A stretch of 64,000 nt of DNA, taken from an uncultured Woeseiaceae bacterium (GTDB lineage: Bacteria > Pseudomonadota > Gammaproteobacteria > Steroidobacterales > Woeseiaceae). A program made the position numbers and the translations under genes. The stretch covers positions 46,217 through 110,216 of the forward strand of contig CAMYJB010000005.1 of assembly GCA_947258565.1 (NCBI GenBank). The letters are read 5' to 3'. The notes beneath the pieces were generated by a model that saw only the letters and a program-made list of their open reading frames with translations, ran no database searches and was not told the DNA's origin. Position 1 is the stretch's first letter, and every line of letters starts with the position of its first letter. Below are positions 1 through 64,000 of this stretch, in pieces.

Positions 1-90
1 ATTAACGGTGGCGATGTAACCGGCATCAACGGTGGCGATGTAACCGGCATTAACGGTGGCGACGTAACCGGCATCAACGGCGGCGATGTT
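1..90 (+). repeat. 24-bp in-frame tandem repeat (about 3.75 copies)
   Basis: Three full 24-bp units (1-24, 25-48, 49-72) and a partial fourth (73-90) differ only at synonymous-looking third positions such as att/atc, gat/gac and ggt/ggc. Each unit encodes the octapeptide INGGDVTG. The array enters from the left edge, so its full copy number is unknown. Purely synonymous divergence means that selection keeps the peptide. Confidence 0.9.
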
Positions 91-492
91 CTTGTTCTTG
101 CCGGCCAAGTTGACTCAATCGACGCGATCAACGGTGTGTTTATGGCAGTGGGCCAGACAGTGATGGCGTCTCAGGCCATGCTTGCCAGTATGAGCGTCGG
201 CGACTTTGTATCAGTCAACGGCTCGGTTGTCTCGTCCGGTTGGCTGTACGCTGATTCAATCTCGGTCAACAACGGTATTTATGTACCGGGTTCGACGCAC
301 GTATTCGTAATGGGTATTCCGTCGAAGATCGATCGAGTGCTTGGCCAGGCTCAGCTTGGTGAGCTCACAATTGACTACACAGCCGCCATGAGCGGCGGAG
401 CTATTCCGTCTGGGCTTTCGCTCAGTTTCAGCGGAATACAGCCTGTCAGCCGTGGCTTGCTGGTGTCGGACGCGGTCAGCGCCGTAGAGTAG
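1..492 (+). CDS. Repeat-containing protein, C-terminal part (5' end outside window)
   Basis: The frame is open from base 1 to the TAG at 490-492, giving 163 visible residues. They begin with INGGDVTG octapeptide repeats and continue into a beta-rich, Gly/Val/Ser-rich region. That region has a pattern such as GQVDSID, then a GD-V-VNG block, then an A-SI block, which resembles the small repeated beta modules of the DUF5666 type; this is a pattern match, not an assignment. No transmembrane segment or enzymatic motif is visible in this part. The repeats suggest a surface or exported structural protein, but the signal peptide, if any, lies outside the window. A strong terminator follows at 574-600. 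Function unknown. Confidence 0.75.
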   Translation: MNGGDVTGINGGDVTGINGGDVTGINGGDVLVLAGQVDSIDAINGVFMAVGQTVMASQAMLASMSVGDFVSVNGSVVSSGWLYADSISVNNGIYVPGSTHVFVMGIPSKIDRVLGQAQLGELTIDYTAAMSGGAIPSGLSLSFSGIQPVSRGLLVSDAVSAVE

Positions 493-512
493 CCGATCCC
501 GAAAAGGAGACA

Positions 513-533
513 CCCCGACTTCGCTCGTCGGGG
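513..533 (+). terminator. GC-rich hairpin after the first CDS
   Basis: CCCCGAC (513-519) pairs perfectly with GTCGGGG (527-533) around a 7-nt loop. No T-tract follows. It could be a weak stop or a 3'-end protecting stem upstream of the better terminator at 574-600. Confidence 0.35.
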
Positions 534-573
534 CACAATTACAAAAAGATCTGTCTCTGGGAGTATCAGATGG

Positions 574-600
574 AAGGCCACTTCGGTGGCCTTTTCTTTT
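574..600 (+). terminator. Intrinsic terminator of the first CDS
   Basis: AAGGCCAC (574-581), a TTCG tetraloop and GTGGCCTT (586-593) form an 8-bp perfect stem, followed by TTCTTTT. This is a textbook Rho-independent terminator for plus-strand transcription. Confidence 0.85.
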
Positions 601-604
601 GCGC

Positions 605-632
605 AAAAAAAAGTCGGCGTCCCTGCCGACTT
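605..632 (-). terminator. Intrinsic terminator, minus strand (end of candidate sRNA)
   Basis: Read on the minus strand, AAGTCGGC (632-625), a 6-nt loop and GCCGACTT (618-611) are followed by an uninterrupted T run (612-605). ppiC already has its own minus-strand terminator at 771-793, so this one implies a separate transcript starting between about 632 and 770. Confidence 0.8.
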
Positions 633-703
633 AGTTCTCGTATCAACCTAAAAGGAGATGCGAGGGTTGGAGAAGCCACCCCCGAGCGATTAGGGATGAC
701 TCG
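605..703 (-). ncRNA. Candidate CRP-activated small RNA (~100 nt)
   Basis: The interval lies between two minus-strand terminators and carries no credible ORF. A class II CRP-type promoter (710-752) predicts a 5' end near 703-704, and the terminator at 605-632 gives the 3' end. Read on the minus strand, the predicted RNA has a 5' stem (GGGTGG with CCaACCC, loop CTTCT). Then comes a CTCG/CGAG stem whose loop holds CATCTCCTTTTAG, complementary to a Shine-Dalgarno sequence of the AAAAGGAGA type, and last the terminator stem. C/U-rich loops of this kind are common in trans-acting riboregulators. Seen: terminators, CRP-like site and CU-rich loop. Inferred: transcription and function. Confidence 0.5.
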
Positions 704-709
704 TGAGCA

Positions 710-752
710 ATGTTAGGTAGCTTCCCGAAACGATGATGTGATGCCGCTCACA
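710..752 (-). promoter_or_regulatory. CRP-type operator and -10 box of the candidate sRNA
   Basis: TGTGATGCCGCTCACA (737-752) matches the CRP consensus TGTGA-N6-TCACA in both half-sites. On the minus strand a TAACAT box lies at 715-710, placing a start near 703-704. The operator centre (744.5) is then about 41 bp upstream, the classical class II CRP spacing. The crp gene is not in the window, so the regulator is inferred. Confidence 0.55.
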
Positions 753-770
753 GAACGGTCGCCAAAAAAT

Positions 771-793
771 AAAAAGGGCGCCGTAAGGCGCCC
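771..793 (-). terminator. Intrinsic terminator of ppiC
   Basis: On the minus strand GGGCGCC (793-787), loop TTAC and GGCGCCC (782-776) are followed by TTTTT and, after one A, another T run. It sits about 30 bp past the ppiC stop codon and ends that transcript. Confidence 0.85.
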
Positions 794-822
794 CTTATGA
801 CAAGTTGCGAGGATTAAGTTAA

Positions 823-1626
823 TTAGCCGTCAGACGAACTGGCGTCACGCAATCCCTGCATGTAGTCCTGGAACTTCGTCTGCTCAACACGTTGCTTGAT
901 TGCGTCACGCACGCTTTCCAGAGTTGGCGGCTCGTTCTCGCGAGATTCCTCGCGCAAGATTACGTGCCACCCGAACTGTGTCTGCACAGGGGTGGACGTG
1001 AACGCACCATCGTCAAGAGCAACGACGGCATCAGCAAACGGCTTGACCATCTGATCCGGAGCGAACCAGCCGAGATCGCCACCATTGGGCCCCGATGGTC
1101 CGGTGGAAAACTCTTTGGCCAGGGCCTGGAAGTCTGCACCTTCCTTGAGCTGATTGATAACTGCCTCTGCCTCGCCCTGTGTCTGCACGAGTATGTGACG
1201 TGCCTTGTATTGCAGGTCCGAGGACTGTTCCAGCTGCGCCTCGTATTCCGCGAGAATTTCCGCATCGGTGGCAGGATTGGTCGCTACCCAGTCACGGGCT
1301 ACCGCTTGCGCGATCGTGCCGCGGTACTGAAGCTCGAGCTGTGCTTTGATCTGCGGGTCCTCGGAAAAGTCCGTGGCCTTCGGTTGTGTCGTCAGGAGAT
1401 AGATGTCAGTGATCTCCCGTTCAACGGTCGCACGTTCGTCGGCAGTTGCCTGCGCAGCAGGCTTCTGAAATCGGCTCTCCAGGTATGCGTCAAATACCGT
1501 GCTGTCGATGTCGACGCCGTTGACTGTCGCCACCGTTTCGGCGGCGGCGGTCGAAAATCCGCTCGCTGCAAGTGAGACAACAGCGATAAGTGTTCCAAAC
1601 AGGCTGGAACGTGATTTGAATATCAT
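823..1626 (-). CDS. ppiC: Exported parvulin-type peptidyl-prolyl isomerase
   Basis: A 267-residue protein of the PpiC/SurA parvulin family, which isomerises X-Pro bonds and helps envelope proteins fold. Residues 1-29 form a signal peptide (basic MIFKSRSS start, hydrophobic core, AAA-type cleavage region), so it acts in the periplasm. An N-terminal helical chaperone-like segment (about 30-140) precedes the rotamase domain (about 140-232). That domain shows the family motifs KARHILVQ, the F-ALAKEFSTGPSGPNGGDLGWF block and QFGWHVI. AAAGGA lies just upstream of the ATG. It is last in the conserved yciB-YCII-bolA-ppiC group, about 140 bp after bolA, and ends in its own terminator. The family is certain; the precise clients are unknown. 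Confidence 0.92.
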   Translation of the reverse strand: MIFKSRSSLFGTLIAVVSLAASGFSTAAAETVATVNGVDIDSTVFDAYLESRFQKPAAQATADERATVEREITDIYLLTTQPKATDFSEDPQIKAQLELQYRGTIAQAVARDWVATNPATDAEILAEYEAQLEQSSDLQYKARHILVQTQGEAEAVINQLKEGADFQALAKEFSTGPSGPNGGDLGWFAPDQMVKPFADAVVALDDGAFTSTPVQTQFGWHVILREESRENEPPTLESVRDAIKQRVEQTKFQDYMQGLRDASSSDG

Positions 1627-1764
1627 GATGAGTCCTTTAATTAACTTGATTAGCCTGAGTGGGCACCGACGTTGTCCAGAGACCTGTCGGCTGAATGTAC
1701 AAGAATGGGCGCCCGCCCCGGGCAGCGCACATCATAGACTATCTCGCAGCAATTTTGGCCGAAA

Positions 1765-2037
1765 TTATCGCTCGTCCGGCGCATACGCGTTGATTTTCAG
1801 GGCGTGGATATCCGTTTGCATCATCGGGCCCAATGCGGCGAAAACCAGCCTGTGGCGCTCGATTCGGCTCTTGCCCGCGAAGGCATCCGCGACAATGGTC
1901 GCCTCGAAATGCCCCATGCCGTCGCGGGCGCCGGCGTGCCCTGCATGGAGGTGGCTCTGGTCTTTCACCTGCAGATGAGAAGGCGAGAACGCGGCCTCGA
2001 GCCGCGCATGAATCTGCTGAACTCGTTCGACGGTCAC
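1765..2037 (-). CDS. bolA: BolA family protein
   Basis: A 90-residue BolA-fold protein. It shows the family pattern: an N-terminal helix (VQQIHARLEAAF), then S-HLHAGHAG, HFEATIVADAF, a RHRLVFAALG helix and the IHALKINAYAP strand. BolA proteins work with monothiol glutaredoxins in iron-sulfur cluster handling and in stress or cell-shape regulation; the conserved His in the RHR segment is a cluster ligand in studied members. The start is GTG at 2037, which overlaps the TGA of the YCII gene in a GTGA arrangement, indicating translational coupling. Confidence 0.93.
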   Translation of the reverse strand: MTVERVQQIHARLEAAFSPSHLQVKDQSHLHAGHAGARDGMGHFEATIVADAFAGKSRIERHRLVFAALGPMMQTDIHALKINAYAPDER

Positions 2038-2333
2038 GGCAGCACCAGCTTGAAGGGCTTCACCTTAACGTCCCGGTAAACACCGGCAGCGACGTAAGGA
2101 TCCTCGTCCGCCCACCTTCTCGCATCCTTCAGCGAATCGAACTCCGCGACAACCAGGCTACCTGTAAATCCCGCTTCCCCAACTTCTTCCGCGTCAATGG
2201 CCGGGTGGGGACCCGCGATCAGAAGCCGGGCTTCTGCGGCCAGCAGGCGTAACCGCTCGATGTGTGAATTGCGCGCTGTAGCCCGCAAAGGCAGGCTGTT
2301 CTCGTTGTCTTCGCTCATGATTGCGTACCACAT
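2034..2333 (-). CDS. YCII-domain protein (YciI family)
   Basis: A 99-residue single-domain protein of the YCII (dimeric ferredoxin-like) family. The chosen start, MWYAIM, has its ATG sharing one base with the TGA of yciB; the longer upstream reading would run back inside yciB. Visible family features are the R-A-R-HIERLRLLAAE helix, the GPHPAID turn containing the conserved His-Pro, a SLVVAEFDSLKDARRWADEDPY block and a C-terminal VYRDVKVKPFKLVLP strand. Some YCII members have weak hydrolase activity, but the cellular role is unclear. It sits between yciB and bolA with 1- and 4-bp overlaps, a strongly conserved arrangement in gammaproteobacteria. Confidence 0.88.
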   Translation of the reverse strand: MWYAIMSEDNENSLPLRATARNSHIERLRLLAAEARLLIAGPHPAIDAEEVGEAGFTGSLVVAEFDSLKDARRWADEDPYVAAGVYRDVKVKPFKLVLP

Positions 2334-2908
2334 CACTCGGTCTCCCCAGGGTCCGCTGTCGCCTCGCTGCCGCCGAGTTTGGTCATCAGCCATACGCCCT
2401 GCGCCAGCATGAAGACAAACGTAAACGCCAGCAGGCCGAATACCTTGAAGTTAACCCAGAATTTTTCGCTGAAGTTGTAGGCGACATAGATATTGGCGAT
2501 GCCCATCGCCGCAAAAAAAACGACCCAGACAAGGTTGAGGCGTCGCCAGTCACCCACACCTATCTTATCGGTAGGTAATTCGCCGCTGAGTTCCAGGAAG
2601 CGCCGCACAAGCGGTTTCTCACCAATCCAGAGGCTGAGCAGAAAGGCGAGGGCAACGGCCCAGTAAAAGGCGGTTGGCTTCCAGTAGATGAAATCGGCGT
2701 TACGGAAGTAGAGTGCCGCGCTTCCAAACACAAGTAGGAAGATCGTCGACCACATGTACATCTTGTCGACCTTTTGCGTACGGAGGTACTTGACGACAAA
2801 GCCGATGGGCATCGCGACCATCAATGTGCCGATTGCGAAGTAAATGCCTTTGTAGAGATAGGCACCGAGGAAGAGGATCAGGGGCAGTAATTCGAACAGT
2901 ACTTGCAT
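2333..2908 (-). CDS. yciB: Inner-membrane septation protein A (YciB/IspA family)
   Basis: A 191-residue polytopic inner-membrane protein of the YciB (intracellular septation A) family, linked to cell-envelope synthesis and septation. The start MQVLFELLPLILFLGAYL is the family N-terminus; an upstream in-frame Met would add 39 residues of unlike sequence, so it was not used. About five membrane segments can be seen (residues ~5-22, ~26-45, ~50-70, ~76-95, ~118-190 in two hydrophobic stretches), and the characteristic motif YNFSEKFWVNFKVFG lies near the C-terminus. It heads the four-gene yciB-YCII-bolA-ppiC unit and is divergent from yciO. Confidence 0.92.
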   Translation of the reverse strand: MQVLFELLPLILFLGAYLYKGIYFAIGTLMVAMPIGFVVKYLRTQKVDKMYMWSTIFLLVFGSAALYFRNADFIYWKPTAFYWAVALAFLLSLWIGEKPLVRRFLELSGELPTDKIGVGDWRRLNLVWVVFFAAMGIANIYVAYNFSEKFWVNFKVFGLLAFTFVFMLAQGVWLMTKLGGSEATADPGETE

Positions 2909-3018
2909 TGGCAGGGCGGTCACGTGGCCGAAATTGCGCGCATGATAACGTGATCTTGATGCTCCCGGCCACGATTGCAAGGGTATCCGCAGGCCCAGGA
3001 CTTCCTTAAAATCCGCGC

Positions 3019-3639
3019 GTGGCAAAAATCATTGAAATCCATCCGGTCGACCCGCAACCCCGGCGCATCGCGAAAATCGTCGAGACGATTCGCGACGGCG
3101 GGCTGATCGCGTACCCGACCGACTCGAGCTACGCCTTCGGTTGCCATATCGGGGACAAGCGGGCCATGGATCGAATCCGGCGGATCCGGCAGACCGACAA
3201 GCACCATAATTTTACGCTGGTCTGCAGCGATCTCTCGGAAATCAGCACCTACGCCCGGGTGGACAACTGGGCGTACCGCATGCTCAAGGCGATGACCCCG
3301 GGACCCTATACCTTCATACTGCCGGCCACGCGGGAAGTGCCGAAACGGCTCCAGCACCCGAAACGGCGTACGATCGGGCTGCGGGTACCCGACCACCGCC
3401 TCGTACGGGCGGTCCTGGAAGCACTCGGGGAGCCGATCATGAGCTCGACCCTGCTGCTACCGGGCGATGACCTGCCGCTCACCGATCCGCACGAGATTGA
3501 CGAGCGGATCGGTCACGATATAGACCTGATCGTCGACGCCGGTCCCACCGGCATCGAGCCGACGAGCGTGATCGACCTCTCGGGCGGCACTGTCGAGGTG
3601 CTGCGAGTCGGGCGAGGGGACGTCAGCGCCTTGCTGTGA
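3019..3639 (+). CDS. yciO: Sua5/YciO/YrdC-type threonylcarbamoyl-AMP synthase family protein
   Basis: A 206-residue protein with the YrdC-like fold. Family members make threonylcarbamoyl-AMP from threonine, bicarbonate and ATP for the t6A37 tRNA modification; YciO-branch proteins are paralogues with weaker or less defined activity. Signature segments are GGLIAYPTDSSYAFGCHIGDKRA, HHNFTLVCSDLSEIS, MTPGPYTFILPAT and RTIGLRVPDH. Length and the lack of a C-terminal Sua5 domain fit YciO. The start is GTG at 3019. The gene is first of a plus-strand run yciO-scpA-scpB-rluB, a common neighbourhood. Confidence 0.9.
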   Translation: MAKIIEIHPVDPQPRRIAKIVETIRDGGLIAYPTDSSYAFGCHIGDKRAMDRIRRIRQTDKHHNFTLVCSDLSEISTYARVDNWAYRMLKAMTPGPYTFILPATREVPKRLQHPKRRTIGLRVPDHRLVRAVLEALGEPIMSSTLLLPGDDLPLTDPHEIDERIGHDIDLIVDAGPTGIEPTSVIDLSGGTVEVLRVGRGDVSALL

Positions 3640-3731
3640 GCAGGTTTGCATCCGGTCCGTCGCACGGGCAGGAAATCCGGGCGCAAGGGCCTATTTACGC
3701 TAAAATGCCCGGATATCGCCTTGGACAGCCC

Positions 3732-4643
3732 ATGAAACCGGATCTCAAGGTCCTGAAGCGGGAGGATGCCCCGAAACCGCCGCAGGACGAAAAGCAAAGT
3801 CCCGCCCAGAGTGAAATGCCGTTCGCCGTCGTCGACGGCGAGCCCGTCACCACCTTGCCGCAGGATCTCTACATCCCACCTTATGCGCTGCAGGTGTTTC
3901 TCGAGGCTTTCGAGGGTCCGCTCGACCTGTTGCTGTATCTCATCCGGCGCCAGAATATCGATATTCTCGATATCCCGATCGCCGAGATCACCAAGCAGTA
4001 TGTGCAGTACATCGAGCTGATGAAAGAGATGCAGCTCGAACTTGCCGGCGAGTACCTCGTGATGGCGGCGATGCTTGCGGAAATCAAGTCGCGGATGCTG
4101 TTGCCGCGACCGCAGACGGAAGACGAGGAAGAAGAAGATCCTCGCGCAGAACTCGTTCGCCGGCTGCAGGAGTACGAGCGCTACAAGCAGGCCGCGCAGG
4201 ATATCGAGGAGCTGCCTCGCCTGGAACGGGACGTGTTCGTCGCGCAGGTCGAAGCCCCGGAGCGCAGGGTCGTCGAGAAGTTGCCGGACGTCACGCTCAA
4301 GGAACTCCTGTTGGCTTTTCACGACGTGCTCAAGCGGGCCGAGATGTTTTCCAACCTGCACGTGACCCGGGAACCTTTGTCCGTACGGCAGCGTATGTCC
4401 GAGGTGCTGAGCCGCGTGAAAGCAGGCACCTTCACCGGATTTGCGGACCTGTTCGACCCCGAGGAGGGCCGCCTGGGCGTCGCGGTAACGTTCCTGGCGC
4501 TGCTCGAACTGCTGCGCGAGTCGCTCATCGAAGTCGTCCAGTCCGACGAGTTTGCGCCGCTTCACGTGCGTGCGGCCTCGACGGTTCGCCTCGTAACCGA
4601 GGATGGCGACGAGCCTCCTGCCGCCGACACGTCGCAATCCTGA
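3732..4643 (+). CDS. scpA: Segregation and condensation protein A
   Basis: A 303-residue kleisin subunit of the SMC-ScpA-ScpB condensin, which compacts and segregates the chromosome. After a charged tail of about 50 residues the ScpA core begins with FEGPLDLLLYLIRRQNIDILDIPIAEITKQYVQYIELM. The acidic linker EDEEEEDPRAELVRRL and the C-terminal winged-helix half (FADLFDPEEGRLGVAVTFLALLELLRES) follow. ATG 3732 was chosen. A GTG at 3636 overlapping the yciO stop would add 32 residues that do not look conserved, and a promoter-like AT-rich stretch lies between them. The stop is 13 bp before the likely scpB ATG. Confidence 0.92.
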   Translation: MKPDLKVLKREDAPKPPQDEKQSPAQSEMPFAVVDGEPVTTLPQDLYIPPYALQVFLEAFEGPLDLLLYLIRRQNIDILDIPIAEITKQYVQYIELMKEMQLELAGEYLVMAAMLAEIKSRMLLPRPQTEDEEEEDPRAELVRRLQEYERYKQAAQDIEELPRLERDVFVAQVEAPERRVVEKLPDVTLKELLLAFHDVLKRAEMFSNLHVTREPLSVRQRMSEVLSRVKAGTFTGFADLFDPEEGRLGVAVTFLALLELLRESLIEVVQSDEFAPLHVRAASTVRLVTEDGDEPPAADTSQS

Positions 4644-4656
4644 TACGCTAGCAACG

Positions 4657-5460
4657 ATGGAGCAGGAAGAGATCAAATACTTTATCGAGGCGGCGCTGCT
4701 CGCTGCCGGTCGTCCACTGAGCATCGACCAGCTGCAGAACCTGTTCGATGGTCGCTCGGCGCCGTCTAAACCGGACATCCGCAGTGCGATAGCGACGCTC
4801 ATCGATGAGTACCAGGATCGCGGCATCACGATTTCCGAAGTCGCGTCCGGTTTTCGCATCCAGGTTACCGCGGGGATGGCGGAACGGCTGCACAAGCTTT
4901 GGGAAGAGCGGCCACCACGGTATTCACGCGCATTATTCGAGACACTGGCACTGATCGCCTACCGGCAGCCGATCACCCGGGGTGAAATCGAGGAAGTTCG
5001 TGGCGTCTCCGTCAGCCCGAATATTGTTCGCACGCTGCTCGAACGGGACTGGGTGCGTGTAGTTGGTCATCGGGATGTGCCGGGTCGGCCCGAGATGTTC
5101 GGCACGACCCGTACGTTCCTGGATTATTTCGGGCTCAAGAAGCTGGATGACCTGCCGCCGCTTGCGGACCTCTCTGATTGGGAAAGCCTGCGGGTGCAGC
5201 TCAATCTGCCGGAAGTCGAGGAGCCCGCGGGAGCGGAGATGGACGCGACCGCGGATGTACCCGTGCTGTACCCGGAGCTCGAGGCTGAGGAGCCTGTCGG
5301 CGAACAGTTAGCCGAGCCCGATCAACTGCTCCCGGATATTGCGGACGTCGAAGAGCAGCTTGTTGTCTCGGAATGGCCGGACCCAAACAAGCCGACCGTC
5401 ATAGCGTCGCTGGACACAGCTGAAGCCGACGACGACAAGGACGCGTCCGCCAACGGCTGA
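4657..5460 (+). CDS. scpB: Segregation and condensation protein B
   Basis: A 267-residue ScpB, the kite-type partner that binds ScpA in the condensin complex. Two winged-helix domains occupy roughly residues 1-165, with [19 protein letters not shown] at the N-terminus and the diagnostic [33 protein letters not shown] and [19 protein letters not shown] long acidic, low-complexity tail (about 185-267) is not part of the core fold and is typical of proteobacterial ScpB. The start at ATG 4657 gives the standard N-terminus; a longer reading from 4603 would overlap scpA. Confidence 0.92.
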
Positions 5461-5471
5461 GGAATAGCGCT

Positions 5472-6272
5472 TTGGCAGAGCGTGTGCAAAAAGTGCTGGC
5501 CGGCGCCGGGCACGGCTCCAGGCGCAAGATCGAGCAGTGGATTCGCGAGGGTCGACTGGCGATCGATGGACGAACGGCCCGGCTCGGCGATACCGTGCGC
5601 GGCGACGAGCGGTTCACGCTGGACGGCCGTAAACTCGCGGTGCAGGCGGTTCCGCCATCGCATCGCTACATCGTTTACAACAAGCCGGAAGGCGAGATCG
5701 TCGCGCGCTCGGATCCTGATGGCCGCGCCACCGTGTTTGCTGCTTTGCCCAGGCTCAAGGGTGCGCGCTGGGTCGCAGTAGGCCGCCTCGACGTCGCGAC
5801 CACCGGCCTGCTCATCTTCACGACCGACGGTGGCCTTGCCAATGCGCTCATGCATCCATCGTCCGAGCTGCTTCGCCGCTACGCGGTGCGGATTCACGGT
5901 AATCCCGCTGCCGGCGATCTTGCGGCGCTCAAAGAAGGCGTCGAACTCGCGGATGGACCCGCACGATTCGAGAACATCGAGCCAAGTGGTGGCGACGGTA
6001 GCAACAAGTGGTTCAAGGTCAGCCTGCGCGAGGGACGTTATCGGGAGGTACGACGCCTGTGGGAGGCGCGGGGATACACGGTCAGCCGACTTATCCGGAT
6101 CGGATACGGACCGCTGGATCTTCCCCGCAAGCTGCGGCGCGGCAAATACGAGGCGCTCACGCCCGCGCAGGTGAGGGCGCTGTACATCGCAGCCGGCCTG
6201 CAGCCACCCACCGGGTCGAGCGCGGTGCAGCGCAAGCATAAAAGAAAAAAATCGAGAAAAAGCGCTATTTAA
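5472..6272 (+). CDS. rluB: 23S rRNA pseudouridine synthase B (RluB family)
   Basis: A 266-residue RsuA/RluB-family enzyme; RluB converts U2605 of 23S rRNA (E. coli numbering) to pseudouridine. Residues 1-60 are an S4 RNA-binding domain ([22 protein letters not shown]). The catalytic domain follows, with [27 protein letters not shown] containing the active Asp, then [37 protein letters not shown]. The start is TTG at 5472, supported by TGAGGAAT upstream; no ATG fits the S4 N-terminus. The gene ends in a short Lys/Arg-rich tail and is convergent with yciK. The 24-bp gap and gene end are AT-rich but have no clear hairpin. Confidence 0.92.
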
Positions 6273-6296
6273 GACATATTTTTAAAGTAATTTATC

Positions 6297-7046
6297 TTAT
6301 TGCGCGTCCAGGCTCTGTCCGGTGACTCCCTTGCTGTCGGGTCCCAGCAGGTACATGTAGGTCGGCAGAATCTCGTCGGCGGTTTTCAGCACGTCTCTGT
6401 CTTCAGCCGGATACGCCGCACGCCGCATCTCCGTGCGCACGGGCCCGGGATTGATGCAGTTGACGCGTATCGAGCCATGCTCCTGCTCGCTGGCCAGGAC
6501 CTGCGATAGCCCCTCGGTGGCGAATTTGGATACCGCGTAGGCGCCCCAGAATGGCTTCCCGACGCGCCCAACGCCGCTGCTGGTAAAGATGATCGACGCA
6601 TCGTCCGATTGATGCAGCAGCGGCAGGCATACCTGAGTAATGGCAAAGGCCGTCGTGACATTGATGTGCATGACCTGCTGCCACATCGCCGCATCGTACT
6701 GCTCAATGCTGTAACGCTCACCAAGAATGCCGGCGTTGTTCACGAGACCGTCAAGCCGCCCGAATTCACCGGCCAGGCTGTCTGCGAGTGAGGTATAGGC
6801 GTCGCTGCCCGCCACCGCCAGGTCCATCACGGCAATCGAAGGGCGCGGCGCATCCTGCAGAGCCTCGATCTCGTCATACACTTTTTCGAGCTTCGACGCG
6901 TTGCGGCCGTGCAGGATGACCCGGGCGCCATGCCCGGCGGCGTGGACGGCGAGCGCACGGCCGATGCCGTCGCTGGCGCCGGTAATGAGGATTATGCGTC
7001 CCTGGAGGAGGTCGCCGGGATAGGTGTAATTCTTGTGGTCCGTCAC
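6297..7046 (-). CDS. yciK: YciK-family short-chain oxidoreductase
   Basis: A 249-residue short-chain dehydrogenase/reductase. The nucleotide-binding motif GASDGIGRA lies near residues 24-32, the NNAG motif near 102-105, and the catalytic SSGVG...YAVSK (Ser, Tyr, Lys) near 155-173. The N-terminal DLLQGRIILITGASDGIG and overall length match the YciK group, whose substrate is not established. It follows rmuC with a 4-bp ATGA overlap, so the two are probably co-translated. The wider order mtaD-ubiG-phosphatase-(rmuC)-yciK beside gyrA is known from Pseudomonas. Confidence 0.88.
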   Translation of the reverse strand: MTDHKNYTYPGDLLQGRIILITGASDGIGRALAVHAAGHGARVILHGRNASKLEKVYDEIEALQDAPRPSIAVMDLAVAGSDAYTSLADSLAGEFGRLDGLVNNAGILGERYSIEQYDAAMWQQVMHINVTTAFAITQVCLPLLHQSDDASIIFTSSGVGRVGKPFWGAYAVSKFATEGLSQVLASEQEHGSIRVNCINPGPVRTEMRRAAYPAEDRDVLKTADEILPTYMYLLGPDSKGVTGQSLDAQ

Positions 7047-8377
7047 TGCAGCATCTTATCGGGCGTATCGCTGTCGTCCTCGCCGGCAGCGTCGTCATCG
7101 CTGCCGCTTTCGATCATGGTCCGGGGTACCGGGTCCAGCGTATCGAGTTTCTCGAGTGGCTTCTTCTCGTGTATGCCGAGATCCACGAACTTGCGCGCAC
7201 CCGGCAGAACACTGCGCTCCAGCGAGCCTACCGCCTTGTTGTAGTTCTCGACACTGCTCGCAAGCTGGCGCCCGACGCGGTTCATGTGGGTGACAAACGT
7301 GCTGAGACGACCGTAGAGATCCTCTGCGAGGGCCCGAATTTCCTTGGCGTTCTCAGCCAGTGCGAGTTGCCGCCAGCCGTAGGCGACCGCTTTGAGCAAT
7401 GCCACAAAACTGGTGGGAGTAGCGAGGATGATCTGCCGTGACAGGGCGTATTCGATCAGGTCGGACTCCTCGTTCAGCGCAGCGCTCAGGAATTGGTCAC
7501 CCGGGATAAACAGGATGACGAACTCCGGGCTTTCGTCGAACTGATTCCAGTAAGCTTTCGAGGACAGCATCCGAATATGCGCGCGCAGGCTTTTCGCATG
7601 CCGTTCGAGACCCAGCTTGCGCTGCGCATCGTCTTCCGCTTCGACCGCCTGCATGTAGGCGTCGAGCGGCGTCTTGACGTCGACGACCAGTACCCTCCGG
7701 TCCGGCATGCGCACGATCATGTCCGGCCGAATGACCTGGCCCTCTGCGACCGAGTGCACCTGCTCGACAAAATCACAGTGTTCGACCATGCCAGCAAGTT
7801 CGACCAGGCGCCGCAGCGTAATCTCGCCCCAGCGACCGCGCACCTCCGGCCGCCGCAGCGCTTTGGTGAGGTTATGCGTCTCCTTCGTCAGCGACTTCTG
7901 GTCGGCCTGCATTGCCGCGAGCTGTGTCCGGATGGACCCGTAGGCTTCGCTGCGGGATTTCTCCAGCGCTTCGATCTGCTTGCGCGATTCCTGGAGCGCA
8001 TCGCGTATCGGTTTGACGAGATTTTCGACGGCCTTTTCGCGCTCGCTCAACGTGCGCTTCGCCTGTTCGTTCTGTACGCTCATTTTCTGTTCGGCAAGGC
8101 GCAAAAAAGTCTCGCTGTTGGACTGCAGCGAACGGTTTGCCAGCTCTGCAAACGAGCGCACCAGTTCCCCGCTCGCGGCCTGGAAGGCGGCATCGCGCTC
8201 GTTCTGCAGGGTCTCCTGGTTCTTGATCTTGTCGCGGAGGCCTTCGTTCTCCGCCTCCAGCTGCCGGCGGGGGCGCCGCGCAATCAGCCACACGAGAAAT
8301 GCCCCTAGCACGAGACCGGCAAGCAGGGCGGGACCGCCGAATTCCAGCCAGCGCGGATCTATCTCGATCGATGTCAT
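7043..8377 (-). CDS. rmuC: DNA recombination protein RmuC
   Basis: A 444-residue RmuC-family protein. One N-terminal membrane segment (about 14-30, ALLAGLVLGAFLVWLIA) anchors a long coiled coil (about 35-150). The RmuC nuclease-like domain follows, with LRRPEVRGRWGEITLRRLVELAGMVEHCDF, VVDVKTPLDAYM and VEFVILFIPGDQFLSAAL-like segments. RmuC limits inversions at short inverted repeats in E. coli, probably by DNA cleavage. Its ATG shares one base with the TGA of the upstream phosphatase gene, so it is inserted into the mupP-yciK operon rather than standing alone. Confidence 0.92.
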   Translation of the reverse strand: MTSIEIDPRWLEFGGPALLAGLVLGAFLVWLIARRPRRQLEAENEGLRDKIKNQETLQNERDAAFQAASGELVRSFAELANRSLQSNSETFLRLAEQKMSVQNEQAKRTLSEREKAVENLVKPIRDALQESRKQIEALEKSRSEAYGSIRTQLAAMQADQKSLTKETHNLTKALRRPEVRGRWGEITLRRLVELAGMVEHCDFVEQVHSVAEGQVIRPDMIVRMPDRRVLVVDVKTPLDAYMQAVEAEDDAQRKLGLERHAKSLRAHIRMLSSKAYWNQFDESPEFVILFIPGDQFLSAALNEESDLIEYALSRQIILATPTSFVALLKAVAYGWRQLALAENAKEIRALAEDLYGRLSTFVTHMNRVGRQLASSVENYNKAVGSLERSVLPGARKFVDLGIHEKKPLEKLDTLDPVPRTMIESGSDDDAAGEDDSDTPDKMLQ

Positions 8378-9075
8378 CAGGCGTCCAGATTAACCGCTTT
8401 TAGCAGCATTTGCGTCAATTCCGCCGTATCCGCAGCGATCTGATCGGCGCCCCAGCGCTGCGGATCATCGTCCGGCGTAACGTAGCCGTAGGCGGCCGCA
8501 ATGGTGGCCATGCCGGCATTCTGGCCTGCCTCGATATCCCGCGAGGCATCCCCGACATAGACCGTGTTTTGTGGCAGCAGCCCGGCGATTTCACACGCAT
8601 GCAGGAGCGGCGCCGGATCGGGCTTGCGTTTTGGCAGGGTGTCGCCGCTCACGGCGCAGGCGCTCCGGGCGGCCAGTGCCAGGCCCTCGAGCAGCGGGTC
8701 CGTGAGATACGCGGGCTTGTTGGTGACCACGCCCCAGGGAAGACCCGCCGTATCGAGCATCTCGAGGAGACTGTCGAGGCCGGGAAACAGTTTGGAAGCC
8801 TCGCAGACCCGCAGCGCATAGCGCTCCAGGTAATCCCGGTGCAGGTCGCTGCCGACCGCGTGCTCCGTATTGGGAAAGCCGAGCGACAGGAGCCCCAGGG
8901 CTCCGTTTGACACGTACGCACGACCGAGTTCATAGGCGACGGGCTCTACGTCGTGCGCACGCTGCATGTCCTGCAGCACGGCCACCATGTCCGGAGCGGT
9001 GTCTATCAGGGTGCCGTCCAGGTCGAACAGCACGGCGGTGTAGCGGATGGTTTCCGGAAGCGGCAAGGGCGTCAC
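8377..9075 (-). CDS. mupP: HAD phosphatase, MupP/Gph type
   Basis: A 232-residue HAD-superfamily phosphatase. Motif I is FDLDGTLIDT with the nucleophile Asp, motif II is in GVVTNKP, motif III is the Lys in KRKPDP and motif IV is YVGDASRDIEAG. Sequence alone fits phosphoglycolate phosphatase (Gph). The position between ubiG and yciK is that of Pseudomonas MupP, an N-acetylmuramate-6-phosphate phosphatase of peptidoglycan recycling, so MupP is the favoured reading. The start is GTG at 9075, overlapping the ubiG stop as GTGA; a longer reading would run far into ubiG. Confidence 0.75.
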   Translation of the reverse strand: MTPLPLPETIRYTAVLFDLDGTLIDTAPDMVAVLQDMQRAHDVEPVAYELGRAYVSNGALGLLSLGFPNTEHAVGSDLHRDYLERYALRVCEASKLFPGLDSLLEMLDTAGLPWGVVTNKPAYLTDPLLEGLALAARSACAVSGDTLPKRKPDPAPLLHACEIAGLLPQNTVYVGDASRDIEAGQNAGMATIAAAYGYVTPDDDPQRWGADQIAADTAELTQMLLKAVNLDA

Positions 9076-9797
9076 GCGCCGGCCGGGCGGCGGAAGTGCA
9101 TCAGGTAGTTCACGTCCAGGTTTTCGCCCAGCGAGAACTCCTTCGTGAAGGGGTTGTAGTGCAGGCCGATGCTCGAAACCAGTTGCAGCCCGGCATCCCG
9201 CGCCCAGGCATCCAGCTCCGACGGGCGAATGAACTTGCTGTATTCGTGCGTGCCTGCGGGCAAGAGCTTCAATACGTATTCGGCGCCGACAATGGCGAAC
9301 ACAAAGGACTTGGGATTGCGGTTGATGGTCGAGAAATACACATCGCCGCCGGGCTTGACGAGGGTCCTGCACGACCGGATTACGTCGTACGGCTCGGGAA
9401 CGTGCTCCAGCATCTCCAGGCAGGTAACCACATCGAAGTCCCCGGGACACTGGTCGGCCAGTTCCTCTGCCGTGGTTTGCAGGTAGTCGACGGCAACCCC
9501 GGACTCGACCTGGTGCAGGCGGGCGACCGTCAGTGGTCCTTCGGCCATGTCGATGCCGGTAACGGTTGCGCCGGCCTCAGCCATCGCCTCGGCGAGGATG
9601 CCGCCGCCGCAGCCGATATCCACGACGCGCCTGCCGGCAAGTTGGGTGCTTTGGCCAATCCAGTCGAGACGCAACGGATTAATCTCGTGCAGTGGCCGGA
9701 AATCACCTTCCGGGTCCCACCAGCGTGCCGCAAGCGCATTGAACTTGGCGACTTCTGCCTCGTCGACGTTGTCACGAAAGGGGGTTGATTGGTTCAT
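9072..9797 (-). CDS. ubiG: Ubiquinone biosynthesis O-methyltransferase
   Basis: A 241-residue class I SAM-dependent methyltransferase, the UbiG enzyme that does both O-methylations of ubiquinone synthesis. The N-terminus NQSTPFRDNVDEAEVAKFNALAARWWDPEGDFRPLHEINPLRLDWI is diagnostic. The SAM-binding motif VVDIGCGGGILAEAMA lies near residues 57-72, followed by VTCLEMLEHVPEP and the C-terminal HEYSKFIRPSELDAW. The ATG at 9797 forms an ATGA overlap with the stop of the upstream deaminase gene; this decides against the longer start at 9836. It is followed by the MupP/Gph gene. Confidence 0.94.
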   Translation of the reverse strand: MNQSTPFRDNVDEAEVAKFNALAARWWDPEGDFRPLHEINPLRLDWIGQSTQLAGRRVVDIGCGGGILAEAMAEAGATVTGIDMAEGPLTVARLHQVESGVAVDYLQTTAEELADQCPGDFDVVTCLEMLEHVPEPYDVIRSCRTLVKPGGDVYFSTINRNPKSFVFAIVGAEYVLKLLPAGTHEYSKFIRPSELDAWARDAGLQLVSSIGLHYNPFTKEFSLGENLDVNYLMHFRRPAGA

Positions 9798-11128
9798 TGC
9801 CTCTGGTTCCTGAAATCGGTTATACGCTGCCGCCATTCGCCGCTGCGCCTGAAAATGCTTTCCCTATTTATGGTGGTCAATTCGCCCTGATCAAGCAGGT
9901 GGCGACCGCCTACCCAGGCGTCGGAAACCTGCTCCGCGCGCGTTGCGTAGACCAGCTGCGAGACGGGGTCGTAGACGGGCTGGCTGTTATAGCGCATGAG
10001 ATCGATACAGGTCAGGTCCGCCAATTTGCCGGGCTCTATGGAGCCGATCTCGTGATCCCGTCGCAACGTCTTCGCGGCATCGAGGGTCGCCATCCGCAAT
10101 GCCTGTTCCGCGGCAATGGCGCCGCCGTCGTCGGCCGCGACGTTTGCGAGCAGGGCCGCCATGCGGATCTCCGCGAGGACGTCGAGCATGTTGTTACTTG
10201 CCGCACCGTCACTGCCGATGCCCACGGTGACGCCCGCGTCCAGGAAGGCCCTGACCGGCGCTATGCCGCAGGCCAGTTTCAGGTTCGACGTGGGGCAATG
10301 CGCCACGCCCGCTCCTGCGGACGCCAATCGAGCGATCTCAGGGGGCGTAACGTGGACCGCGTGCACGGCGAGCAGCGAAGAATTCAGCAAGCCGAGGTTG
10401 TCGAGGCGCTCGATCGGGCGCATTCCCGTCGCTTCCATGGACGCCACCACTTCCGATTTCGATTCGTGCAGATGTATGTGCACTGGCACGTCGAGCTGGT
10501 CGGCGAGAACGCGAAGCTCCGTGAAGGACGCATCCGATAACGCTCGGGTACCGTGTGGCGCAAAACAGGTGCTAATCAGCGGGTGATCCGCGTAGCGGTC
10601 GTGAACGAGATCGGAACCCTTGCTCAGGTAGTCGGCCGCATCCTCCGCCCATGCGGTCGGAACATCGACGACCGGCGTGCCGATCATCGCCCGCATATGC
10701 AGGTCGACGGCGGTCTCGGCAACGATCTCCGGGAAGAAATACTGGTCGCAGAAACAGGTGATGCCCGCCGCCAGCATTTCGGCTATGGCCAGCTCGGTGC
10801 CGTCCCGGACGAGTTCCGCACTCGCGAAGCGGCGTTCGACTGGCCAGACACCCTCCCTGAGCCATGCGTCCAGCGGCAGGTCGTCAGCGAGGCCCCGAAA
10901 AAGCGTCATGGCGGCGTGGACATGGGCATTGATGAGCCCCGGGACCAGCACGTGGCCAGGCCGCTCGACGAGCACGCTCGGCTGGAAAGTCTCACGGGCT
11001 TCCTCGAGCGGCAGAATTGCCGCTATCCGGTTGTCGGCCACCGCCACGGCATGGTTCTCGAGCACGGTTCCGGCCGGCTCGATCGGTACGCACCAACGAG
11101 ATGCAATCAGGGAATCGCAATGTCGCAT
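9794..11128 (-). CDS. mtaD: 5-methylthioadenosine/S-adenosylhomocysteine deaminase family amidohydrolase
   Basis: A 444-residue TRZ/ATZ-type amidohydrolase. Metal ligands are visible as the HVH of GLINAHVHAAMTLFRGLADDLPL (about 66-88), the His in VHIHLHESKSEV, the His of VAHCPTSNLKL and the Asp of GIGSDGAASNN. The family deaminates methylthioadenosine and S-adenosylhomocysteine (MtaD) or related purine and triazine compounds. MtaD is supported by the neighbourhood, which in Pseudomonas is mtaD-ubiG next to gyrA. It is translationally coupled to ubiG through an ATGA overlap and is divergent from gyrA across 296 bp. Confidence 0.85.
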   Translation of the reverse strand: MRHCDSLIASRWCVPIEPAGTVLENHAVAVADNRIAAILPLEEARETFQPSVLVERPGHVLVPGLINAHVHAAMTLFRGLADDLPLDAWLREGVWPVERRFASAELVRDGTELAIAEMLAAGITCFCDQYFFPEIVAETAVDLHMRAMIGTPVVDVPTAWAEDAADYLSKGSDLVHDRYADHPLISTCFAPHGTRALSDASFTELRVLADQLDVPVHIHLHESKSEVVASMEATGMRPIERLDNLGLLNSSLLAVHAVHVTPPEIARLASAGAGVAHCPTSNLKLACGIAPVRAFLDAGVTVGIGSDGAASNNMLDVLAEIRMAALLANVAADDGGAIAAEQALRMATLDAAKTLRRDHEIGSIEPGKLADLTCIDLMRYNSQPVYDPVSQLVYATRAEQVSDAWVGGRHLLDQGELTTINRESIFRRSGEWRQRITDFRNQRQ

Positions 11129-11269
11129 TTTGCTGTTGCCGGTCCGATTTCGGGAGAGGCAGGGCGGTCGATGAGAGGGCAGTATACAGGCCGTGGGAAC
11201 TCGCGCCAGCGCTGGATTTCAGCCCCTCGAAACCGCACCAAAACGCTGCTGAATCGGGCTCCGCTATGG

Positions 11270-11275
11270 TAGAAT
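11270..11275 (+). promoter_or_regulatory. Possible gyrA -10 box in the mtaD-gyrA gap
   Basis: The 296-bp gap between mtaD and gyrA must hold two divergent promoters. On the plus strand TAGAAT (11270-11275) is the best -10 candidate, with only a weak TGCTGA-like -35 at 11247-11252. I see no strong operator or riboswitch in the remainder. Confidence 0.3.
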
Positions 11276-11424
11276 TACGGCTTGGTAAACGCTCGAAATC
11301 GGGCTGTTTCAGACCCGGTAAATTCGACAAGTTTTTTCGTATTGAACCCGCAATCTCGCGTCTTCCGGATTCCACTGTATGAGCGGAGTCACGCTGCGAT
11401 TGCGAGCTGAGAAAGTAAGCAGAT

Positions 11425-13965
11425 ATGGCTGAAGTTGCCCAGGAATTGCTGTCCGTCAACCTCGAAGACGAGATGAAGCAATCCTATCTCGATTATGCGA
11501 TGAGCGTCATCGTGGGTCGAGCCCTACCCGATGTCCGAGACGGCCTGAAGCCGGTTCACCGCCGCGTGCTGTACGCGATGCGAGAACTCGGCAACGACTA
11601 TAACAAGCCGTACAAGAAGTCGGCCCGCGTCGTGGGTGACGTTATCGGTAAATACCACCCGCACGGCGACACTGCGGTGTACGACACCATCGTGCGCATG
11701 GCGCAGCCGTTCTCGATGCGCTATTTGCTCGTAGACGGGCAGGGTAACTTCGGCTCCGTGGACGGGGATGCTCCGGCGGCCATGCGCTATACGGAAGTGC
11801 GGATGTCGCGCCTGGCGCACGAGTTACTGGCTGACATCGACAAGGAAACCGTCGACTTCGTCGAGAACTACGACGGATCCGAGAGCGAACCGTCGGTCAT
11901 GCCGACCCGGGTGCCGAACCTGCTGGTCAATGGCTCCTCGGGAATCGCGGTCGGCATGGCGACCAATATTCCGCCGCACAACCTCGGCGAGGTCATTACT
12001 GCCTGCCTGGCATTGATCGAGGACCCGTCCATCGACGTCCCGGCGCTCATGGAGCACCTGCCGGGGCCGGATTTCCCCACAGCGGGCATCATCAACGGTG
12101 CCCAGGGCATTTACGCGGCCTATCGCACTGGCCGCGGGCGCGTTCACATCCGCGCGAGAACGGGGATCGAGGAATTCAAAGCGGGTCGGGAAGCGATTGT
12201 CGTCACCGAGCTCCCGTACCAGGTCAACAAGGCCCGGTTGATCGAGAAGATCGCCGATCTCGTTCGGGAAAAACGCATCGAGGGCATCAGTGAGCTGCGC
12301 GACGAGTCGGACAAGGACGGCATGCGCGTGGTGATCGAGCTTAAACGCGGTGAGTCCTCGGACGTGGTCCTGAACAACCTGTACAAGCAGACGCCGATGC
12401 AGTCCGTCTTCGGCATCAACATGGTGGCGCTGCACAATGGCCGCCCGCAGCTGATGAACCTCAAGCAGGTTCTCGAGGCGTTTCTGGCGCACCGTCGCGA
12501 AGTGGTTACGCGACGGACGATATTCGATCTGCGCAAAGCCAGGGACCGCGCCCACGTGCTGGAAGGGCAGACGGTGGCGCTGGCGAATATCGACGCGGTC
12601 ATCGAACTGATCAAGGCCTCGCCGTCGCCGGCCGAGGCGCGGGACGGCCTGGTCGCGAAGACCTGGGAGCCGGGTGCGGTAACGGGCATGCTGGAGCGCG
12701 CGGGCAAGACGGATACCCGTCCTGATGAACTGGCGGCCGAGTACGGCCTCCACGATGGCAGGTATCACCTGTCGCCGGTTCAGGCGCAGGCCATTCTGGA
12801 CCTGAGACTGCACCGTCTTACCGGTCTTGAACAAGATAAAATACTTAAAGAATACAAAGAGATATTAGAAAAAATTAAACAATTTTCTGATGTGCTCGCC
12901 GACCCCGACAAGCTGTTGCAGGTGATTCGCGACGAGCTTGATGACATTCGCGACCGCTACGGCGACGAGCGGCGCACCGAGATCGTTCAGGACCATGCGG
13001 ACCTCCAGGTGGAGGACCTGATTCCCGAGGAGGACGTGGTGGTCACGCTGTCGCACGGTGGCTACGCGAAAGCGCAGCCGATCGGTGCCTACCAGGCACA
13101 GCGGCGCGGCGGGCGGGGGCGCTCGGCGACGCGGGTCAAGGATGAGGACTTTGTCGACCGGCTGTTCGTGGCCAACACCCACGATACGATCCTGTGCTTC
13201 TCGAGCCGGGGCAAGGTTTACTGGCTGAAGGTCTACCAGGTGCCGCAGGCGAGCCGCGGCTCGCGCGGCAAGCCCATCGTCAACCTGCTGCCGCTTGAAG
13301 CCGGCGAGCGCATATACACGATCTTGCCGGTCGGGGAATTCGACGCCGACAGCTTCGTCTTCATGGCGACGTCCGGGGGCACGGTCAAGAAAACGCCGCT
13401 CAGCCAGTTCTCGCGGCCACGCTCCAGCGGCATCATCGCGATCGATCTGCGCAATGGCGACAAGCTCGTGGACGCGAGGATCACGGACGGCGACGCGGAA
13501 ATATTGCTCGTAGCCAGCTCCGGGAAAGGTATCCGCTTCCGGGAGTCGGATGTCAGGCCAATGGGGCGCGGTGCAGCCGGGGTCCGGGGGATCAAACTGC
13601 CGGAAGGTCACGAAGTCATCGCGCTTTCCATCGTCCGGGACGGGCTGGTGCTCACGGCCACCGAGAACGGCTACGGGAAGCGCACGTCAGTCGACGACTT
13701 TCCGGTACAGGGCCGCGGCGGCCAGGGCGTCATCGCGATCCAGACCACGGCGCGCAACGGCCGGACCGTGGGCGCGGTCCTGGTCGGAGACGACGACGAG
13801 ATCATGCTCATCAGTTCGAGCGGGACGCTGATTCGCACGCCGGTGGACGATATCTCGATACAGGGCCGCAATACGCAGGGCGTACGCCTGATCCGGGTCG
13901 AGGAAGGACAGCGGCTGGTCGGCGTGGCGCGGATCGAGCCGATGGGTGATGAGGATGAGGAATAG
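11425..13965 (+). CDS. gyrA: DNA gyrase subunit A
   Basis: An 846-residue GyrA, the breakage-reunion subunit of gyrase that introduces negative supercoils. The active-site Tyr is Tyr122 in [11 protein letters not shown]. The quinolone-resistance region reads [13 protein letters not shown], with Thr83 and Asp87; Thr83 is also normal in Pseudomonas aeruginosa, so it is not by itself a resistance mutation. The C-terminal pinwheel carries a GyrA box, QRRGGRG, and six beta-blade repeats, and the protein ends in an acidic tail. A very AT-rich 62-bp patch inside the gene (12832-12893) encodes the lysine-rich [16 protein letters not shown] segment and stands out from the GC-rich surroundings. It has its own promoter region and precedes serC by 114 bp. 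Confidence 0.97.
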
Positions 13966-14079
13966 CCGGCGCATAAGCATATGCACATTCCGCTAGTGCA
14001 TTGACTCCGCCAAACCGTAACAATACGCCGCGTATCATCAGACGTATCACTCACGAAACACCGCAAGGACTCCAGCGAC

Positions 14080-15159
14080 ATGTCTCGCGTCTACAATTTC
14101 AGCGCCGGGCCGGCGGCACTGCCGCTCGAAGTGCTCGAAAGCATCCGCAACGATATTCCTGACTGGCAGGGCACCGGTATGTCGGTGATGGAAGTCAGCC
14201 ACAGGAGCAAGAATTTCGTGGCGCTCGCGGAACGTGCCGAGGCCACTTTTCGCGAGTTGCTGGGCATCCCGGACGGCTATAGCGTGCTCTTTGCGCAGGG
14301 TGGCGCCACCTTGCAGATGTCGATGGCGCCGATGAATCTTGCCGGCGCGCACGATACCGTCGACTACGTGATCACCGGCAGCTGGGGCAAGAAGGCGGCC
14401 GGCGAAGCGAAAAAATTCTGCACCGTCAATATTGCTGCCGATGCGTCCGACGAGAACTTCACTTATATTCCGGACGAATCATCTTGGCAGCGCAGTAACG
14501 ACGCGGCATACCTTCACATCACGCCTAACGAGACCATTGCCGGTGTCGAGTTTCATTTTGTGCCCGCGGGCGACACCCCGATCGTCGCGGATATGTCGAG
14601 TACGATACTGTCGCGACCGATCGATGTCAGCCGATACGGGGTGATCTACGCCGGCGCGCAGAAAAATGTCGGGCCGGCCGGCATCACGGTGGTCGTCGTC
14701 CGCAACGACCTGCTGGAACGGGCGCCATTGAATCTGCCGCATCTCATGACCTGGCGGTCCTATGCCGAATCAGGTTCGATGACCAACACGCCACCCACGT
14801 TTGCCTGGTACGTGGCCGACCTCGTGTTCCAGCACCTGAAAGAGCTCGGCGGACTGGCGGCGATTGCGGACATCAATTCCCGCAAGGCAAGCAAGCTTTA
14901 CGGAGCAATTGACGGCTCCGGTTTTTATTCGAATCCGGTGAGAGAGGACTGTCGCTCCCGGATGAACGTGCCGTTCGTGCTCGCAGACGCGGCCCTCGAC
15001 GGCAGATTCCTGGAAGAATCGGCGGCCGCCGGGCTGGCAAACCTCAAGGGGCATCGCTCGGTCGGCGGTATGCGCGCTTCGATCTACAACGCGGTCCCGG
15101 AAGGGGCCGTCGATGCTTTGATCGACTTTATGAGCGAATTTGAACGGGTTAACGGGTAG
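14080..15159 (+). CDS. serC: Phosphoserine aminotransferase
   Basis: A 359-residue class V PLP aminotransferase. SerC converts 3-phosphohydroxypyruvate to phosphoserine and also serves pyridoxal phosphate synthesis. The N-terminus VYNFSAGPAALPLEVLE, the GGATLQMSMAPMNL segment and the PLP-lysine motif VIYAGAQKNVGPAGITVVVV are diagnostic. It starts the gyrA-downstream amino-acid cluster, five bases before serA, so serine synthesis steps 1 and 2 are encoded side by side. Confidence 0.96.
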   Translation: MSRVYNFSAGPAALPLEVLESIRNDIPDWQGTGMSVMEVSHRSKNFVALAERAEATFRELLGIPDGYSVLFAQGGATLQMSMAPMNLAGAHDTVDYVITGSWGKKAAGEAKKFCTVNIAADASDENFTYIPDESSWQRSNDAAYLHITPNETIAGVEFHFVPAGDTPIVADMSSTILSRPIDVSRYGVIYAGAQKNVGPAGITVVVVRNDLLERAPLNLPHLMTWRSYAESGSMTNTPPTFAWYVADLVFQHLKELGGLAAIADINSRKASKLYGAIDGSGFYSNPVREDCRSRMNVPFVLADAALDGRFLEESAAAGLANLKGHRSVGGMRASIYNAVPEGAVDALIDFMSEFERVNG

Positions 15160-15164
15160 GATCC

Positions 15165-16343
15165 ATGTACAAGGTTCTGACTTTGAACAACATTGCGGTT
15201 GCGGGCTTGAGGCACCTGCCGCGTCAACGCTACGAAGTGGCTTCCGAGATCGCGCATCCGGACGCGATCATCCTGCGCTCCTACAACATGCACGACATGG
15301 AAATCCCCGATACGGTGGTCGCCATCGCGCGTGCCGGCGCAGGCACCAATAATATCCCGGTCCAGGCCATGGCCGCCCGCGGCGTTCCGGTCTTCAATGC
15401 GCCCGGTGCAAACGCCAATGCCGTGAAGGAGCTCGCGATCGCCGGACTGTTAATCACGGCGCGCAATCTTTGCGATGCCCGCGAATACGTAACGGGCCTG
15501 GAGGAAACGGGTGAAGCGCTCAGCAAGGCAATAGAAGCCGGCAAGAAACAGTTTGTCGGTTTCGAATTGCCGGGCAAGACGCTCGGGGTTATCGGGCTTG
15601 GCGCCATCGGGGTCCATGTTGCGAACGTGGCGCTCGACCTCGGCATGAAAGTCATAGGTTACGACCCGGCGATCACGGTGCGGAGCGCCTGGCAGTTGTC
15701 GTCCGGGGTGGAACACGCCGAGACCCTGGATCAGCTGTTCCAGCATGCCGATGCAGTGACCGTCCACGTGCCGCTCATGGACGCGACACGCAAACTGGTA
15801 AACCGCGATCGAATCGCGCTCATGAACAAGGGCGGCACGATAATCAACTTCGCGCGTAACGGTGTTGTGGATAACGCAGCAGCTCTGGCTGCGCTCGACA
15901 GTGGCCAACTGCATGCCTACGTGTCCGACTTCCCCACGCCGGAGCTTATCGCGCACCCCAGAGTCACAGCGTTACCGCACCTCGGGGCTTCAACCGCGGA
16001 AGCGGAAGAAAACTGCGCAATCATGGTTGCGGAGAACCTTAAGGACTACCTCGAGAACGGCAACATACGTTTCTCCGTGAATTTCCCGGAGTGCCGCCTG
16101 CCGCGCATGGACGCCTACCGCGTGACAATCGCCAATGCGAACGTGCCGAATATGGTCGGCCAGATCTCGACGTGTATCGGCGATGCCGGGCTCAACATCG
16201 AAGATCTGCTGAACAAGTCCGTGGGCGATCTCGCCTACACAATAGTCGACGTCAACGAACCGGTTACGGATGAAATCGAATCGAAGTTGCGCGCGATCGA
16301 CGGGGTTCTGACTTTGCGAAACCTGGGCAAGCCTGTAACCTGA
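15165..16343 (+). CDS. serA: D-3-phosphoglycerate dehydrogenase
   Basis: A 392-residue NAD-dependent D-2-hydroxyacid dehydrogenase with a C-terminal ACT domain, committing 3-phosphoglycerate to serine. The NAD-binding motif GLGAIGVHVANVALDLGMKVIGYDP lies near residues 146-170. The catalytic Arg is in INFARNGVVD, a Glu in FPTPEL and the His in LPHLGAST. The ACT domain (about 318-392, containing NVPNMVGQISTCIGDAGLNIEDLLN) suggests feedback control by serine or a related ligand. It belongs to the shorter class with one ACT domain directly after the catalytic core and lies 5 bp after serC. Confidence 0.93.
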   Translation: MYKVLTLNNIAVAGLRHLPRQRYEVASEIAHPDAIILRSYNMHDMEIPDTVVAIARAGAGTNNIPVQAMAARGVPVFNAPGANANAVKELAIAGLLITARNLCDAREYVTGLEETGEALSKAIEAGKKQFVGFELPGKTLGVIGLGAIGVHVANVALDLGMKVIGYDPAITVRSAWQLSSGVEHAETLDQLFQHADAVTVHVPLMDATRKLVNRDRIALMNKGGTIINFARNGVVDNAAALAALDSGQLHAYVSDFPTPELIAHPRVTALPHLGASTAEAEENCAIMVAENLKDYLENGNIRFSVNFPECRLPRMDAYRVTIANANVPNMVGQISTCIGDAGLNIEDLLNKSVGDLAYTIVDVNEPVTDEIESKLRAIDGVLTLRNLGKPVT

Positions 16344-16349
16344 CAGGCG

Positions 16350-17462
16350 ATGGCCGAGAACGACAAGCATACCGACAGCCAGGATCTTGCAGCGATCCGC
16401 ACGCGCATCGACGAAATCGACGAGCGCATCCAGTCGCTGATCAATGAACGTGCACGGTATGCGCAGGAGGTCGGCATGTCGAAAGGCAAGCTGGCTTCGG
16501 CGGTCGATTATTACCGGCCGGAACGCGAGGCTGAAGTGCTGCGGAAAATCCAGGCCCGCAACGACGGCCCGATTCGTGACGAAGAGATGTTGCGCCTGTT
16601 CCGGGAGATCATGTCGGCGTGCCTGGCGCAACAGGAGCCGCTGAAGGTCGGATTCCTCGGCCCGGAAGGAACCTTTACCCAGACGGCCGTATTCAAGCAC
16701 TTCGGGCATTCGGCGCGCGCCCTGCCGTTTCACACGATTGACGAGATATTTCACGAGGTGGAGAGCGGCGTTGCCGACTTCGGCGTCGTGCCGATCGAAA
16801 ATTCGACCGAAGGCTCGGTGAATTACACACTGGACATGTTCCTGACCTCGCCGCTGAAAATCGCCGGCGAAATCGAGCTGCGGATCGAACAGCACCTGCT
16901 CGGCAGCGAGACCGGGCTCGACAAGATCGAACGAATTTGTGCGCACGAACAATCGCTCGCACAGTGTCGAAGCTGGTTGCGGGAGTACCTGCCGCACGTG
17001 GAACTCATCGGCATGTCCAGCAACGCCGCCGGCGCGCGCAGGGCCCGTGATGAGTCCGGCACTGCGGCGATCGGACCGGCAGTCGCCGCGGATGTTTACG
17101 ACCTGCAGATTCTTGTCAGCAACATAGAGGATCGTGCAGACAACGCGACGCGGTTCCTGGTGATCGGGCGCGAATTACTGGCGCCGAGCGGCGACGACAA
17201 GACCACCATACTGGTTTCGACGAGCGACACGGCAGAGGGCGCCGGGGTCTTGCACCAGCTGCTGCAACCGCTTGCCGGCCACGGCGTCAGCATGACACGC
17301 ATCGAGTCCCGGCCGTCCCGGCGCAGGAACTGGGACTACGTCTTCTTCATCGATCTCGACGGTCATGCGGACGAATCCCCGGCAAAGGAGGCACTTGCCG
17401 AACTCCAGGAGCGGAGCTCGCTGTTCCGGGTCCTCGGCGCCTATCCCAGGGCGGTCGGTTAG
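16350..17462 (+). CDS. pheA: Bifunctional chorismate mutase / prephenate dehydratase
   Basis: A 370-residue P-protein that makes phenylpyruvate from chorismate. Residues 1-95 are an AroQ-type chorismate mutase (RTRIDEIDERIQSLINERARYAQEV, with the EEMLRLFREIMSACL helix). Residues about 97-275 are prephenate dehydratase (VGFLGPEGTFTQTA, VVPIENSTEGSVNYTLDMF, and the NATRFLVIGRE motif with its catalytic Thr). Residues about 285-370 are a regulatory ACT domain whose ESRPSRRRNWDYVFFIDL segment holds the phenylalanine-binding ESRP. It starts 6 bp after serA and is probably in the same operon. Confidence 0.96.
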   Translation: MAENDKHTDSQDLAAIRTRIDEIDERIQSLINERARYAQEVGMSKGKLASAVDYYRPEREAEVLRKIQARNDGPIRDEEMLRLFREIMSACLAQQEPLKVGFLGPEGTFTQTAVFKHFGHSARALPFHTIDEIFHEVESGVADFGVVPIENSTEGSVNYTLDMFLTSPLKIAGEIELRIEQHLLGSETGLDKIERICAHEQSLAQCRSWLREYLPHVELIGMSSNAAGARRARDESGTAAIGPAVAADVYDLQILVSNIEDRADNATRFLVIGRELLAPSGDDKTTILVSTSDTAEGAGVLHQLLQPLAGHGVSMTRIESRPSRRRNWDYVFFIDLDGHADESPAKEALAELQERSSLFRVLGAYPRAVG

Positions 17463-17476
17463 GGCCTGGTAACACC

Positions 17477-18787
17477 ATGCACTACCTGAGCCATCCAGCG
17501 GCCATCCGCGACGCCGACGTAAGCGTGCCGGGCGATAAATCGGTGTCTCATCGCGCGATCATGCTCGGCAGCATCGCGGAGGGCGTCACGGAAGTACACG
17601 GTTTCCTGGCAGGCGAGGATTGTCTCGCCACCATGAGTGCCTTTCGCAGTCTGGGTGTCACCATAGAGCGCCCGGCCGCGACTCAACTGGTGATCCACGG
17701 TGTCGGGCTGCATGGGTTGCAGGCGCCGGACGCCGATCTCGACCTCGGCAATTCGGGGACGGCCATGCGGCTCATGGCCGGCGTGCTGGCCGGCCAGAAT
17801 TTCGCGGCAACATTGACCGGCGACGAGTCGCTGACCGGGCGGCCGATGCAGCGCATCATCACTCCGCTGAGCCGCATGGGTGCCGACATAGGCAGTCGTG
17901 ACGGCAGACCGCCGCTCGTAATCCGGGGAAATCCCGATCTCGAGGGCATTGATTACGCATTGCCGATGGCCAGTGCGCAGGTGAAGTCGGCAATCCTGCT
18001 CGCGGGGCTGTACGCGCGCGGCAGGACCACGGTTGCCGAACCGGCCGTAACGCGGGACCACACCGAGCGCATGCTCCGCGCGATGGGCGTTGCGGTCGAC
18101 ACGACGGACAGCCGCATCGGCGTCCTCGGGCCGGCGACACTGCAAGCAAGCCGCGTGGACGTGCCTGCTGATCTGTCCTCGGCTGCATTCGTCATTCTCG
18201 CGGCGCTGCTGGCGGACGAGGCGGAAATCCTGATTCGGGACGTAGGGGTGAATCCGACACGCACCGGCGTGGTGGATATCCTGCAGGCAATGGGAGCATC
18301 GATCAGCCTCGAGAACGCGCGCGACATGGGCGAAGAACCGGTAGCCGATATCCGGGTGCGATCCTCGACACTGCGTGGCATCGATGTGGATCCTGCGCTG
18401 GTCTCCCTGGCAATTGACGAATTCCCGGTGTTGTTCGTAGCGGCGGCGGTGGCGGATGGCAGCACCCGGTTTACCGGTATCGGCGAACTGCGGGTCAAGG
18501 AAAGCGACCGGATTGCCGCCATGGCGGCCGGCCTGCGCGCGCTCGGGATCCGGGTAGAAGAATCCGACGATGGCGCGCTCGTCCATGGAGGCCGGTTTTC
18601 GGGAGGACAGGTGCAAAGCTTCGGTGATCATCGCATCGCCATGTCGCTGGCAGTGGCAGGTACGGTTGCCGACGGGCCCGTGACCGTGAGAGACGTCACT
18701 GCCGTTGAGACCTCGTTTCCCGGTTTCGAGACCTGCCTGAAGCAGATTGGCGCTGATATCGTGTGTCGGCAGGACGCGCCCGCATGA
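17477..18787 (+). CDS. aroA: 3-phosphoshikimate 1-carboxyvinyltransferase (EPSP synthase)
   Basis: A 436-residue EPSP synthase, the sixth shikimate-pathway step. Diagnostic motifs are VPGDKSVSHRAIMLGSIAEG near the N-terminus, LGNSGTAMRLMAGVLAG, PMASAQVKSAILLAGLYA, and RVKESDRIAAMAAGLRALG near residue 350. It lies 14 bp downstream of pheA and its stop overlaps the cmk start as ATGA. In many gammaproteobacteria tyrA and a hisC copy sit between pheA and aroA; here they are absent. Confidence 0.96.
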   Translation: MHYLSHPAAIRDADVSVPGDKSVSHRAIMLGSIAEGVTEVHGFLAGEDCLATMSAFRSLGVTIERPAATQLVIHGVGLHGLQAPDADLDLGNSGTAMRLMAGVLAGQNFAATLTGDESLTGRPMQRIITPLSRMGADIGSRDGRPPLVIRGNPDLEGIDYALPMASAQVKSAILLAGLYARGRTTVAEPAVTRDHTERMLRAMGVAVDTTDSRIGVLGPATLQASRVDVPADLSSAAFVILAALLADEAEILIRDVGVNPTRTGVVDILQAMGASISLENARDMGEEPVADIRVRSSTLRGIDVDPALVSLAIDEFPVLFVAAAVADGSTRFTGIGELRVKESDRIAAMAAGLRALGIRVEESDDGALVHGGRFSGGQVQSFGDHRIAMSLAVAGTVADGPVTVRDVTAVETSFPGFETCLKQIGADIVCRQDAPA

Positions 18788-19473
18788 CCAAGGCACCGCC
18801 GGTTATCGCGATCGACGGGCCCAGCGGCTCAGGCAAGGGCACGATCGCCCGCCGGGTGGCGTCCACTCTCGGCTGGCACCTGCTCGACAGCGGAGCCCTG
18901 TATCGGCTCCTGGCGCTTGCCGCGACCCGCCGGGGAATCAGCCTGGACAACGCCGCTGCGCTCGCGGATCTCGCCGAGAATCTCGACGTGAGATTTGCAG
19001 CCGATGGCGACGGTGAAGGGCTCATATGGCTGGACGGCAAGCCCGTCCGGGACGAGCTGCGCACGGAGGAGGCGGGCCGCGGCGCCTCGACCGTGGCGGG
19101 ACTGCAGCCGGTGAGGACCGCGCTTTTGGCCCTGCAACGGAGCTTCTGCAAGCCCCCGGGACTGGTGGCTGACGGTCGCGATATGGGGACGCACGTATTC
19201 CCGGAAGCCGGGCTCAAGGTCTTCCTCACGGCCAGCGCGGAAGAACGCGCGCGAAGGCGACATAAGCAGTTGAATGACAAGGGTATTGATGTTAGCCTTG
19301 CCGCCCTTTCGCGGGACATAGAGGACCGTGACCGGCGGGATTCCGAGCGATCGGTCGCGCCGTTGAGGCCGGCAGGGGATGCCAGGATTCTGGATTCCTC
19401 GGGCCAGTCCATTGAAGCCGTGACAAACACGGTGCTGGACTGGGCCAGGGAACTGCTGGCTGAAGATCTCTAG
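18784..19473 (+). CDS. cmk: Cytidylate kinase
   Basis: A 229-residue CMP/dCMP kinase. The P-loop is IDGPSGSGKGTIARRVA (about residues 9-25), with LLDSGALYRLLAL for CMP binding, VADGRDMGTHVFPEA, and the lid-region RDIEDRDRRDSERSVAPLRPAGDA. The ATG at 18784 overlaps the aroA stop (ATGA) and gives the typical MTKAPPVIAIDGPSGSGKG N-terminus; an upstream in-frame start would run into aroA. The order aroA-cmk-rpsA is conserved in gammaproteobacteria. Confidence 0.95.
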   Translation: MTKAPPVIAIDGPSGSGKGTIARRVASTLGWHLLDSGALYRLLALAATRRGISLDNAAALADLAENLDVRFAADGDGEGLIWLDGKPVRDELRTEEAGRGASTVAGLQPVRTALLALQRSFCKPPGLVADGRDMGTHVFPEAGLKVFLTASAEERARRRHKQLNDKGIDVSLAALSRDIEDRDRRDSERSVAPLRPAGDARILDSSGQSIEAVTNTVLDWARELLAEDL

Positions 19474-19501
19474 ATTTTTCCAGGAAAGGATTGGGTCGAG
19501 T

Positions 19502-19526
19502 CGGACATGGAGTCCGGTTCTTTTTT
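19502..19526 (+). terminator. Short hairpin with T-tract between cmk and rpsA
   Basis: CGGAC (19502-19506), loop ATGGA and GTCCG (19512-19516) are followed by a T-rich run (GTTCTTTTTT). The stem is only 5 bp, so it may be a partial terminator at the end of the serC-cmk transcript. The remaining ~85 nt before rpsA form a leader that could carry the usual S1 autoregulation, but I recognise no defined motif. Confidence 0.45.
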
Positions 19527-19610
19527 GTAGTTTCCGTCAGCCACAGGACGTGGTGTGACGTTTTTTTGGGTATGGGCCCATGTCAATGCAGGGTCCTATT
19601 GGTTAATTAA

Positions 19611-21293
19611 ATGTCTGAAAGTTTTGCTGAGTTATTTGAAGAGAGTTTTGCGAGTCAACAGATAAAGCCCGGTTCAATCATCACCGGTACCGTTGTCGCA
19701 GTAAATGACGATGTCGTAATCGTCAGTGCCGGTCTCAAGTCAGAGGCCGTCATCCCCATCGAGCAGTTCAAGAACGATATACGCGAAGGCGAAATCGCCG
19801 TCGGCGATGAGGTCGAGGTCGCCCTGGATGCCGTCGAGGACGGCTTCGGCGAAACCCGGCTGTCCCGCGAGAAAGCCATTCGTGCGCGTACCTGGACGGA
19901 GCTCGAAAAAGCTTTTGAAAAAGGCGAGGTCGTGGAAGGCGTCATCAATGGCCGCGTCAAGGGCGGCTTCACGGTCGAGATCGACAACGTCCGCGCCTTT
20001 TTGCCCGGGTCTCTCGTCGACGTCCGTCCCGTGCGCGATCCCGCGTATCTCGAAGGCAAGAGCCTGGAATTCAAGGTCATCAAGCTCGACCAGCGTCGTA
20101 ACAACGTCGTGGTCTCGCGGCGCGCGGTCGTTGAGCAGGAATACTCCGAAGAGCGCGAGCAGCTGCTGGCGGAGTTGCAGGAAGGCAACACCGTCAAGGG
20201 AATCGTCAAGAATCTGACGGACTACGGCGCATTTGTCGACCTCGGCGGCATCGACGGTCTTCTGCATATCACCGACATGGCCTGGAAGCGCGTCAAGCAC
20301 CCGTCCGAAGTCGTGAACGTCGGCGACGAGATCGACGTTAAGATCCTCAAGTTCGACCGCGAGCGTCAGCGCGTATCGCTGGGCATGAAGCAGCTGGGCG
20401 ACGATCCGTGGAAGGATCTCGCGCGGCGCTATCCGCAGCAGACGCGACTGTTCGGCAAAGTCACGAATATTGCTGACTACGGTTGTTTCGTGGAGATCGA
20501 AGACGGCGTGGAAGGTCTCGTGCACGTATCCGAAATGGACTGGACCAACAAGAACGTCAATCCGTCGCGCATTGTGCAGGTAGGCGAAGAAGTGGAAGTC
20601 ATGGTCCTGGAGATCGACGAGGAGCGGCGCCGTATTTCGCTCGGTATCAAGCAGTGCAAGTCGAATCCCTGGGCCGAGTTTTCCGCAACCTACAACCGCG
20701 GCGACAAGGTCACCGGCCAGATCAAGTCGATTACCGACTTCGGGATCTTCATCGGCCTGCACGGTGGCATCGACGGTCTTGTGCATCTGTCCGACATCTC
20801 CTGGGATCTGACCGGGGAAGAGGCGGTGCGCAACTACAGCAAGGGTCAGGAAATAGAAGCGGCCGTGCTGGCAATTGACGCGGAGCGCGAGCGTATCTCG
20901 CTCGGCGTCAAGCAGCTCGAGAAGGATCCGTTCTCAGCCTGGCTCGCCGAGCATCCGAAGAACTCGATCGTTAAGGGCACCGTCACGGAAGTCGATGCGC
21001 GCGGCGCGCTGGTCGATCTCGGCGACGGCGTGATCGGCTCGTTGCGGGCGTCCGAGCTTGCGCGTGGCCGCGTCGAGGATGCGCGCATGGTGCTCAAGGT
21101 TGGCGAGGAAGTCGAAGCCAAGTTCACCAATGTCGATCGTAAGAACCGTTCCGTTGCGTTGTCGATCAAGGCGAAGGAGGTTTACGAGGAAGCCGAGGCG
21201 ATCAAGGACTACAAGTCCGAGGCCGGTTCGGCGCCCGTTGGCACCACGCTGGGAGAGCTTCTCAAGGAAAAAATGTCCGGCGGAAGCAAATAA
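19611..21293 (+). CDS. rpsA: 30S ribosomal protein S1
   Basis: A 560-residue S1 with six consecutive S1/OB-fold domains of about 75-87 residues each. The domain signatures repeat as [97 protein letters not shown] and [21 protein letters not shown]1 binds mRNA leaders and is needed for initiation on most messages; it represses its own translation in E. coli. The ATG has no strong Shine-Dalgarno just upstream, as is usual for rpsA. A strong hairpin follows the gene. Confidence 0.97.
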
Positions 21294-21306
21294 TACGTTA
21301 AAAAGG

Positions 21307-21337
21307 TAGCCCGGACCCTGCGGTCCGGGCTATATTT
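21307..21337 (+). terminator. Strong hairpin terminator after rpsA
   Basis: TAGCCCGGACC (21307-21317), loop CTGC and GGTCCGGGCTA (21322-21332) make an 11-bp perfect stem followed by TATTTGTC. The T-tract is imperfect, so partial read-through into ihfB 50 bp later is possible. Confidence 0.75.
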
Positions 21338-21387
21338 GTCAATACTATCGGTGGGTTACGCGCCCCGGCCAGGACCGAAGTGAAAAA

Positions 21388-21690
21388 ATGACAAAATCTG
21401 AACTCATAGAAGCTATTGCCCGGAAGCAGAAACACCTGCCTGCGAAAGACGTGGAACTGGCGGTGAAACACCTGCTGGACCTCATGAGCGATTCGCTCGC
21501 CAAAGGGCAGCGGATCGAGATCCGCGGCTTCGGCAGCTTCTCACTGCACTTTCGGCCGCCGCGTATCGGCCGCAATCCCAAGACCGGTGAAGCGGTAGCG
21601 CTGTCCGGCAAGTACGTCCCGCATTTCAAGCCGGGCAAGGATCTGCGCGAGCGGGTCAACGCCAGCCGGCACTTCCCGATCAAGAGCTGA
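21388..21690 (+). CDS. ihfB: Integration host factor subunit beta
   Basis: A 100-residue HU/IHF-family protein. [14 protein letters not shown] at the N-terminus, the [27 protein letters not shown] arm with the intercalating Pro of GRNPKTG, and [15 protein letters not shown] at the C-terminus identify the beta subunit. IHF bends DNA sharply at specific sites in recombination, replication and promoter control; its alpha partner is encoded at 39134-39433. It lies between rpsA and lapA, the usual position. Confidence 0.95.
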
Positions 21691-21797
21691 ATGGCCGATT
21701 CCGGCGGCCGGCCGATCTTTGCCGGTTACCAAAATCGCGCTAAAGCAATACACTCTCATGCTACCAGAGCCGTAACTGGCCGCTTTGGAGTGAGCGA

Positions 21798-22094
21798 ATG
21801 TTGAAAAAGGCCGGCTTGATCATCCTGCTGATCGCTATTTTCGGTGTCATGGTCGTGTTCTCCTATCTGAACACCGGCGATGTCGAGGTCGACCTCGCGT
21901 TCGTCAGTGTCACGACATCCACCTCCATTGCATTCACCGTTGCGCTCGTCGCGGGGTGGCTACTGGGCGTTCTCAGTATGGGGCTGTATGCGCTGCGGCT
22001 GGTGAACGAGCGGCGCATATTGCGACGGGCGCTGCGCGTCTCGGAGTCGGAGGTGAGCTCGTTGCGCAATCTGCCGCTGTCCGATGCCGACTGA
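21798..22094 (+). CDS. lapA: Lipopolysaccharide assembly protein A (LapA/YciS)
   Basis: A 98-residue inner-membrane protein with two transmembrane helices (about 5-24 and 41-65) and a cytoplasmic coiled tail (ERRILRRALRVSESEVSSL). The family motif FSYLNTGDVEVDLAF is present. LapA works with LapB to control LpxC stability and lipopolysaccharide synthesis in E. coli. Its 3' end overlaps the lapB start by 11 bp. Confidence 0.92.
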   Translation: MLKKAGLIILLIAIFGVMVVFSYLNTGDVEVDLAFVSVTTSTSIAFTVALVAGWLLGVLSMGLYALRLVNERRILRRALRVSESEVSSLRNLPLSDAD

Positions 22095-23286
22095 GTCCAC
22101 GTTTCTCCTCGCGGGACTGTTCCTGCTGCTCGCGGCGGCAGGGTGGGCGATGGGCCGTTTCGGTGAGCGCGAAGAGGACCAGGCGCCGCCACCGCTCAAT
22201 ATCGATTATCTGAAAGGTCTGAATTTCCTGCTCAACGAGCAGACCGACCAGGCGCTGGAACATTTTCTCGAAATGGTACGGGTCGATGACAAGACGATCG
22301 AGACCCACTTCGCGCTCGGCAGCCTGTTCCGGCGCCGCGGCGAAGTGGATCGAGCCATTCGCATTCACCAGAACATCATTGCAAGGCCGGACCTGGCGGC
22401 CGAACAGAGAGACCAGGCGCTCTACTCGCTGGCCAAGGACTATCTGCATGCCGGCCTGCTGGATCGGGCCGAGAATCTCTTTTCGCGCCTGTCGCAGGGG
22501 TCCCGCTATCAGGTCCAGGCCCTTGAGTCGTTGTGCCGCATCTACGAGCAGGAAAAGGAATGGGAGCGTGCAGTCGACGCCGCCGAGAAGCTCGAGGTGT
22601 TGGGGGGCAGATCGCTGGCTTTGCAGATTGCGCATTATTATTGCGAACTGGCCGAAGCGGCCGCACGGCGCAATGACTACTCTGCTGCGCGCGCGTTTGT
22701 CAAAAAAGCGCAGACGGGCCGGCCCCGAACCATGCGCGGCGCTCTGACCCGCGCTCACATCGCGCAGGAAACGCATGACAGCAAGACCGCGTTGCGCCTC
22801 TATCATCGCATCATCGACGAAAACACCTACCTCATTGCAGAAGCGTTGCCCGAAATCGTTGCGATCTACACGCGCGAGGACGAGATTGCCGACCTCGAGC
22901 GCGCCCTGAAATCGCTGGTACAAAAACACCCGGAGATGAGCTCGCTGATCGCTTACACAGCGATCGTCAACGATATTGGCGGTATTCCCGTGATCGATGA
23001 CGTCGTCAGGGACTACATGCTGAACGAACCGACGTTGGCGGAGTTCGTCGACCTGCAGCGGCTCTCGGATCGGCCCCGTGACCAGGAGGAATCGGTGCTT
23101 GTAAAGATCCGCAAGGCGTTGAGCAAGCTGGCGACGGCGTCGCCGCGCTACCAGTGCCAGGAGTGCGGGTTTTCCAGTCAACGTCTCCTCTGGCAGTGCC
23201 CGAGCTGCCGAAACTGGGAAACGCAGCGGCCTGCCTCACGCGTGCAGTTCGATACGATTCTGCAGCACAGCATCACGAATTACTGA
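22084..23286 (+). CDS. lapB: Lipopolysaccharide assembly protein B (LapB/YciM)
   Basis: A 400-residue protein with an N-terminal membrane anchor (about 6-22), a cytoplasmic series of tetratricopeptide repeats (about 35-310) and a C-terminal rubredoxin-like metal site. That site reads YQCQECGF and LLWQCPSCRNWET (two CxxC pairs). In E. coli LapB recruits LpxC to the FtsH protease. The start MPTESTFLLAGLFLLLAAAGW overlaps lapA, supporting coupled synthesis. Length (E. coli 389) and all four Cys ligands are intact, so it looks functional. Confidence 0.95.
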   Translation: MPTESTFLLAGLFLLLAAAGWAMGRFGEREEDQAPPPLNIDYLKGLNFLLNEQTDQALEHFLEMVRVDDKTIETHFALGSLFRRRGEVDRAIRIHQNIIARPDLAAEQRDQALYSLAKDYLHAGLLDRAENLFSRLSQGSRYQVQALESLCRIYEQEKEWERAVDAAEKLEVLGGRSLALQIAHYYCELAEAAARRNDYSAARAFVKKAQTGRPRTMRGALTRAHIAQETHDSKTALRLYHRIIDENTYLIAEALPEIVAIYTREDEIADLERALKSLVQKHPEMSSLIAYTAIVNDIGGIPVIDDVVRDYMLNEPTLAEFVDLQRLSDRPRDQEESVLVKIRKALSKLATASPRYQCQECGFSSQRLLWQCPSCRNWETQRPASRVQFDTILQHSITNY

Positions 23287-23419
23287 ACAGATAGCGATTG
23301 CCGCATATCCGGTGGAAGCCGACAGTTTCGCAGGCTGTACTGCCGGCTCCGTTTTCCTAAGCTCCGATACCGCGCTGTAGTGGCGCGTCACACACCCGAT
23401 TGGTGAGAGGAGCCTTCGA

Positions 23420-23695
23420 ATGATCAAGTGGATAAGCAAACTTACCCTGTGCGCCATGCTGTTGCCTTTCCTGGCGCTGGCCGGGCCCGTCAACGTCAAT
23501 ACGGCGGACGCGGAGACTATTTCCGAATCGCTGGAGGGCGTTGGGCTCAGCAAGGCCCGCGCCATCGTCGAGTATCGCCGGAAGCATGGACCGTTCAAAT
23601 CGGCCAGCGATCTGTCTCTGGTCAAGGGGATCGGTGAGCGGACGGTGGAGCTGAATCGCGAAAATATCCTGGTCGCGCCCGCACCGAAAAAGTAG
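23420..23695 (+). CDS. Small exported ComEA-like helix-hairpin-helix protein
   Basis: A 91-residue protein with a signal peptide (1-21, MIKWISKLTLCAMLLPFLALA) and a single ComEA-type double helix-hairpin-helix DNA-binding domain. The domain runs VNVNTADAETISESLEGVGLSKARAIVEYRRKHGPF, then SLVKGIGERTVELNRENI. Small single-domain proteins like this bind DNA in the periplasm and may help DNA uptake; no other competence gene is nearby, so the role is open. GAGAGGAG precedes the ATG. It is separated from lapB by 133 bp and from galU by a palindrome-containing gap, so it is probably monocistronic. Confidence 0.85.
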   Translation: MIKWISKLTLCAMLLPFLALAGPVNVNTADAETISESLEGVGLSKARAIVEYRRKHGPFKSASDLSLVKGIGERTVELNRENILVAPAPKK

Positions 23696-23710
23696 CTGCC
23701 GCAGTTCGCT

Positions 23711-23746
23711 GACCGCACTGTGTCCTGCGACTGGCGCAGTGCGGTC
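23711..23746 (+). terminator. Perfect 10-bp inverted repeat downstream of the ComEA-like gene
   Basis: GACCGCACTG (23711-23720) and CAGTGCGGTC (23737-23746) are exact reverse complements with a 16-nt loop. No T-tract follows. It could end the upstream transcript or be an operator for galU. Confidence 0.4.
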
Positions 23747-23823
23747 GAATCCACTGCAAACCAGGCAAAGAAACGCGCGCTATTATTGGCTATCATGCGC
23801 ACCTCGCCAGCAGATGAGGGAGC

Positions 23824-24699
23824 ATGACATTGAGCCACAGGATTCGAGCGGCTGTATTTCCGGTCGCCGGGCGGGGAACCCGGTTCCTGCCCGCAACCAA
23901 GGCCAGCCCCAAGGAAATGTTGCCAATAGTCGACAAACCGCTGATCCAGTATGCGGTCGAGGAAGCTATTGACGCAGGAGCGACCAAGCTCGTCTTCGTG
24001 ACCGGCAGTTCCAAACGCGCGATCGAGGATCATTTCGACACCGACCCGGAACTCGAATCCGCGTTGCAGGAGGCGGGCAAGGACGACTTGCTGCATACAA
24101 TCAAGAATATCGTGCCCGACGGCGTGGCCTGCATCTACATCCGCCAGGGCGAGCCGCTCGGCCTGGGTCATGCAGTCCTGTGTGCGCGGCCCGCAGTCGG
24201 CAACGAGCCGTTTTTCGTGCATCTTGCCGACGACCTGATCGCCGGCGACGTGCCCTGCCTGACGCAGATGGCAGCGCAACATCAACGCCATGGCGGCGGT
24301 GTGATCGCCGTGGAAACAGTGCCGGCGGAGGAAACTTCCAGCTACGGGATCGTCGCTGTCGACGAAGCAGACGACAACCGTATTGTCCGCATAGTGGAGA
24401 AACCGGCTCCGGAAAATGCGCCGTCCAATCTTGCGGTGGTCGGGCGCTACCTGCTGCCGGGAGCGATCTTTGACAAGCTCGAAACAACCGGACGCGGCGC
24501 GGGCGGGGAAATCCAGCTCACCGACGCGATCGCCGACCTGCTCGACGAGAGCCCGGTTTATGCCTACGCTTTCGAAGGAGAGCGATTCGACTGCGGCAAC
24601 AAGCTCGGCTACCTGAAGGCAACCGTGGCACATGGCCTCGCGCACGCGGACACGGGGGACGCTTTCCGCAAATACCTCAGTGAACTGATTGCCGAATAG
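23824..24699 (+). CDS. galU: UTP-glucose-1-phosphate uridylyltransferase
   Basis: A 291-residue nucleotidyltransferase that makes UDP-glucose, the precursor of lipopolysaccharide core, capsule and exopolysaccharide sugars. The N-terminal signature is [38 protein letters not shown]. Substrate-binding segments [13 protein letters not shown]-like (here [15 protein letters not shown]), [34 protein letters not shown] and [14 protein letters not shown] are all intact. It is of normal length and apparently monocistronic. Confidence 0.96.
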
Positions 24700-24740
24700 C
24701 GTCTGCCGCGCGTCAATCCTGATACTCGTGGACCCATCGA

Positions 24741-26144
24741 ATGCGTAGACTATCGCTGCTCGTATCACTGCTATTTCTGGATACTGCCAGTGCCCAGCAG
24801 TCTTACCTGGTCGACTGGGACGCTGTGGGCCGCGAGGCCATCGACCACCTGGTAGAGCTCGTCCAGATTCCCTCCGTCAATCCGCCCGGCGACGAAACCG
24901 CGGTGGCCGACTACATCCGGGCCGTGCTTGCTGCGGAGGGCATCGATTCGAAGTTGTATGCGCTGGACCCGGAACGCGCGAACCTCGTTGCACGGCACAA
25001 GGGAAACGGCAGCAAGCGCCCGATCCTGATCATGGGACACACGGACGTCGTCGGCGTGCAGCCGGAGAAGTGGTACGCGGACCCGTTTTCGGGAATTCGG
25101 AAGGATGGCTACATCTACGGCCGCGGCACGCTCGACGACAAGGATAATGTCGCCGCCGGCATGATGGTAATGATCCTGCTAAAGCGACTGGGCGTCGAAC
25201 TGGATCGCGACGTGATCTTCCTGGCCGAGTCCGGTGAGGAGGGGACGCCGGACGTCGGTATCAATTTCATGGTCGAGAAGCACTGGGACGTCATCGATGC
25301 TGAATACAGCATCGCGGAGGGCGGACAAGGCGTTATCCGCGACGGCCGCGTGCACACCTTCGGCATCGAGACTACCGAGAAAATGCCGCGACGCGTTACG
25401 CTGGTGGCACGCGGTACGCCGGGTCACGGTTCGGTGCCACGGCTGGACAATGCGGTGATGATTCTGGCAAGTGCTGTTGCAAAGGCGTCAGCCTGGCAGA
25501 CCGAGATGCGGCTCAACGAAACGACGGAGACCTACTTTCGCCGCCTCGCCGCAATCTCGCCGCCGGACGAGGCCCTGCTGTACGAAAATGTCACCAACCC
25601 GGAGATGACGCAGGCGGTACAGCAACAGTTCCTCGAAACTTTTCCGTACCACTACTCGATATTGCGCACGTCGGTCGTGCCAACCGTTATCGATGCCGGT
25701 TTTCGCCGCAACGTCATCCCGTCCGAGGCGTCGGCTATCCTTGATATCCGTATGCTGCCGGATGAAGACGTGGATGGCTTCCACAGGAAGCTCGCCGCCG
25801 TCATCGACGATCCGCGTGTCGAGATCGTTCCGGAGCCGGTCTATCGGCCCGCGGCTCCGCCTTCGGGAATCGACAACGAAATGTTCCAGACGCTGGAAAG
25901 GGTCGCCGTTGAAATGTATCCGGAAGCAACGGTGTTGCCCATAATGAGCACTGGTGCGACGGACATGGCGCAGATGCGCGCCAAGGGCGTGCAATCCTAC
26001 GGTATCGGGCCAGCTCGCACGATCAATGAGATCAACAGCGGCTTTGGCGCTCATGGCGATAACGAGCGCGTTGCGGAAGACGCGTTTGTAAGCATGGTCG
26101 AGTATCTGTGGCGCGTCGTCCTGGAGATAGCCGCGAGCGGCTGA
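24741..26144 (+). CDS. Exported M20-family metallopeptidase
   Basis: A 467-residue M20/M25/M40 zinc peptidase with a signal peptide (1-18, ending DTASAQQ). Metal and catalytic residues are in ILIMGHTDVV, DGYIYGRGTLDDKDNVAA (bridging Asp) and FLAESGEEGTPD (Glu-Glu); the lid domain has the RGTPGHGSVPRLDNAV segment. Members are carboxypeptidases or dipeptidases of secreted peptide breakdown. It lies directly upstream of an S46 dipeptidyl-peptidase, so the pair could digest peptides in the periplasm. Substrate not predictable from sequence. Confidence 0.9.
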   Translation: MRRLSLLVSLLFLDTASAQQSYLVDWDAVGREAIDHLVELVQIPSVNPPGDETAVADYIRAVLAAEGIDSKLYALDPERANLVARHKGNGSKRPILIMGHTDVVGVQPEKWYADPFSGIRKDGYIYGRGTLDDKDNVAAGMMVMILLKRLGVELDRDVIFLAESGEEGTPDVGINFMVEKHWDVIDAEYSIAEGGQGVIRDGRVHTFGIETTEKMPRRVTLVARGTPGHGSVPRLDNAVMILASAVAKASAWQTEMRLNETTETYFRRLAAISPPDEALLYENVTNPEMTQAVQQQFLETFPYHYSILRTSVVPTVIDAGFRRNVIPSEASAILDIRMLPDEDVDGFHRKLAAVIDDPRVEIVPEPVYRPAAPPSGIDNEMFQTLERVAVEMYPEATVLPIMSTGATDMAQMRAKGVQSYGIGPARTINEINSGFGAHGDNERVAEDAFVSMVEYLWRVVLEIAASG

Positions 26145-26249
26145 CCCGGGAACGTTTGCGGCGCTGTCGGGTCGATAGATTCACAATCCGGGCCGGTCGC
26201 GCAGGTCGACCAGCGCAGGAAAGTACGCTTCTTATCTTGGTGAATACGA

Positions 26250-28316
26250 ATGAATAAAAAGATCGCTCTTGCAGTCGTCCTGCTGGCCTTTACGGGTCAT
26301 TCGACGGCCGATGAAGGCATGTGGACCATCGACAATTTCCCCTCTGATCGGGTGGAAGAAAAGTACGACGTCAGGATCGATGACGCCTGGCTGCGGGCCG
26401 CGCAGCTTGCCACGACGAGGCTGGAAAACGGCTGTACGGGCTCGTTTGCATCCCCGGACGGGCTGGTGTTGACCAATAACCACTGCCTGTGGGGCTGCAT
26501 TCGCAATCTCAGCAGTGCAGAACGGAATCTTTCCGACAAAGGATTCATGGCGTCTGCTCGCGAACAGGAACTGCGCTGTCCCGGGCAGTCAATCTCGGTC
26601 CTGGTGGACCTCGAAGACGTGACGAACAACGTCTCCACGGCAACGAAGGGTCTCGAGGACGCGGCGGCAAATAACGCGCGCAAAGCGGCTCTGACGGGGC
26701 TGGAGACGGAGTGCGAGCAAGCGGCCGATGGGGCGTTCAAATGTGAAGCCGTGACGCTCTACAACGGGGGGCAGTATTTCATCTACAAGTACAAGCGCTA
26801 CGATGACGTGCGGCTCGTTTTTGCGCCGGAAAGCGATATCGCCGCATTCGGCGGTGACCCCGATAACTTCAATTTTCCGCGCTGGTGCCTCGATATGTCG
26901 TTCCTGCGCGCGTACGAAAACGGGAAGCCGGCGTCGACGCCGAACTATCTGCAGTGGCGGAGTGGCGGACCGAAGCTGGCGGAACCCGTGTTCATCTCCG
27001 GACATCCGGGCTCGACGGACCGGCTCCTGACCATGACGCAGCTCAAGATGCAGCGCGACGTCGTGTTACCGATGTGGCTGCTGCGCTACTCGGAGCTTCG
27101 CGGCCGGATGCTGGCCTGGCAGAACACGAGCGACGAGGCCGCCAGGACGGTGCAGCAGCGCATTGCGGGAATCGAGAACGCCATCAAGGTACGCAGGAAT
27201 CACCTGAAGGCCCTGCACAACGACTCGATGCTGGCAATGAAAGAAAAGCAGGAGCAGCAGCTACGCGCAGCCGTGGCCGCCGATTCGGAACTGCAGGCAG
27301 CCTATGGTGGCGCCTGGAAGCTGATCGACGAGGCCATCGATACCTATCGCAACTTCTACGAAGATCACCTGTTCATCGAGAACGCCGCGGCGCTCAACAG
27401 CGAACTGTTCAATCACGCACGCACCATCGTGCGCGGGACCGCGGAGCGCGAGCTTCCGAACAACGAGAGGATACGGGCTTACACGGATGCGGCCTTGCCC
27501 CAGGTCGAGCAGCGCCTGGCTGCGGAACGGCCCATTGACAGGGAATACGAAAAGCTTCGCCTTACGTTCTCCCTCGAGAAAATGCGGGAATGGCTGGGAC
27601 CCGACAGCAAGCACGTGCACAGAATTCTCGGCAAGGAGTCACCGCAAGACCTGGCTGCGGCGCTCGTTGATGGCAGCAAGCTCGACGATCCGGCGGTTCG
27701 CATGGCCCTCTGGGAAGGCGGGATCGAGGCCGTAAGAAATAGCGCGGACCCGATGGTCCGGTTGGCACTCGAGATCGACCCGCAAGCCCGGGCGCTGAGG
27801 GAGCGTTTCGAGAACGAAGTCGAGGCTCCACTAACCCGTGGCGAGGAGATGATTGCCGACGCGCGCTTTCAGATTTACGGATCCGACACCTATCCCGACG
27901 CTACCTTCACCTTGCGCGTAACATACGGGGCGGTCAAAGGCTGGCAGGAAAAAGGCGAACTGGTCGATCCGTTCACGCGTACCAGCAGGCTGTTCGAACG
28001 CGCAACCGGGGCGCGGCCATTCATGTTGCCGGATACGTGGCTGGCGGCGAGGGAGAAACTGGATCCCGATACGCCGTTCAACTTCGTGGCAACTACCGAC
28101 ATCACCGGCGGTAACTCGGGTAGCCCGATCGTCGCTGCCGACGGTAACCTGGTGGGCCTCGCATTCGACGGCAACATTTACTCCATTGCCGGTGATTACT
28201 GGTTCGACCCGGCTACGAACCGGACAGTAGGGGTCGACTCCGCAATCATGCTCGAGGCACTGAAAACGGTCTATGGTGCCGATGAACTCGTAAAAGAGCT
28301 GACCGTCGTGGAATGA
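26250..28316 (+). CDS. S46-family dipeptidyl-peptidase (DPP7-like)
   Basis: A 688-residue exported serine peptidase of family S46, which removes dipeptides from peptide N-termini in the periplasm. The signal peptide is residues 1-20. The catalytic His is in GLVLTNNHCLWGCI (around residue 75) and the Ser in DITGGNSGSPIVAADGNLVGLAFDGN. In this motif the residue after FD, equivalent to position 673 in the Porphyromonas enzymes, is Gly. Gly is the DPP7 state (hydrophobic P1), whereas DPP11 has Arg there (acidic P1). The helical regulatory domain lies between (about 290-480). The stop overlaps the next gene as ATGA. Confidence 0.93.
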   Translation: MNKKIALAVVLLAFTGHSTADEGMWTIDNFPSDRVEEKYDVRIDDAWLRAAQLATTRLENGCTGSFASPDGLVLTNNHCLWGCIRNLSSAERNLSDKGFMASAREQELRCPGQSISVLVDLEDVTNNVSTATKGLEDAAANNARKAALTGLETECEQAADGAFKCEAVTLYNGGQYFIYKYKRYDDVRLVFAPESDIAAFGGDPDNFNFPRWCLDMSFLRAYENGKPASTPNYLQWRSGGPKLAEPVFISGHPGSTDRLLTMTQLKMQRDVVLPMWLLRYSELRGRMLAWQNTSDEAARTVQQRIAGIENAIKVRRNHLKALHNDSMLAMKEKQEQQLRAAVAADSELQAAYGGAWKLIDEAIDTYRNFYEDHLFIENAAALNSELFNHARTIVRGTAERELPNNERIRAYTDAALPQVEQRLAAERPIDREYEKLRLTFSLEKMREWLGPDSKHVHRILGKESPQDLAAALVDGSKLDDPAVRMALWEGGIEAVRNSADPMVRLALEIDPQARALRERFENEVEAPLTRGEEMIADARFQIYGSDTYPDATFTLRVTYGAVKGWQEKGELVDPFTRTSRLFERATGARPFMLPDTWLAAREKLDPDTPFNFVATTDITGGNSGSPIVAADGNLVGLAFDGNIYSIAGDYWFDPATNRTVGVDSAIMLEALKTVYGADELVKELTVVE

Positions 28317-28963
28317 GAAAAATCATGAGAGTAGGCGTTTTGGGGTCGGGGGTTGTCGGGAAGGTTCTCGCGGCGGGTTTTGCCGGACATGGCCACGAAG
28401 TGATGATCGGCAGCCGTTCGCCGGAACAGCTTGCGGACTGGCTGCAGGAGCATCCCGGAGTTGGATCGGGCTATTTCGCTGACGCGGCTGCATTTGCAGA
28501 TCTGCTTGTGCTTGCCGTCAAAGGGACCGCCACGAGCAAGGCTCTGAGCCTCGCCGGAGCGGATAACCATGCCGGGAAGCCCGTAATCGACGCGACCAAT
28601 CCGATTGCCGACGAGCCACCGGTGAACGGAGTGCTCAGGTTCTTTACCAACCTCGATGAGTCCCTCATGGAACAACTGCAGGCGCAGTACCCGCGCACCA
28701 GGTTCGTAAAGGCGTTCAGCTCGGTGAGTAACGCGCGCATGGTGAACCCGCGCTTCGAAGGCGGCAAGCCGAGCATGTTCATCTGCGGCAACGACGCCGA
28801 TGCAAAAGCCGTTGTTACGGGTATTCTCGACCAGTTCGGGTGGGAAACCGAGGATATGGGCGGCGTAGAAGCGGCGCGCGCGATTGAACCGCTCTGCATG
28901 CTCTATTGCATACCGGGCTTTACCCATGACCAATGGACCCATGCATTCAAGTTATTGAAATAG
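28313..28963 (+). CDS. NADPH-dependent F420-reductase-like oxidoreductase
   Basis: A 216-residue Rossmann-fold protein of the F420 reductase-like (NADP oxidoreductase coenzyme F420-dependent) family. The dinucleotide-binding motif VGVLGSGVVGKVLAAGFAGHGHEVMIGSR is at residues 7-35. The segments VIDATNPIAD and VKAFSSVSNARMVNP follow. F420 synthesis is not evident here, so a simple NADP-dependent reductase is as likely. The ATG at 28313 overlaps the S46 peptidase stop; an ATG four codons later is an alternative. Confidence 0.8.
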   Translation: MRKIMRVGVLGSGVVGKVLAAGFAGHGHEVMIGSRSPEQLADWLQEHPGVGSGYFADAAAFADLLVLAVKGTATSKALSLAGADNHAGKPVIDATNPIADEPPVNGVLRFFTNLDESLMEQLQAQYPRTRFVKAFSSVSNARMVNPRFEGGKPSMFICGNDADAKAVVTGILDQFGWETEDMGGVEAARAIEPLCMLYCIPGFTHDQWTHAFKLLK

Positions 28964-29070
28964 CGCATGATACTCTCTCAATAGCCGGCGATTTGGCGAG
29001 AGATATATCCGCAAGAAGCTAGGCACTTACACGGATTGCCGTTTACCGCACGGGCCGGAGAATCGCCAGT

Positions 29071-29568
29071 GTGGGGGCGATCGAGTGGCTGGCCCCTGAA
29101 ACGAGCGATCGAATGCTGGAGCGACAAAAATTTACCGGGTTGGGAATCGTCCTCGCGCTCCTGTATTGGTTCGCGGAGTCCGTCATCCATCGCTTCGTCT
29201 ATGCCGAGGAATTCTTCGAAGTGGTTCCCTCGGATGTCAACGAGCTCTTGATGCGCCTGCTCATCATCGCGTTGATCGTCATTTTCGGGGTCTTTGCCGA
29301 CAACCGCGCGAAGAAGATCCGGGAATCGGAGCAAGAAAAGCACGCGGTCTTCGTTGCGACCGTTCGTTCGACGCAACACATTCTCAACAACCTCCTGAAT
29401 CAGCTGCAGCTTGTATTTTTCGACCTCGAGAAAGAGCATTGCCTCGAAAGCGAAACCAGGAAGCTCCTCGAAAAGTCGATCCGCGAAGGCAAAGAGCAGG
29501 TCGAGAGGCTCAGCACGGTTTCCGACATCAGCAGCGAGTCCATCGAAGAGTCCGTCAAACCGCGGTAA
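29071..29568 (+). CDS. Two-helix membrane protein with histidine-kinase-like dimerisation helix, no ATPase domain
   Basis: A 165-residue protein. Two hydrophobic segments (about 22-42 and 62-80) enclose a short loop, WFAESVIHRFVY to SDVNELLMRLLIIAL. This resembles the membrane module found at the N-terminus of several sensor kinases and GGDEF proteins. A cytoplasmic helix follows with VRSTQHILNNLLNQLQLVFFDLE, which looks like a kinase dimerisation/phosphoacceptor helix with a candidate His, but the protein ends about 65 residues later with no N/G boxes. GTG 29071 (GGAG 10 bp upstream) was used; ATG 29113 is an alternative. Function unknown. Confidence 0.6.
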   Translation: MGAIEWLAPETSDRMLERQKFTGLGIVLALLYWFAESVIHRFVYAEEFFEVVPSDVNELLMRLLIIALIVIFGVFADNRAKKIRESEQEKHAVFVATVRSTQHILNNLLNQLQLVFFDLEKEHCLESETRKLLEKSIREGKEQVERLSTVSDISSESIEESVKPR

Positions 29569-29647
29569 CTGAGAAGCGCCCGGCGGCCATATTAGGTAGA
29601 AGCCAGCATTGACCGGGCTGTCGCAACCCCGCAACAAGGAGACGGAC

Positions 29648-29887
29648 ATGCGTATGCAGACAAGATTGATCGGTGCCGCGCTTCTTGCAATCGCGGCATT
29701 GATGAGTAATGCGCTCCTCGCTGACGAGGCTCCCGTAGAGACGGCCGAAAATGCTGTCGGACTATACGACGAGGCGGCCCTATCGCCGACGGAGACATTG
29801 GTGAGCATCCACGCGATGACCATGCTGATTGATATACTGGCCGCAATGCAGATCGAGCAGATGGCATACCACCCGTATAACGAATAG
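29648..29887 (+). CDS. Small exported protein of unknown function
   Basis: A 79-residue protein with a clear signal peptide (MRMQTRLIGAALLAIAALMSNALLADE, cleavage near residue 25). The mature part is about 54 acidic residues, with a helix SIHAMTMLIDILAAMQIEQM. AAGGAG lies 7 bp before the ATG at 29648, so translation is well supported. No Cys, metal or repeat motif is present. It lies 79 bp after the membrane protein gene and 19 bp before the GNAT gene and may share their transcript. Confidence 0.65.
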   Translation: MRMQTRLIGAALLAIAALMSNALLADEAPVETAENAVGLYDEAALSPTETLVSIHAMTMLIDILAAMQIEQMAYHPYNE

Positions 29888-29906
29888 GAACGTCGGCTAC
29901 CGGGCC

Positions 29907-30434
29907 ATGGAGAGGGAACTCGAGATACGCGAGAGCGTGGCGCAAGACCGGGTCGAGATTGAAGCGCTCTATCCAAGGGCCTTTGCCGACGAGGACCTGC
30001 TTCCCCTGGTAGGCAACCTGTTGGCCGATCCCGGCGGCACTGTCTCGCTGGTCGCGATCCTCGGTTCCGCCGTTGTCGGAAATATCATCTTCACGAAGTG
30101 CAGTGTGGATGGCTGCGATACCAGGGCTGCATTGCTGGCGCCACTCGCCGTAGACCCGACTTGCCAGGGAAAGGGAATCGGGAGCGCGCTGGTTCAAGCC
30201 GGCCTGCGGCGGCTGCAGGAAGACGGCATCAGCATGGTGTTCGTGCTGGGTGACCCGGCTTACTACAGCCGATTCGGGTTCAGGTCGGAACCGACGGTCG
30301 GAACACCATACCCTTTGCCGACCGACTGGGCCGACGCATGGCAGTCGCTGCGCCTGGGGGACACTGTTGAGCTTGTGCGCGGAAAGCTGTCGGTTCCCGA
30401 AATCTGGCTCGATCCAGCGTTGTGGTCGGATTGA
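29907..30434 (+). CDS. GNAT family N-acetyltransferase (YhbS-like)
   Basis: A 175-residue GCN5-related N-acetyltransferase. The acetyl-CoA pyrophosphate-binding motif is LAPLAVDPTCQGKGIGSALVQAGLRRL (about residues 82-108, Q-G-K-G-I-G). The YhbS-type segment VFVLGDPAYYSRFGFRSE follows. It probably acetylates a small molecule or protein N-terminus. ATG 29907 was chosen because the longer frame starts inside the previous gene. Confidence 0.85.
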   Translation: MERELEIRESVAQDRVEIEALYPRAFADEDLLPLVGNLLADPGGTVSLVAILGSAVVGNIIFTKCSVDGCDTRAALLAPLAVDPTCQGKGIGSALVQAGLRRLQEDGISMVFVLGDPAYYSRFGFRSEPTVGTPYPLPTDWADAWQSLRLGDTVELVRGKLSVPEIWLDPALWSD

Positions 30435-30558
30435 TCCGAGCGGCCGGAGAACGGTGATCGGAGCGGTTCGGTCGACACGTCCGGCGTCTCTGGGTTACCT
30501 CCAGAAATAATAAAGGCCTCGGAATCGAGGCCTTTCGCAGAATTTGGCTCCCCGGGCC
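30435..30558. repeat. Degenerate copy 1 of a ~123-bp duplication (tRNA-Asn 3' end remnant)
   Basis: This stretch matches 30599-30721 in the same order with an offset of 163-164 bp. Shared elements are TCCGAGCG, the 13-mer ACACGTCCGGCGT, an AAAGGCCTCG hairpin and the 16-mer TTTGGCTCCCCGGGCC. The 16-mer is the 3' end of tRNA-Asn plus two flanking bases. Here no tRNA body follows, so this copy holds only the last ~14 nt of a tRNA. Confidence 0.75.
30512..30535. terminator. Bidirectional-looking terminator hairpin (copy 1)
   Basis: AAAGGCCTCG (30512-30521), loop GAAT and CGAGGCCTTT (30526-30535) form a perfect 10-bp stem. It can end the plus-strand GNAT transcript and is homologous to the tRNA-Asn terminator at 30673-30700. 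Confidence 0.7.
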
Positions 30559-30598
30559 CGCTCGGTACGACGTCCGCGCAACGCAGTACGCCGGTTAG

Positions 30599-30721
30599 TC
30601 CGAGCGATCGGACCAAGGCGATCGAAGCCGTAATGTAAACACGTCCGGCGTAGTTGCACTGGCACAGAAACAAAAAAGGCCTCGCAAGTGAGGCCTTTTT
30701 CGAAGTTTGGCTCCCCGGGCC
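30599..30721. repeat. Degenerate copy 2 of the duplication (includes real tRNA-Asn 3' end)
   Basis: This is the partner of 30435-30558, ending in the 3' end of the intact tRNA-Asn. The two copies share their fixed blocks, but the sequence between the blocks has drifted considerably, so the duplication is old. Confidence 0.7.
30673..30700 (-). terminator. Terminator of tRNA-Asn
   Basis: AAAAAGGCCTC (30673-30683), loop GCAAGT and GAGGCCTTTTT (30690-30700) form an 11-bp stem. Read on the minus strand it comes 7 bp after the tRNA CCA and ends in a T run. Confidence 0.85.
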
Positions 30722-30783
30722 GGACTCGAACCAGCGACCAATTGATTAACAGTCAACCGCTCTACCAACTGAGCTACCGGGGA
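30708..30783 (-). tRNA. tRNA-Asn (anticodon GTT)
   Basis: A 76-nt cloverleaf on the minus strand. The acceptor stem TCCCCGG pairs with CCGGGGA, discriminator G, and CCA is encoded. The D arm is AGCTCAGTTGGTAGAGC, the anticodon loop CTGTTAA reads AAC, and the T arm contains GGTTCGAGTCC. Confidence 0.97.
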
Positions 30784-30860
30784 ATGGTATTTGCCTGGAA
30801 TCCCTGCAGATTCCGGCATACTCAAGAGGGCCGGGATTCTCGTTCAGCCCCCTGTCGAAG

Positions 30861-32045
30861 TCAAGCCGCGAGTACCCGATACAGGCGATTCACGGCCTCT
30901 TCCAGCATTTCCTGGGAGCATGCGAAGGAGACCCGCAGATAGCCGGGTGCACCGAACGCCGATCCGGGAACGCAGGCCACGTCTGCCTCGTTGATCAACA
31001 TTTCGGTGAGCGCAGTGTCGTCGGCCAGGCCCAGCCGCGTTAGCGCTTCCTGTACCCGGGGAAAAGCGTAAAAAGTCCCTTCACCGGGCCGGCACTCGAT
31101 GCCCGGGATGTCATTCAGCGCGGGCAGTATGTAATCGTGGCGGCGCCGATAGACGGCGCACATCTCGGTAACCGGCCCCTGGTTGCCTTCCAGTGCGGCC
31201 TGAGCCGCGGCCTGAGACACGCTGCAGGGATTTGAAGTGCTCTGGCTCTGCACGGTCTTCATGGCGCTGATGAGTTCCTCCGGACCGGCAGCATAGCCGA
31301 TGCGCCATCCGGTCATCGCGTAGGCTTTGGACACGCCGTTTATCGTCACGGTGCGCTCGAACAGGGATGGACAGGCCCTGGCAAAACTGACGAAGGGTTC
31401 TTCGGCCCAGCAAATGTGCTCGTAGATGTCGTCGGCTGCGACCACCACATCCGGATAAGCCTCGAGCACCGCACCCAGCGCCTCCAGTTCCGACCGTGTG
31501 TAGCTGGCCCCGGTTGGATTGCTCGGGCTATTGAGCATCAGCAGCCGTGTTCTTTCGCTGAGAGCCGCTTTCAACCGCGAGGGAGTCACCTTGAAGTGCT
31601 CGTCGATGCCCGTTTCGATGATCACGGGCTCGGCCTCGGCGAGCAGTACCATGTCCGGGTAGGACACCCAGTAGGGCGCCGGGATAATGGCTTCGTCCCC
31701 GGGACCAAGCAGCGCCATGCAGAGATTGAACAGCGCCTGCTTGCCGCCGGCGGTAACCATGATTTGAGACGCCTCGTAGCCGAGGCCGTTTTCCCGCGCG
31801 AACTTGGCCTGGATTGCCGCCTTGAGTTCTGCCGTGCCGTCGATGGGCGTATACCGGGTCTTGCCGGCCGCAATCGCGGCGACCGCGGCGTCCCGGATAT
31901 GTTGCGGCGTGTCGAAGTCCGGCTCACCGGTTCCCAGGCTGATGATGTCCCGGCCCTTAGCCCGAAGCTCGGTGGCGAGCGCCAGCACGGCACCGGTTGG
32001 CGACGGTTTCACCCGCGCCATGCGCGGCGAAACTGATAAACTCAC
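30861..32045 (-). CDS. aspC: Class I/II PLP-dependent aspartate aminotransferase (type Ib)
   Basis: A 394-residue aminotransferase of the type Ib aspartate/prephenate aminotransferase group. Motifs are [47 protein letters not shown] and the PLP-lysine segment [18 protein letters not shown]. It makes aspartate from oxaloacetate and may also act on aromatic or arogenate substrates. GTG 32045 is the preferred start: GGAGG lies 6 bp upstream and the N-terminus [17 protein letters not shown] matches the family. An ATG at 32069 would leave only 3 bp before uvrB. Confidence 0.92.
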
Positions 32046-32072
32046 TGGTTGCCTCCGCGATATGGACACCCG

Positions 32073-34133
<2,061 letters not shown>

Positions 34134-34200
34134 GGGTCTTGCACGGCAGCAGGGGCTTCAGTATCGTAAGCCGCCCGTTACGTCGGGGGAATGATCGGAG

Positions 34201-34275
34201 GGGCGATTAGCTCAGGGGTAGAGCGCCACGTTGACATCGTGGAGGTCGCAGGTTCGAAACCCGCATCGCCCACCA
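34201..34275 (+). tRNA. tRNA-Val (anticodon GAC)
   Basis: A 75-nt cloverleaf. The acceptor stem GGGCGAT pairs with ATCGCCC, discriminator A, CCA encoded. The D arm is AGCTCAGGGGTAGAGC, the anticodon loop TTGACAT gives GAC, and the T arm is CAGGTTCGAAACCCG. Confidence 0.97.
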
Positions 34276-34281
34276 AATTAA

Positions 34282-34355
34282 GGGGACAGTGACTTTAAGT
34301 GCCAGGCGACAGGTCGCTCGCTCGTCGTCGCCTGGCACTTAAAGTCACTGTCCCC
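34282..34355. repeat. 74-bp perfect palindromic element (REP/MITE-like)
   Basis: Two 29-bp arms (34282-34310 and 34327-34355) are exact reverse complements around a 16-nt loop, a length far above chance. The arms begin and end GGGGACAGTGAC/GTCACTGTCCCC, which resembles, as I recall, the GGGGACAG-type ends found beside REP-associated tyrosine (Y1) transposases. No transposase is encoded. It starts 6 bp after tRNA-Val and, though lacking a T-tract, could still act as its terminator. Confidence 0.8.
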
Positions 34356-34421
34356 TGTTGTTGCTGTTGTGTCAGGGCAACAAAACGCCTGATTCCTTTG
34401 AAAAAATCCGGGTTCTCCCGG

Positions 34422-34450
34422 TTGTTTATTACACGCCGGGTATATAGAAT
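34422..34450 (+). promoter_or_regulatory. Probable sigma-70 promoter of the infC operon
   Basis: TTGTTT (34422-34427), a 17-bp spacer and TAGAAT (34445-34450) lie about 70 bp upstream of the infC start. thrS, the usual upstream gene, is absent here, so the operon needs its own promoter. Confidence 0.55.
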
Positions 34451-34503
34451 CGCGATCCCGTGCCGCTGCCCCTTGGCAGACGGCCGGTTTTACCTGTTGA
34501 TTT

Positions 34504-34521
34504 GAGGAGGACACCGGGATC
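34504..34521 (+). promoter_or_regulatory. infC ribosome binding site and AUC start codon
   Basis: GAGGAGG (34504-34510) lies 8 nt before ATC (34519-34521), which opens the IF3 frame. The first in-frame ATG (34609) would cut 30 conserved residues from the N-terminal domain. Rare AUU/AUC-type starts are the known basis for IF3 autoregulation. Confidence 0.85.
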
Positions 34522-35037
34522 GCAGTCACAAAACGCGTCAGGCGAAACGAGGAAATCGATGCCGCCGAGGTCAGGGTTATTGACTCGGAGGGTGAACAGA
34601 AAGGGGTCATGGCGGTCCCGGCAGCCATCGAACTGGCCAGGGACGAGGGCCTCGATCTCGTCGAGGTTGCGCCAACGGCAGATCCGCCGGTGTGTCGGAT
34701 CATGGACTTCGGCAAATACTTGTTCGAACAGAACAAGAAAGCCCAGTCGGCCAGACGCAAGCAAAAACAGGTACACGTTAAGGAAATCAAGTTCCGTCCG
34801 GGTACGGAAGAGGGTGATTACCAGGTCAAGTTGCGCAAGCTCATGGAATTCCTCGAGCACGGCGACAAGACCAAGATCACGTTGAGATTCAGGGGCCGGG
34901 AGATGGCGCACCAGGAACTGGGCGCGAATTTGCTGGCACGGGTCAGAGATGATCTGGAGGAATACGGTGTTGTCGAGCAGATGCCGCAGATGGAAGGGCG
35001 GCAAATGATCATGGTGATGTCACCGAAAAAGAAGTAA
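34519..35037 (+). CDS. infC: Translation initiation factor IF-3
   Basis: A 172-residue IF3, which prevents 50S joining and checks initiator tRNA and start codon. The N-domain ([26 protein letters not shown], then [27 protein letters not shown]), the linker [33 protein letters not shown] and the C-domain ([31 protein letters not shown]) are complete. The start is taken as ATC 34519. It heads the infC-rpmI-rplT-pheS-pheT-ihfA cluster. Confidence 0.95.
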
Positions 35038-35042
35038 GTGTT

Positions 35043-35063
35043 GCCCGGGGTGTAAGCCCGGGC
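35043..35063 (+). other. Hairpin between infC and rpmI
   Basis: GCCCGGG (35043-35049) and CCCGGGC (35057-35063) pair around a 7-nt loop, without a T-tract. This 102-nt gap is where L20 autoregulation of rpmI-rplT acts in E. coli; whether this stem takes part is unknown. Confidence 0.4.
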
Positions 35064-35139
35064 TGTCCCCGCCTGCAGCGGCCGGATGTTCCAAACGAAT
35101 TCCGGTACGTGGTATGGCTAACAAAGTGGAGACGACAAA

Positions 35140-35337
35140 ATGTCGAAGATGAAGACTAACCGGGGCGCCGCCAAGCGCTTCCGCCGGACTGCCAAGGGCG
35201 GCTACAAGCGCGCCCAGTCCCACCTCAATCACATTCTTACCAAGAAACCGGCCAAGCGTAAGCGTCATCTCGGTTCGACCGAGCGGATCGCCGATGCCGA
35301 TGTGAAGAGCGTGCGCCGCATGCTCCCCTACAGCTAA
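35140..35337 (+). CDS. rpmI: 50S ribosomal protein L35
   Basis: A 65-residue basic ribosomal protein. [25 protein letters not shown] at the N-terminus and [25 protein letters not shown] at the C-terminus are typical. It is followed 14 bp later by rplT in the usual order. Confidence 0.96.
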
Positions 35338-35351
35338 GAGGAGATTGAGAG

Positions 35352-36744
<1,393 letters not shown>

Positions 36745-36749
36745 TCGCG

Positions 36750-39128
36750 ATGAAGATTGTTGAGTCCTGGCTGCGTGAATGGGTCGATCCCGACCTCGAT
36801 TCGAATGCACTCGAGCAGCAGCTGACCATGCTGGGCCTCGAGGTCGACGGCGTCGATAAAGAAGGCGCCGGCCTCGATGGCGTGACCGTCGCAGAAGTTC
36901 TCGAGGTCGGTAAACATCCCGACGCCGACCGCCTGAGTGTCTGTAAGGTCAGCGCCGGCTCCGAACAAACGATTGACGTCGTGTGCGGTGCGCCGAACGT
37001 GACGGCAGGAATGAAGAGCCCGCTCGCGGTGCCGGGCATTACCCTTCCCAACGGGATCAAGCTGCGCAAGAGCAAAATTCGCGGCGTCGCGTCCAACGGC
37101 ATGTTGTGCTCGGCGGTAGAGCTGGGACTCGGGGAAGAAGCCGACGGGATCCTCGCCCTGCCCGATGATGCACCGGCGGGCATGCCCCTGACCGAGTACC
37201 TTGGGTTACCGGATACGGTATTCGACCTCGACCTGACGCCGAACCGCGGCGATTGCTTCAGCGTGCTGGGTGTGGCCCGCGACATTTCGGCGCTGACGGG
37301 GAGCCCGCTCAAGTCGCCGGACATTGCGCCGGTAGCGGCCTCGATTGAGGACACATTGCCGGTCGAAATCCCGTTGCCGGCAGGTTGCCCGAGTTTTGCC
37401 GGCCGCCTGATCCGTAACATCGATCCGACCGCCAGGTCGCCGCTGTGGCTCGTCGAGCGGCTGCGGCGGTCCGGCCTCCGCGGCATCTCGCCGGTGGTCG
37501 ATATCACCAACTTCGTGATGCTCGAGCTCGGACAGCCTCTGCACGCCTACGATGCGGCCCGTGTGCAGGGCGCCATCCGGCCGCGCCTGGCTAGACAGGG
37601 CGAGAAGGTTACGCTGCTCGACGAAAAGCAAGTGGCCGTCAATGACGACACCCTGGTTATTGCCGACGACAGTGGCGCCATCGGCCTGGCCGGCATCATG
37701 GGTGGTTTGAGCACGGCGGTCAGCGACGCAACCACCGACGTATTTTTCGAAGCGGCTTTCTGGCCGCAGGCATTCATGGCCGGCCGGGCCAGAGCCTACG
37801 GCATGCATACCGATGCTTCCCTGAGGTTCGAGCGCGGCGTCGATTTCGAAGGGCAGGGACGTGCAGTCGAACGGGCAACTGAACTGCTGCTCGAGATCGC
37901 GGGCGGTGATGCCGGGCCTCTCGTGCACCACGTCGCGGAGTCGCACTTGCCACAGCGCGCGCCGATTTCACTGCGCCGCTCCCGGGTTGTGCAGTTGCTC
38001 GGGCTCGAGGTGGGGGACGACGTGATCACGGGTATATTGGAACGTCTCGGTCTGACTGTTGCGGCGAACGAGGCCGGTTGGGAGGTCGTTGCGCCAAGCT
38101 ACCGATTTGACATTACTGCGGAAGTGGACCTGATCGAGGAGATTGTCCGCATCCACGGCTACGATGCGGTGCCTGAAACGACCGAGATTGCGGCGTCGCC
38201 CCTGAGGACGGTAACCGAGTCCGTCGTGGACCTGGACCGGGTCGCAGCAACGCTCGTAGCACGGGATTTCGAAGAGGCAATCACGTACAGTTTCATCGAC
38301 GAGCACAGCAACGCTCCGTTCGTTGCCAATGGTTCCGACCTCGTATTGAGCAATCCGATATCGTCGGAGATGTCGGTCATGCGTGCATCGCTACTGCCCG
38401 GACTGGCGTCAAGTGCAGCGGCGAACACTGCGCGGCAGCAGGAACGTGTCCGGCTTTTTGAAATCGGCAAGTCGTTTCACGGCTCACTGGCGGCACCCGA
38501 AGAAGTCGTACGAATCGCGGCCATAGCCTGCGGTTCGGCCATGCCTGAACAATGGGGCACACGGGCGCAGGCCATTGATTTTTTTGATATTAAATCAGAT
38601 CTCATGGCCCTGCTCGCGCTTGCGGAAGAGCCCTCGGATATCGTATTCCAGTCGCTTGAGCACCCCGCATTGCAGCCGGGCCAGTCCGCCGCTGTTATGC
38701 GCGACGGTCACAAAATCGGCGTGATCGGCAAACTCCATCCGCGCGTTGCAAAGAGTCTCGAACTCAAGCGCGATGCCTTTGTATTCGAGCTGGATGCGCT
38801 GCAGGCGCTCGCATCGACTGCGCCGGTTGCCAGACCGGTATCCAGGTTTCCGGTCATACGCCGCGACATCGCCGTCATCGTCAAGGAGGATGTCTCCGGC
38901 GACGAACTCGTGCAGGCGGTGGCAGCGGCAGCGCCCGATTTGACCCGGGATGTCAGGATATTTGACATTTACACGGGACCGGGAATAGAAGCAGGGCTAA
39001 AAAGCGTTGCAATAAGCTTGATTTTGCAGGAAACATCGCGCACCCTTACTGACGATGACGCGGACGCCGCTCAAGCCGCGGCAGTGCAAAAATTGCGCGA
39101 TACATTCGGCGCAGAATTGAGAGACTAG
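36750..39128 (+). CDS. pheT: Phenylalanyl-tRNA synthetase beta subunit
   Basis: A 792-residue PheT. It has the N-terminal OB-fold tRNA-binding domain ([22 protein letters not shown]), the B3/B4 editing domain (about 210-400, with [23 protein letters not shown]), the B5 domain and catalytic-like core. It ends in the anticodon-binding ferredoxin domain ([20 protein letters not shown]). Editing of mischarged tyrosine takes place in B3/B4. Its length matches E. coli (795). It is followed after 5 bp by ihfA. A short AT-rich patch (about 38575-38600) occurs inside the gene. Confidence 0.96.
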
Positions 39129-39133
39129 CAATA

Positions 39134-39433
39134 ATGGCACTGACAAAAGCAGATATGGCGGAGTCGCTGTTCAACGAGCTTGGATTAAACAAGCGTGAAG
39201 CACGCGAACTGGTCGACATGTACTTCGAAGAGCTGCGCGCGTCATTGGCAGTTGGGGAGCAGGTCAAGCTTTCCGGTTTTGGAAACTTTGATCTACGCGA
39301 TAAAAAAGAACGTCCTGGCAGGAATCCGAAAACGGGCGAAGAGATTCCGATCTCGGCTCGCCGAGTTGTCACATTCCGTCCCGGACAAAAACTAAAAGCA
39401 CGCGTCGAAGCCTATGCTGGAACCGGGGAATAA
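39134..39433 (+). CDS. ihfA: Integration host factor subunit alpha
   Basis: A 99-residue IHF alpha. [79 protein letters not shown] is the full family sequence pattern, including the intercalating Pro of GRNPKTG. It is the partner of IhfB (21388-21690). The gene overlaps the following MerR gene by 20 bp, as in most gammaproteobacteria. Confidence 0.96.
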
Positions 39434-39770
39434 CGACGAACTACCACCAATTCCTGGCAAGCGTTACTTCACAATCGGAGAAGTGAGCGACTTGTGTGCG
39501 GTGAAGCCGCACGTCCTCAGGTATTGGGAGCAGGAGTTCCCACAATTGAAGCCCGTAAAGCGTCGGGGTAACCGGCGCTATTACCAGCGGCAGGATGTGC
39601 TTATTATCCGGCAGATCCGCAGCCTGCTGTATGAAGAGGGTTTCACCATCGGCGGTGCGAGACAGCGCCTCATGGGTGATCAGGCCAAGTCGGATGTCTC
39701 CCAAAGTCAACAGATTATCAAGCAGTTACGAATAGAACTTGAACAAGTTCTTAAGATTTTGCGCCGCTGA
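39414..39770 (+). CDS. MerR-family transcriptional regulator downstream of ihfA
   Basis: A 118-residue MerR-like protein. The N-terminal winged helix reads [52 protein letters not shown], followed by a dimerisation helix. No C-terminal effector domain or metal-binding Cys is present. This group regularly follows pheT-ihfA, but its targets are unknown. Its ATG lies inside ihfA, so it is translated from the same message. Confidence 0.9.
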
Positions 39771-39794
39771 TATCACGCTTCCTATACAGTGGTC

Positions 39795-39812
39795 GGGCAA
39801 GTATCATTGCCC
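39795..39812 (+). terminator. Weak hairpin after the MerR gene
   Basis: GGGCAA (39795-39800), loop GTATCA and TTGCCC (39807-39812) precede GCCTTTAC. This is a plausible but weak end for the infC-merR transcript, 27 bp before tRNA-Pro. Confidence 0.4.
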
Positions 39813-39838
39813 GCCTTTACGCGTTCACGTAATTCGGT

Positions 39839-39915
39839 CGGGGCGTAGCGCAGCCTGGTAGCGCACCACAATGGGGTTGTGGGGGTCGGGAGTTCGAATC
39901 TCCCCGCCCCGACCA
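39839..39915 (+). tRNA. tRNA-Pro (anticodon GGG)
   Basis: A 77-nt cloverleaf. The acceptor CGGGGCG pairs with CGCCCCG, discriminator A, CCA encoded. The anticodon stem is CCACA/TGTGG with loop ATGGGGT, giving GGG. The D arm GCGCAGCCTGGTAGCGC and T arm GGGAGTTCGAATCTCCC are typical of tRNA-Pro. Confidence 0.95.
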
Positions 39916-40053
39916 ATTTTCTGAAGAGTTCGCCCCGAGAACGCCGGCGGCGCCCGACGGGCGCGGAGCGCCCATCTCCCCGCACCGACCCGTCACACCA
40001 AAATGGCCGACCTCGCGAACAGAGGCGCGGCCAGTTTCTTTTTGCACCACTCT

Positions 40054-41292
40054 CTATGCGGACTGCCGCGACTCGGGCAACTTGCGGTCTTCGATACCGA
40101 GCAGTATCGGCTGCGTATTCTCGCGGTAAATATTGACCTTGGCATTGTAGGCAACGCGCGACAGTCCGTGCTTGTCCTTGATCGTCAGTCTGCGGATGCT
40201 GAACTGGCCGCCACCCATGTTTTCACCGGTCAGGTAGCATTTGATCGCGGTCACTCGTTCTCCGGAAAACTCGAGCCCGCTGAGCTTCGAGAGATTACCC
40301 TGTGCGCGCTGCAGGAAAGTCACTGCGTCGATATGAGCCTGAGTCTGGGTCGGGTCCGGCGTGGGGTCCGAGTGATTCGCGATAAATTCACCGACCAGGA
40401 TCTGTCCGGGCAGGGCGCCCTCGATCATGCGGGCGAGTTCGATGGTCACGTCGCCGACAATAAAATCGTGCATGGTCGGATTGAGACCCTCCGCCTGGTG
40501 GAATTCGTAACAGCTGCCGACGTGAAAACAGGCACGCAGCCTCGGCACGGCTTTCGATGCAGCCTTACTACGTGCGATCGCGTTGTCGGCCAGCACGATG
40601 TGCATAAAATGATAGAGATTGACGTTGGCTTCCAGGCCGTCGTCACGATTCCAGACGTAGAAGCCGTCGCCGCTCGACGAACGCGCAAAATTGATGCTGA
40701 CATCCTGCTCCAGCATCTTCGCGTGCGCAGAGTTCAACGAATATGAGAGGCTGTTCAGCTGCGTCATCTGCTCGAATGGCGTCAACAGGCTGAAGCCGAC
40801 GATGTCGAACAGCGTAACCGCCCGGCTGGCGACAAAATTGATACCGTAACGCCGGATCATCTTCTCGATGATCTGCGTCTCTACCGGGTGGCCGGAAAGC
40901 GGCTGCCGCAACTGCACGTAGACGGGTTTGACCTCGAGCAAACGCGCGACTTTCTGCATCTGGTCGAAGTTGAGCTGCCGGTCACCGGAAATCAGTTCCG
41001 TAATAAACGCGGGGGACACGCGCGGTGGAGTCGAGCCCTGCTGTGACGCGGTGTACTCTGCGATCGCGTAGTGAGGCAGGACCAGGATCAGAATGCCTTC
41101 GTCGAGCGGCGCCCAGCTGAGAATATTGTTCTGGCCTAAAGACCAGTGTTCATGCAGGCTGCGCTCCAGATGCACGAGATTGCTGCGCTGACGCAGGCCC
41201 ATTTCCTGCGCAAGGCCGGCCAGCTGATCCAGGTACGGCGAAAAGTCGGCGATACGCCGAATACCGGATTGAGACAGATCGTCTAGTTCCAT
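40054..41292 (-). CDS. Degenerate class III nucleotidyl cyclase-like protein
   Basis: A 412-residue soluble protein. The central part (about 155-305) follows the class III cyclase fold. It has a metal-binding-type AVTLFDIVGFSLLTPFEQM (Asp163), a second site SSSGDGFYVW (Asp209) and a GDVTIELARMIEGALPGQILVGE segment equivalent to the conserved V-N-x-A-x-R strand. The Lys usual before the GD motif is Ser, and the transition-state Asn is Ile284, though Arg288 is kept; catalysis is therefore doubtful. The N-terminal ~150 residues include an HTH-like stretch (ITELISGDRQLNFDQMQKVARLLEV), which may be structural only. It is convergent with tRNA-Pro and has no operon partner. Confidence 0.6.
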   Translation of the reverse strand: MELDDLSQSGIRRIADFSPYLDQLAGLAQEMGLRQRSNLVHLERSLHEHWSLGQNNILSWAPLDEGILILVLPHYAIAEYTASQQGSTPPRVSPAFITELISGDRQLNFDQMQKVARLLEVKPVYVQLRQPLSGHPVETQIIEKMIRRYGINFVASRAVTLFDIVGFSLLTPFEQMTQLNSLSYSLNSAHAKMLEQDVSINFARSSSGDGFYVWNRDDGLEANVNLYHFMHIVLADNAIARSKAASKAVPRLRACFHVGSCYEFHQAEGLNPTMHDFIVGDVTIELARMIEGALPGQILVGEFIANHSDPTPDPTQTQAHIDAVTFLQRAQGNLSKLSGLEFSGERVTAIKCYLTGENMGGGQFSIRRLTIKDKHGLSRVAYNAKVNIYRENTQPILLGIEDRKLPESRQSA

Positions 41293-41567
41293 TTATATGC
41301 CCGAAGCGACTTCCGCGCGACTGTTATATTCACTAGAGTTCGCGTGTCACCATGGTACCGACTTGCAGAATCGGGTCAGCGACCTTTTGACTCCCCAAGG
41401 CTGCTGACATTGACTGACCGGGTACCGTCGAATCAAAGTAAAGCAGTCTCGGATGCAGCGCAAGTTCTATCTGAAAGCAATTGAAGGAACTGAACTTTCA
41501 GTTTCCTGAAGAATACGATGAAAAAACGATTTGACATAAGGTGCACAGGCTCCGCGGGCGCTCGGCA

Positions 41568-42545
41568 ATGACGGCGCCAGCACCCACGATCGAGGCCGTT
41601 CGGGCCCTCCGGCAAGCATTGGGCGAGAGTATCCGGACCACGCCCCTGGTGCGTTGCGCCGGCATCGAACTCGCGCTGGACGACGGCACGCGCGTCTGGG
41701 GCAAGCTCGAATTTCTGCAGCGTACCGGTACCTTCAAGGCGCGCGGCGCGCTGGCGAATCTCCACGCTCTGTCGCAGGAACAACTCGCCAGGGGCGTCAC
41801 TGCCGTGAGTGCGGGGAATCACGCGATCGCAACGGCTTTTGCAGCGCGGGCGCTCGGGAGCACGGCGAAAGTCGTCATGATCGGAACAGCGAATCGGTAT
41901 CGAATCGACGCCTGCAAGACCTACGGGGCCGAGATTATCCTGGTCGACGACGTTCACGAGGCGTTCGACGTAGCGAGGTCGGTTGAACAGGAGGAGGGCC
42001 GCTACTTCGTGCACCCCTTCGAGGGACCGGAAGTGGCAACGGGCACCGCCACGGTCGGCCTCGAAATTTGCGAGCAGCTGGACGCGTTCGACGCGCTGAT
42101 CGTGCCGATCGGCGGCGGCGGTCTGATGGCAGGCATCGCATCAGCAGTCAGGCAGCTGTGTCCTTCCGTCGAGATCATCGGGGTAGAGCCCAGCGGCGCA
42201 AACACGATGCGCCTGAGCTTCGACGCCGGGGAGCCTCGCGGTATCGAGCGGGTACGCACGATTGCGGATAGCCTCGGTGCCCCTTACGCCATGCCGTATT
42301 CGTTCGAACTTTGCCATGCCAACGTCGATCGCCTGGTGGAGGTCGACGACCTGCAATTACGGAAATCGATGGGATTCCTTTTCCAGCGCATGAAGTTCGC
42401 CGTCGAGCCGGCCTGTGCGGCATCGACGGCGGCCCTGACCGGGCCGCTGCGCGAGCATCTGGCGGGTAAGCGCGTGGTGCTCGTGTTCTGCGGCAGCAAT
42501 ATCGACTGGGACACCTTTGCGGAGCAGGTCATTGTCGAAGACTGA
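41568..42545 (+). CDS. PLP-dependent threonine/serine dehydratase family enzyme
   Basis: A 325-residue fold-type II PLP enzyme. The lysine motif is RTGTFKARGALANL (Lys in TFKARG), followed by SAGNHAIATAF and the phosphate-binding VPIGGGGLMAGIA. It has no C-terminal ACT regulatory domain, so it resembles catabolic threonine dehydratase or serine racemase rather than biosynthetic IlvA. ATG 41568 was chosen over 41541. The stop overlaps the next gene by 14 bp, implying coupled translation with the flavoprotein. Confidence 0.85.
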   Translation: MTAPAPTIEAVRALRQALGESIRTTPLVRCAGIELALDDGTRVWGKLEFLQRTGTFKARGALANLHALSQEQLARGVTAVSAGNHAIATAFAARALGSTAKVVMIGTANRYRIDACKTYGAEIILVDDVHEAFDVARSVEQEEGRYFVHPFEGPEVATGTATVGLEICEQLDAFDALIVPIGGGGLMAGIASAVRQLCPSVEIIGVEPSGANTMRLSFDAGEPRGIERVRTIADSLGAPYAMPYSFELCHANVDRLVEVDDLQLRKSMGFLFQRMKFAVEPACAASTAALTGPLREHLAGKRVVLVFCGSNIDWDTFAEQVIVED

Positions 42546-43929
42546 GCAGTTTCTCGCGGACCTCGTCGGGATCATCGGGCCGGGGGCCTGCGTCACCGAT
42601 GAACAGGCGCTCGAACCGCACGTAACGGAATGGCGTAATGTCCTGCACGGGCGCGCGCTCGCCATGGCCTCACCCGGCAATACCGGGCAAGTCGCGGACG
42701 TCGTCCGGCTGTGTTCCCACGCCGGCGTCGCTATCGTGCCGCAAGGTGGCAATACCGGCCTGTGTGGTGGAGCGATACCGGACGAGTCCGGTCAACAACT
42801 GATCCTGTCGCTTGCGCGCATGAACAGGATCCGTTCGATCGATGCCGAGGACTTTTCAATGGTCGCCGAAGCGGGCTGTGTCCTCGCTACCCTGCAGGAG
42901 CAAGCGCGTGCCGTCGACCGCTACTTTCCCTTGAGCCTGAGCGCGGAGGGCAGCTGCCAGATCGGTGGCAACCTGTCGACGAACGCGGGGGGAATCAATG
43001 TCATTCGATATGGCACGGCTCGGCAACAGGTCCTCGGCCTCGAAGTCGTGCTGGCGGATGGCAGCATCCTCGACGGCTTGCGTTCGCTCCATAAGGACAC
43101 GGCGGGATATGATCTCAAGCAGTTGTTCATCGGGAGCGAGGGGACGCTCGGGATAATTACCGCGGCCACGCTCAGGCTGTATCCGCTTCCGGGCGACACC
43201 ACGACGCTACTGGTCACCTTGCCGGACTCCGGCAATGCCGTGACGTTGCTCGCGGGCATGCGAGCAAGGCTCGGCGACCGGATAGAGTCGTTCGAACTCG
43301 TCTCGAGGTTCGCATTGGAACTTGTCGAGCGTCATATAGGCGACGCCGGACTTCCGTGCGCATTGTCCGGCGACTGGTTCGTGCTGGCCGAAGTGGCCGT
43401 GGGTGAGGACTCGGAGGCGCTTGGCCAATTTCTCGAGGAGGCGATCGAGTCCGGCCAGCTGTCCGATGCCGTGGTCGCCAAGAATATCGCCGAAGCGGAA
43501 GCGTTGTGGCGGATGCGCCATGCAATCTCCGAGGCGCAGAAATACGAGGGCCCGAGCATCAAGCACGATATCTCGGTTCCCGTCAGTCGCATGCAGGAGT
43601 TCCTGCACCGCTGTGCGCGGAGCCTGCACGAGCAGGAACCGTCCGCAAAACCGGTGATTTTCGGTCACGTCGGCGACGGTAACCTGCACTACAATCTGAC
43701 GGTGCCCGCGGAACTTGCCGGCGACGCGAAGCGCGTTCGGCGGGTCACCTCGACCATATATGATCTCGTGGCCGAACTCGGCGGGAGTTTCAGCGCGGAA
43801 CACGGGGTAGGCATGACGAAGAAAGCCTACCTCCGGCAATACCGGGGCGCCACCGATCTCGACCTGATGCGTCGGCTGAAGCGAACCCTGGACCCGCAGG
43901 GCCTGCTGAATCCGGGCAAGGTAATTTGA
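42532..43929 (+). CDS. FAD-binding D-2-hydroxyacid (D-2-hydroxyglutarate) dehydrogenase family protein
   Basis: A 465-residue VAO/GlcD-type flavoprotein. The PCMH FAD domain shows VPQGGNTGLCGGAIPDESGQQLILSLARMNRI and EGSCQIGGNLSTNAGGINVIRYGT; the C-terminal domain has KPVIFGHVGDGNLHYNL and SAEHGVGMTKK. The closest pattern is D-2-hydroxyglutarate dehydrogenase. That enzyme would recycle 2-hydroxyglutarate made as a side product by SerA, although the gene is not next to serA here. Start TTG 42532 is supported by GGAG seven bases upstream; there is no ATG near. Confidence 0.85.
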   Translation: MSKTEQFLADLVGIIGPGACVTDEQALEPHVTEWRNVLHGRALAMASPGNTGQVADVVRLCSHAGVAIVPQGGNTGLCGGAIPDESGQQLILSLARMNRIRSIDAEDFSMVAEAGCVLATLQEQARAVDRYFPLSLSAEGSCQIGGNLSTNAGGINVIRYGTARQQVLGLEVVLADGSILDGLRSLHKDTAGYDLKQLFIGSEGTLGIITAATLRLYPLPGDTTTLLVTLPDSGNAVTLLAGMRARLGDRIESFELVSRFALELVERHIGDAGLPCALSGDWFVLAEVAVGEDSEALGQFLEEAIESGQLSDAVVAKNIAEAEALWRMRHAISEAQKYEGPSIKHDISVPVSRMQEFLHRCARSLHEQEPSAKPVIFGHVGDGNLHYNLTVPAELAGDAKRVRRVTSTIYDLVAELGGSFSAEHGVGMTKKAYLRQYRGATDLDLMRRLKRTLDPQGLLNPGKVI

Positions 43930-44017
43930 CGACCAGTTCCGCGTGTACTCTTGACTTAGACGATAGACTTGGAGGGATGTACGTTTGGCTAAAGAGCTAT
44001 CCCGTTATTGATCAAAT

Positions 44018-46456
44018 ATGAGTGCCGATTCCGATAAATTGCACGTGAGCTTTTCCGACCAGCTGTCGAGTTTCGAAGACCGCCTGGCCGGCAAAGAAGA
44101 CGAAGTGCAGATGCTTGCCGAGATCAGGGAGGCTATCGGCCGCCTGCTCGAAGCGAGCGGTGGCAATGAGGCAGAAATCCGCCGGGTCCTGCAGGAGCGC
44201 TTCGATGCCGGCGCACTCCGGAAGGAGACCTTCCAGCTCGTCAAATCGATGCTGGATCGGTACGTAACGGAGCAGGTGCCGACGAGCAACAACCAGGCCC
44301 GGCAGCCACAGCCAGACCGGTCCGCGGCTGCGGATGCCCTGGATGAGCCGGCCAATGACGATCCATTCGGCAGCACCGATGTGATCGCAAACGACGTATT
44401 CGAAGCGGAGGATCCCGATCATCGGGTACAGGTCGGATCGGTTCTTCGCGACCGTTTCGTGCTGCAGGAGCGGGTATCGGGTGGCAGCATGGGCGTCGTT
44501 TACAAGTCGCTCGACCGGCGCCTCGCGGAAGCGGGCTCGCAGGATCCGTGGGTTGCCATCAAGGTCCTGTCGCCACAGCTGGCCAGGAACGGCACGGCAT
44601 TGAGAGCCTTGCAACAAGAGGCCGCAAAGAGCCGCTGCCTTACGCACGCGAACATCGTGCGTTTCATTGATTTCGATCGCGACGACGACCTTTACTACAT
44701 CGTCATGGAGTGGCTTGATGGACGCACGCTGGCGGACATTCTCGATTCTCCCGACAGCAGGAAGATCGACTTCGAGATCTCGTTCCGAATCGTGCAGCAG
44801 ATCGGTAAGGCGCTCGAGTATGCGCATCGTTGCGGCATCGTTCATGCCGATGTAAAACCCGGCAACATCATGATTCTGCCGAACGGCGATGCCAAGCTGT
44901 TCGACTTCGGGGTCGCCAGGGTCCAGCAGCGACAAAGGGTCGACGGCGATGAATTCGACCCCGCAGTACTCGGCGCAGTGACGCCGGCGTACTCGAGCAT
45001 GCAGGTGCTGACAGGTGACGACCCCGTGCCGTCCGACGACGTGTTTTCGCTCGCCTGCCTGCTGTATCGGCTGGTGGCCGGCTACCGTGTTTTTGGTCCG
45101 CGTAACGCCGCTGAAGCCGCCGAAGCCGGCATGTCGCCGCAACGACTTGCCGGTGTTAGCAACGAACAATGGTCCGCGATCAGGAGGGCGCTCTCGTATG
45201 CGCGTGTCGCGCGCTTCGAATCCATGGCTGGCTTCCTCGAGGCGCTCGGTTACCGGCCGACGGAAAGCAGCGTTGCACCGGACGTCTCGCGCCACGTGCC
45301 GTTCGAGGACGGCGGTGGTTCGTTTAAATGGGTACTTGCACTGGTGGCACTGCTGTCGCTGCTCAGCGTGGCCGGTTACCAGTTCGGGATCGTCGACGAG
45401 GTTTTGCGCAATTTCGAGCTTCCGTCCGCGGCGACCAAAAACCTACCCCCACCGCGCGCGGATGAGATCCGACCGGCGGCCGGAACGAGGGACAGTGTCG
45501 ACGGGTCGTCGGCGGCTGTCACGGACGTAGCTACCGTGACCCCGGTCAACGAGACCGTGGATCTCGCCGAAGCGGCAGCAGAAGGACCGCCAGCGCAGAC
45601 GCAGGGTTGGGATTTCCAGGCGGCGATGCCCGCTGATACTGCCGGGGAAACGGCGCTCGCGCCGCAGGCAGACGGCGAGATTGCCATCGAGTTGATCGAT
45701 CTCACGGAACTGGCCATGCCGGACGTCGAGATAGTGATCGATCCGACCTCGTTCGCTATACAGTCCAAATCGGTGACCCTGCGAGAAGACGGCCGCGGTG
45801 TGATGGTGGACCTGATCAGACCCGAACCGCTCGATGAGCCATTGACACTGAGACTCGAGGAAGTCGGCTTCAGCGGCAATCGCTCGCCGTGGCGGTCGGG
45901 CCAGTTCGAGATTTCCAACGGCGGCTACGTCGAGTTTCCACGCGACGAGGAGCGTGCGCGGGTTACGCTGGCGATGGCGTCTGATAAACGCCGCGAAGCG
46001 GACCAGGTATCGACGCTGAGGGTGCGCGAAGTGGAATCGGCGGCCATTGCGCTCGCTACCATCGAACTGGTTCTCGAAGACGACGATCAGCGGCGCTTTG
46101 AAGCGGAACTCCCAGCGAATACCGTTGCGTTTGCGGTTAGCCAGGTCTCCGTCCGTGAACGCGACCCGGCGGTGCAGATCGATCTCGTCCGTTTCAATCC
46201 GGACGAGACTCGCCTGATCGTGAACACCGAGGTTCTCGACATTACCGCAACCGCGGGTGCGGACTTCTTCCCGCCGGGTAGCGGGTTCGTTGTATTCGGG
46301 CCCGGTCAACGCTCTGCGAGACTGCTTATCCCCCTGGTGCAGGACGTCGAGGCCGAAGGCGACGAGGCCTTTGTCGTGGAACTCATGGCCGAAAACCCGA
46401 CCGACGAAGAGGGCGTCCACAACCGAGTCGCGGTGATGATTCGCGACGACGACTAG
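44018..46456 (+). CDS. Transmembrane Ser/Thr protein kinase with periplasmic Calx-beta-like domains
   Basis: An 812-residue protein. Residues 1-135 are a helical charged region. Residues ~140-410 form a Hanks-type kinase: glycine loop SGGSMGVVYKS, Lys182 in VAIKVL, catalytic loop HADVKPGNI (Asp278, Lys280, Asn283) and DFG at 296-298. HRD is replaced by HAD and the APE-like segment by TPAYSSMQ. One membrane helix (about 437-456) is followed by a Pro/Ala/Glu-rich linker. The periplasmic part (about 600-812) shows two Calx-beta-type repeats: SVTLREDGRGVMVDL then EFPRDEERARVTL, and VSVRERDPAVQIDLVRF then FGPGQRSARLLIPLVQDVEAEGDEAF. No partner phosphatase or substrate gene adjoins it. Confidence 0.85.
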   Translation: MSADSDKLHVSFSDQLSSFEDRLAGKEDEVQMLAEIREAIGRLLEASGGNEAEIRRVLQERFDAGALRKETFQLVKSMLDRYVTEQVPTSNNQARQPQPDRSAAADALDEPANDDPFGSTDVIANDVFEAEDPDHRVQVGSVLRDRFVLQERVSGGSMGVVYKSLDRRLAEAGSQDPWVAIKVLSPQLARNGTALRALQQEAAKSRCLTHANIVRFIDFDRDDDLYYIVMEWLDGRTLADILDSPDSRKIDFEISFRIVQQIGKALEYAHRCGIVHADVKPGNIMILPNGDAKLFDFGVARVQQRQRVDGDEFDPAVLGAVTPAYSSMQVLTGDDPVPSDDVFSLACLLYRLVAGYRVFGPRNAAEAAEAGMSPQRLAGVSNEQWSAIRRALSYARVARFESMAGFLEALGYRPTESSVAPDVSRHVPFEDGGGSFKWVLALVALLSLLSVAGYQFGIVDEVLRNFELPSAATKNLPPPRADEIRPAAGTRDSVDGSSAAVTDVATVTPVNETVDLAEAAAEGPPAQTQGWDFQAAMPADTAGETALAPQADGEIAIELIDLTELAMPDVEIVIDPTSFAIQSKSVTLREDGRGVMVDLIRPEPLDEPLTLRLEEVGFSGNRSPWRSGQFEISNGGYVEFPRDEERARVTLAMASDKRREADQVSTLRVREVESAAIALATIELVLEDDDQRRFEAELPANTVAFAVSQVSVRERDPAVQIDLVRFNPDETRLIVNTEVLDITATAGADFFPPGSGFVVFGPGQRSARLLIPLVQDVEAEGDEAFVVELMAENPTDEEGVHNRVAVMIRDDD

Positions 46457-46482
46457 CGCCCGTTAGTCCTGATCCTGCTGCT

Positions 46483-46503
46483 GGCGGCGCTTCGCGCTCC
46501 GCC
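46483..46503 (+). terminator. GC-rich stem between the kinase gene and ilvD
   Basis: GGCGG (46483-46487) pairs with CCGCC (46499-46503) over a short GC/TTCG-containing inner loop. No T-tract follows, so termination is uncertain. Confidence 0.35.
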
Positions 46504-46565
46504 CATTCATTGTTAGACTGCGACACCGTCCCCTCGAGGGATCCTTAAGCAGCAGAGCGCACTGT

Positions 46566-48254
46566 ATGAGCGAGAAAGAACTACGCCGCTATTCGCGCGT
46601 CGTCGTCGACGGTAATGAACAGGCACCCAGCCGCGCGATGCTTCGCGCCGTCGGATTCACGGAAGACGATTTTCATCGGCCGCAGGTGGGCATTGCATCG
46701 ACCTGGAGCATGGTGACGCCATGCAATGTGCACATCGACGGGCTCGCCCGTGAGGCGGCGCAGGCGGCTGACGCGGCGGGCGGCAAGGGTGTCGTGTTCA
46801 ATACGATTACCGTATCGGACGGCATTTCCATGGGTACGCCGGGCATGCGCTACTCGCTGGTGTCGCGCGAAATCATTGCCGACTCGATCGAGGCGGTCAC
46901 GGCGGCTGAGGGCTTCGACGGTCTCGTGGCCATTGGCGGCTGCGACAAGAACATGCCCGCGTGCGTCATGGCCATGGCCCGACTCAACAGGCCGGCCGTG
47001 TTTGTTTATGGCGGCACGATAAGGCCGGGAGTCCACCGTCGCGATATCGTCTCCGTATTCGAGGCTGTCGGGGCACTTTCCGGCGGCAGGATCAGCGACG
47101 CCGAGCTGCTCGAAGTCGAGCAGACCGCGATTCCGGGACCCGGTGCCTGCGGCGGCATGTACACGGCGAACACCATGGCGTCGGCGATCGAGGCGCTCGG
47201 CATGAGCCTTGCGAACAGTTCTGCCCAGGAAGCCGTCTCCGAGCAGAAAAAGGCAGACTGCAGGCGCGCCAGCGCCGCCGTCATGAACCTCCTCGAGAAC
47301 GACATCAAGCCGCTCGATATCATGATCCGCGAAGCCTTCGAGAATGCGATCACGGTCGTCATCGCCCTCGGCGGATCGACGAATGCGGTTCTGCACCTGA
47401 TCGCGATGGCCCGCGAGGCGCATGTGGAGTTGGGCCTCGATGACTTCACACGCATCGGCGCCAAAGTGCCGGTGCTTGCCGACGTGAAACCCAGCGGCAG
47501 GTACCTGATGGCCGAACTGATTGCGATAGGCGGTATCCAGCCGCTGATGAAGCGGCTGCTGGAACGGGGACTGCTTCATGGCGACTGCATCACCGTCACC
47601 GGCAGGACGCTGGCCGAGAACCTCGCCGACGTCGATGACTACCCCGATGGCCAGGACATTGTTCGAAATTTTGACAACCCCATCAAACCGGACAGCCATC
47701 TCGCGATCCTCTACGGCAACGTGGCCCCGGAGGGCGCCGTCGCCAAGATAAGCGGCAAAGAGGGTCTGCGTTTCGAAGGCCGGGCCCGCATCTTTCATGC
47801 CGAAGAAGAGGCATTGCAGGCCATACTGGACGATTCGATCAAGAGCGGGGACGTGATCGTTATCCGCTACGAGGGACCGAAGGGCGGGCCGGGGATGCGC
47901 GAAATGCTTTCGCCAACCTCGGCGATCATGGGCAAAGGGCTCGGTGCCGAGGTAGCGCTGATCACGGACGGCCGTTTCTCCGGTGGCAGCCACGGCTTCG
48001 TGGTCGGGCATATTGCCCCGGAAGCGGCTCTGGGCGGGCCCATCGCGCTCCTCGAGGACGGCGATACCATCACCATTGACGCGCAAATGAAACAAATTAA
48101 TGCCGATATCGACGAGCATGAACTCGCCCGCCGCCGCGCACGGTGGCAGCGTCCCCCTTCCGCGGTGCAGCGTGGAGCCCTTGCAAAATATCGCGCCGAG
48201 GTCTCGTCGGCCTCGGAAGGCGCCGTGACGATCCCGCCGGAGTGGGACGAGTAA
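46566..48254 (+). CDS. ilvD: Dihydroxy-acid dehydratase
   Basis: A 562-residue IlvD, dehydrating 2,3-dihydroxy-isovalerate and -methylvalerate to the keto acids of valine, leucine and isoleucine. Cluster-ligand Cys are in [16 protein letters not shown] and [15 protein letters not shown], the pattern of the 2Fe-2S group. Segments [14 protein letters not shown] and [20 protein letters not shown] are intact. ilvBN and ilvC are not in the window. Distance to the kinase gene is 109 bp. Confidence 0.95.
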
Positions 48255-48333
48255 CGAACGTCTACTTGACCTTTGCGGCAAGGTTCGCTGTACTTTGCCG
48301 ATGAATTTTTCCGACGCCCGCGTAAAGTGCCGA

Positions 48334-48477
48334 CGCGTTCTCTTTGTGAACGCGCAAGAACTCATAAAACAAATGGCGCGCCAGAGGTGCGCGGGCGCCA
48401 ATGGCGGCCGTACCGGCTAGCGATAAAGTCCGGACGCTGTCAACGAGCCCGCGAGGATTTCCTGGCGGGTTTTTTTT
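48334..48477 (+). promoter_or_regulatory. Candidate attenuator/riboswitch-like leader of lysC-lysA
   Basis: The 254-bp gap after ilvD contains a 7-bp hairpin (48334-48340 with 48348-48354), a TGGCGC/GCGCCA stem (48374-48379 with 48395-48400) and an intrinsic terminator (48448-48477). CGCGGGC (48390-48396) can pair exactly with GCCCGCG (48447-48453), the left arm of the terminator, at the cost of the upstream stem. The terminator is only 31 nt before the lysC-lysA ATG, so no promoter fits after it and transcripts must read through. AGAGGTGC within the upstream stem resembles the lysine-riboswitch 5' strand, but the other conserved parts are absent. Ligand unknown. Confidence 0.5.
48448..48477 (+). 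terminator. Intrinsic terminator in the lysC-lysA leader
   Basis: CCCGC with GCGGG (48448-48452 and 48465-48469) and an inner AGG/CCT extension form the stem with an ATTT loop. A run of eight T (48470-48477) follows. It is in the direction of lysC-lysA. Confidence 0.8.
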
Positions 48478-48508
48478 GTCCCCGTAAAAGGCAAGGTGCA
48501 GCGGCAGG

Positions 48509-51148
48509 ATGACGACGGAAGCAGGGTTTGAAGCCAGCGGCGCTCTGGGGGCGCCGCCGAATATCGCGGCTTCTGACTGGGTGGTAATGAAATTCGGGGG
48601 CAGCAGTGTTTCGTCCGGAACGTGCTGGGAGACCATCGCACAGCTGGTCCGCAACAGGCTCGCGGCTGGACTGCAGCCGGTGGTCGTCCACTCCGCATTA
48701 CAGGGCGTATCGAACGCGCTGGCTGCACTGCTGGAGTCTGCGGCATCGGGCGGATCGACGGAGGGCCTCGGGGAAATCCGCCAGCGTCACTACGATCTCG
48801 CGCGGGAACTGGAGCTCGACGGCTCGGGATTGCTCGACGATTACCTTCACGAACTCGACCAGCTGATTGCAGGCATTCGCCTCGTACGCGAGGTTAGCGT
48901 GCGAGTGCGGGTACGTATCATGGCCCTCGGCGAGCTGATGTCGACGCGACTCGGGGCCGCTTACCTGAACCGCGTCGGTGTGCCCACCGAATGGATGGAC
49001 GCCCGCGAGATCCTCGTGAGTACGAGCCGCGCCAATCGCGGCCGGAGCCGCCGCTACCTTTCCGCAACCTGCGAGCACGCGCCGGACGCCGAGCTTCAGG
49101 AACGGCTGGCCGGAATGCGCAAGGTCATTCTGACGCAGGGCTTCATTGCCCGTAATCTGCAGGGTGAGACCGTGCTTCTCGGTCGCGGCGGCTCCGATAC
49201 GTCGGCGGCTTACGTCGCGGCAAAACTGCAGGCGCGCCGCCTCGAAATCTGGACAGACGTGCCCGGAATGTTCACGGCGAACCCGCGGGTCGTGCCCTCG
49301 GCGCGACTGCTGGTGGCACTGCACTTCGACGAGGCACAGGAACTGGCATCGGCCGGCAGCACGGTGCTGCATCCCCGCTGCCTGTCGCCACTGCGTTCGT
49401 CGAGCATTCCGTTGTTTATTCGATGCACGACCCATCCCGAGTTCCACGGCACGGTCATCTCCCCGGTGACCGAGGAAGTCGAACCGCAGGTCAAGGGCAT
49501 ATGTATGCGAGACGGCCTGACACTCGTCTCGATGGACAGCGTGGGAATGTGGCACGAAGTCGGCTTCCTGGCGCGCGCATTCGCGGTGTTCAGCGACAAC
49601 GGCGTATCGGTAGACCTGGTGTCGACGTCCGAGACCAACGTCACGGTCTCGATCGACACGCCGGACGGAGAGCCCGGTGAGGATATTCTGCAGGGCCTCG
49701 TTGCCGACCTGGAACCCCTGTGCAAGGTACGGCTCATTACCCGCTGTTCCGCGGTCAGCCTGGTTGGTCGCAAGATTCGAACCTTCCTGTCCCGGCTCGC
49801 GCCCGCACTCGAGGTGTTCGAGGAAGAGCGCATCCACCTCATGTCCCAGGCGGCGAACGACCTCAACCTGAGCTTCGTCATCGACGAACAACAGGGTGCC
49901 AAGCTCGTTCGCAAGCTGCATTCCTCCATTATTCGCAAGACCGGTGGCAGCCCCGCATTCGGCGCCAGCTGGGAGCAGTTGTTCCACGCCGAAACCGCTG
50001 CCGCACATACGCCCGATGCTTGGTGGATGAGCAAGCGAGTGCAACTTCTCGACATCGCGTCCGGAAAACTCAACGCGTACGTTTACGACAGGGACAGCGT
50101 ACGAGCCGCGGCGCAGGTTATGCGCGGCCTCGAGAATGTCGATCGGGTTCTGTATGCCGTCAAGGCGAATTTCAATGCCGACATTATCCGGCTGCTTGAC
50201 ACCGAGGGCTGCGATTTCGAATGCGTGTCCCCGGGGGAAGTCGAGTGGCTGCAGGAGGTTATTCCGGATCTCGACCTCGACCGCATCCTGTTTACGCCCA
50301 ACTTTGCGCCGCGCGAGGAATACGCCTGGGCGTTCGAGCAAGGCCTGCTCGTAACGCTCGATAACCTGTATCCGCTGCAGTCCTGGCCCGAGCTGTTCGC
50401 AGGACGCAGAATTTTTGTGCGCATGGACCCGGGCCAGGGCCGAGGCCATCACGAGCACGTGAAGACGGCAGGCGTTCACTCGAAGTTCGGCGTGCCGCTC
50501 TTTGAGGTCGACGAGCTGCAAAGACTGACGCAGGAGATCGATGCGCACGTTGTCGGCATCCATGCCCACAGCGGCAGTGGCGTACAGGATCCATACGCCT
50601 GGCGTAGCGTCGCCGTGCAGCTGGTCGGCATCGCACAGCGCTTCCCGGAGGTTTCAGCCATCGACCTCGGTGGCGGTATCGGCGTCGCGGAAAAACCCGG
50701 CGACCGGCCGTTCGACCTGCAACGGCTGGATGAACTGCTCGGCGAAGTCCGCGAGAGCTACCCGCAATACGCGATCTGGATGGAACCGGGGCGCTATCTC
50801 GTAGCTCGTGCCGGGGTTCTGCTGACGCATGTTACGCAAGTCAAGGGCAAGGGCAAGGGCGACATGCGTTATATCGGTGTCGGGACCGGCATGAATTCCC
50901 TGATTCGTCCCGCGCTTTACGGCGCGTATCACGAGATCGTCAATCTTTCGCGAGCGACCGAACAGCCGAGTGAAACGGCAACCATCGTCGGCCCGATCTG
51001 CGAAACGGGCGACCGCCTGGGCACCGACCGCCTGCTGCCACCATCGAGCGAGGGCGACGTCATTCTGATTGCCAATGCGGGCGCGTATGGTTTCGTCATG
51101 AGTTCGCAATACAACCGCCGCGAGGTTGCGCCGGAAGTCGTAATCTGA
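48509..51148 (+). CDS. lysAC: Bifunctional aspartate kinase / diaminopimelate decarboxylase
   Basis: An 879-residue fusion of the first and last enzymes of lysine synthesis. Residues ~24-450 are aspartate kinase (VVMKFGGSSVSSG with Lys28, LLGRGGSDTSAAYVAAKL, EIWTDVPGMFTANPR, and ACT domains including SMDSVGMWHEVGFLARAFAVFSDNGVSVDLVSTSETNVTVS). Residues ~500-879 are a fold-III PLP diaminopimelate decarboxylase (LYAVKANFNADIIRLL with Lys552, GIHAHSGSGV, IDLGGGIGV, GPICETGDRLG). Such fusions are known from Xanthomonas-type bacteria. It is preceded by an attenuator-like leader. Confidence 0.93.
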   Translation: MTTEAGFEASGALGAPPNIAASDWVVMKFGGSSVSSGTCWETIAQLVRNRLAAGLQPVVVHSALQGVSNALAALLESAASGGSTEGLGEIRQRHYDLARELELDGSGLLDDYLHELDQLIAGIRLVREVSVRVRVRIMALGELMSTRLGAAYLNRVGVPTEWMDAREILVSTSRANRGRSRRYLSATCEHAPDAELQERLAGMRKVILTQGFIARNLQGETVLLGRGGSDTSAAYVAAKLQARRLEIWTDVPGMFTANPRVVPSARLLVALHFDEAQELASAGSTVLHPRCLSPLRSSSIPLFIRCTTHPEFHGTVISPVTEEVEPQVKGICMRDGLTLVSMDSVGMWHEVGFLARAFAVFSDNGVSVDLVSTSETNVTVSIDTPDGEPGEDILQGLVADLEPLCKVRLITRCSAVSLVGRKIRTFLSRLAPALEVFEEERIHLMSQAANDLNLSFVIDEQQGAKLVRKLHSSIIRKTGGSPAFGASWEQLFHAETAAAHTPDAWWMSKRVQLLDIASGKLNAYVYDRDSVRAAAQVMRGLENVDRVLYAVKANFNADIIRLLDTEGCDFECVSPGEVEWLQEVIPDLDLDRILFTPNFAPREEYAWAFEQGLLVTLDNLYPLQSWPELFAGRRIFVRMDPGQGRGHHEHVKTAGVHSKFGVPLFEVDELQRLTQEIDAHVVGIHAHSGSGVQDPYAWRSVAVQLVGIAQRFPEVSAIDLGGGIGVAEKPGDRPFDLQRLDELLGEVRESYPQYAIWMEPGRYLVARAGVLLTHVTQVKGKGKGDMRYIGVGTGMNSLIRPALYGAYHEIVNLSRATEQPSETATIVGPICETGDRLGTDRLLPPSSEGDVILIANAGAYGFVMSSQYNRREVAPEVVI

Positions 51149-51164
51149 ACCGAGGAGGTCGACA

Positions 51165-51767
51165 ATGAAACTCTACTGGTCACCGCAGACCCGTTCCACT
51201 CGCGCCCTGTGGATGCTCGAGGAAACCGGTATTCCTTATGAACGGGAGCTGATTGATGTGCAAAACCCGGACCGCGACAACCCGGCCGAGTTCCTGGAAG
51301 CCAGCCCCATGGGGAAAGTTCCCGCGCTTGTAGACGGGAACGTAAAGATGTCGGAGTCGGCCGCTATTTGCCTGTACCTGGCTGATCGATATGCAATGGG
51401 CACGCTGGCGCCCGCCATTGACGATAGCCAGCGCGGCAAATACCTCTACTGGCTCATGTACACACCTGCCGTCATCGAACCGTCGATGTCCGAAAAGTTC
51501 CACGGCGTGGAAACCAATCGCTATCGCTCGGGCTGGGGAGATTTCGACCTCATGATCGAGACACTGGAGCAAGGCATCGGCGGCAGGAACTGGATCCTCG
51601 GGGACGCATTTACCGCCGCCGATGTGATGCTCGGATCCAGCGTGGTGTTCATGCGCATGTTCGATATGCTGCCGGCTTCGGATGCGCTATCCACGTACGC
51701 GGATCGCTGCCTCGCGCGGCCCGCCTACCAGAGGGCACTCGAACTTAACGAACCGGCATCGAATTAG
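51165..51767 (+). CDS. Glutathione S-transferase family protein
   Basis: A 200-residue GST. The thioredoxin-like N-domain reads MKLYWSPQTRSTRALWMLEETGIPYE, with MGKVPALVDG and the glutathione-binding ESAAICLYLADRY. The helical C-domain contains WILGDAFTAADVMLGS. Catalytic residue class (Ser of SPQTRS) and substrate cannot be fixed. GAGGAGG precedes the ATG. It lies 16 bp after lysC-lysA and is convergent with the his operon. Confidence 0.9.
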   Translation: MKLYWSPQTRSTRALWMLEETGIPYERELIDVQNPDRDNPAEFLEASPMGKVPALVDGNVKMSESAAICLYLADRYAMGTLAPAIDDSQRGKYLYWLMYTPAVIEPSMSEKFHGVETNRYRSGWGDFDLMIETLEQGIGGRNWILGDAFTAADVMLGSSVVFMRMFDMLPASDALSTYADRCLARPAYQRALELNEPASN

Positions 51768-51807
51768 GAGCGCGGCCGGGCGCGCGATCACCGTTCGAGG
51801 ACTGCCG

Positions 51808-52110
51808 CTACGGGTTGCCGGCGTGCCGCTCCCGCAGGCGAGCGACGACCTGTCCGAGCTCGAGATCCTGCGTCTGCAGCATCACGAGCAGGTGATAGAC
51901 GAGGTCTGCCGCTTCGTTGATGACCTCGTCGCGATCGCCGGCGACGGATGCCAGCGCCAGTTCCACGCCTTCTTCGCCAAGCTTCTGGGCGATGCGCTGG
52001 CGGCCGCTGGCGGCGAGACTCGCCGTGTAGCTCTCGCCGTGCGGATTGTCGAGCCTGTCGCGAATGACGGCTTCCAGTGTCGTCAGGAAATCAAGATCGT
52101 TATCGCTCAC
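51808..52110 (-). CDS. hisE: Phosphoribosyl-ATP diphosphatase (stand-alone HisE)
   Basis: A 100-residue all-alpha NTP pyrophosphatase (MazG-like) domain that hydrolyses phosphoribosyl-ATP to phosphoribosyl-AMP. Motifs are [31 protein letters not shown] and [19 protein letters not shown], including the EExxE and EAADL metal sites. The start is GTG 52110, overlapping hisF by 11 bp. Most enteric and Xanthomonas versions are HisI-HisE fusions; here the HisI (cyclohydrolase) domain is missing. Confidence 0.93.
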
Positions 52111-52888
52111 GTCGGTCTCCCGCAGGCCTGACCTCGATTCCTTCGGAGCCGAGATACGCCTTGAGGTCGCGGATATCGATTTCGGCGCTGTGGAAGACGC
52201 TCGCGGCGAGCGCACCATCGACGTCGGCAATCTGAAAGACATCGCGAAAGTGTTCGATGGCCCCCGCGCCGCCGGAGGCAATCAACGGCACGGTGCAAGC
52301 CTGCCGTACCGTTCGCAGCTGCTCGTTGTCGTAGCCCTGTCTCACGCCATCCTGGTTCATGCAGTTGAGAACGACTTCTCCCGCGCCGCGGTCCAGTGCC
52401 TCCCGGATCCACTCCGTTGTCAGCCGCTCTGCTGCCGCCGTCTTGTCCGGGTCACCGGTGTACTGGTAGACGTGATAACTGCCATCCTGCTCACGGCTGT
52501 CGACCCCCAGCACCACGCACTGGGTGCCGAATCTCCTCGCCAGGCGGGTAATCAGTCCGGGTTCCTCGAGCGCAGGGGTGTTGATGGAGATTTTATCGGC
52601 ACCCTTGTTCAGAACTTCCTCCGCATCTGCGATGCTGCGGATGCCGCCTGCGACGCAGAACGGGATGTCGATCTTGGCCGCTACACGACTGACCCATGCG
52701 CGGTCCACCGAGCGGCCGTCAGGGCTGGCCGTGATGTCGTAGAACACGAGTTCGTCTGCTCCCTCGTCGCTATACCGTTGCGCCAGCTCAACGATTTCGC
52801 CGACGACCCGGTGGTTGCGGAACTGCACGCCCTTGACCACCACGCCGTCGCGCACGTCCAGGCACGGGATTATGCGCTTTGCAGGAAT
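52100..52888 (-). CDS. hisF: Imidazole glycerol phosphate synthase subunit HisF
   Basis: A 262-residue TIM barrel that, with HisH, makes imidazole glycerol phosphate and AICAR. The catalytic Asp residues are in [15 protein letters not shown] and [12 protein letters not shown]. The conserved N-terminus [11 protein letters not shown] has no ATG, GTG or TTG in front of it. The first such codon in frame, GTG 52855, lies after catalytic Asp11 and would remove it. ATT 52888, 6 nt after a full AGGAGGT, gives [11 protein letters not shown], which puts the Asp exactly at position 11. It overlaps hisA by 19 bp. Confidence 0.9.
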
Positions 52889-53607
52889 GAGTCCACCTCC
52901 TCGGCGCTGATCTTGCCGTCCAGCATGGCCTTGCCCGTGATGGCCGCGGGCACGCCAATCTCTTTCAGCCTCGCGATGTCGCCAATATCACGCACGCCAC
53001 CGGAAGCCTGCAGGCGAATGTCCGGGTAGCGCCGCAGGATTTCCGCATAGAGTTCGTCATTCGGCCCCGACATCGCGCCGTCCCGGCTGATATCGGTGCA
53101 CAGCAGGTGCTTTGCGCCAAGCCGTGAATACCGATCCAGCAGCTCCCACAGGCTCAGGCCGCTGGACTGCGTCCAGCCATGGGTTGCGAGAACCGGGTCG
53201 CCTTCATCGATGGTGACGTCCAGTGCCAGCACGATGCTGTCCGGGCCGAAACTGTCGATCCATGCCGCGACACGCTCCGGTTCCGAAATGGCGACGCTAC
53301 CGACGACACAGCGCGTGACGCCGTTTTCCAGCCAGTACTTGACGCGCTCACTATCGCGGATGCCGCCACCGAGCTGCACGGCCAATGGCGTCGCCGTGCA
53401 CAGCTGGCGAACGACGCGCGCATTTTGCTGCGACCCCGTGCGCGCGCCATCGAGGTCCACTATGTGAAGATCGTCGACACTCAGCGCCGCGTAGGTTCGG
53501 GCGATCTCGAGCGGCTGGTCGCTGTAGTGCGTGACCTTGCCGAAGTCGCCTTTGTAAAGGCGCACGCATTTGCCGTCGTGAAGGTCAATGGCCGGGATGA
53601 TTTTCAC
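52870..53607 (-). CDS. hisA: ProFAR isomerase
   Basis: A 245-residue TIM barrel, 1-(5-phosphoribosyl)-5-[(5-phosphoribosylamino)methylideneamino]imidazole-4-carboxamide isomerase. Catalytic Asp residues are in [20 protein letters not shown] and [31 protein letters not shown] binds phosphate. The start GTG 53607 overlaps the hisH stop as GTGA; the longer frame runs into hisH. It ends inside the hisF ribosome binding site. Confidence 0.95.
52886..52901 (-). promoter_or_regulatory. hisF Shine-Dalgarno and apparent AUU start
   Basis: On the minus strand AGGAGGT (52901-52895) is fully complementary to the 16S rRNA tail and sits 6 nt before ATT (52888-52886). The Shine-Dalgarno sequence lies within the last codons of hisA (E-E-V). 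Confidence 0.75.
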
Positions 53608-54206
53608 GTCGCCGGCTCCAGGAAGTTCCTCAGGAGGCGAGCACCGTCCACGGAGGATCGTTCCGGGTGGAACTGTGCCGCAACGAAATTCTCCCGGCCA
53701 ATGACAGCGGAAAATTCGTCTGCGTGGCGCGCCGTTGCCAATGTGAACGCCGACGCAGGCAGGGCGTAGCTGTGCACGAAGTAGAAATAGCTGCCGTCGT
53801 CGATTCCGTCGAGTACCTGAGTTTCTGCGGTCTTCGTGACCGGACACCAGCCCATGTTGGGTACCGGGAATCCCTCGGCTACCGGCAAACGGCGCGCAAC
53901 ACCCGGAATGATGCCGAGGCAATCGACATCTTCTTCTTCGGAAGCATCCGCGAGCAGCTGCATGCCGAGGCATATTCCGAGAACGGGCTGCCCGAGGCCC
54001 CGGATCACGTCCACAAGCCCGCCGTCGCGGAGCCGCTGCATGGCATCGGCAGCCGCGCCTACGCCGGGGAGGATCACTCGATCGGCGCCCTGGATCACGT
54101 TCGGTGCCGTCGTCAGACTGGCGCTGTAACCGAGGCGATCGAGCGCAAACTGCAGGGAGGCGATATTGGCGCCGCCACTGTCGATGATAGCAACAGACCC
54201 GGCCAT
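53604..54206 (-). CDS. hisH: Imidazole glycerol phosphate synthase glutaminase subunit HisH
   Basis: A 200-residue class I glutamine amidotransferase giving ammonia to HisF. The catalytic Cys is in GQPVLGICLGMQLLA, and the His and Glu are in AAQFHPERSS. NMGWCPV and the YFVHSYAL segment contact HisF. It begins one base after the hisB stop, in the usual B-H-A-F order. Confidence 0.95.
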   Translation of the reverse strand: MAGSVAIIDSGGANIASLQFALDRLGYSASLTTAPNVIQGADRVILPGVGAAADAMQRLRDGGLVDVIRGLGQPVLGICLGMQLLADASEEEDVDCLGIIPGVARRLPVAEGFPVPNMGWCPVTKTAETQVLDGIDDGSYFYFVHSYALPASAFTLATARHADEFSAVIGRENFVAAQFHPERSSVDGARLLRNFLEPAT

Positions 54207-54207
54207 G

Positions 54208-55284
54208 TCAGCTCAACGTGCCTTTGGTCGTCGGCAACTCGGCTCCTTCCTGCCGAATTGCCTGTCGCAGACTGCGGCCCACACCCTTGAAACAGGCCTC
54301 CACCATGTGATGCGTATTGTCGCCCTTTACCGAAACATGCAGCGCCGCCCCGAGCGACTCGGCTAGCGAACGGAAAAAGTGCGACACCATCTCAGTCGAC
54401 ATTTCGCCGACCGCAGCGCGCGGGAAGGGCGCGTCGAAGACAAAGCTGGCTCGCCCGGAGAGGTCCAGCGCAACGTTGGCAACGCTCTCGTCCATCGGCA
54501 GGAGGAAGCCGTACCTCGCAATCCCGCGCTTGTCGCCGAGCGCTTCGCGCAACGCGTTACCCAGCACGATCGCCACATCCTCGACGGTATGATGCTCGTC
54601 GACATGCAGATCGCCGTCGCAGCAGAGCACCAGGCTGAAGCCGCCGTGCTTGGCAATCTGTTCCAGCATGTGGTCGAAGAAACCGATTCCGGTACTCACA
54701 TCGATCCGCCCTTCGGTATCGAGGTTCACGCTTGCGCGAATCGTCGTTTCCCGGGTCTTCCTCTCGATGTCTGCGCTGCGTGCGCCCGCGCACAGTGCGG
54801 CGACGATTCCCGGCCAGCTCGTCTCGAATGAGGCATCCGGATCGACGAGGAAGCCGCGCAGGCCGAGTTTTTCGGCCAGCTCGAGATCGGTGCTGCGGTC
54901 GCCGATGACGGCAGACTTCGCGCTGTCCAGGTTGTTGCGGGCGAGGAACCGGGTCAGCAGACCCGTACGCGGTTTGCGGCAGTCACAGCCGTCGTGCTCG
55001 AAGTGCGGGCAGATGAAAGTCTCGTCGAATGCGATGCCCTGCGATTCGAACAAGGCGATTACGTGTTCATGGCAGGGCTCGAAATGCTCGAGGGGGAAGG
55101 ACTCCGTGCCGAGCCCGTCCTGGTTGCTGACCATCACGAACCGGTAACCGTTATCAGCCAGTTCGAGCAGTGCCGGGATGACGCCACGCACGAGCCGGAT
55201 CTTGTCGAGTGCGTCGACCTGGTTGTCATGGGGCTCCTCGATGAGCGTCCCGTCACGATCGATAAAGAGCACTTTGCTGGTCAT
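54208..55284 (-). CDS. hisB: Bifunctional histidinol-phosphatase / imidazoleglycerol-phosphate dehydratase
   Basis: A 358-residue fusion typical of gammaproteobacteria. Residues ~1-165 are a HAD phosphatase (LFIDRDGTLIEEP with the nucleophile Asp, Cys/His zinc-loop residues in CPHFEHDGCDCRKP). Residues ~168-358 are imidazoleglycerol-phosphate dehydratase (GIGFFDHMLEQIAKHGGF and HVDEHHTVEDVAIVLG metal-binding His residues). It catalyses steps 7 and 9 of histidine synthesis. The ATG at 55284 overlaps the hisC stop (ATGA). Confidence 0.96.
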   Translation of the reverse strand: MTSKVLFIDRDGTLIEEPHDNQVDALDKIRLVRGVIPALLELADNGYRFVMVSNQDGLGTESFPLEHFEPCHEHVIALFESQGIAFDETFICPHFEHDGCDCRKPRTGLLTRFLARNNLDSAKSAVIGDRSTDLELAEKLGLRGFLVDPDASFETSWPGIVAALCAGARSADIERKTRETTIRASVNLDTEGRIDVSTGIGFFDHMLEQIAKHGGFSLVLCCDGDLHVDEHHTVEDVAIVLGNALREALGDKRGIARYGFLLPMDESVANVALDLSGRASFVFDAPFPRAAVGEMSTEMVSHFFRSLAESLGAALHVSVKGDNTHHMVEACFKGVGRSLRQAIRQEGAELPTTKGTLS

Positions 55285-56348
55285 GGTTCGCCCCTGTCCA
55301 TCTGCGCTAACACCGTGAGCAAGCGATCGTTTTCTGCCTTGCTGCCGACGGTTATGCGGATGCAGTTCTGCAGGCTGCCGCCGAAATTGCGAAGCAGGAT
55401 GCCGTTGTCGCGCGCCCGCCGAAGCACTGTGTCACCGTTGTCCACCCGAACCAGGAAGAAATTTGCCGCGCTGGGCCAGACGGTCTCGACGAATGCGAAC
55501 GACGACGTTGCCGCCATGAGGCGTTCGCGCTCTGCCACGATTTCCGCGATGCGGCCCCTGGCCTCGTCGATGGCCGAGCTGCTGAGCGCGTCTTCGACGC
55601 ATTCGACCACGGGCGTGGACAGGGCATACGGAGCCTGGATCGCATTCAGTATCCGGATTACGTCCACGGGCCCCATGACCGTGCCGCAGCGGGCCCCGGC
55701 GAACGCCAGCGCTTTCGACAGCGTCCGCAGGACCAGCAGGTTCGGATGCGCCTCGAGCAATTCCACGACGGAGGGTTCGCCCGAAAACTCGATGTAGGCT
55801 TCATCGACGACAATCGCGGAGCTGTCGCCGCGCCGCTCGAGGAGATCGCGCAACGCCTGCCGCGGTACGAGGGTGCCGGTCGGGTTATTGGGCGAGCAGA
55901 CGAAAATCAGCCGCGTCTGTTCGTCACAGGCCTCGAGCACCGCGTCCACATCGATCTCGAAATCCTTCTCCGGCAGGGTCTCCACGGTCCGGTGCGCCGC
56001 TCCCTGCACGGCGGCGTAGTGGCCGTACATGGAAAACGTGGGCGTCGTCGTCACGATATTGTCCTTGCCCTCGCGGCAAAACGCGCGGATCAGCAGGTCG
56101 ATTGCTTCGCTGGTACCCCGAGTGACGAGCAGCCGCGACGGATCGCAGCCGAAATAGGCGCCGAGCATTCTTGCCAGGGACCCCGGACGTATCTCGGGAT
56201 AGCGATTCAGCGGGCGGCGAAAGCGATCCGCACAACTGCTCCACGGGGCCTCATTGGCATTGAGCCTGATCGTACTGTCGACCTGCTGCGCCGCTTCATA
56301 AGGGTGCAGCGTCCGCAGTTCCGCCCGCGCCAGTTCGGCGATGCTCAT
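55281..56348 (-). CDS. hisC: Histidinol-phosphate aminotransferase
   Basis: A 355-residue class II PLP aminotransferase. Motifs are LNANEAPW near the N-terminus, VTRGTSEAIDLLIRAFCREG, FVCSPNNPTGT, VVDEAYIEFSGEPS and the lysine segment RTLSKALAFAGARCGTVMG. It converts imidazole-acetol phosphate to histidinol phosphate. The ATG at 56348 overlaps the hisD stop, indicating coupled translation. Confidence 0.95.
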   Translation of the reverse strand: MSIAELARAELRTLHPYEAAQQVDSTIRLNANEAPWSSCADRFRRPLNRYPEIRPGSLARMLGAYFGCDPSRLLVTRGTSEAIDLLIRAFCREGKDNIVTTTPTFSMYGHYAAVQGAAHRTVETLPEKDFEIDVDAVLEACDEQTRLIFVCSPNNPTGTLVPRQALRDLLERRGDSSAIVVDEAYIEFSGEPSVVELLEAHPNLLVLRTLSKALAFAGARCGTVMGPVDVIRILNAIQAPYALSTPVVECVEDALSSSAIDEARGRIAEIVAERERLMAATSSFAFVETVWPSAANFFLVRVDNGDTVLRRARDNGILLRNFGGSLQNCIRITVGSKAENDRLLTVLAQMDRGEP

Positions 56349-57649
56349 GAGCGGGCCCGCAACCGGCGCGTCACGGCGGCCGCGTGGGCATCGAGGCCCT
56401 CGAGGCCGGCCAGCGTCACCACGGCCTCGGAAAGGCCTGCAAGCCCGTCCCGCGTCAGTTCCTGCACGGTCATGCCGCGCATGAACTGGTCCAGGCTCAG
56501 CCCGCTGTAGCTGCGCGCATAGCCGTACGTCGGCAGCACGTGGTTGGTCCCGCTGCAGTAATCACCCACCGATTCCGGTGTCCACTGTCCTACGAACACC
56601 GAGCCTGCATTGGTAATCGCCGGCAGCAGCGCACGGGCATCGTCGCACTGCAGGATCAGGTGCTCGGGCGCATACCGGTTGCTGACTTCGACGGCCATGG
56701 CGAGATCATCGACGATCACCACGCGCGCATGCTGCAGCGACTGCCTCGCAATGTCGGCGCGGGATAGCGACCGGAGTTGCTGTTCGAGCTCTTCCTCCAC
56801 GTCTTCGGCCAGTCGGCCACTGGTCGTCACGAGCATGACCTGCGAATCGACACCATGCTCCGCCTGCGACAGCAGGTCCGATGCGACGAATTCCGCCGAT
56901 GCCGATTCATCGGCGATGACCAGCACTTCGGACGGCCCGGCCGGCATGTCGATCGCCGCACCCTCCGGGTCTGCCGACACGACGGATTTGGCACAGGTGA
57001 CCCAGGCATTGCCAGGCCCGAAGATCTTGCCGACTTTTGGCACGCTGGCCGTGCCGTAGGCCATTGCCGCAATTGCCTGGGCACCGCCGATCTTGAACAG
57101 GTCGGTAATCCCGGCACGCGCTGCCGCAACGACGACGGCAGGGTCGGCGCGACCATCCGGGCGCGGCGGCGTGCAGACTATTCGCGTCGCGCAGCCGGCT
57201 ATGGCTGCGGGGACGGCGAGCATGACAGCCGCCGAGGGCAGGGGAGCCGTGCCCGCCGGCACGTACAGGCCGACCGCATCGATCGGCCGGCTAACCCGCT
57301 CGCAACGCACGCCGGGCATGGTCTCGACGGCCACGTCGGGCAACCGCTGTGCCTCATGGAAACAACGCACGTTGGCAATCGCGACATCTATGGCATCGAT
57401 TGCCGCAGGGGCCAGCGATGCAAGCGCGGCATCGAGTTCCTCGCCGGATACGCGCAGATCGGCAAGTTCGGCCCGGTCAAGTCGCGCAGTGAGCGCGCGA
57501 AGCGCTTCATCGCCGCCATGCTTCACCTCTGCGACGATTTCGAGCACCGCCTCCCGGATCGCGGCGTCGTCTGCTACCGCAGGGCGTCGCAGCAATGCAC
57601 GCCGGGCAGCGTCGTCAAGGATATTCCATCGGGCACGTTGCAGTGTCAT
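56345..57649 (-). CDS. hisD: Histidinol dehydrogenase
   Basis: A 434-residue zinc- and NAD-dependent enzyme for the last two steps of histidine synthesis. Diagnostic segments are VGLYVPAGTAPLPSAAVMLAVPAAIAG, IDMPAGPSEVLVIADESA, DLLSQAEHGVDSQ (zinc ligands) and a C-terminal LPTYGYARSYSGLSLDQFMR. The ATG at 57649 directly follows an in-frame GTG (57652); either could be used, with hisG ending at 57653. Confidence 0.95.
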   Translation of the reverse strand: MTLQRARWNILDDAARRALLRRPAVADDAAIREAVLEIVAEVKHGGDEALRALTARLDRAELADLRVSGEELDAALASLAPAAIDAIDVAIANVRCFHEAQRLPDVAVETMPGVRCERVSRPIDAVGLYVPAGTAPLPSAAVMLAVPAAIAGCATRIVCTPPRPDGRADPAVVVAAARAGITDLFKIGGAQAIAAMAYGTASVPKVGKIFGPGNAWVTCAKSVVSADPEGAAIDMPAGPSEVLVIADESASAEFVASDLLSQAEHGVDSQVMLVTTSGRLAEDVEEELEQQLRSLSRADIARQSLQHARVVIVDDLAMAVEVSNRYAPEHLILQCDDARALLPAITNAGSVFVGQWTPESVGDYCSGTNHVLPTYGYARSYSGLSLDQFMRGMTVQELTRDGLAGLSEAVVTLAGLEGLDAHAAAVTRRLRARS

Positions 57650-57652
57650 CAC

Positions 57653-58555
57653 TCAGACCAGCATCTTTTCCACGGGCAAGACGAGCAACGAACTGGCGCC
57701 CGCCGCCTTCAGATTCTCCAACGTCTCCCAGAAGACGTTTTCCCGGCATACGGCATGCACGGCCACCCTGTCGTTAGTGCCCTCGAGTGGAATGACGGTA
57801 GGTGCTTCGCTGCCGGGCAACAGCCTTCGAATCTCTCCGAGGGCCTTGCGCGGCGCATGCAGCATGATGTACTTGCTTTCGTGAACCTGCAGAACGCCGT
57901 CGAGGCGCTGCAGGATCCGGCTGACGAGTTCCTGCTTGTCATCGGGCAGAGGCGCGCGCGTCTGGATGATTACCGCCTCGCTGTCGAGCAGCACCTCCAC
58001 CTCGCTGAGACCGTTGGCGGCCAGCGTGCTGCCCGTGGAAACCAGGTCACAGATGAAGTCGGCCTTGCCGAGCTTGGGCGCGATCTCGACGGCACCCGAG
58101 AAATATTCGATGCTCGCATCGATCGCCTTGCGTTCCAGAAACTCTCTCAACAATGACACGTAACTCGTTGCAATAACTTTGTTTTCGAGAGATTCAATGC
58201 CCGTATACGGGGTTTCGTCCGGTGCCGCGATCGAGAGGCGGCAATGTCCGAAGTCGAGGTCGAACACCCGGTCGAAGAGCGTCTCCCTGCCTTCGTATTC
58301 GCGGCTCAGGCGCTTTTCCTCGACGACATTGAGGCCCACGATGCCGAGGTCGCAGATGTCGTCCGCAACGAGTCCCGGGATGTCGTCGTCGCGAACGAGC
58401 AGCAGATCGATCGGCATGTTTTCACCAAAGCAGAACAGCTGGTCCTTGCTCTGGATGAACTTGAGGCCACACCGCTCGAGCAGGTGCAGCGAGTGCTCGG
58501 TGAGGCGACCGGTCTTTTGCACCGCAATCTTGATGCGCTGCTTACTGGTGTCCAT
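57653..58555 (-). CDS. hisG: ATP phosphoribosyltransferase (long form)
   Basis: A 300-residue HisG_L enzyme condensing ATP with PRPP, the committed step. The N-terminus IKIAVQKTGRLTEHSLHLLERCG, the pyrophosphate-binding FICDLVSTGSTLAANGLSEVE and the C-terminal regulatory domain (about 220-300, with VIPLEGTNDRVAVHAVCRENVFWETLENLKAAGASSLLVLPVEKML) that binds histidine are complete. HisZ is not needed for this form. It follows the TrpR-like regulator gene after 11 bp. Confidence 0.96.
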   Translation of the reverse strand: MDTSKQRIKIAVQKTGRLTEHSLHLLERCGLKFIQSKDQLFCFGENMPIDLLLVRDDDIPGLVADDICDLGIVGLNVVEEKRLSREYEGRETLFDRVFDLDFGHCRLSIAAPDETPYTGIESLENKVIATSYVSLLREFLERKAIDASIEYFSGAVEIAPKLGKADFICDLVSTGSTLAANGLSEVEVLLDSEAVIIQTRAPLPDDKQELVSRILQRLDGVLQVHESKYIMLHAPRKALGEIRRLLPGSEAPTVIPLEGTNDRVAVHAVCRENVFWETLENLKAAGASSLLVLPVEKMLV

Positions 58556-58566
58556 GGGAGTTTTCC

Positions 58567-58893
58567 TCAGTGTGAGTGTTGGCCGCTATTGGCACCGATC
58601 CGGTCCAGGGCAGCCCGGTAACCGCCGAATCCGTCGGTCAGGAAGCGCGCGACGCGCCCGATCGTAGTGACGCTGACGCCGGTAAGATCATGGATCCGCC
58701 GGTAGGGCAGCCCCTGCTGCAGCAACTCGACGACGTGCCAGCGATCTACGAGGGCCTGGAGTTCTGCCGGCGTACACAAGTCACGCAGGAAGTTGCCGCA
58801 TTCCCCGGTGTTTTGCAGGCTCACGATTGCGCGGAACAGCGCCTCTTCATCGCGTGCCTGCTGGTCGTCGCTGTCCTGGCGGTTGGGTTTCAT
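58567..58893 (-). CDS. hisR: TrpR-family (YerC/YecD) regulator, probable histidine repressor
   Basis: A 108-residue TrpR-superfamily protein. The helical core NFLRDLCTPAELQALVDRWHVVELLQQGLPYRRIHDLTGVSVTTIGRVARFLTDGFGGY has the helix-turn-helix (about 60-82) with the group's PYR-IHDLTGVS pattern. It is the first gene of the his operon. With the perfect palindrome just upstream, this makes it the likely autoregulated repressor of histidine synthesis, as proposed for HisR in other bacteria. The co-repressor, presumably histidine, is inferred. Confidence 0.82.
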   Translation of the reverse strand: MKPNRQDSDDQQARDEEALFRAIVSLQNTGECGNFLRDLCTPAELQALVDRWHVVELLQQGLPYRRIHDLTGVSVTTIGRVARFLTDGFGGYRAALDRIGANSGQHSH

Positions 58894-58904
58894 TGCCGTA
58901 CCAA

Positions 58905-58950
58905 TGTATTAACGCGTTAATACACTAATACACTGCATCGAGCCTGGCAA
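58905..58950 (-). promoter_or_regulatory. his operon promoter and palindromic HisR operator
   Basis: TGTATTAACGCGTTAATACA (58905-58924) is a perfect 20-bp palindrome whose GTA...TAC ends recall TrpR operators. A further TAATACAC half-site follows at 58926-58933. On the minus strand TTGCCA (58950-58945), a 17-bp spacer and TAGTGT (58927-58922) form the promoter, so the operator covers the -10 to +1 region. No His-rich leader peptide or attenuator is seen. Confidence 0.75.
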
Positions 58951-59034
58951 GCATTTTCTCCGGGCAAACCTGTCAGGCGTACGCAAGTTACTGTTGAAAC
59001 AAATGAATTCGGGACTAAAGTCGGATCGAATCGC

Positions 59035-59064
59035 TTGACGGGCCGGCGTCACCGGCCCTAGACT
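59035..59064 (+). promoter_or_regulatory. Promoter of the SAM-riboswitch transcript
   Basis: TTGACG (59035-59040), an 18-bp spacer and TAGACT (59059-59064) lie just upstream of the aptamer. The spacer is itself palindromic, GGCCGG-CGTCA-CCGGCC (59041-59057), and could be an operator. Confidence 0.6.
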
Positions 59065-59073
59065 CGTGCACTA

Positions 59074-59183
59074 CTCATCGAGACCGGCTGAGGGAAAGGC
59101 CCTTTGAAGCCGGGGCAACCATCGGGACTAACCATCCTGAAAAGGTGCCAACTCCTGCGGAGGCGATGCCTCCGAGAGATGAG
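59074..59183 (+). promoter_or_regulatory. SAM-I (S-box) riboswitch
   Basis: The aptamer is closed by CTCATC (59074-59079) with GATGAG (59178-59183). Inside are the conserved GCTGAGGGAAAGGCCC, TTTGAAGCCGGGGCAACC, AAAAGGTGCCAA and CTCCTGCGG segments in S-box order. It senses S-adenosylmethionine. The downstream 118 nt contain a GTGTCG/CGACAC pair and an inner CTGTG/CACAG hairpin but no T-tract terminator, so control of metB is more likely translational. Confidence 0.93.
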
Positions 59184-59301
59184 TGTCGGTGCAGCACGCT
59201 GTGGACGTCGCACAGCTGAAGGGCACGACACCCCTCCCTTGCGGGCTTCGCAGGGTTCCGATGAGAAGGTTTGACATTGGAACGTTCAGCGGAGACCGAA
59301 C

Positions 59302-60495
59302 ATGACTTCAGAAGTATCCAGGACAACGCGCGCAGTGCGCACGGCAATCGAGTCGGACACACAGCACGGCGCCGTCGTGCCGCCATTACACCTGTCCTCC
59401 AACTATGCCTTCGCCGGTTTCGGGGAAAAGCGGCAGTACGACTACACCCGCTCCGGCAATCCCACCCGGGACGCGCTGGGCGAGGCGCTGACTACCCTCG
59501 AAGGCGGGGCAGGTGCGGTAGTCACGGCATCGGGCATGGGCGCACTGAACGTCATGGTGCAGTTACTGCAACCCGGGGACGTTCTGGTCGTTCCGCACGA
59601 CTGCTACGGAGGGACCTATCGCCTCTACGAGGCTCTGGGCCGCAAAGGACATTTCGAGGTCCTGTTCATCGACCAGACGGATGAACAGGCGCTAGCAGAC
59701 GCCTGCGCACGCAGGCCGAAGCTGATCCTGACGGAAACGCCTTCCAATCCGCTGCTGAGAATCGTGGATATCGAGAAGGTCGCGGCTCAGGCCAGAGACT
59801 GCGGTGCACTGTACGCCGTCGACAACACGTTCCTGTCGCCGGCCTTGCAGCAGCCGATCGCCCTTGGCGCCGATATCGTCATTCACTCGACCACCAAGTA
59901 CATCAACGGGCACAGCGATGTGGTCGGGGGAGCCCTCGTCGCGGCAACGCCGGAACTCGCCGAGGAACTGACCTGGTGGGCGAACTGTATCGGCGCGACA
60001 GGGGCACCGTTCGACAGTTTCCTGACCCTTCGCGGCCTGCGCACGCTGCAGGTGCGGATGCGCCAGCATGAGGAAAGCGCCAGCCTGCTCGCGCGTGTGC
60101 TCGATGAGCAGGAGGCGGTGCGGCGCGTCTATTACCCCGGACTCGAGACGCACCCCGGACATGCCATTGCCCGACGGCAGCAGAGCGGCTTCGGTGGCAT
60201 GATCAGTTTCGAGATCGATGGCGGCGAGGAGGCGGTGCGCGCATTCATCAATCAGCTGCAGTGTTTTTCGCTGGCGGAATCGCTCGGCGGGGTCGAGAGC
60301 CTCGTGTGCCACCCGCCGTCAATGACCCATGCACCGGTCAGTAACGAGGCGCTCGAGAAGGCAGGAATCCGCCAGAGCCTTATACGCCTCTCGGTCGGGC
60401 TGGAAGCGGGCGAGGATCTCGTCGCCGACGTGCTGAAGGCGCTGGACGCGGCGAACGCAGCACTGGCACCGGAAAAGGTGGCGGTTTTCGGCTGA
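59302..60495 (+). CDS. metB: Cystathionine gamma-synthase-type PLP enzyme
   Basis: A 397-residue Cys/Met metabolism PLP enzyme. Motifs are YDYTRSGNPTRDALGEALTTLEGG, VVTASGMGALNV, TETPSNPLLRIVDIEKVA, YAVDNTFLSPALQQPIALGADIVIHSTTKYINGHSDVVGG (PLP Lys) and SLGGVESLVCHPPSMTHA. It probably joins an activated homoserine to cysteine; a closely related sulfhydrylase or lyase cannot be excluded. GGAG lies 7 nt before the ATG. The SAM-I riboswitch upstream supports methionine synthesis. It is convergent with leuB. Confidence 0.92.
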   Translation: MTSEVSRTTRAVRTAIESDTQHGAVVPPLHLSSNYAFAGFGEKRQYDYTRSGNPTRDALGEALTTLEGGAGAVVTASGMGALNVMVQLLQPGDVLVVPHDCYGGTYRLYEALGRKGHFEVLFIDQTDEQALADACARRPKLILTETPSNPLLRIVDIEKVAAQARDCGALYAVDNTFLSPALQQPIALGADIVIHSTTKYINGHSDVVGGALVAATPELAEELTWWANCIGATGAPFDSFLTLRGLRTLQVRMRQHEESASLLARVLDEQEAVRRVYYPGLETHPGHAIARRQQSGFGGMISFEIDGGEEAVRAFINQLQCFSLAESLGGVESLVCHPPSMTHAPVSNEALEKAGIRQSLIRLSVGLEAGEDLVADVLKALDAANAALAPEKVAVFG

Positions 60496-60585
60496 CAGCC
60501 AGGATCTGACCGGAGATCCCTGTGGTTCGGGACGCTGCCGTGGAATGGATGCTTCGCAAGGCGCCGACGGCAGGGTCGAGCCCTT

Positions 60586-61647
60586 CTAACCCAGCTTGCC
60601 GATAATTGCCGCGGTCATCTCCGACGTCGAGAGCGTCTGCCCGTCTGCGGTTGCGATATCCGCCGTGCGGCATCCATCCGCGATGACCCTCGCGATGGCC
60701 TGTTCGACCGCATCGGCTTCCTCTGCGAGCCCGAAGCTGTGCCGCAACAGCATCGCCACGCTGGCGATGGTTCCGCAGGGGTTGGCGATGCCTTTGCCCG
60801 CGATATCCGGCGCAGAGCCGTGAATCGGCTCGAACAGGCCGCGCCTGGTTTCACCGAGGGAGGCCGACGGCAGCATGCCGAGCGAGCCCGCCAGCATCGA
60901 GGCCTCATCGGTGAGAATATCGCCGAACATGTTCTCCGTAACCATCACGTCGAAGTCGGCCGGGCGGCTCAGCAAATGCATGGCCGCCGCATCGACGAGG
61001 AGCGTCTCGAGCTCGATGCCCGGAAATTCCGCCGCCATCAACCGGTCGGTCACTTCGCGCCAGAGCCGGGACGTTTCGAGCACATTCGCCTTGTCGACCG
61101 AACAGACCTTGCCGCGACGACCGCTCGCGAGCTGCGCCGCGACGCGAACGATGCGTTCGATTTCGTGCGTGTGGTACTTGCAAATATCGCTGGCGGAGAA
61201 TTCGTCGCGGCTTTTCTCGCCGAAATAGATGCCACCCGTCAGCTCCCGCACGACCACGATATCCACACCCTCGAGAATCTCGGCACGGATCGGGGATGCA
61301 GCGGCAAGTTCGGGGTAGACCGTTACCGGCCGCAGGTTCGCGAATACGCCCAGGACCGAGCGGAGCCCCAGCAATCCCTGTTCCGGCCGCACAGGCGCAT
61401 TCGGATCGGACCATTTCGGCCCGCCGACAGCGCCGAGGAGCACCGCATTGCTGTCCTTGCAGCTCGCTACGGTACCGTCCGGCAGGGGCTCGCCGATCGC
61501 GTCAATCGCGGCGCCACCGATCAGCTGCTCGCTGAATTTGAAACGATGCCCGTGACGCTCGGCAATGCGCTCGAGCACGGCGCGCCCGGCCGCGGCAACC
61601 TCCGGACCGATACCGTCACCCGGTAGCACCGTAATCAAGGCTTCCAA
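60586..61647 (-). CDS. leuB: 3-isopropylmalate dehydrogenase
   Basis: A 353-residue NAD-dependent decarboxylating dehydrogenase. Motifs are [46 protein letters not shown], the metal-binding [20 protein letters not shown] and the NAD-binding [28 protein letters not shown]. It does the third step of leucine synthesis. The ATG lies 13 bp inside the end of leuD, and it is last in the leuACDB cluster. Confidence 0.96.
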
Positions 61648-62219
61648 GAGCGTGTCTCCTCGAACGTTGCGACTGCGGCCGACTGCTGCTGCAGGTAGCC
61701 GAGCTGATCGATACCCCGGGTAAGGCAGTAGCGCGCAAAGGCATCGATGGGGTACTCGATAATCCGGCCGTCCGGCAGTTCCAGCGACGAAGCCTCGACA
61801 TTGATGCCCAGTTCGGCGCCCGGATGGGCAATCAACCAGTCATGAGTGTCAGCATCAACAACAATCGGTAACAAACCGTTTTTTAAAGCATTATTTCTGA
61901 ATATGTCGGCAAATTCGGTCGAGATCACCGCCCTGAACCCGTAGTCGACTAACGCCCACGGCGCGTGCTCGCGGGAGGAGCCGCAGCCGAAGTTGTTGCC
62001 GGCGACGAGGATTTCGCAGTCGCGGGTGGCAGGATCGTTGAGCGGAAACTCGGCACGCACCGCGCCATCCTGATCGTAGCGCAGGTCGTGGAACAGCGCG
62101 TCACCGAGGCCCTCGCGGGACGTTGTCGTCAGGAAACGCGCCGGAATGATCTGGTCCGTGTCGATGTCGCGCGTCGGCAGGACGACCGTTCGCGACTGCA
62201 GGGAAATCAGTGCGTCCAT
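61635..62219 (-). CDS. leuD: 3-isopropylmalate dehydratase small subunit
   Basis: A 194-residue swivel-domain subunit that pairs with Leu[72 protein letters not shown] is the diagnostic core. ATG 62219 gives the standard N-terminus; a longer frame would run into leuC. An AT-rich patch (61855-61905) encodes part of the core. Confidence 0.95.
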
Positions 62220-62229
62220 CGTCTGCCCG

Positions 62230-63630
62230 TCACTTGAGCCCCCGGGGGTCCGCGACACGCCCCATCACCGCCGATGCGGCAGCCGTGGCCGGGCTGGCGA
62301 GAACGGTGCGCGCGCCGATACCCTGGCGGCCTTCGAAATTGCGGTTGCTGGTGCTGACGCTGAGCTGGCCCGATGCGACGGTATCGCCGTTCATGCCCAG
62401 GCACATCGAACAACCGGACTCGCGCCATTCCGCGCCCGCCCCGGTAAAAATGCGATGCAGTCCCAGCTCTTCCGCACGTTGTTTCACCTGTTGCGATCCC
62501 GGTACCACGAGCATGCGCACCCCGTCGGCAATCGTGCGGCCACGCAATATATCGGCCGCCTGCTGCAAATCCGAGAGCCGGCCGTTGGTGCAGCTGCCGA
62601 CGAACACGACATCGACCGGGTTTTCCGACATCGGCTTGCCGGGCGTTACCTGCATGTATTCGAGCGCCTTACGAAAGCTCGCGTCACTCAGGTCCGGCAC
62701 CGGCTCGTCGATGCCGACAACCATGCCGGGATTCGTGCCGAACGTGACCATCGGCTGCAGCTGCGAGGCGTCGATCGCGACGGACCTGTCGAATTCGGCG
62801 TCTTCGTCGCTGCGCAGGCCGCGCCAGCGGCTCACCGCCGCATCCCACGCGACGCCCTGCGGTACCCGCGGGCGGCCGGCGAGATATTCGATGGTCGTGT
62901 CGTCCGGGCCGATCAGACCTGCGCGCGCGCCTGCCTCGATCGACATATTGCAAATCGTCATGCGCGCTTCCATGTCCAGGGCCCTGACCGCCTCGCCGCG
63001 GTACTCGATGACGTGGCCCGTACCGCCGTCCACGCCGATCTCGCGGATAATCGCGAGGATGAGGTCCTTGGCGGTGACGCCCGCCGGCAGATGCCCGGAG
63101 ACGTTGACCGCGAGCGACCTCGGCTCCCGCTGCAGCAGGCATTGCGTGGCGAGTACGTGTCCGACTTCGGTGGTACCGATGCCGAAGGCGAGGGCGCCGA
63201 AGGCCCCGTGCGTGCTCGTGTGGCTGTCCCCGCAGACGATCGTCTTGCCCGGCTGGCTGGCGCCGAGCTCCGGCCCGATGACGTGCACGATGCCGCGCTG
63301 CTCGCTGCCAAAACCGAGAAGATCGATTCCGAAGTCCCGGCAGTTCCTGACCATCTGCCGGATCTGGTTAGCCGCACTCTCGCTCACCACGTCGATGTCG
63401 CGAAGACTGGTGACCGGCGTCGTCGGCGTGGAGTGGTCCATCGTTGCCAGGGTAAGGTCCGGGCGCCTCACCGGCAGACCCCGCTCGCGTAGCAGCGCAA
63501 ACGCCTGCGGCGTAGTGACCTCGTGAATAAGGTGCAGGTCGATGTACAGCACGGCCGGGGCCGCCGCCGTCTCCGGCACGACCACGTGCTCGGCCCATAC
63601 TTTCTCGACAAGCGTACGCGCGTTCGGCAA
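62230..63630 (-). CDS. leuC: 3-isopropylmalate dehydratase large subunit
   Basis: A 466-residue aconitase-family enzyme carrying a 4Fe-4S cluster. Cluster Cys are in [10 protein letters not shown] and [46 protein letters not shown] and [12 protein letters not shown] are typical. The chosen TTG 63630 gives the E. coli length exactly and clears leuA by 19 bp; an in-frame ATG at 63672 would overlap leuA and add 14 unlike residues. Confidence 0.94.
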
Positions 63631-63649
63631 GAGCGTAGGTCCCCGGCTC

Positions 63650-64000
63650 TCAGATGGTGGCACGCGAGGCATCGCCCGGCCCGGAGCGCGGTGCCGCATT
63701 GCTCTGCGCCCGGCGTAAGACCCGGTTGATGACCTCGAGATAGGCTCGCGCGCCGGCCTCGACGATATCTACGCTGGTGCCGTGGCCCCGATAGCTTGCA
63801 CCGTCGTGCTCGACCGCGACCGTTACTTCGCCCTGTGCATCTTCGCCGATCGAGGTGCTGTGCACTTCGAAGTTACGCAGCACGAGGTCGACGCCGGTGG
63901 CTTTTTCCAGGGCCAGGAAAGAAGCCGCAATGGGTCCGTCACCCTGTGCCGTGCCACGGCTTTCCTCGCCGCCTTCGCCCTGCAACGAGACATCGGCTTC
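63650..64000 (-). CDS. leuA: 2-isopropylmalate synthase, C-terminal part (5' end outside window)
   Basis: The frame is open from the right edge to the stop at 63650, giving 116 residues. They match the C-terminal LeuA regulatory (dimer) domain: [47 protein letters not shown], then [24 protein letters not shown]. This domain binds leucine for feedback inhibition. The catalytic barrel lies outside the window. Confidence 0.93.

Follow-up and report, generated by a model that had tools for sequence, protein, structure and literature searches.

The window analysed here, the whole stretch of 64,000 nucleotides, carries on its minus strand a bolA-like gene (1765 to 2037) and a gene for a PpiC-type peptidylprolyl isomerase (823 to 1626; NCBIfam matches below cut-offs), followed by a region in which no open reading frame of at least 60 amino acids was found (607 to 822). 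A terminator scan placed two minus-strand stems there, one at 796 to 773, between ppiC and the promoter described below, and one at 632 to 611, which recovered the gene-free gap between flanking terminators from which the sequence-only reading had started. This region holds a CRP operator (TGTGAGCGGCATCACA in the minus-strand reading, TGTGATGCCGCTCACA on the plus strand; 737 to 752, centre at 744.5), a minus-strand -10 element, TAACAT (710 to 715), and a predicted minus-strand small RNA of ∼99 nt (605 to 703), placed by the conserved segment and by covariance model matches, with its start at or adjoining position 703; the conserved body measures 98 nt (702 to 605). ppiC lies directly upstream of the RNA and is co-directional with it. 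From the other side, a plus-strand gene coding for collagen-like INGGDVTG repeats (1 to 492) converges on the RNA, with ligA (NAD-dependent DNA ligase) beyond it (locus L235); the contigs of many relatives stop near this repeat gene. Elsewhere in the window, a SAM riboswitch (S box) was detected at 59072 to 59185 on the plus strand (93.9 bits versus a gathering threshold of 44.4).

Sequence searches with window positions 480 to 1000 matched 25 of 60 genomes, the window's own included, all from the same genus; in one of them (G011) the match was confined to ppiC. DNA conservation peaked over the RNA and its operator, with 85% identity at 606 to 752 versus 78% in the ppiC stretch of the same genome (G021), and 88% identity over 603 to 725 in another (G028). 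Twenty-three full copies were aligned (alignment A1; 89% mean column identity) and used to build a covariance model, R1. This model matched 52 of the 73 genomes of the genus and, under strict filters, 79 of 396 genomes of the order, distributed over 13 of 72 genera and four families (f1, f5, f9, and f16), so that the candidate of the sequence-only reading recurs across relatives. Complete copies, for which the upstream DNA was examined as well, were present at 75 loci in 75 genomes (48 in the genus, 27 outside it); a further four genus copies, truncated at contig ends, were excluded. An exact-pattern search matched 65 contigs, mostly labelled as Woeseiaceae, Gammaproteobacteria, or Proteobacteria MAGs, and the named records among the matches were mostly MAGs. 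When nine of these 65 were checked with the model, eight matched and one, labelled Rokuibacteriota (L113), did not. A second model, R2, built from five f5 and f16 members, was searched with strict filters in 369 genomes of the class and matched G000 and G094 only, a result that says little on the reach beyond the order, because the filters were strict and f5 and f16 were apparently not drawn.

No R1 match was obtained in 21 of the 73 genus genomes. Thirteen of these were searched for ppiC, which was kept in three and cut by a contig end in G070; the other nine had distant ppiC homologues only, G002 additionally having a short fragment of 42% at the edge of a contig. The joint absence of the small RNA and of a close ppiC in these nine genomes is compatible with either a gap in the assembly or a lost locus. 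Two genomes listed as 100% complete (G022 and G027) contain CRP and have neither a close ppiC nor the small RNA.

The window RNA was predicted to fold into three hairpins at -37.1 kcal/mol (z of -3.47; none of 200 shuffles was as stable), RNAalifold found three stems in the 23-copy alignment, and single folds of members outside A1 gave three hairpins in 10 of 10 cases. Hairpin 1 (673 to 702, minus strand) has 11 pairs with 98.4% of cells paired, and in A1 it showed compensatory changes, with 4 of the 11 pairs changed on both sides. Cells with compensatory changes numbered 20, compared to a shuffled mean of 6.9 (no count as high in 500 shuffles) and to 0 to 5 in slid controls. The four pairs with both sides changed compared to a shuffled mean of 2.3, and this number was reached in 45 of 500 shuffles; further pair types gave no signal (15 versus 14.7 in shuffles). 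Covariation within A1 was limited to helix 1; helices 2 and 3 together have 17 pairs, of which 16 are invariant there. Hairpin 2 (637 to 664, minus strand) is built from CUCG/CGAG and AUC/GAU pairings around an AUCUCC core, with 8 of its 9 pairs invariant (23 of 23 A1 rows) and an inner length of 9 to 14 nt in the 63 orthologues measured. The terminator stem-loop (611 to 632, minus strand), whose stem shows compensatory changes across families, displays the hexaloop AGGGAC (624 to 619) and runs into the 3'-terminal T run (605 to 612, with 611 and 612 shared with the stem); the longest T run, stem T included, measures 5 to 9 in 74 of 75 copies.

In f5 and f16, the hairpin-2 loop is open and reads GAAUCCCCCAACGA, or has one additional base. 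The two f9 members folded (L081 and L083) use another stem for hairpin 2, so that different families may pair in different ways. A divergent f1 copy (L085, 1492 to 1585; 46 bits) has rebuilt hairpin 2 and kept the operator. When RNAalifold was run on the mixed-family alignment A3, helix 2 disappeared along with most of helix 1, an outcome that we attribute to misalignment, and this consensus was rejected. The linker motif CAACY could also pair with the five bases ending at the G of GAUACGAG, as a pseudoknot or an alternative hairpin: of 64 rows, 46 allow all five pairs, two of them compensated, and 18 do not fit, the GUGUG rows among them.

A partition-function calculation on the window RNA leaves the loop of hairpin 1 and most of the linker unpaired and closes hairpin 2 save for a few bases. 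The open hairpin-1 loop, AAUCGCUC (684 to 691, minus strand), is conserved in 64 of 75 orthologues and represents a first candidate seed. A second is the single-stranded linker CUCCAACC (665 to 672, minus strand), a Shine-Dalgarno-like complement whose CUCCAAC occurs in 68 of the 75 RNAs; AUCUCC in hairpin 2 occurs in 60. The sequence-only reading had placed a Shine-Dalgarno-complementary seed in a loop, CAUCUCCUUUUAG. Only the first half of that loop is conserved, the greater part of the loop is paired in the predicted fold of the window RNA, and the exact UCUCCUUUU is found in 7 of 75 RNAs. The proposal is supported in part, by CUCC in the linker and AUCUCC in hairpin 2: a Shine-Dalgarno-like complement rich in C, within hairpin 2 or close to it, is a theme of the family, with the precise seed of the earlier proposal present in few species. 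A perfect complement of UCUCCUUUU, AAAAGGAGA, occurs at 502 to 510 on the plus strand, just past the stop of the collagen-like gene and with no ATG close behind.

Targets were searched for in 12 genomes with two 9-base complements, of the linker and of hairpin 2, placed before an ATG. The patterns gave 20 and 39 matches, compared to 7 and 18 for the reversed patterns, an excess for which GGAG preceding ATG may by itself account. Reading of the frames after the ATG in 50 loci (20 plus 30; 9 of the 39 matches were without a locus) revealed only two pairs of similar frames, L213/L215 and L219/L231, each in two genomes. Both pairs were rejected as targets, lying within longer open frames of another reading, and the search for linker and hairpin-2 complements before ATG in the 12 genomes thus yielded no convincing mRNA target.

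The CsrA motif is ANGGA in a hairpin loop, and the terminator loop follows the pattern ANGGAN in 72 of 75 copies by script and in two more by eye (L086 and L089, where a G-U pair broke the stem rule of the script). The exception (L079, 1522 to 1618, in G064) is missing the terminator, its body running into a neighbouring GGCCAC-CGAA-GTGGCC hairpin, by deletion or by an assembly fault. Since the N positions vary (G, A, U, or C at the first; C, U, or A at the second) and the stem compensates between families, the loop seems to be held for its letters. Among the eight strict terminators of the window, that of the small RNA alone has such a loop. This loop has the shape of a CsrA site and may bind CsrA, which is encoded in the window's genome; alternatively, its conservation could be explained by a contact between its GGA and the UCC in hairpin 2. 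One might go further and suppose that the RNA acts mainly on a protein, the ANGGAN loop binding CsrA and CRP using the RNA to titrate or redirect CsrA, with base pairing secondary. Conservation of the loop in 74 of 75 copies despite varying N positions and a changing stem, its occurrence in one of the eight window terminators and the presence of CsrA all speak for such a role, and passages in PMC4098024 describe McaS of E. coli as binding CsrA through two exposed GGA motifs while also base-pairing. We nevertheless regard it as unlikely. The RNA has a single conserved GGA loop, not the several GGA motifs of the CsrB type, compared to 9 to 25 GGA motifs in the Csr sponge RNAs named in PMC11882849. 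A main role on CsrA would leave unexplained the high conservation of the hairpin-1 loop in 64 and of the linker in 68 of 75 copies, and the L079 copy retains the RNA body without the GGA loop.

A base-pairing RNA from a gene of its own, the reading we prefer, would need its own promoter, and the upstream DNA points to one. Both half-sites of the window operator match the CRP consensus, as first noticed from the sequence alone, at 10 of 10 bases. Over the 74 loci with sufficient upstream DNA (L078 was too short), the best match to TGTGA-N6-TCACA had 10 of 10 bases in 67 and 9 of 10 in 7; thus, operator (nine or more of the 10 bases at every one of the 74 loci) and terminator (ANGGAN loop in 74 of 75) are both conserved in relatives, as was expected of a genuine gene. 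With the start at 703, a position deduced from the -10 element and the CRP spacing, the operator centre falls at -41.5 by hand count, and the 29-nt gap from centre to -10 element was confirmed by script. The class II spacing originally proposed for TAACAT (715 to 710) is hence no peculiarity of the window, given that 71 of the 74 loci have their best -10 element 29 nt away from the operator centre. Two of the other three have TAATAT at the 29-nt place beside a better-scoring overlapping hexamer, and in the third the distance is 28 nt. Conservation amounted to 0.99 in the half-sites. In the surrounding positions it was lower, at 0.53 for the 6-nt spacer, 0.59 on the upstream side, and 0.44 in the stretch separating operator and -10 element. 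As the loci share descent, they are not 74 independent events, and it is this contrast between half-sites and neighbouring positions that carries the argument. Because R1 was built without any upstream DNA, the operator constitutes separate evidence for a small RNA gene.

No common -35 hexamer was found among the aligned upstream regions, and a sigma-70 consensus scan of positions 400 to 2400 found no promoter, which fits an activator-dependent promoter devoid of a -35 box. The arrangement shares with class II CRP-dependent promoters, of which galP1 is the type example, a site at -41.5 and a -10 element without a conserved -35 element, and differs in that the promoter predicted here drives a small RNA.

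By tblastn, bolA was located upstream of the small RNA in 74 of 75 loci, the contig being cut in the remaining one, and a ppiC homologue was found in 69. The convergent collagen-like gene was detected in 45 of the 48 genus loci and in 56 of 75 overall. In the five f9 loci no ppiC homologue was found by tblastn and the small RNA is kept beside bolA; of the four window proteins tested, BolA is the one encoded closest to it. These neighbourhoods bear on the idea that the segment is merely the 3' end of ppiC, serving as a second terminator or giving rise to a 3'-UTR-derived RNA cut from read-through transcripts. The position directly downstream of a co-directional ppiC invites this idea, which we nonetheless consider very improbable: the segment is preceded by a CRP site of its own at each of the 74 loci with enough upstream DNA, the best -10 element lies at 29 nt in 71 of them, a terminator intervenes in the window, and the five f9 loci retain the RNA by bolA where ppiC was not found. 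That the CRP site belongs to some other gene, with the RNA a bystander, is barely conceivable, common as CRP sites are in CRP-bearing genomes: in 71 of the 74 loci the -10 element with class II spacing is directed at the RNA, a plus-strand start would run antisense into ppiC, and the plus-strand neighbour ends at 492. A short translated open reading frame or a dual-function RNA can be practically dismissed as well, for a GTG frame exists but the 98-nt window RNA contains no ATG, and many of the differences among hairpin-2 inner lengths (9 to 14 nt) are not multiples of 3 and would shift the frame, which argues against a coding role.

A CRP-activated small RNA gene calls for CRP, and the genome of the window encodes a homologue, whose existence the sequence-only reading had presupposed, with 319.8 bits compared to a curated NCBIfam equivalog cut-off of 266; E. 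coli CRP and Vfr are among its best PDB matches. Hfq is encoded in the same genome. Across the genus, 70 of 73 genomes have a CRP match at E≤0.001 and 64 exceed the cut-off, with a weak match only in G008, which is 64% complete. No match at E≤0.001 was found in three of the 73 genomes (G004, G011, and G081; 1.4 to 1.5 Mb), and in these the small RNA and the collagen-like gene are gone, bolA and ppiC are kept, and ligA adjoins ppiC (L026, L165, and L166). The joint loss agrees weakly with control by CRP, as the collagen-like gene was lost too and the three genomes perhaps represent a single lineage.

Rfam 15 families at gathering thresholds were absent from the segment in a scan of the whole window and from 12 orthologous loci. 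At E≤10, all matches to the window segment and to that of L088 were below gathering, and CyaR was not among them. Literature searches on small RNAs in Woeseia and the Woeseiaceae listed no paper with these words in its title or abstract. The small RNA thus represents a new family of a known kind, apparently undescribed. Its closest counterpart is CyaR (RyeE) of Enterobacteria, which we take to be Rfam family RF00112, and which is of similar length and has a different seed sequence. Another partial counterpart, McaS of E. coli, is activated by CRP. CyaR is portrayed in sections of PMC11795201 and PMC4098024 as a cAMP-CRP-activated, Hfq-dependent RNA with a conserved seed that binds the Shine-Dalgarno region of ompX. 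The link to CRP, Hfq dependence, a conserved seed, and Shine-Dalgarno pairing are predicted for the Woeseiaceae RNA as well; it differs in having no Rfam CyaR match, in belonging to another bacterial order, and in its bolA and ppiC neighbours. McaS, in the parts of PMC4098024 and PMC10729762 that treat it, is a base-pairing small RNA binding CsrA through GGA motifs, of which it has four, two being demonstrated CsrA sites (PMC10729762). Base pairing and a GGA-type CsrA site are both predicted here, with one conserved GGA loop, situated in the terminator, in contrast to the four of McaS, and with no Rfam match. Spot 42, an Hfq-associated small RNA under CRP control according to a portion of PMC4098024, shares CRP control and, by prediction, Hfq; it is repressed by CRP, in contrast to the activation predicted here, and again no Rfam match was obtained.

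Taken together, the locus very probably contains a free-standing gene for a trans-acting small RNA, belonging to a new CRP-activated, base-pairing, and probably Hfq-dependent family that is CyaR-like but not CyaR. The genomes themselves show a conserved RNA with its structure, a conserved CRP site held at a fixed distance, and genes for CRP, Hfq, and CsrA; from these we infer transcription, binding of CRP, Hfq, and CsrA, pairing with mRNAs, and target identity. On a poor carbon source, cAMP would rise and CRP would bind at -41.5, activating transcription from 703 in class II fashion, for which a -35 box would not be needed. The terminator at 611 to 632 would end transcription, yielding the ∼99-nt RNA. 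The case for Hfq dependence consists of the presence of hfq and the U tail, and Hfq would most likely bind via the terminator together with this tail. The hairpin-1 loop, the CUCCAACC linker, and perhaps AUCUCC of hairpin 2 would then pair with several mRNAs in their 5' regions, with CUCC opposite the Shine-Dalgarno sequences, so that translation would be blocked; by analogy with CyaR, the RNA would be a trans-acting repressor of translation that reports the carbon state. The ANGGAN loop of the terminator may bind CsrA as well. A bolder version, in which three global systems meet in one RNA of ∼99 nt, with CRP switching it on, Hfq and two open seeds, the hairpin-1 loop and the linker, acting on mRNAs, and the terminator loop serving as a conserved CsrA site, is possible but tentative.

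The Woeseiaceae are widespread but little-studied bacteria of marine sediments, and this RNA, linked at a fixed locus to the starvation regulator CRP, offers a handle on their carbon control. Marine Woeseiaceae and some of their relatives may tune gene expression to nutrient state with it, in much the way that E. coli does with CyaR. The findings further suggest that CyaR-like wiring, in which CRP drives an anti-Shine-Dalgarno RNA, may have a separate origin outside Enterobacteria. The locus also provides a clear example of an intrinsic terminator with a putative CsrA site inside it, and if the RNA does join all three systems, termination and CsrA control would share one hairpin.
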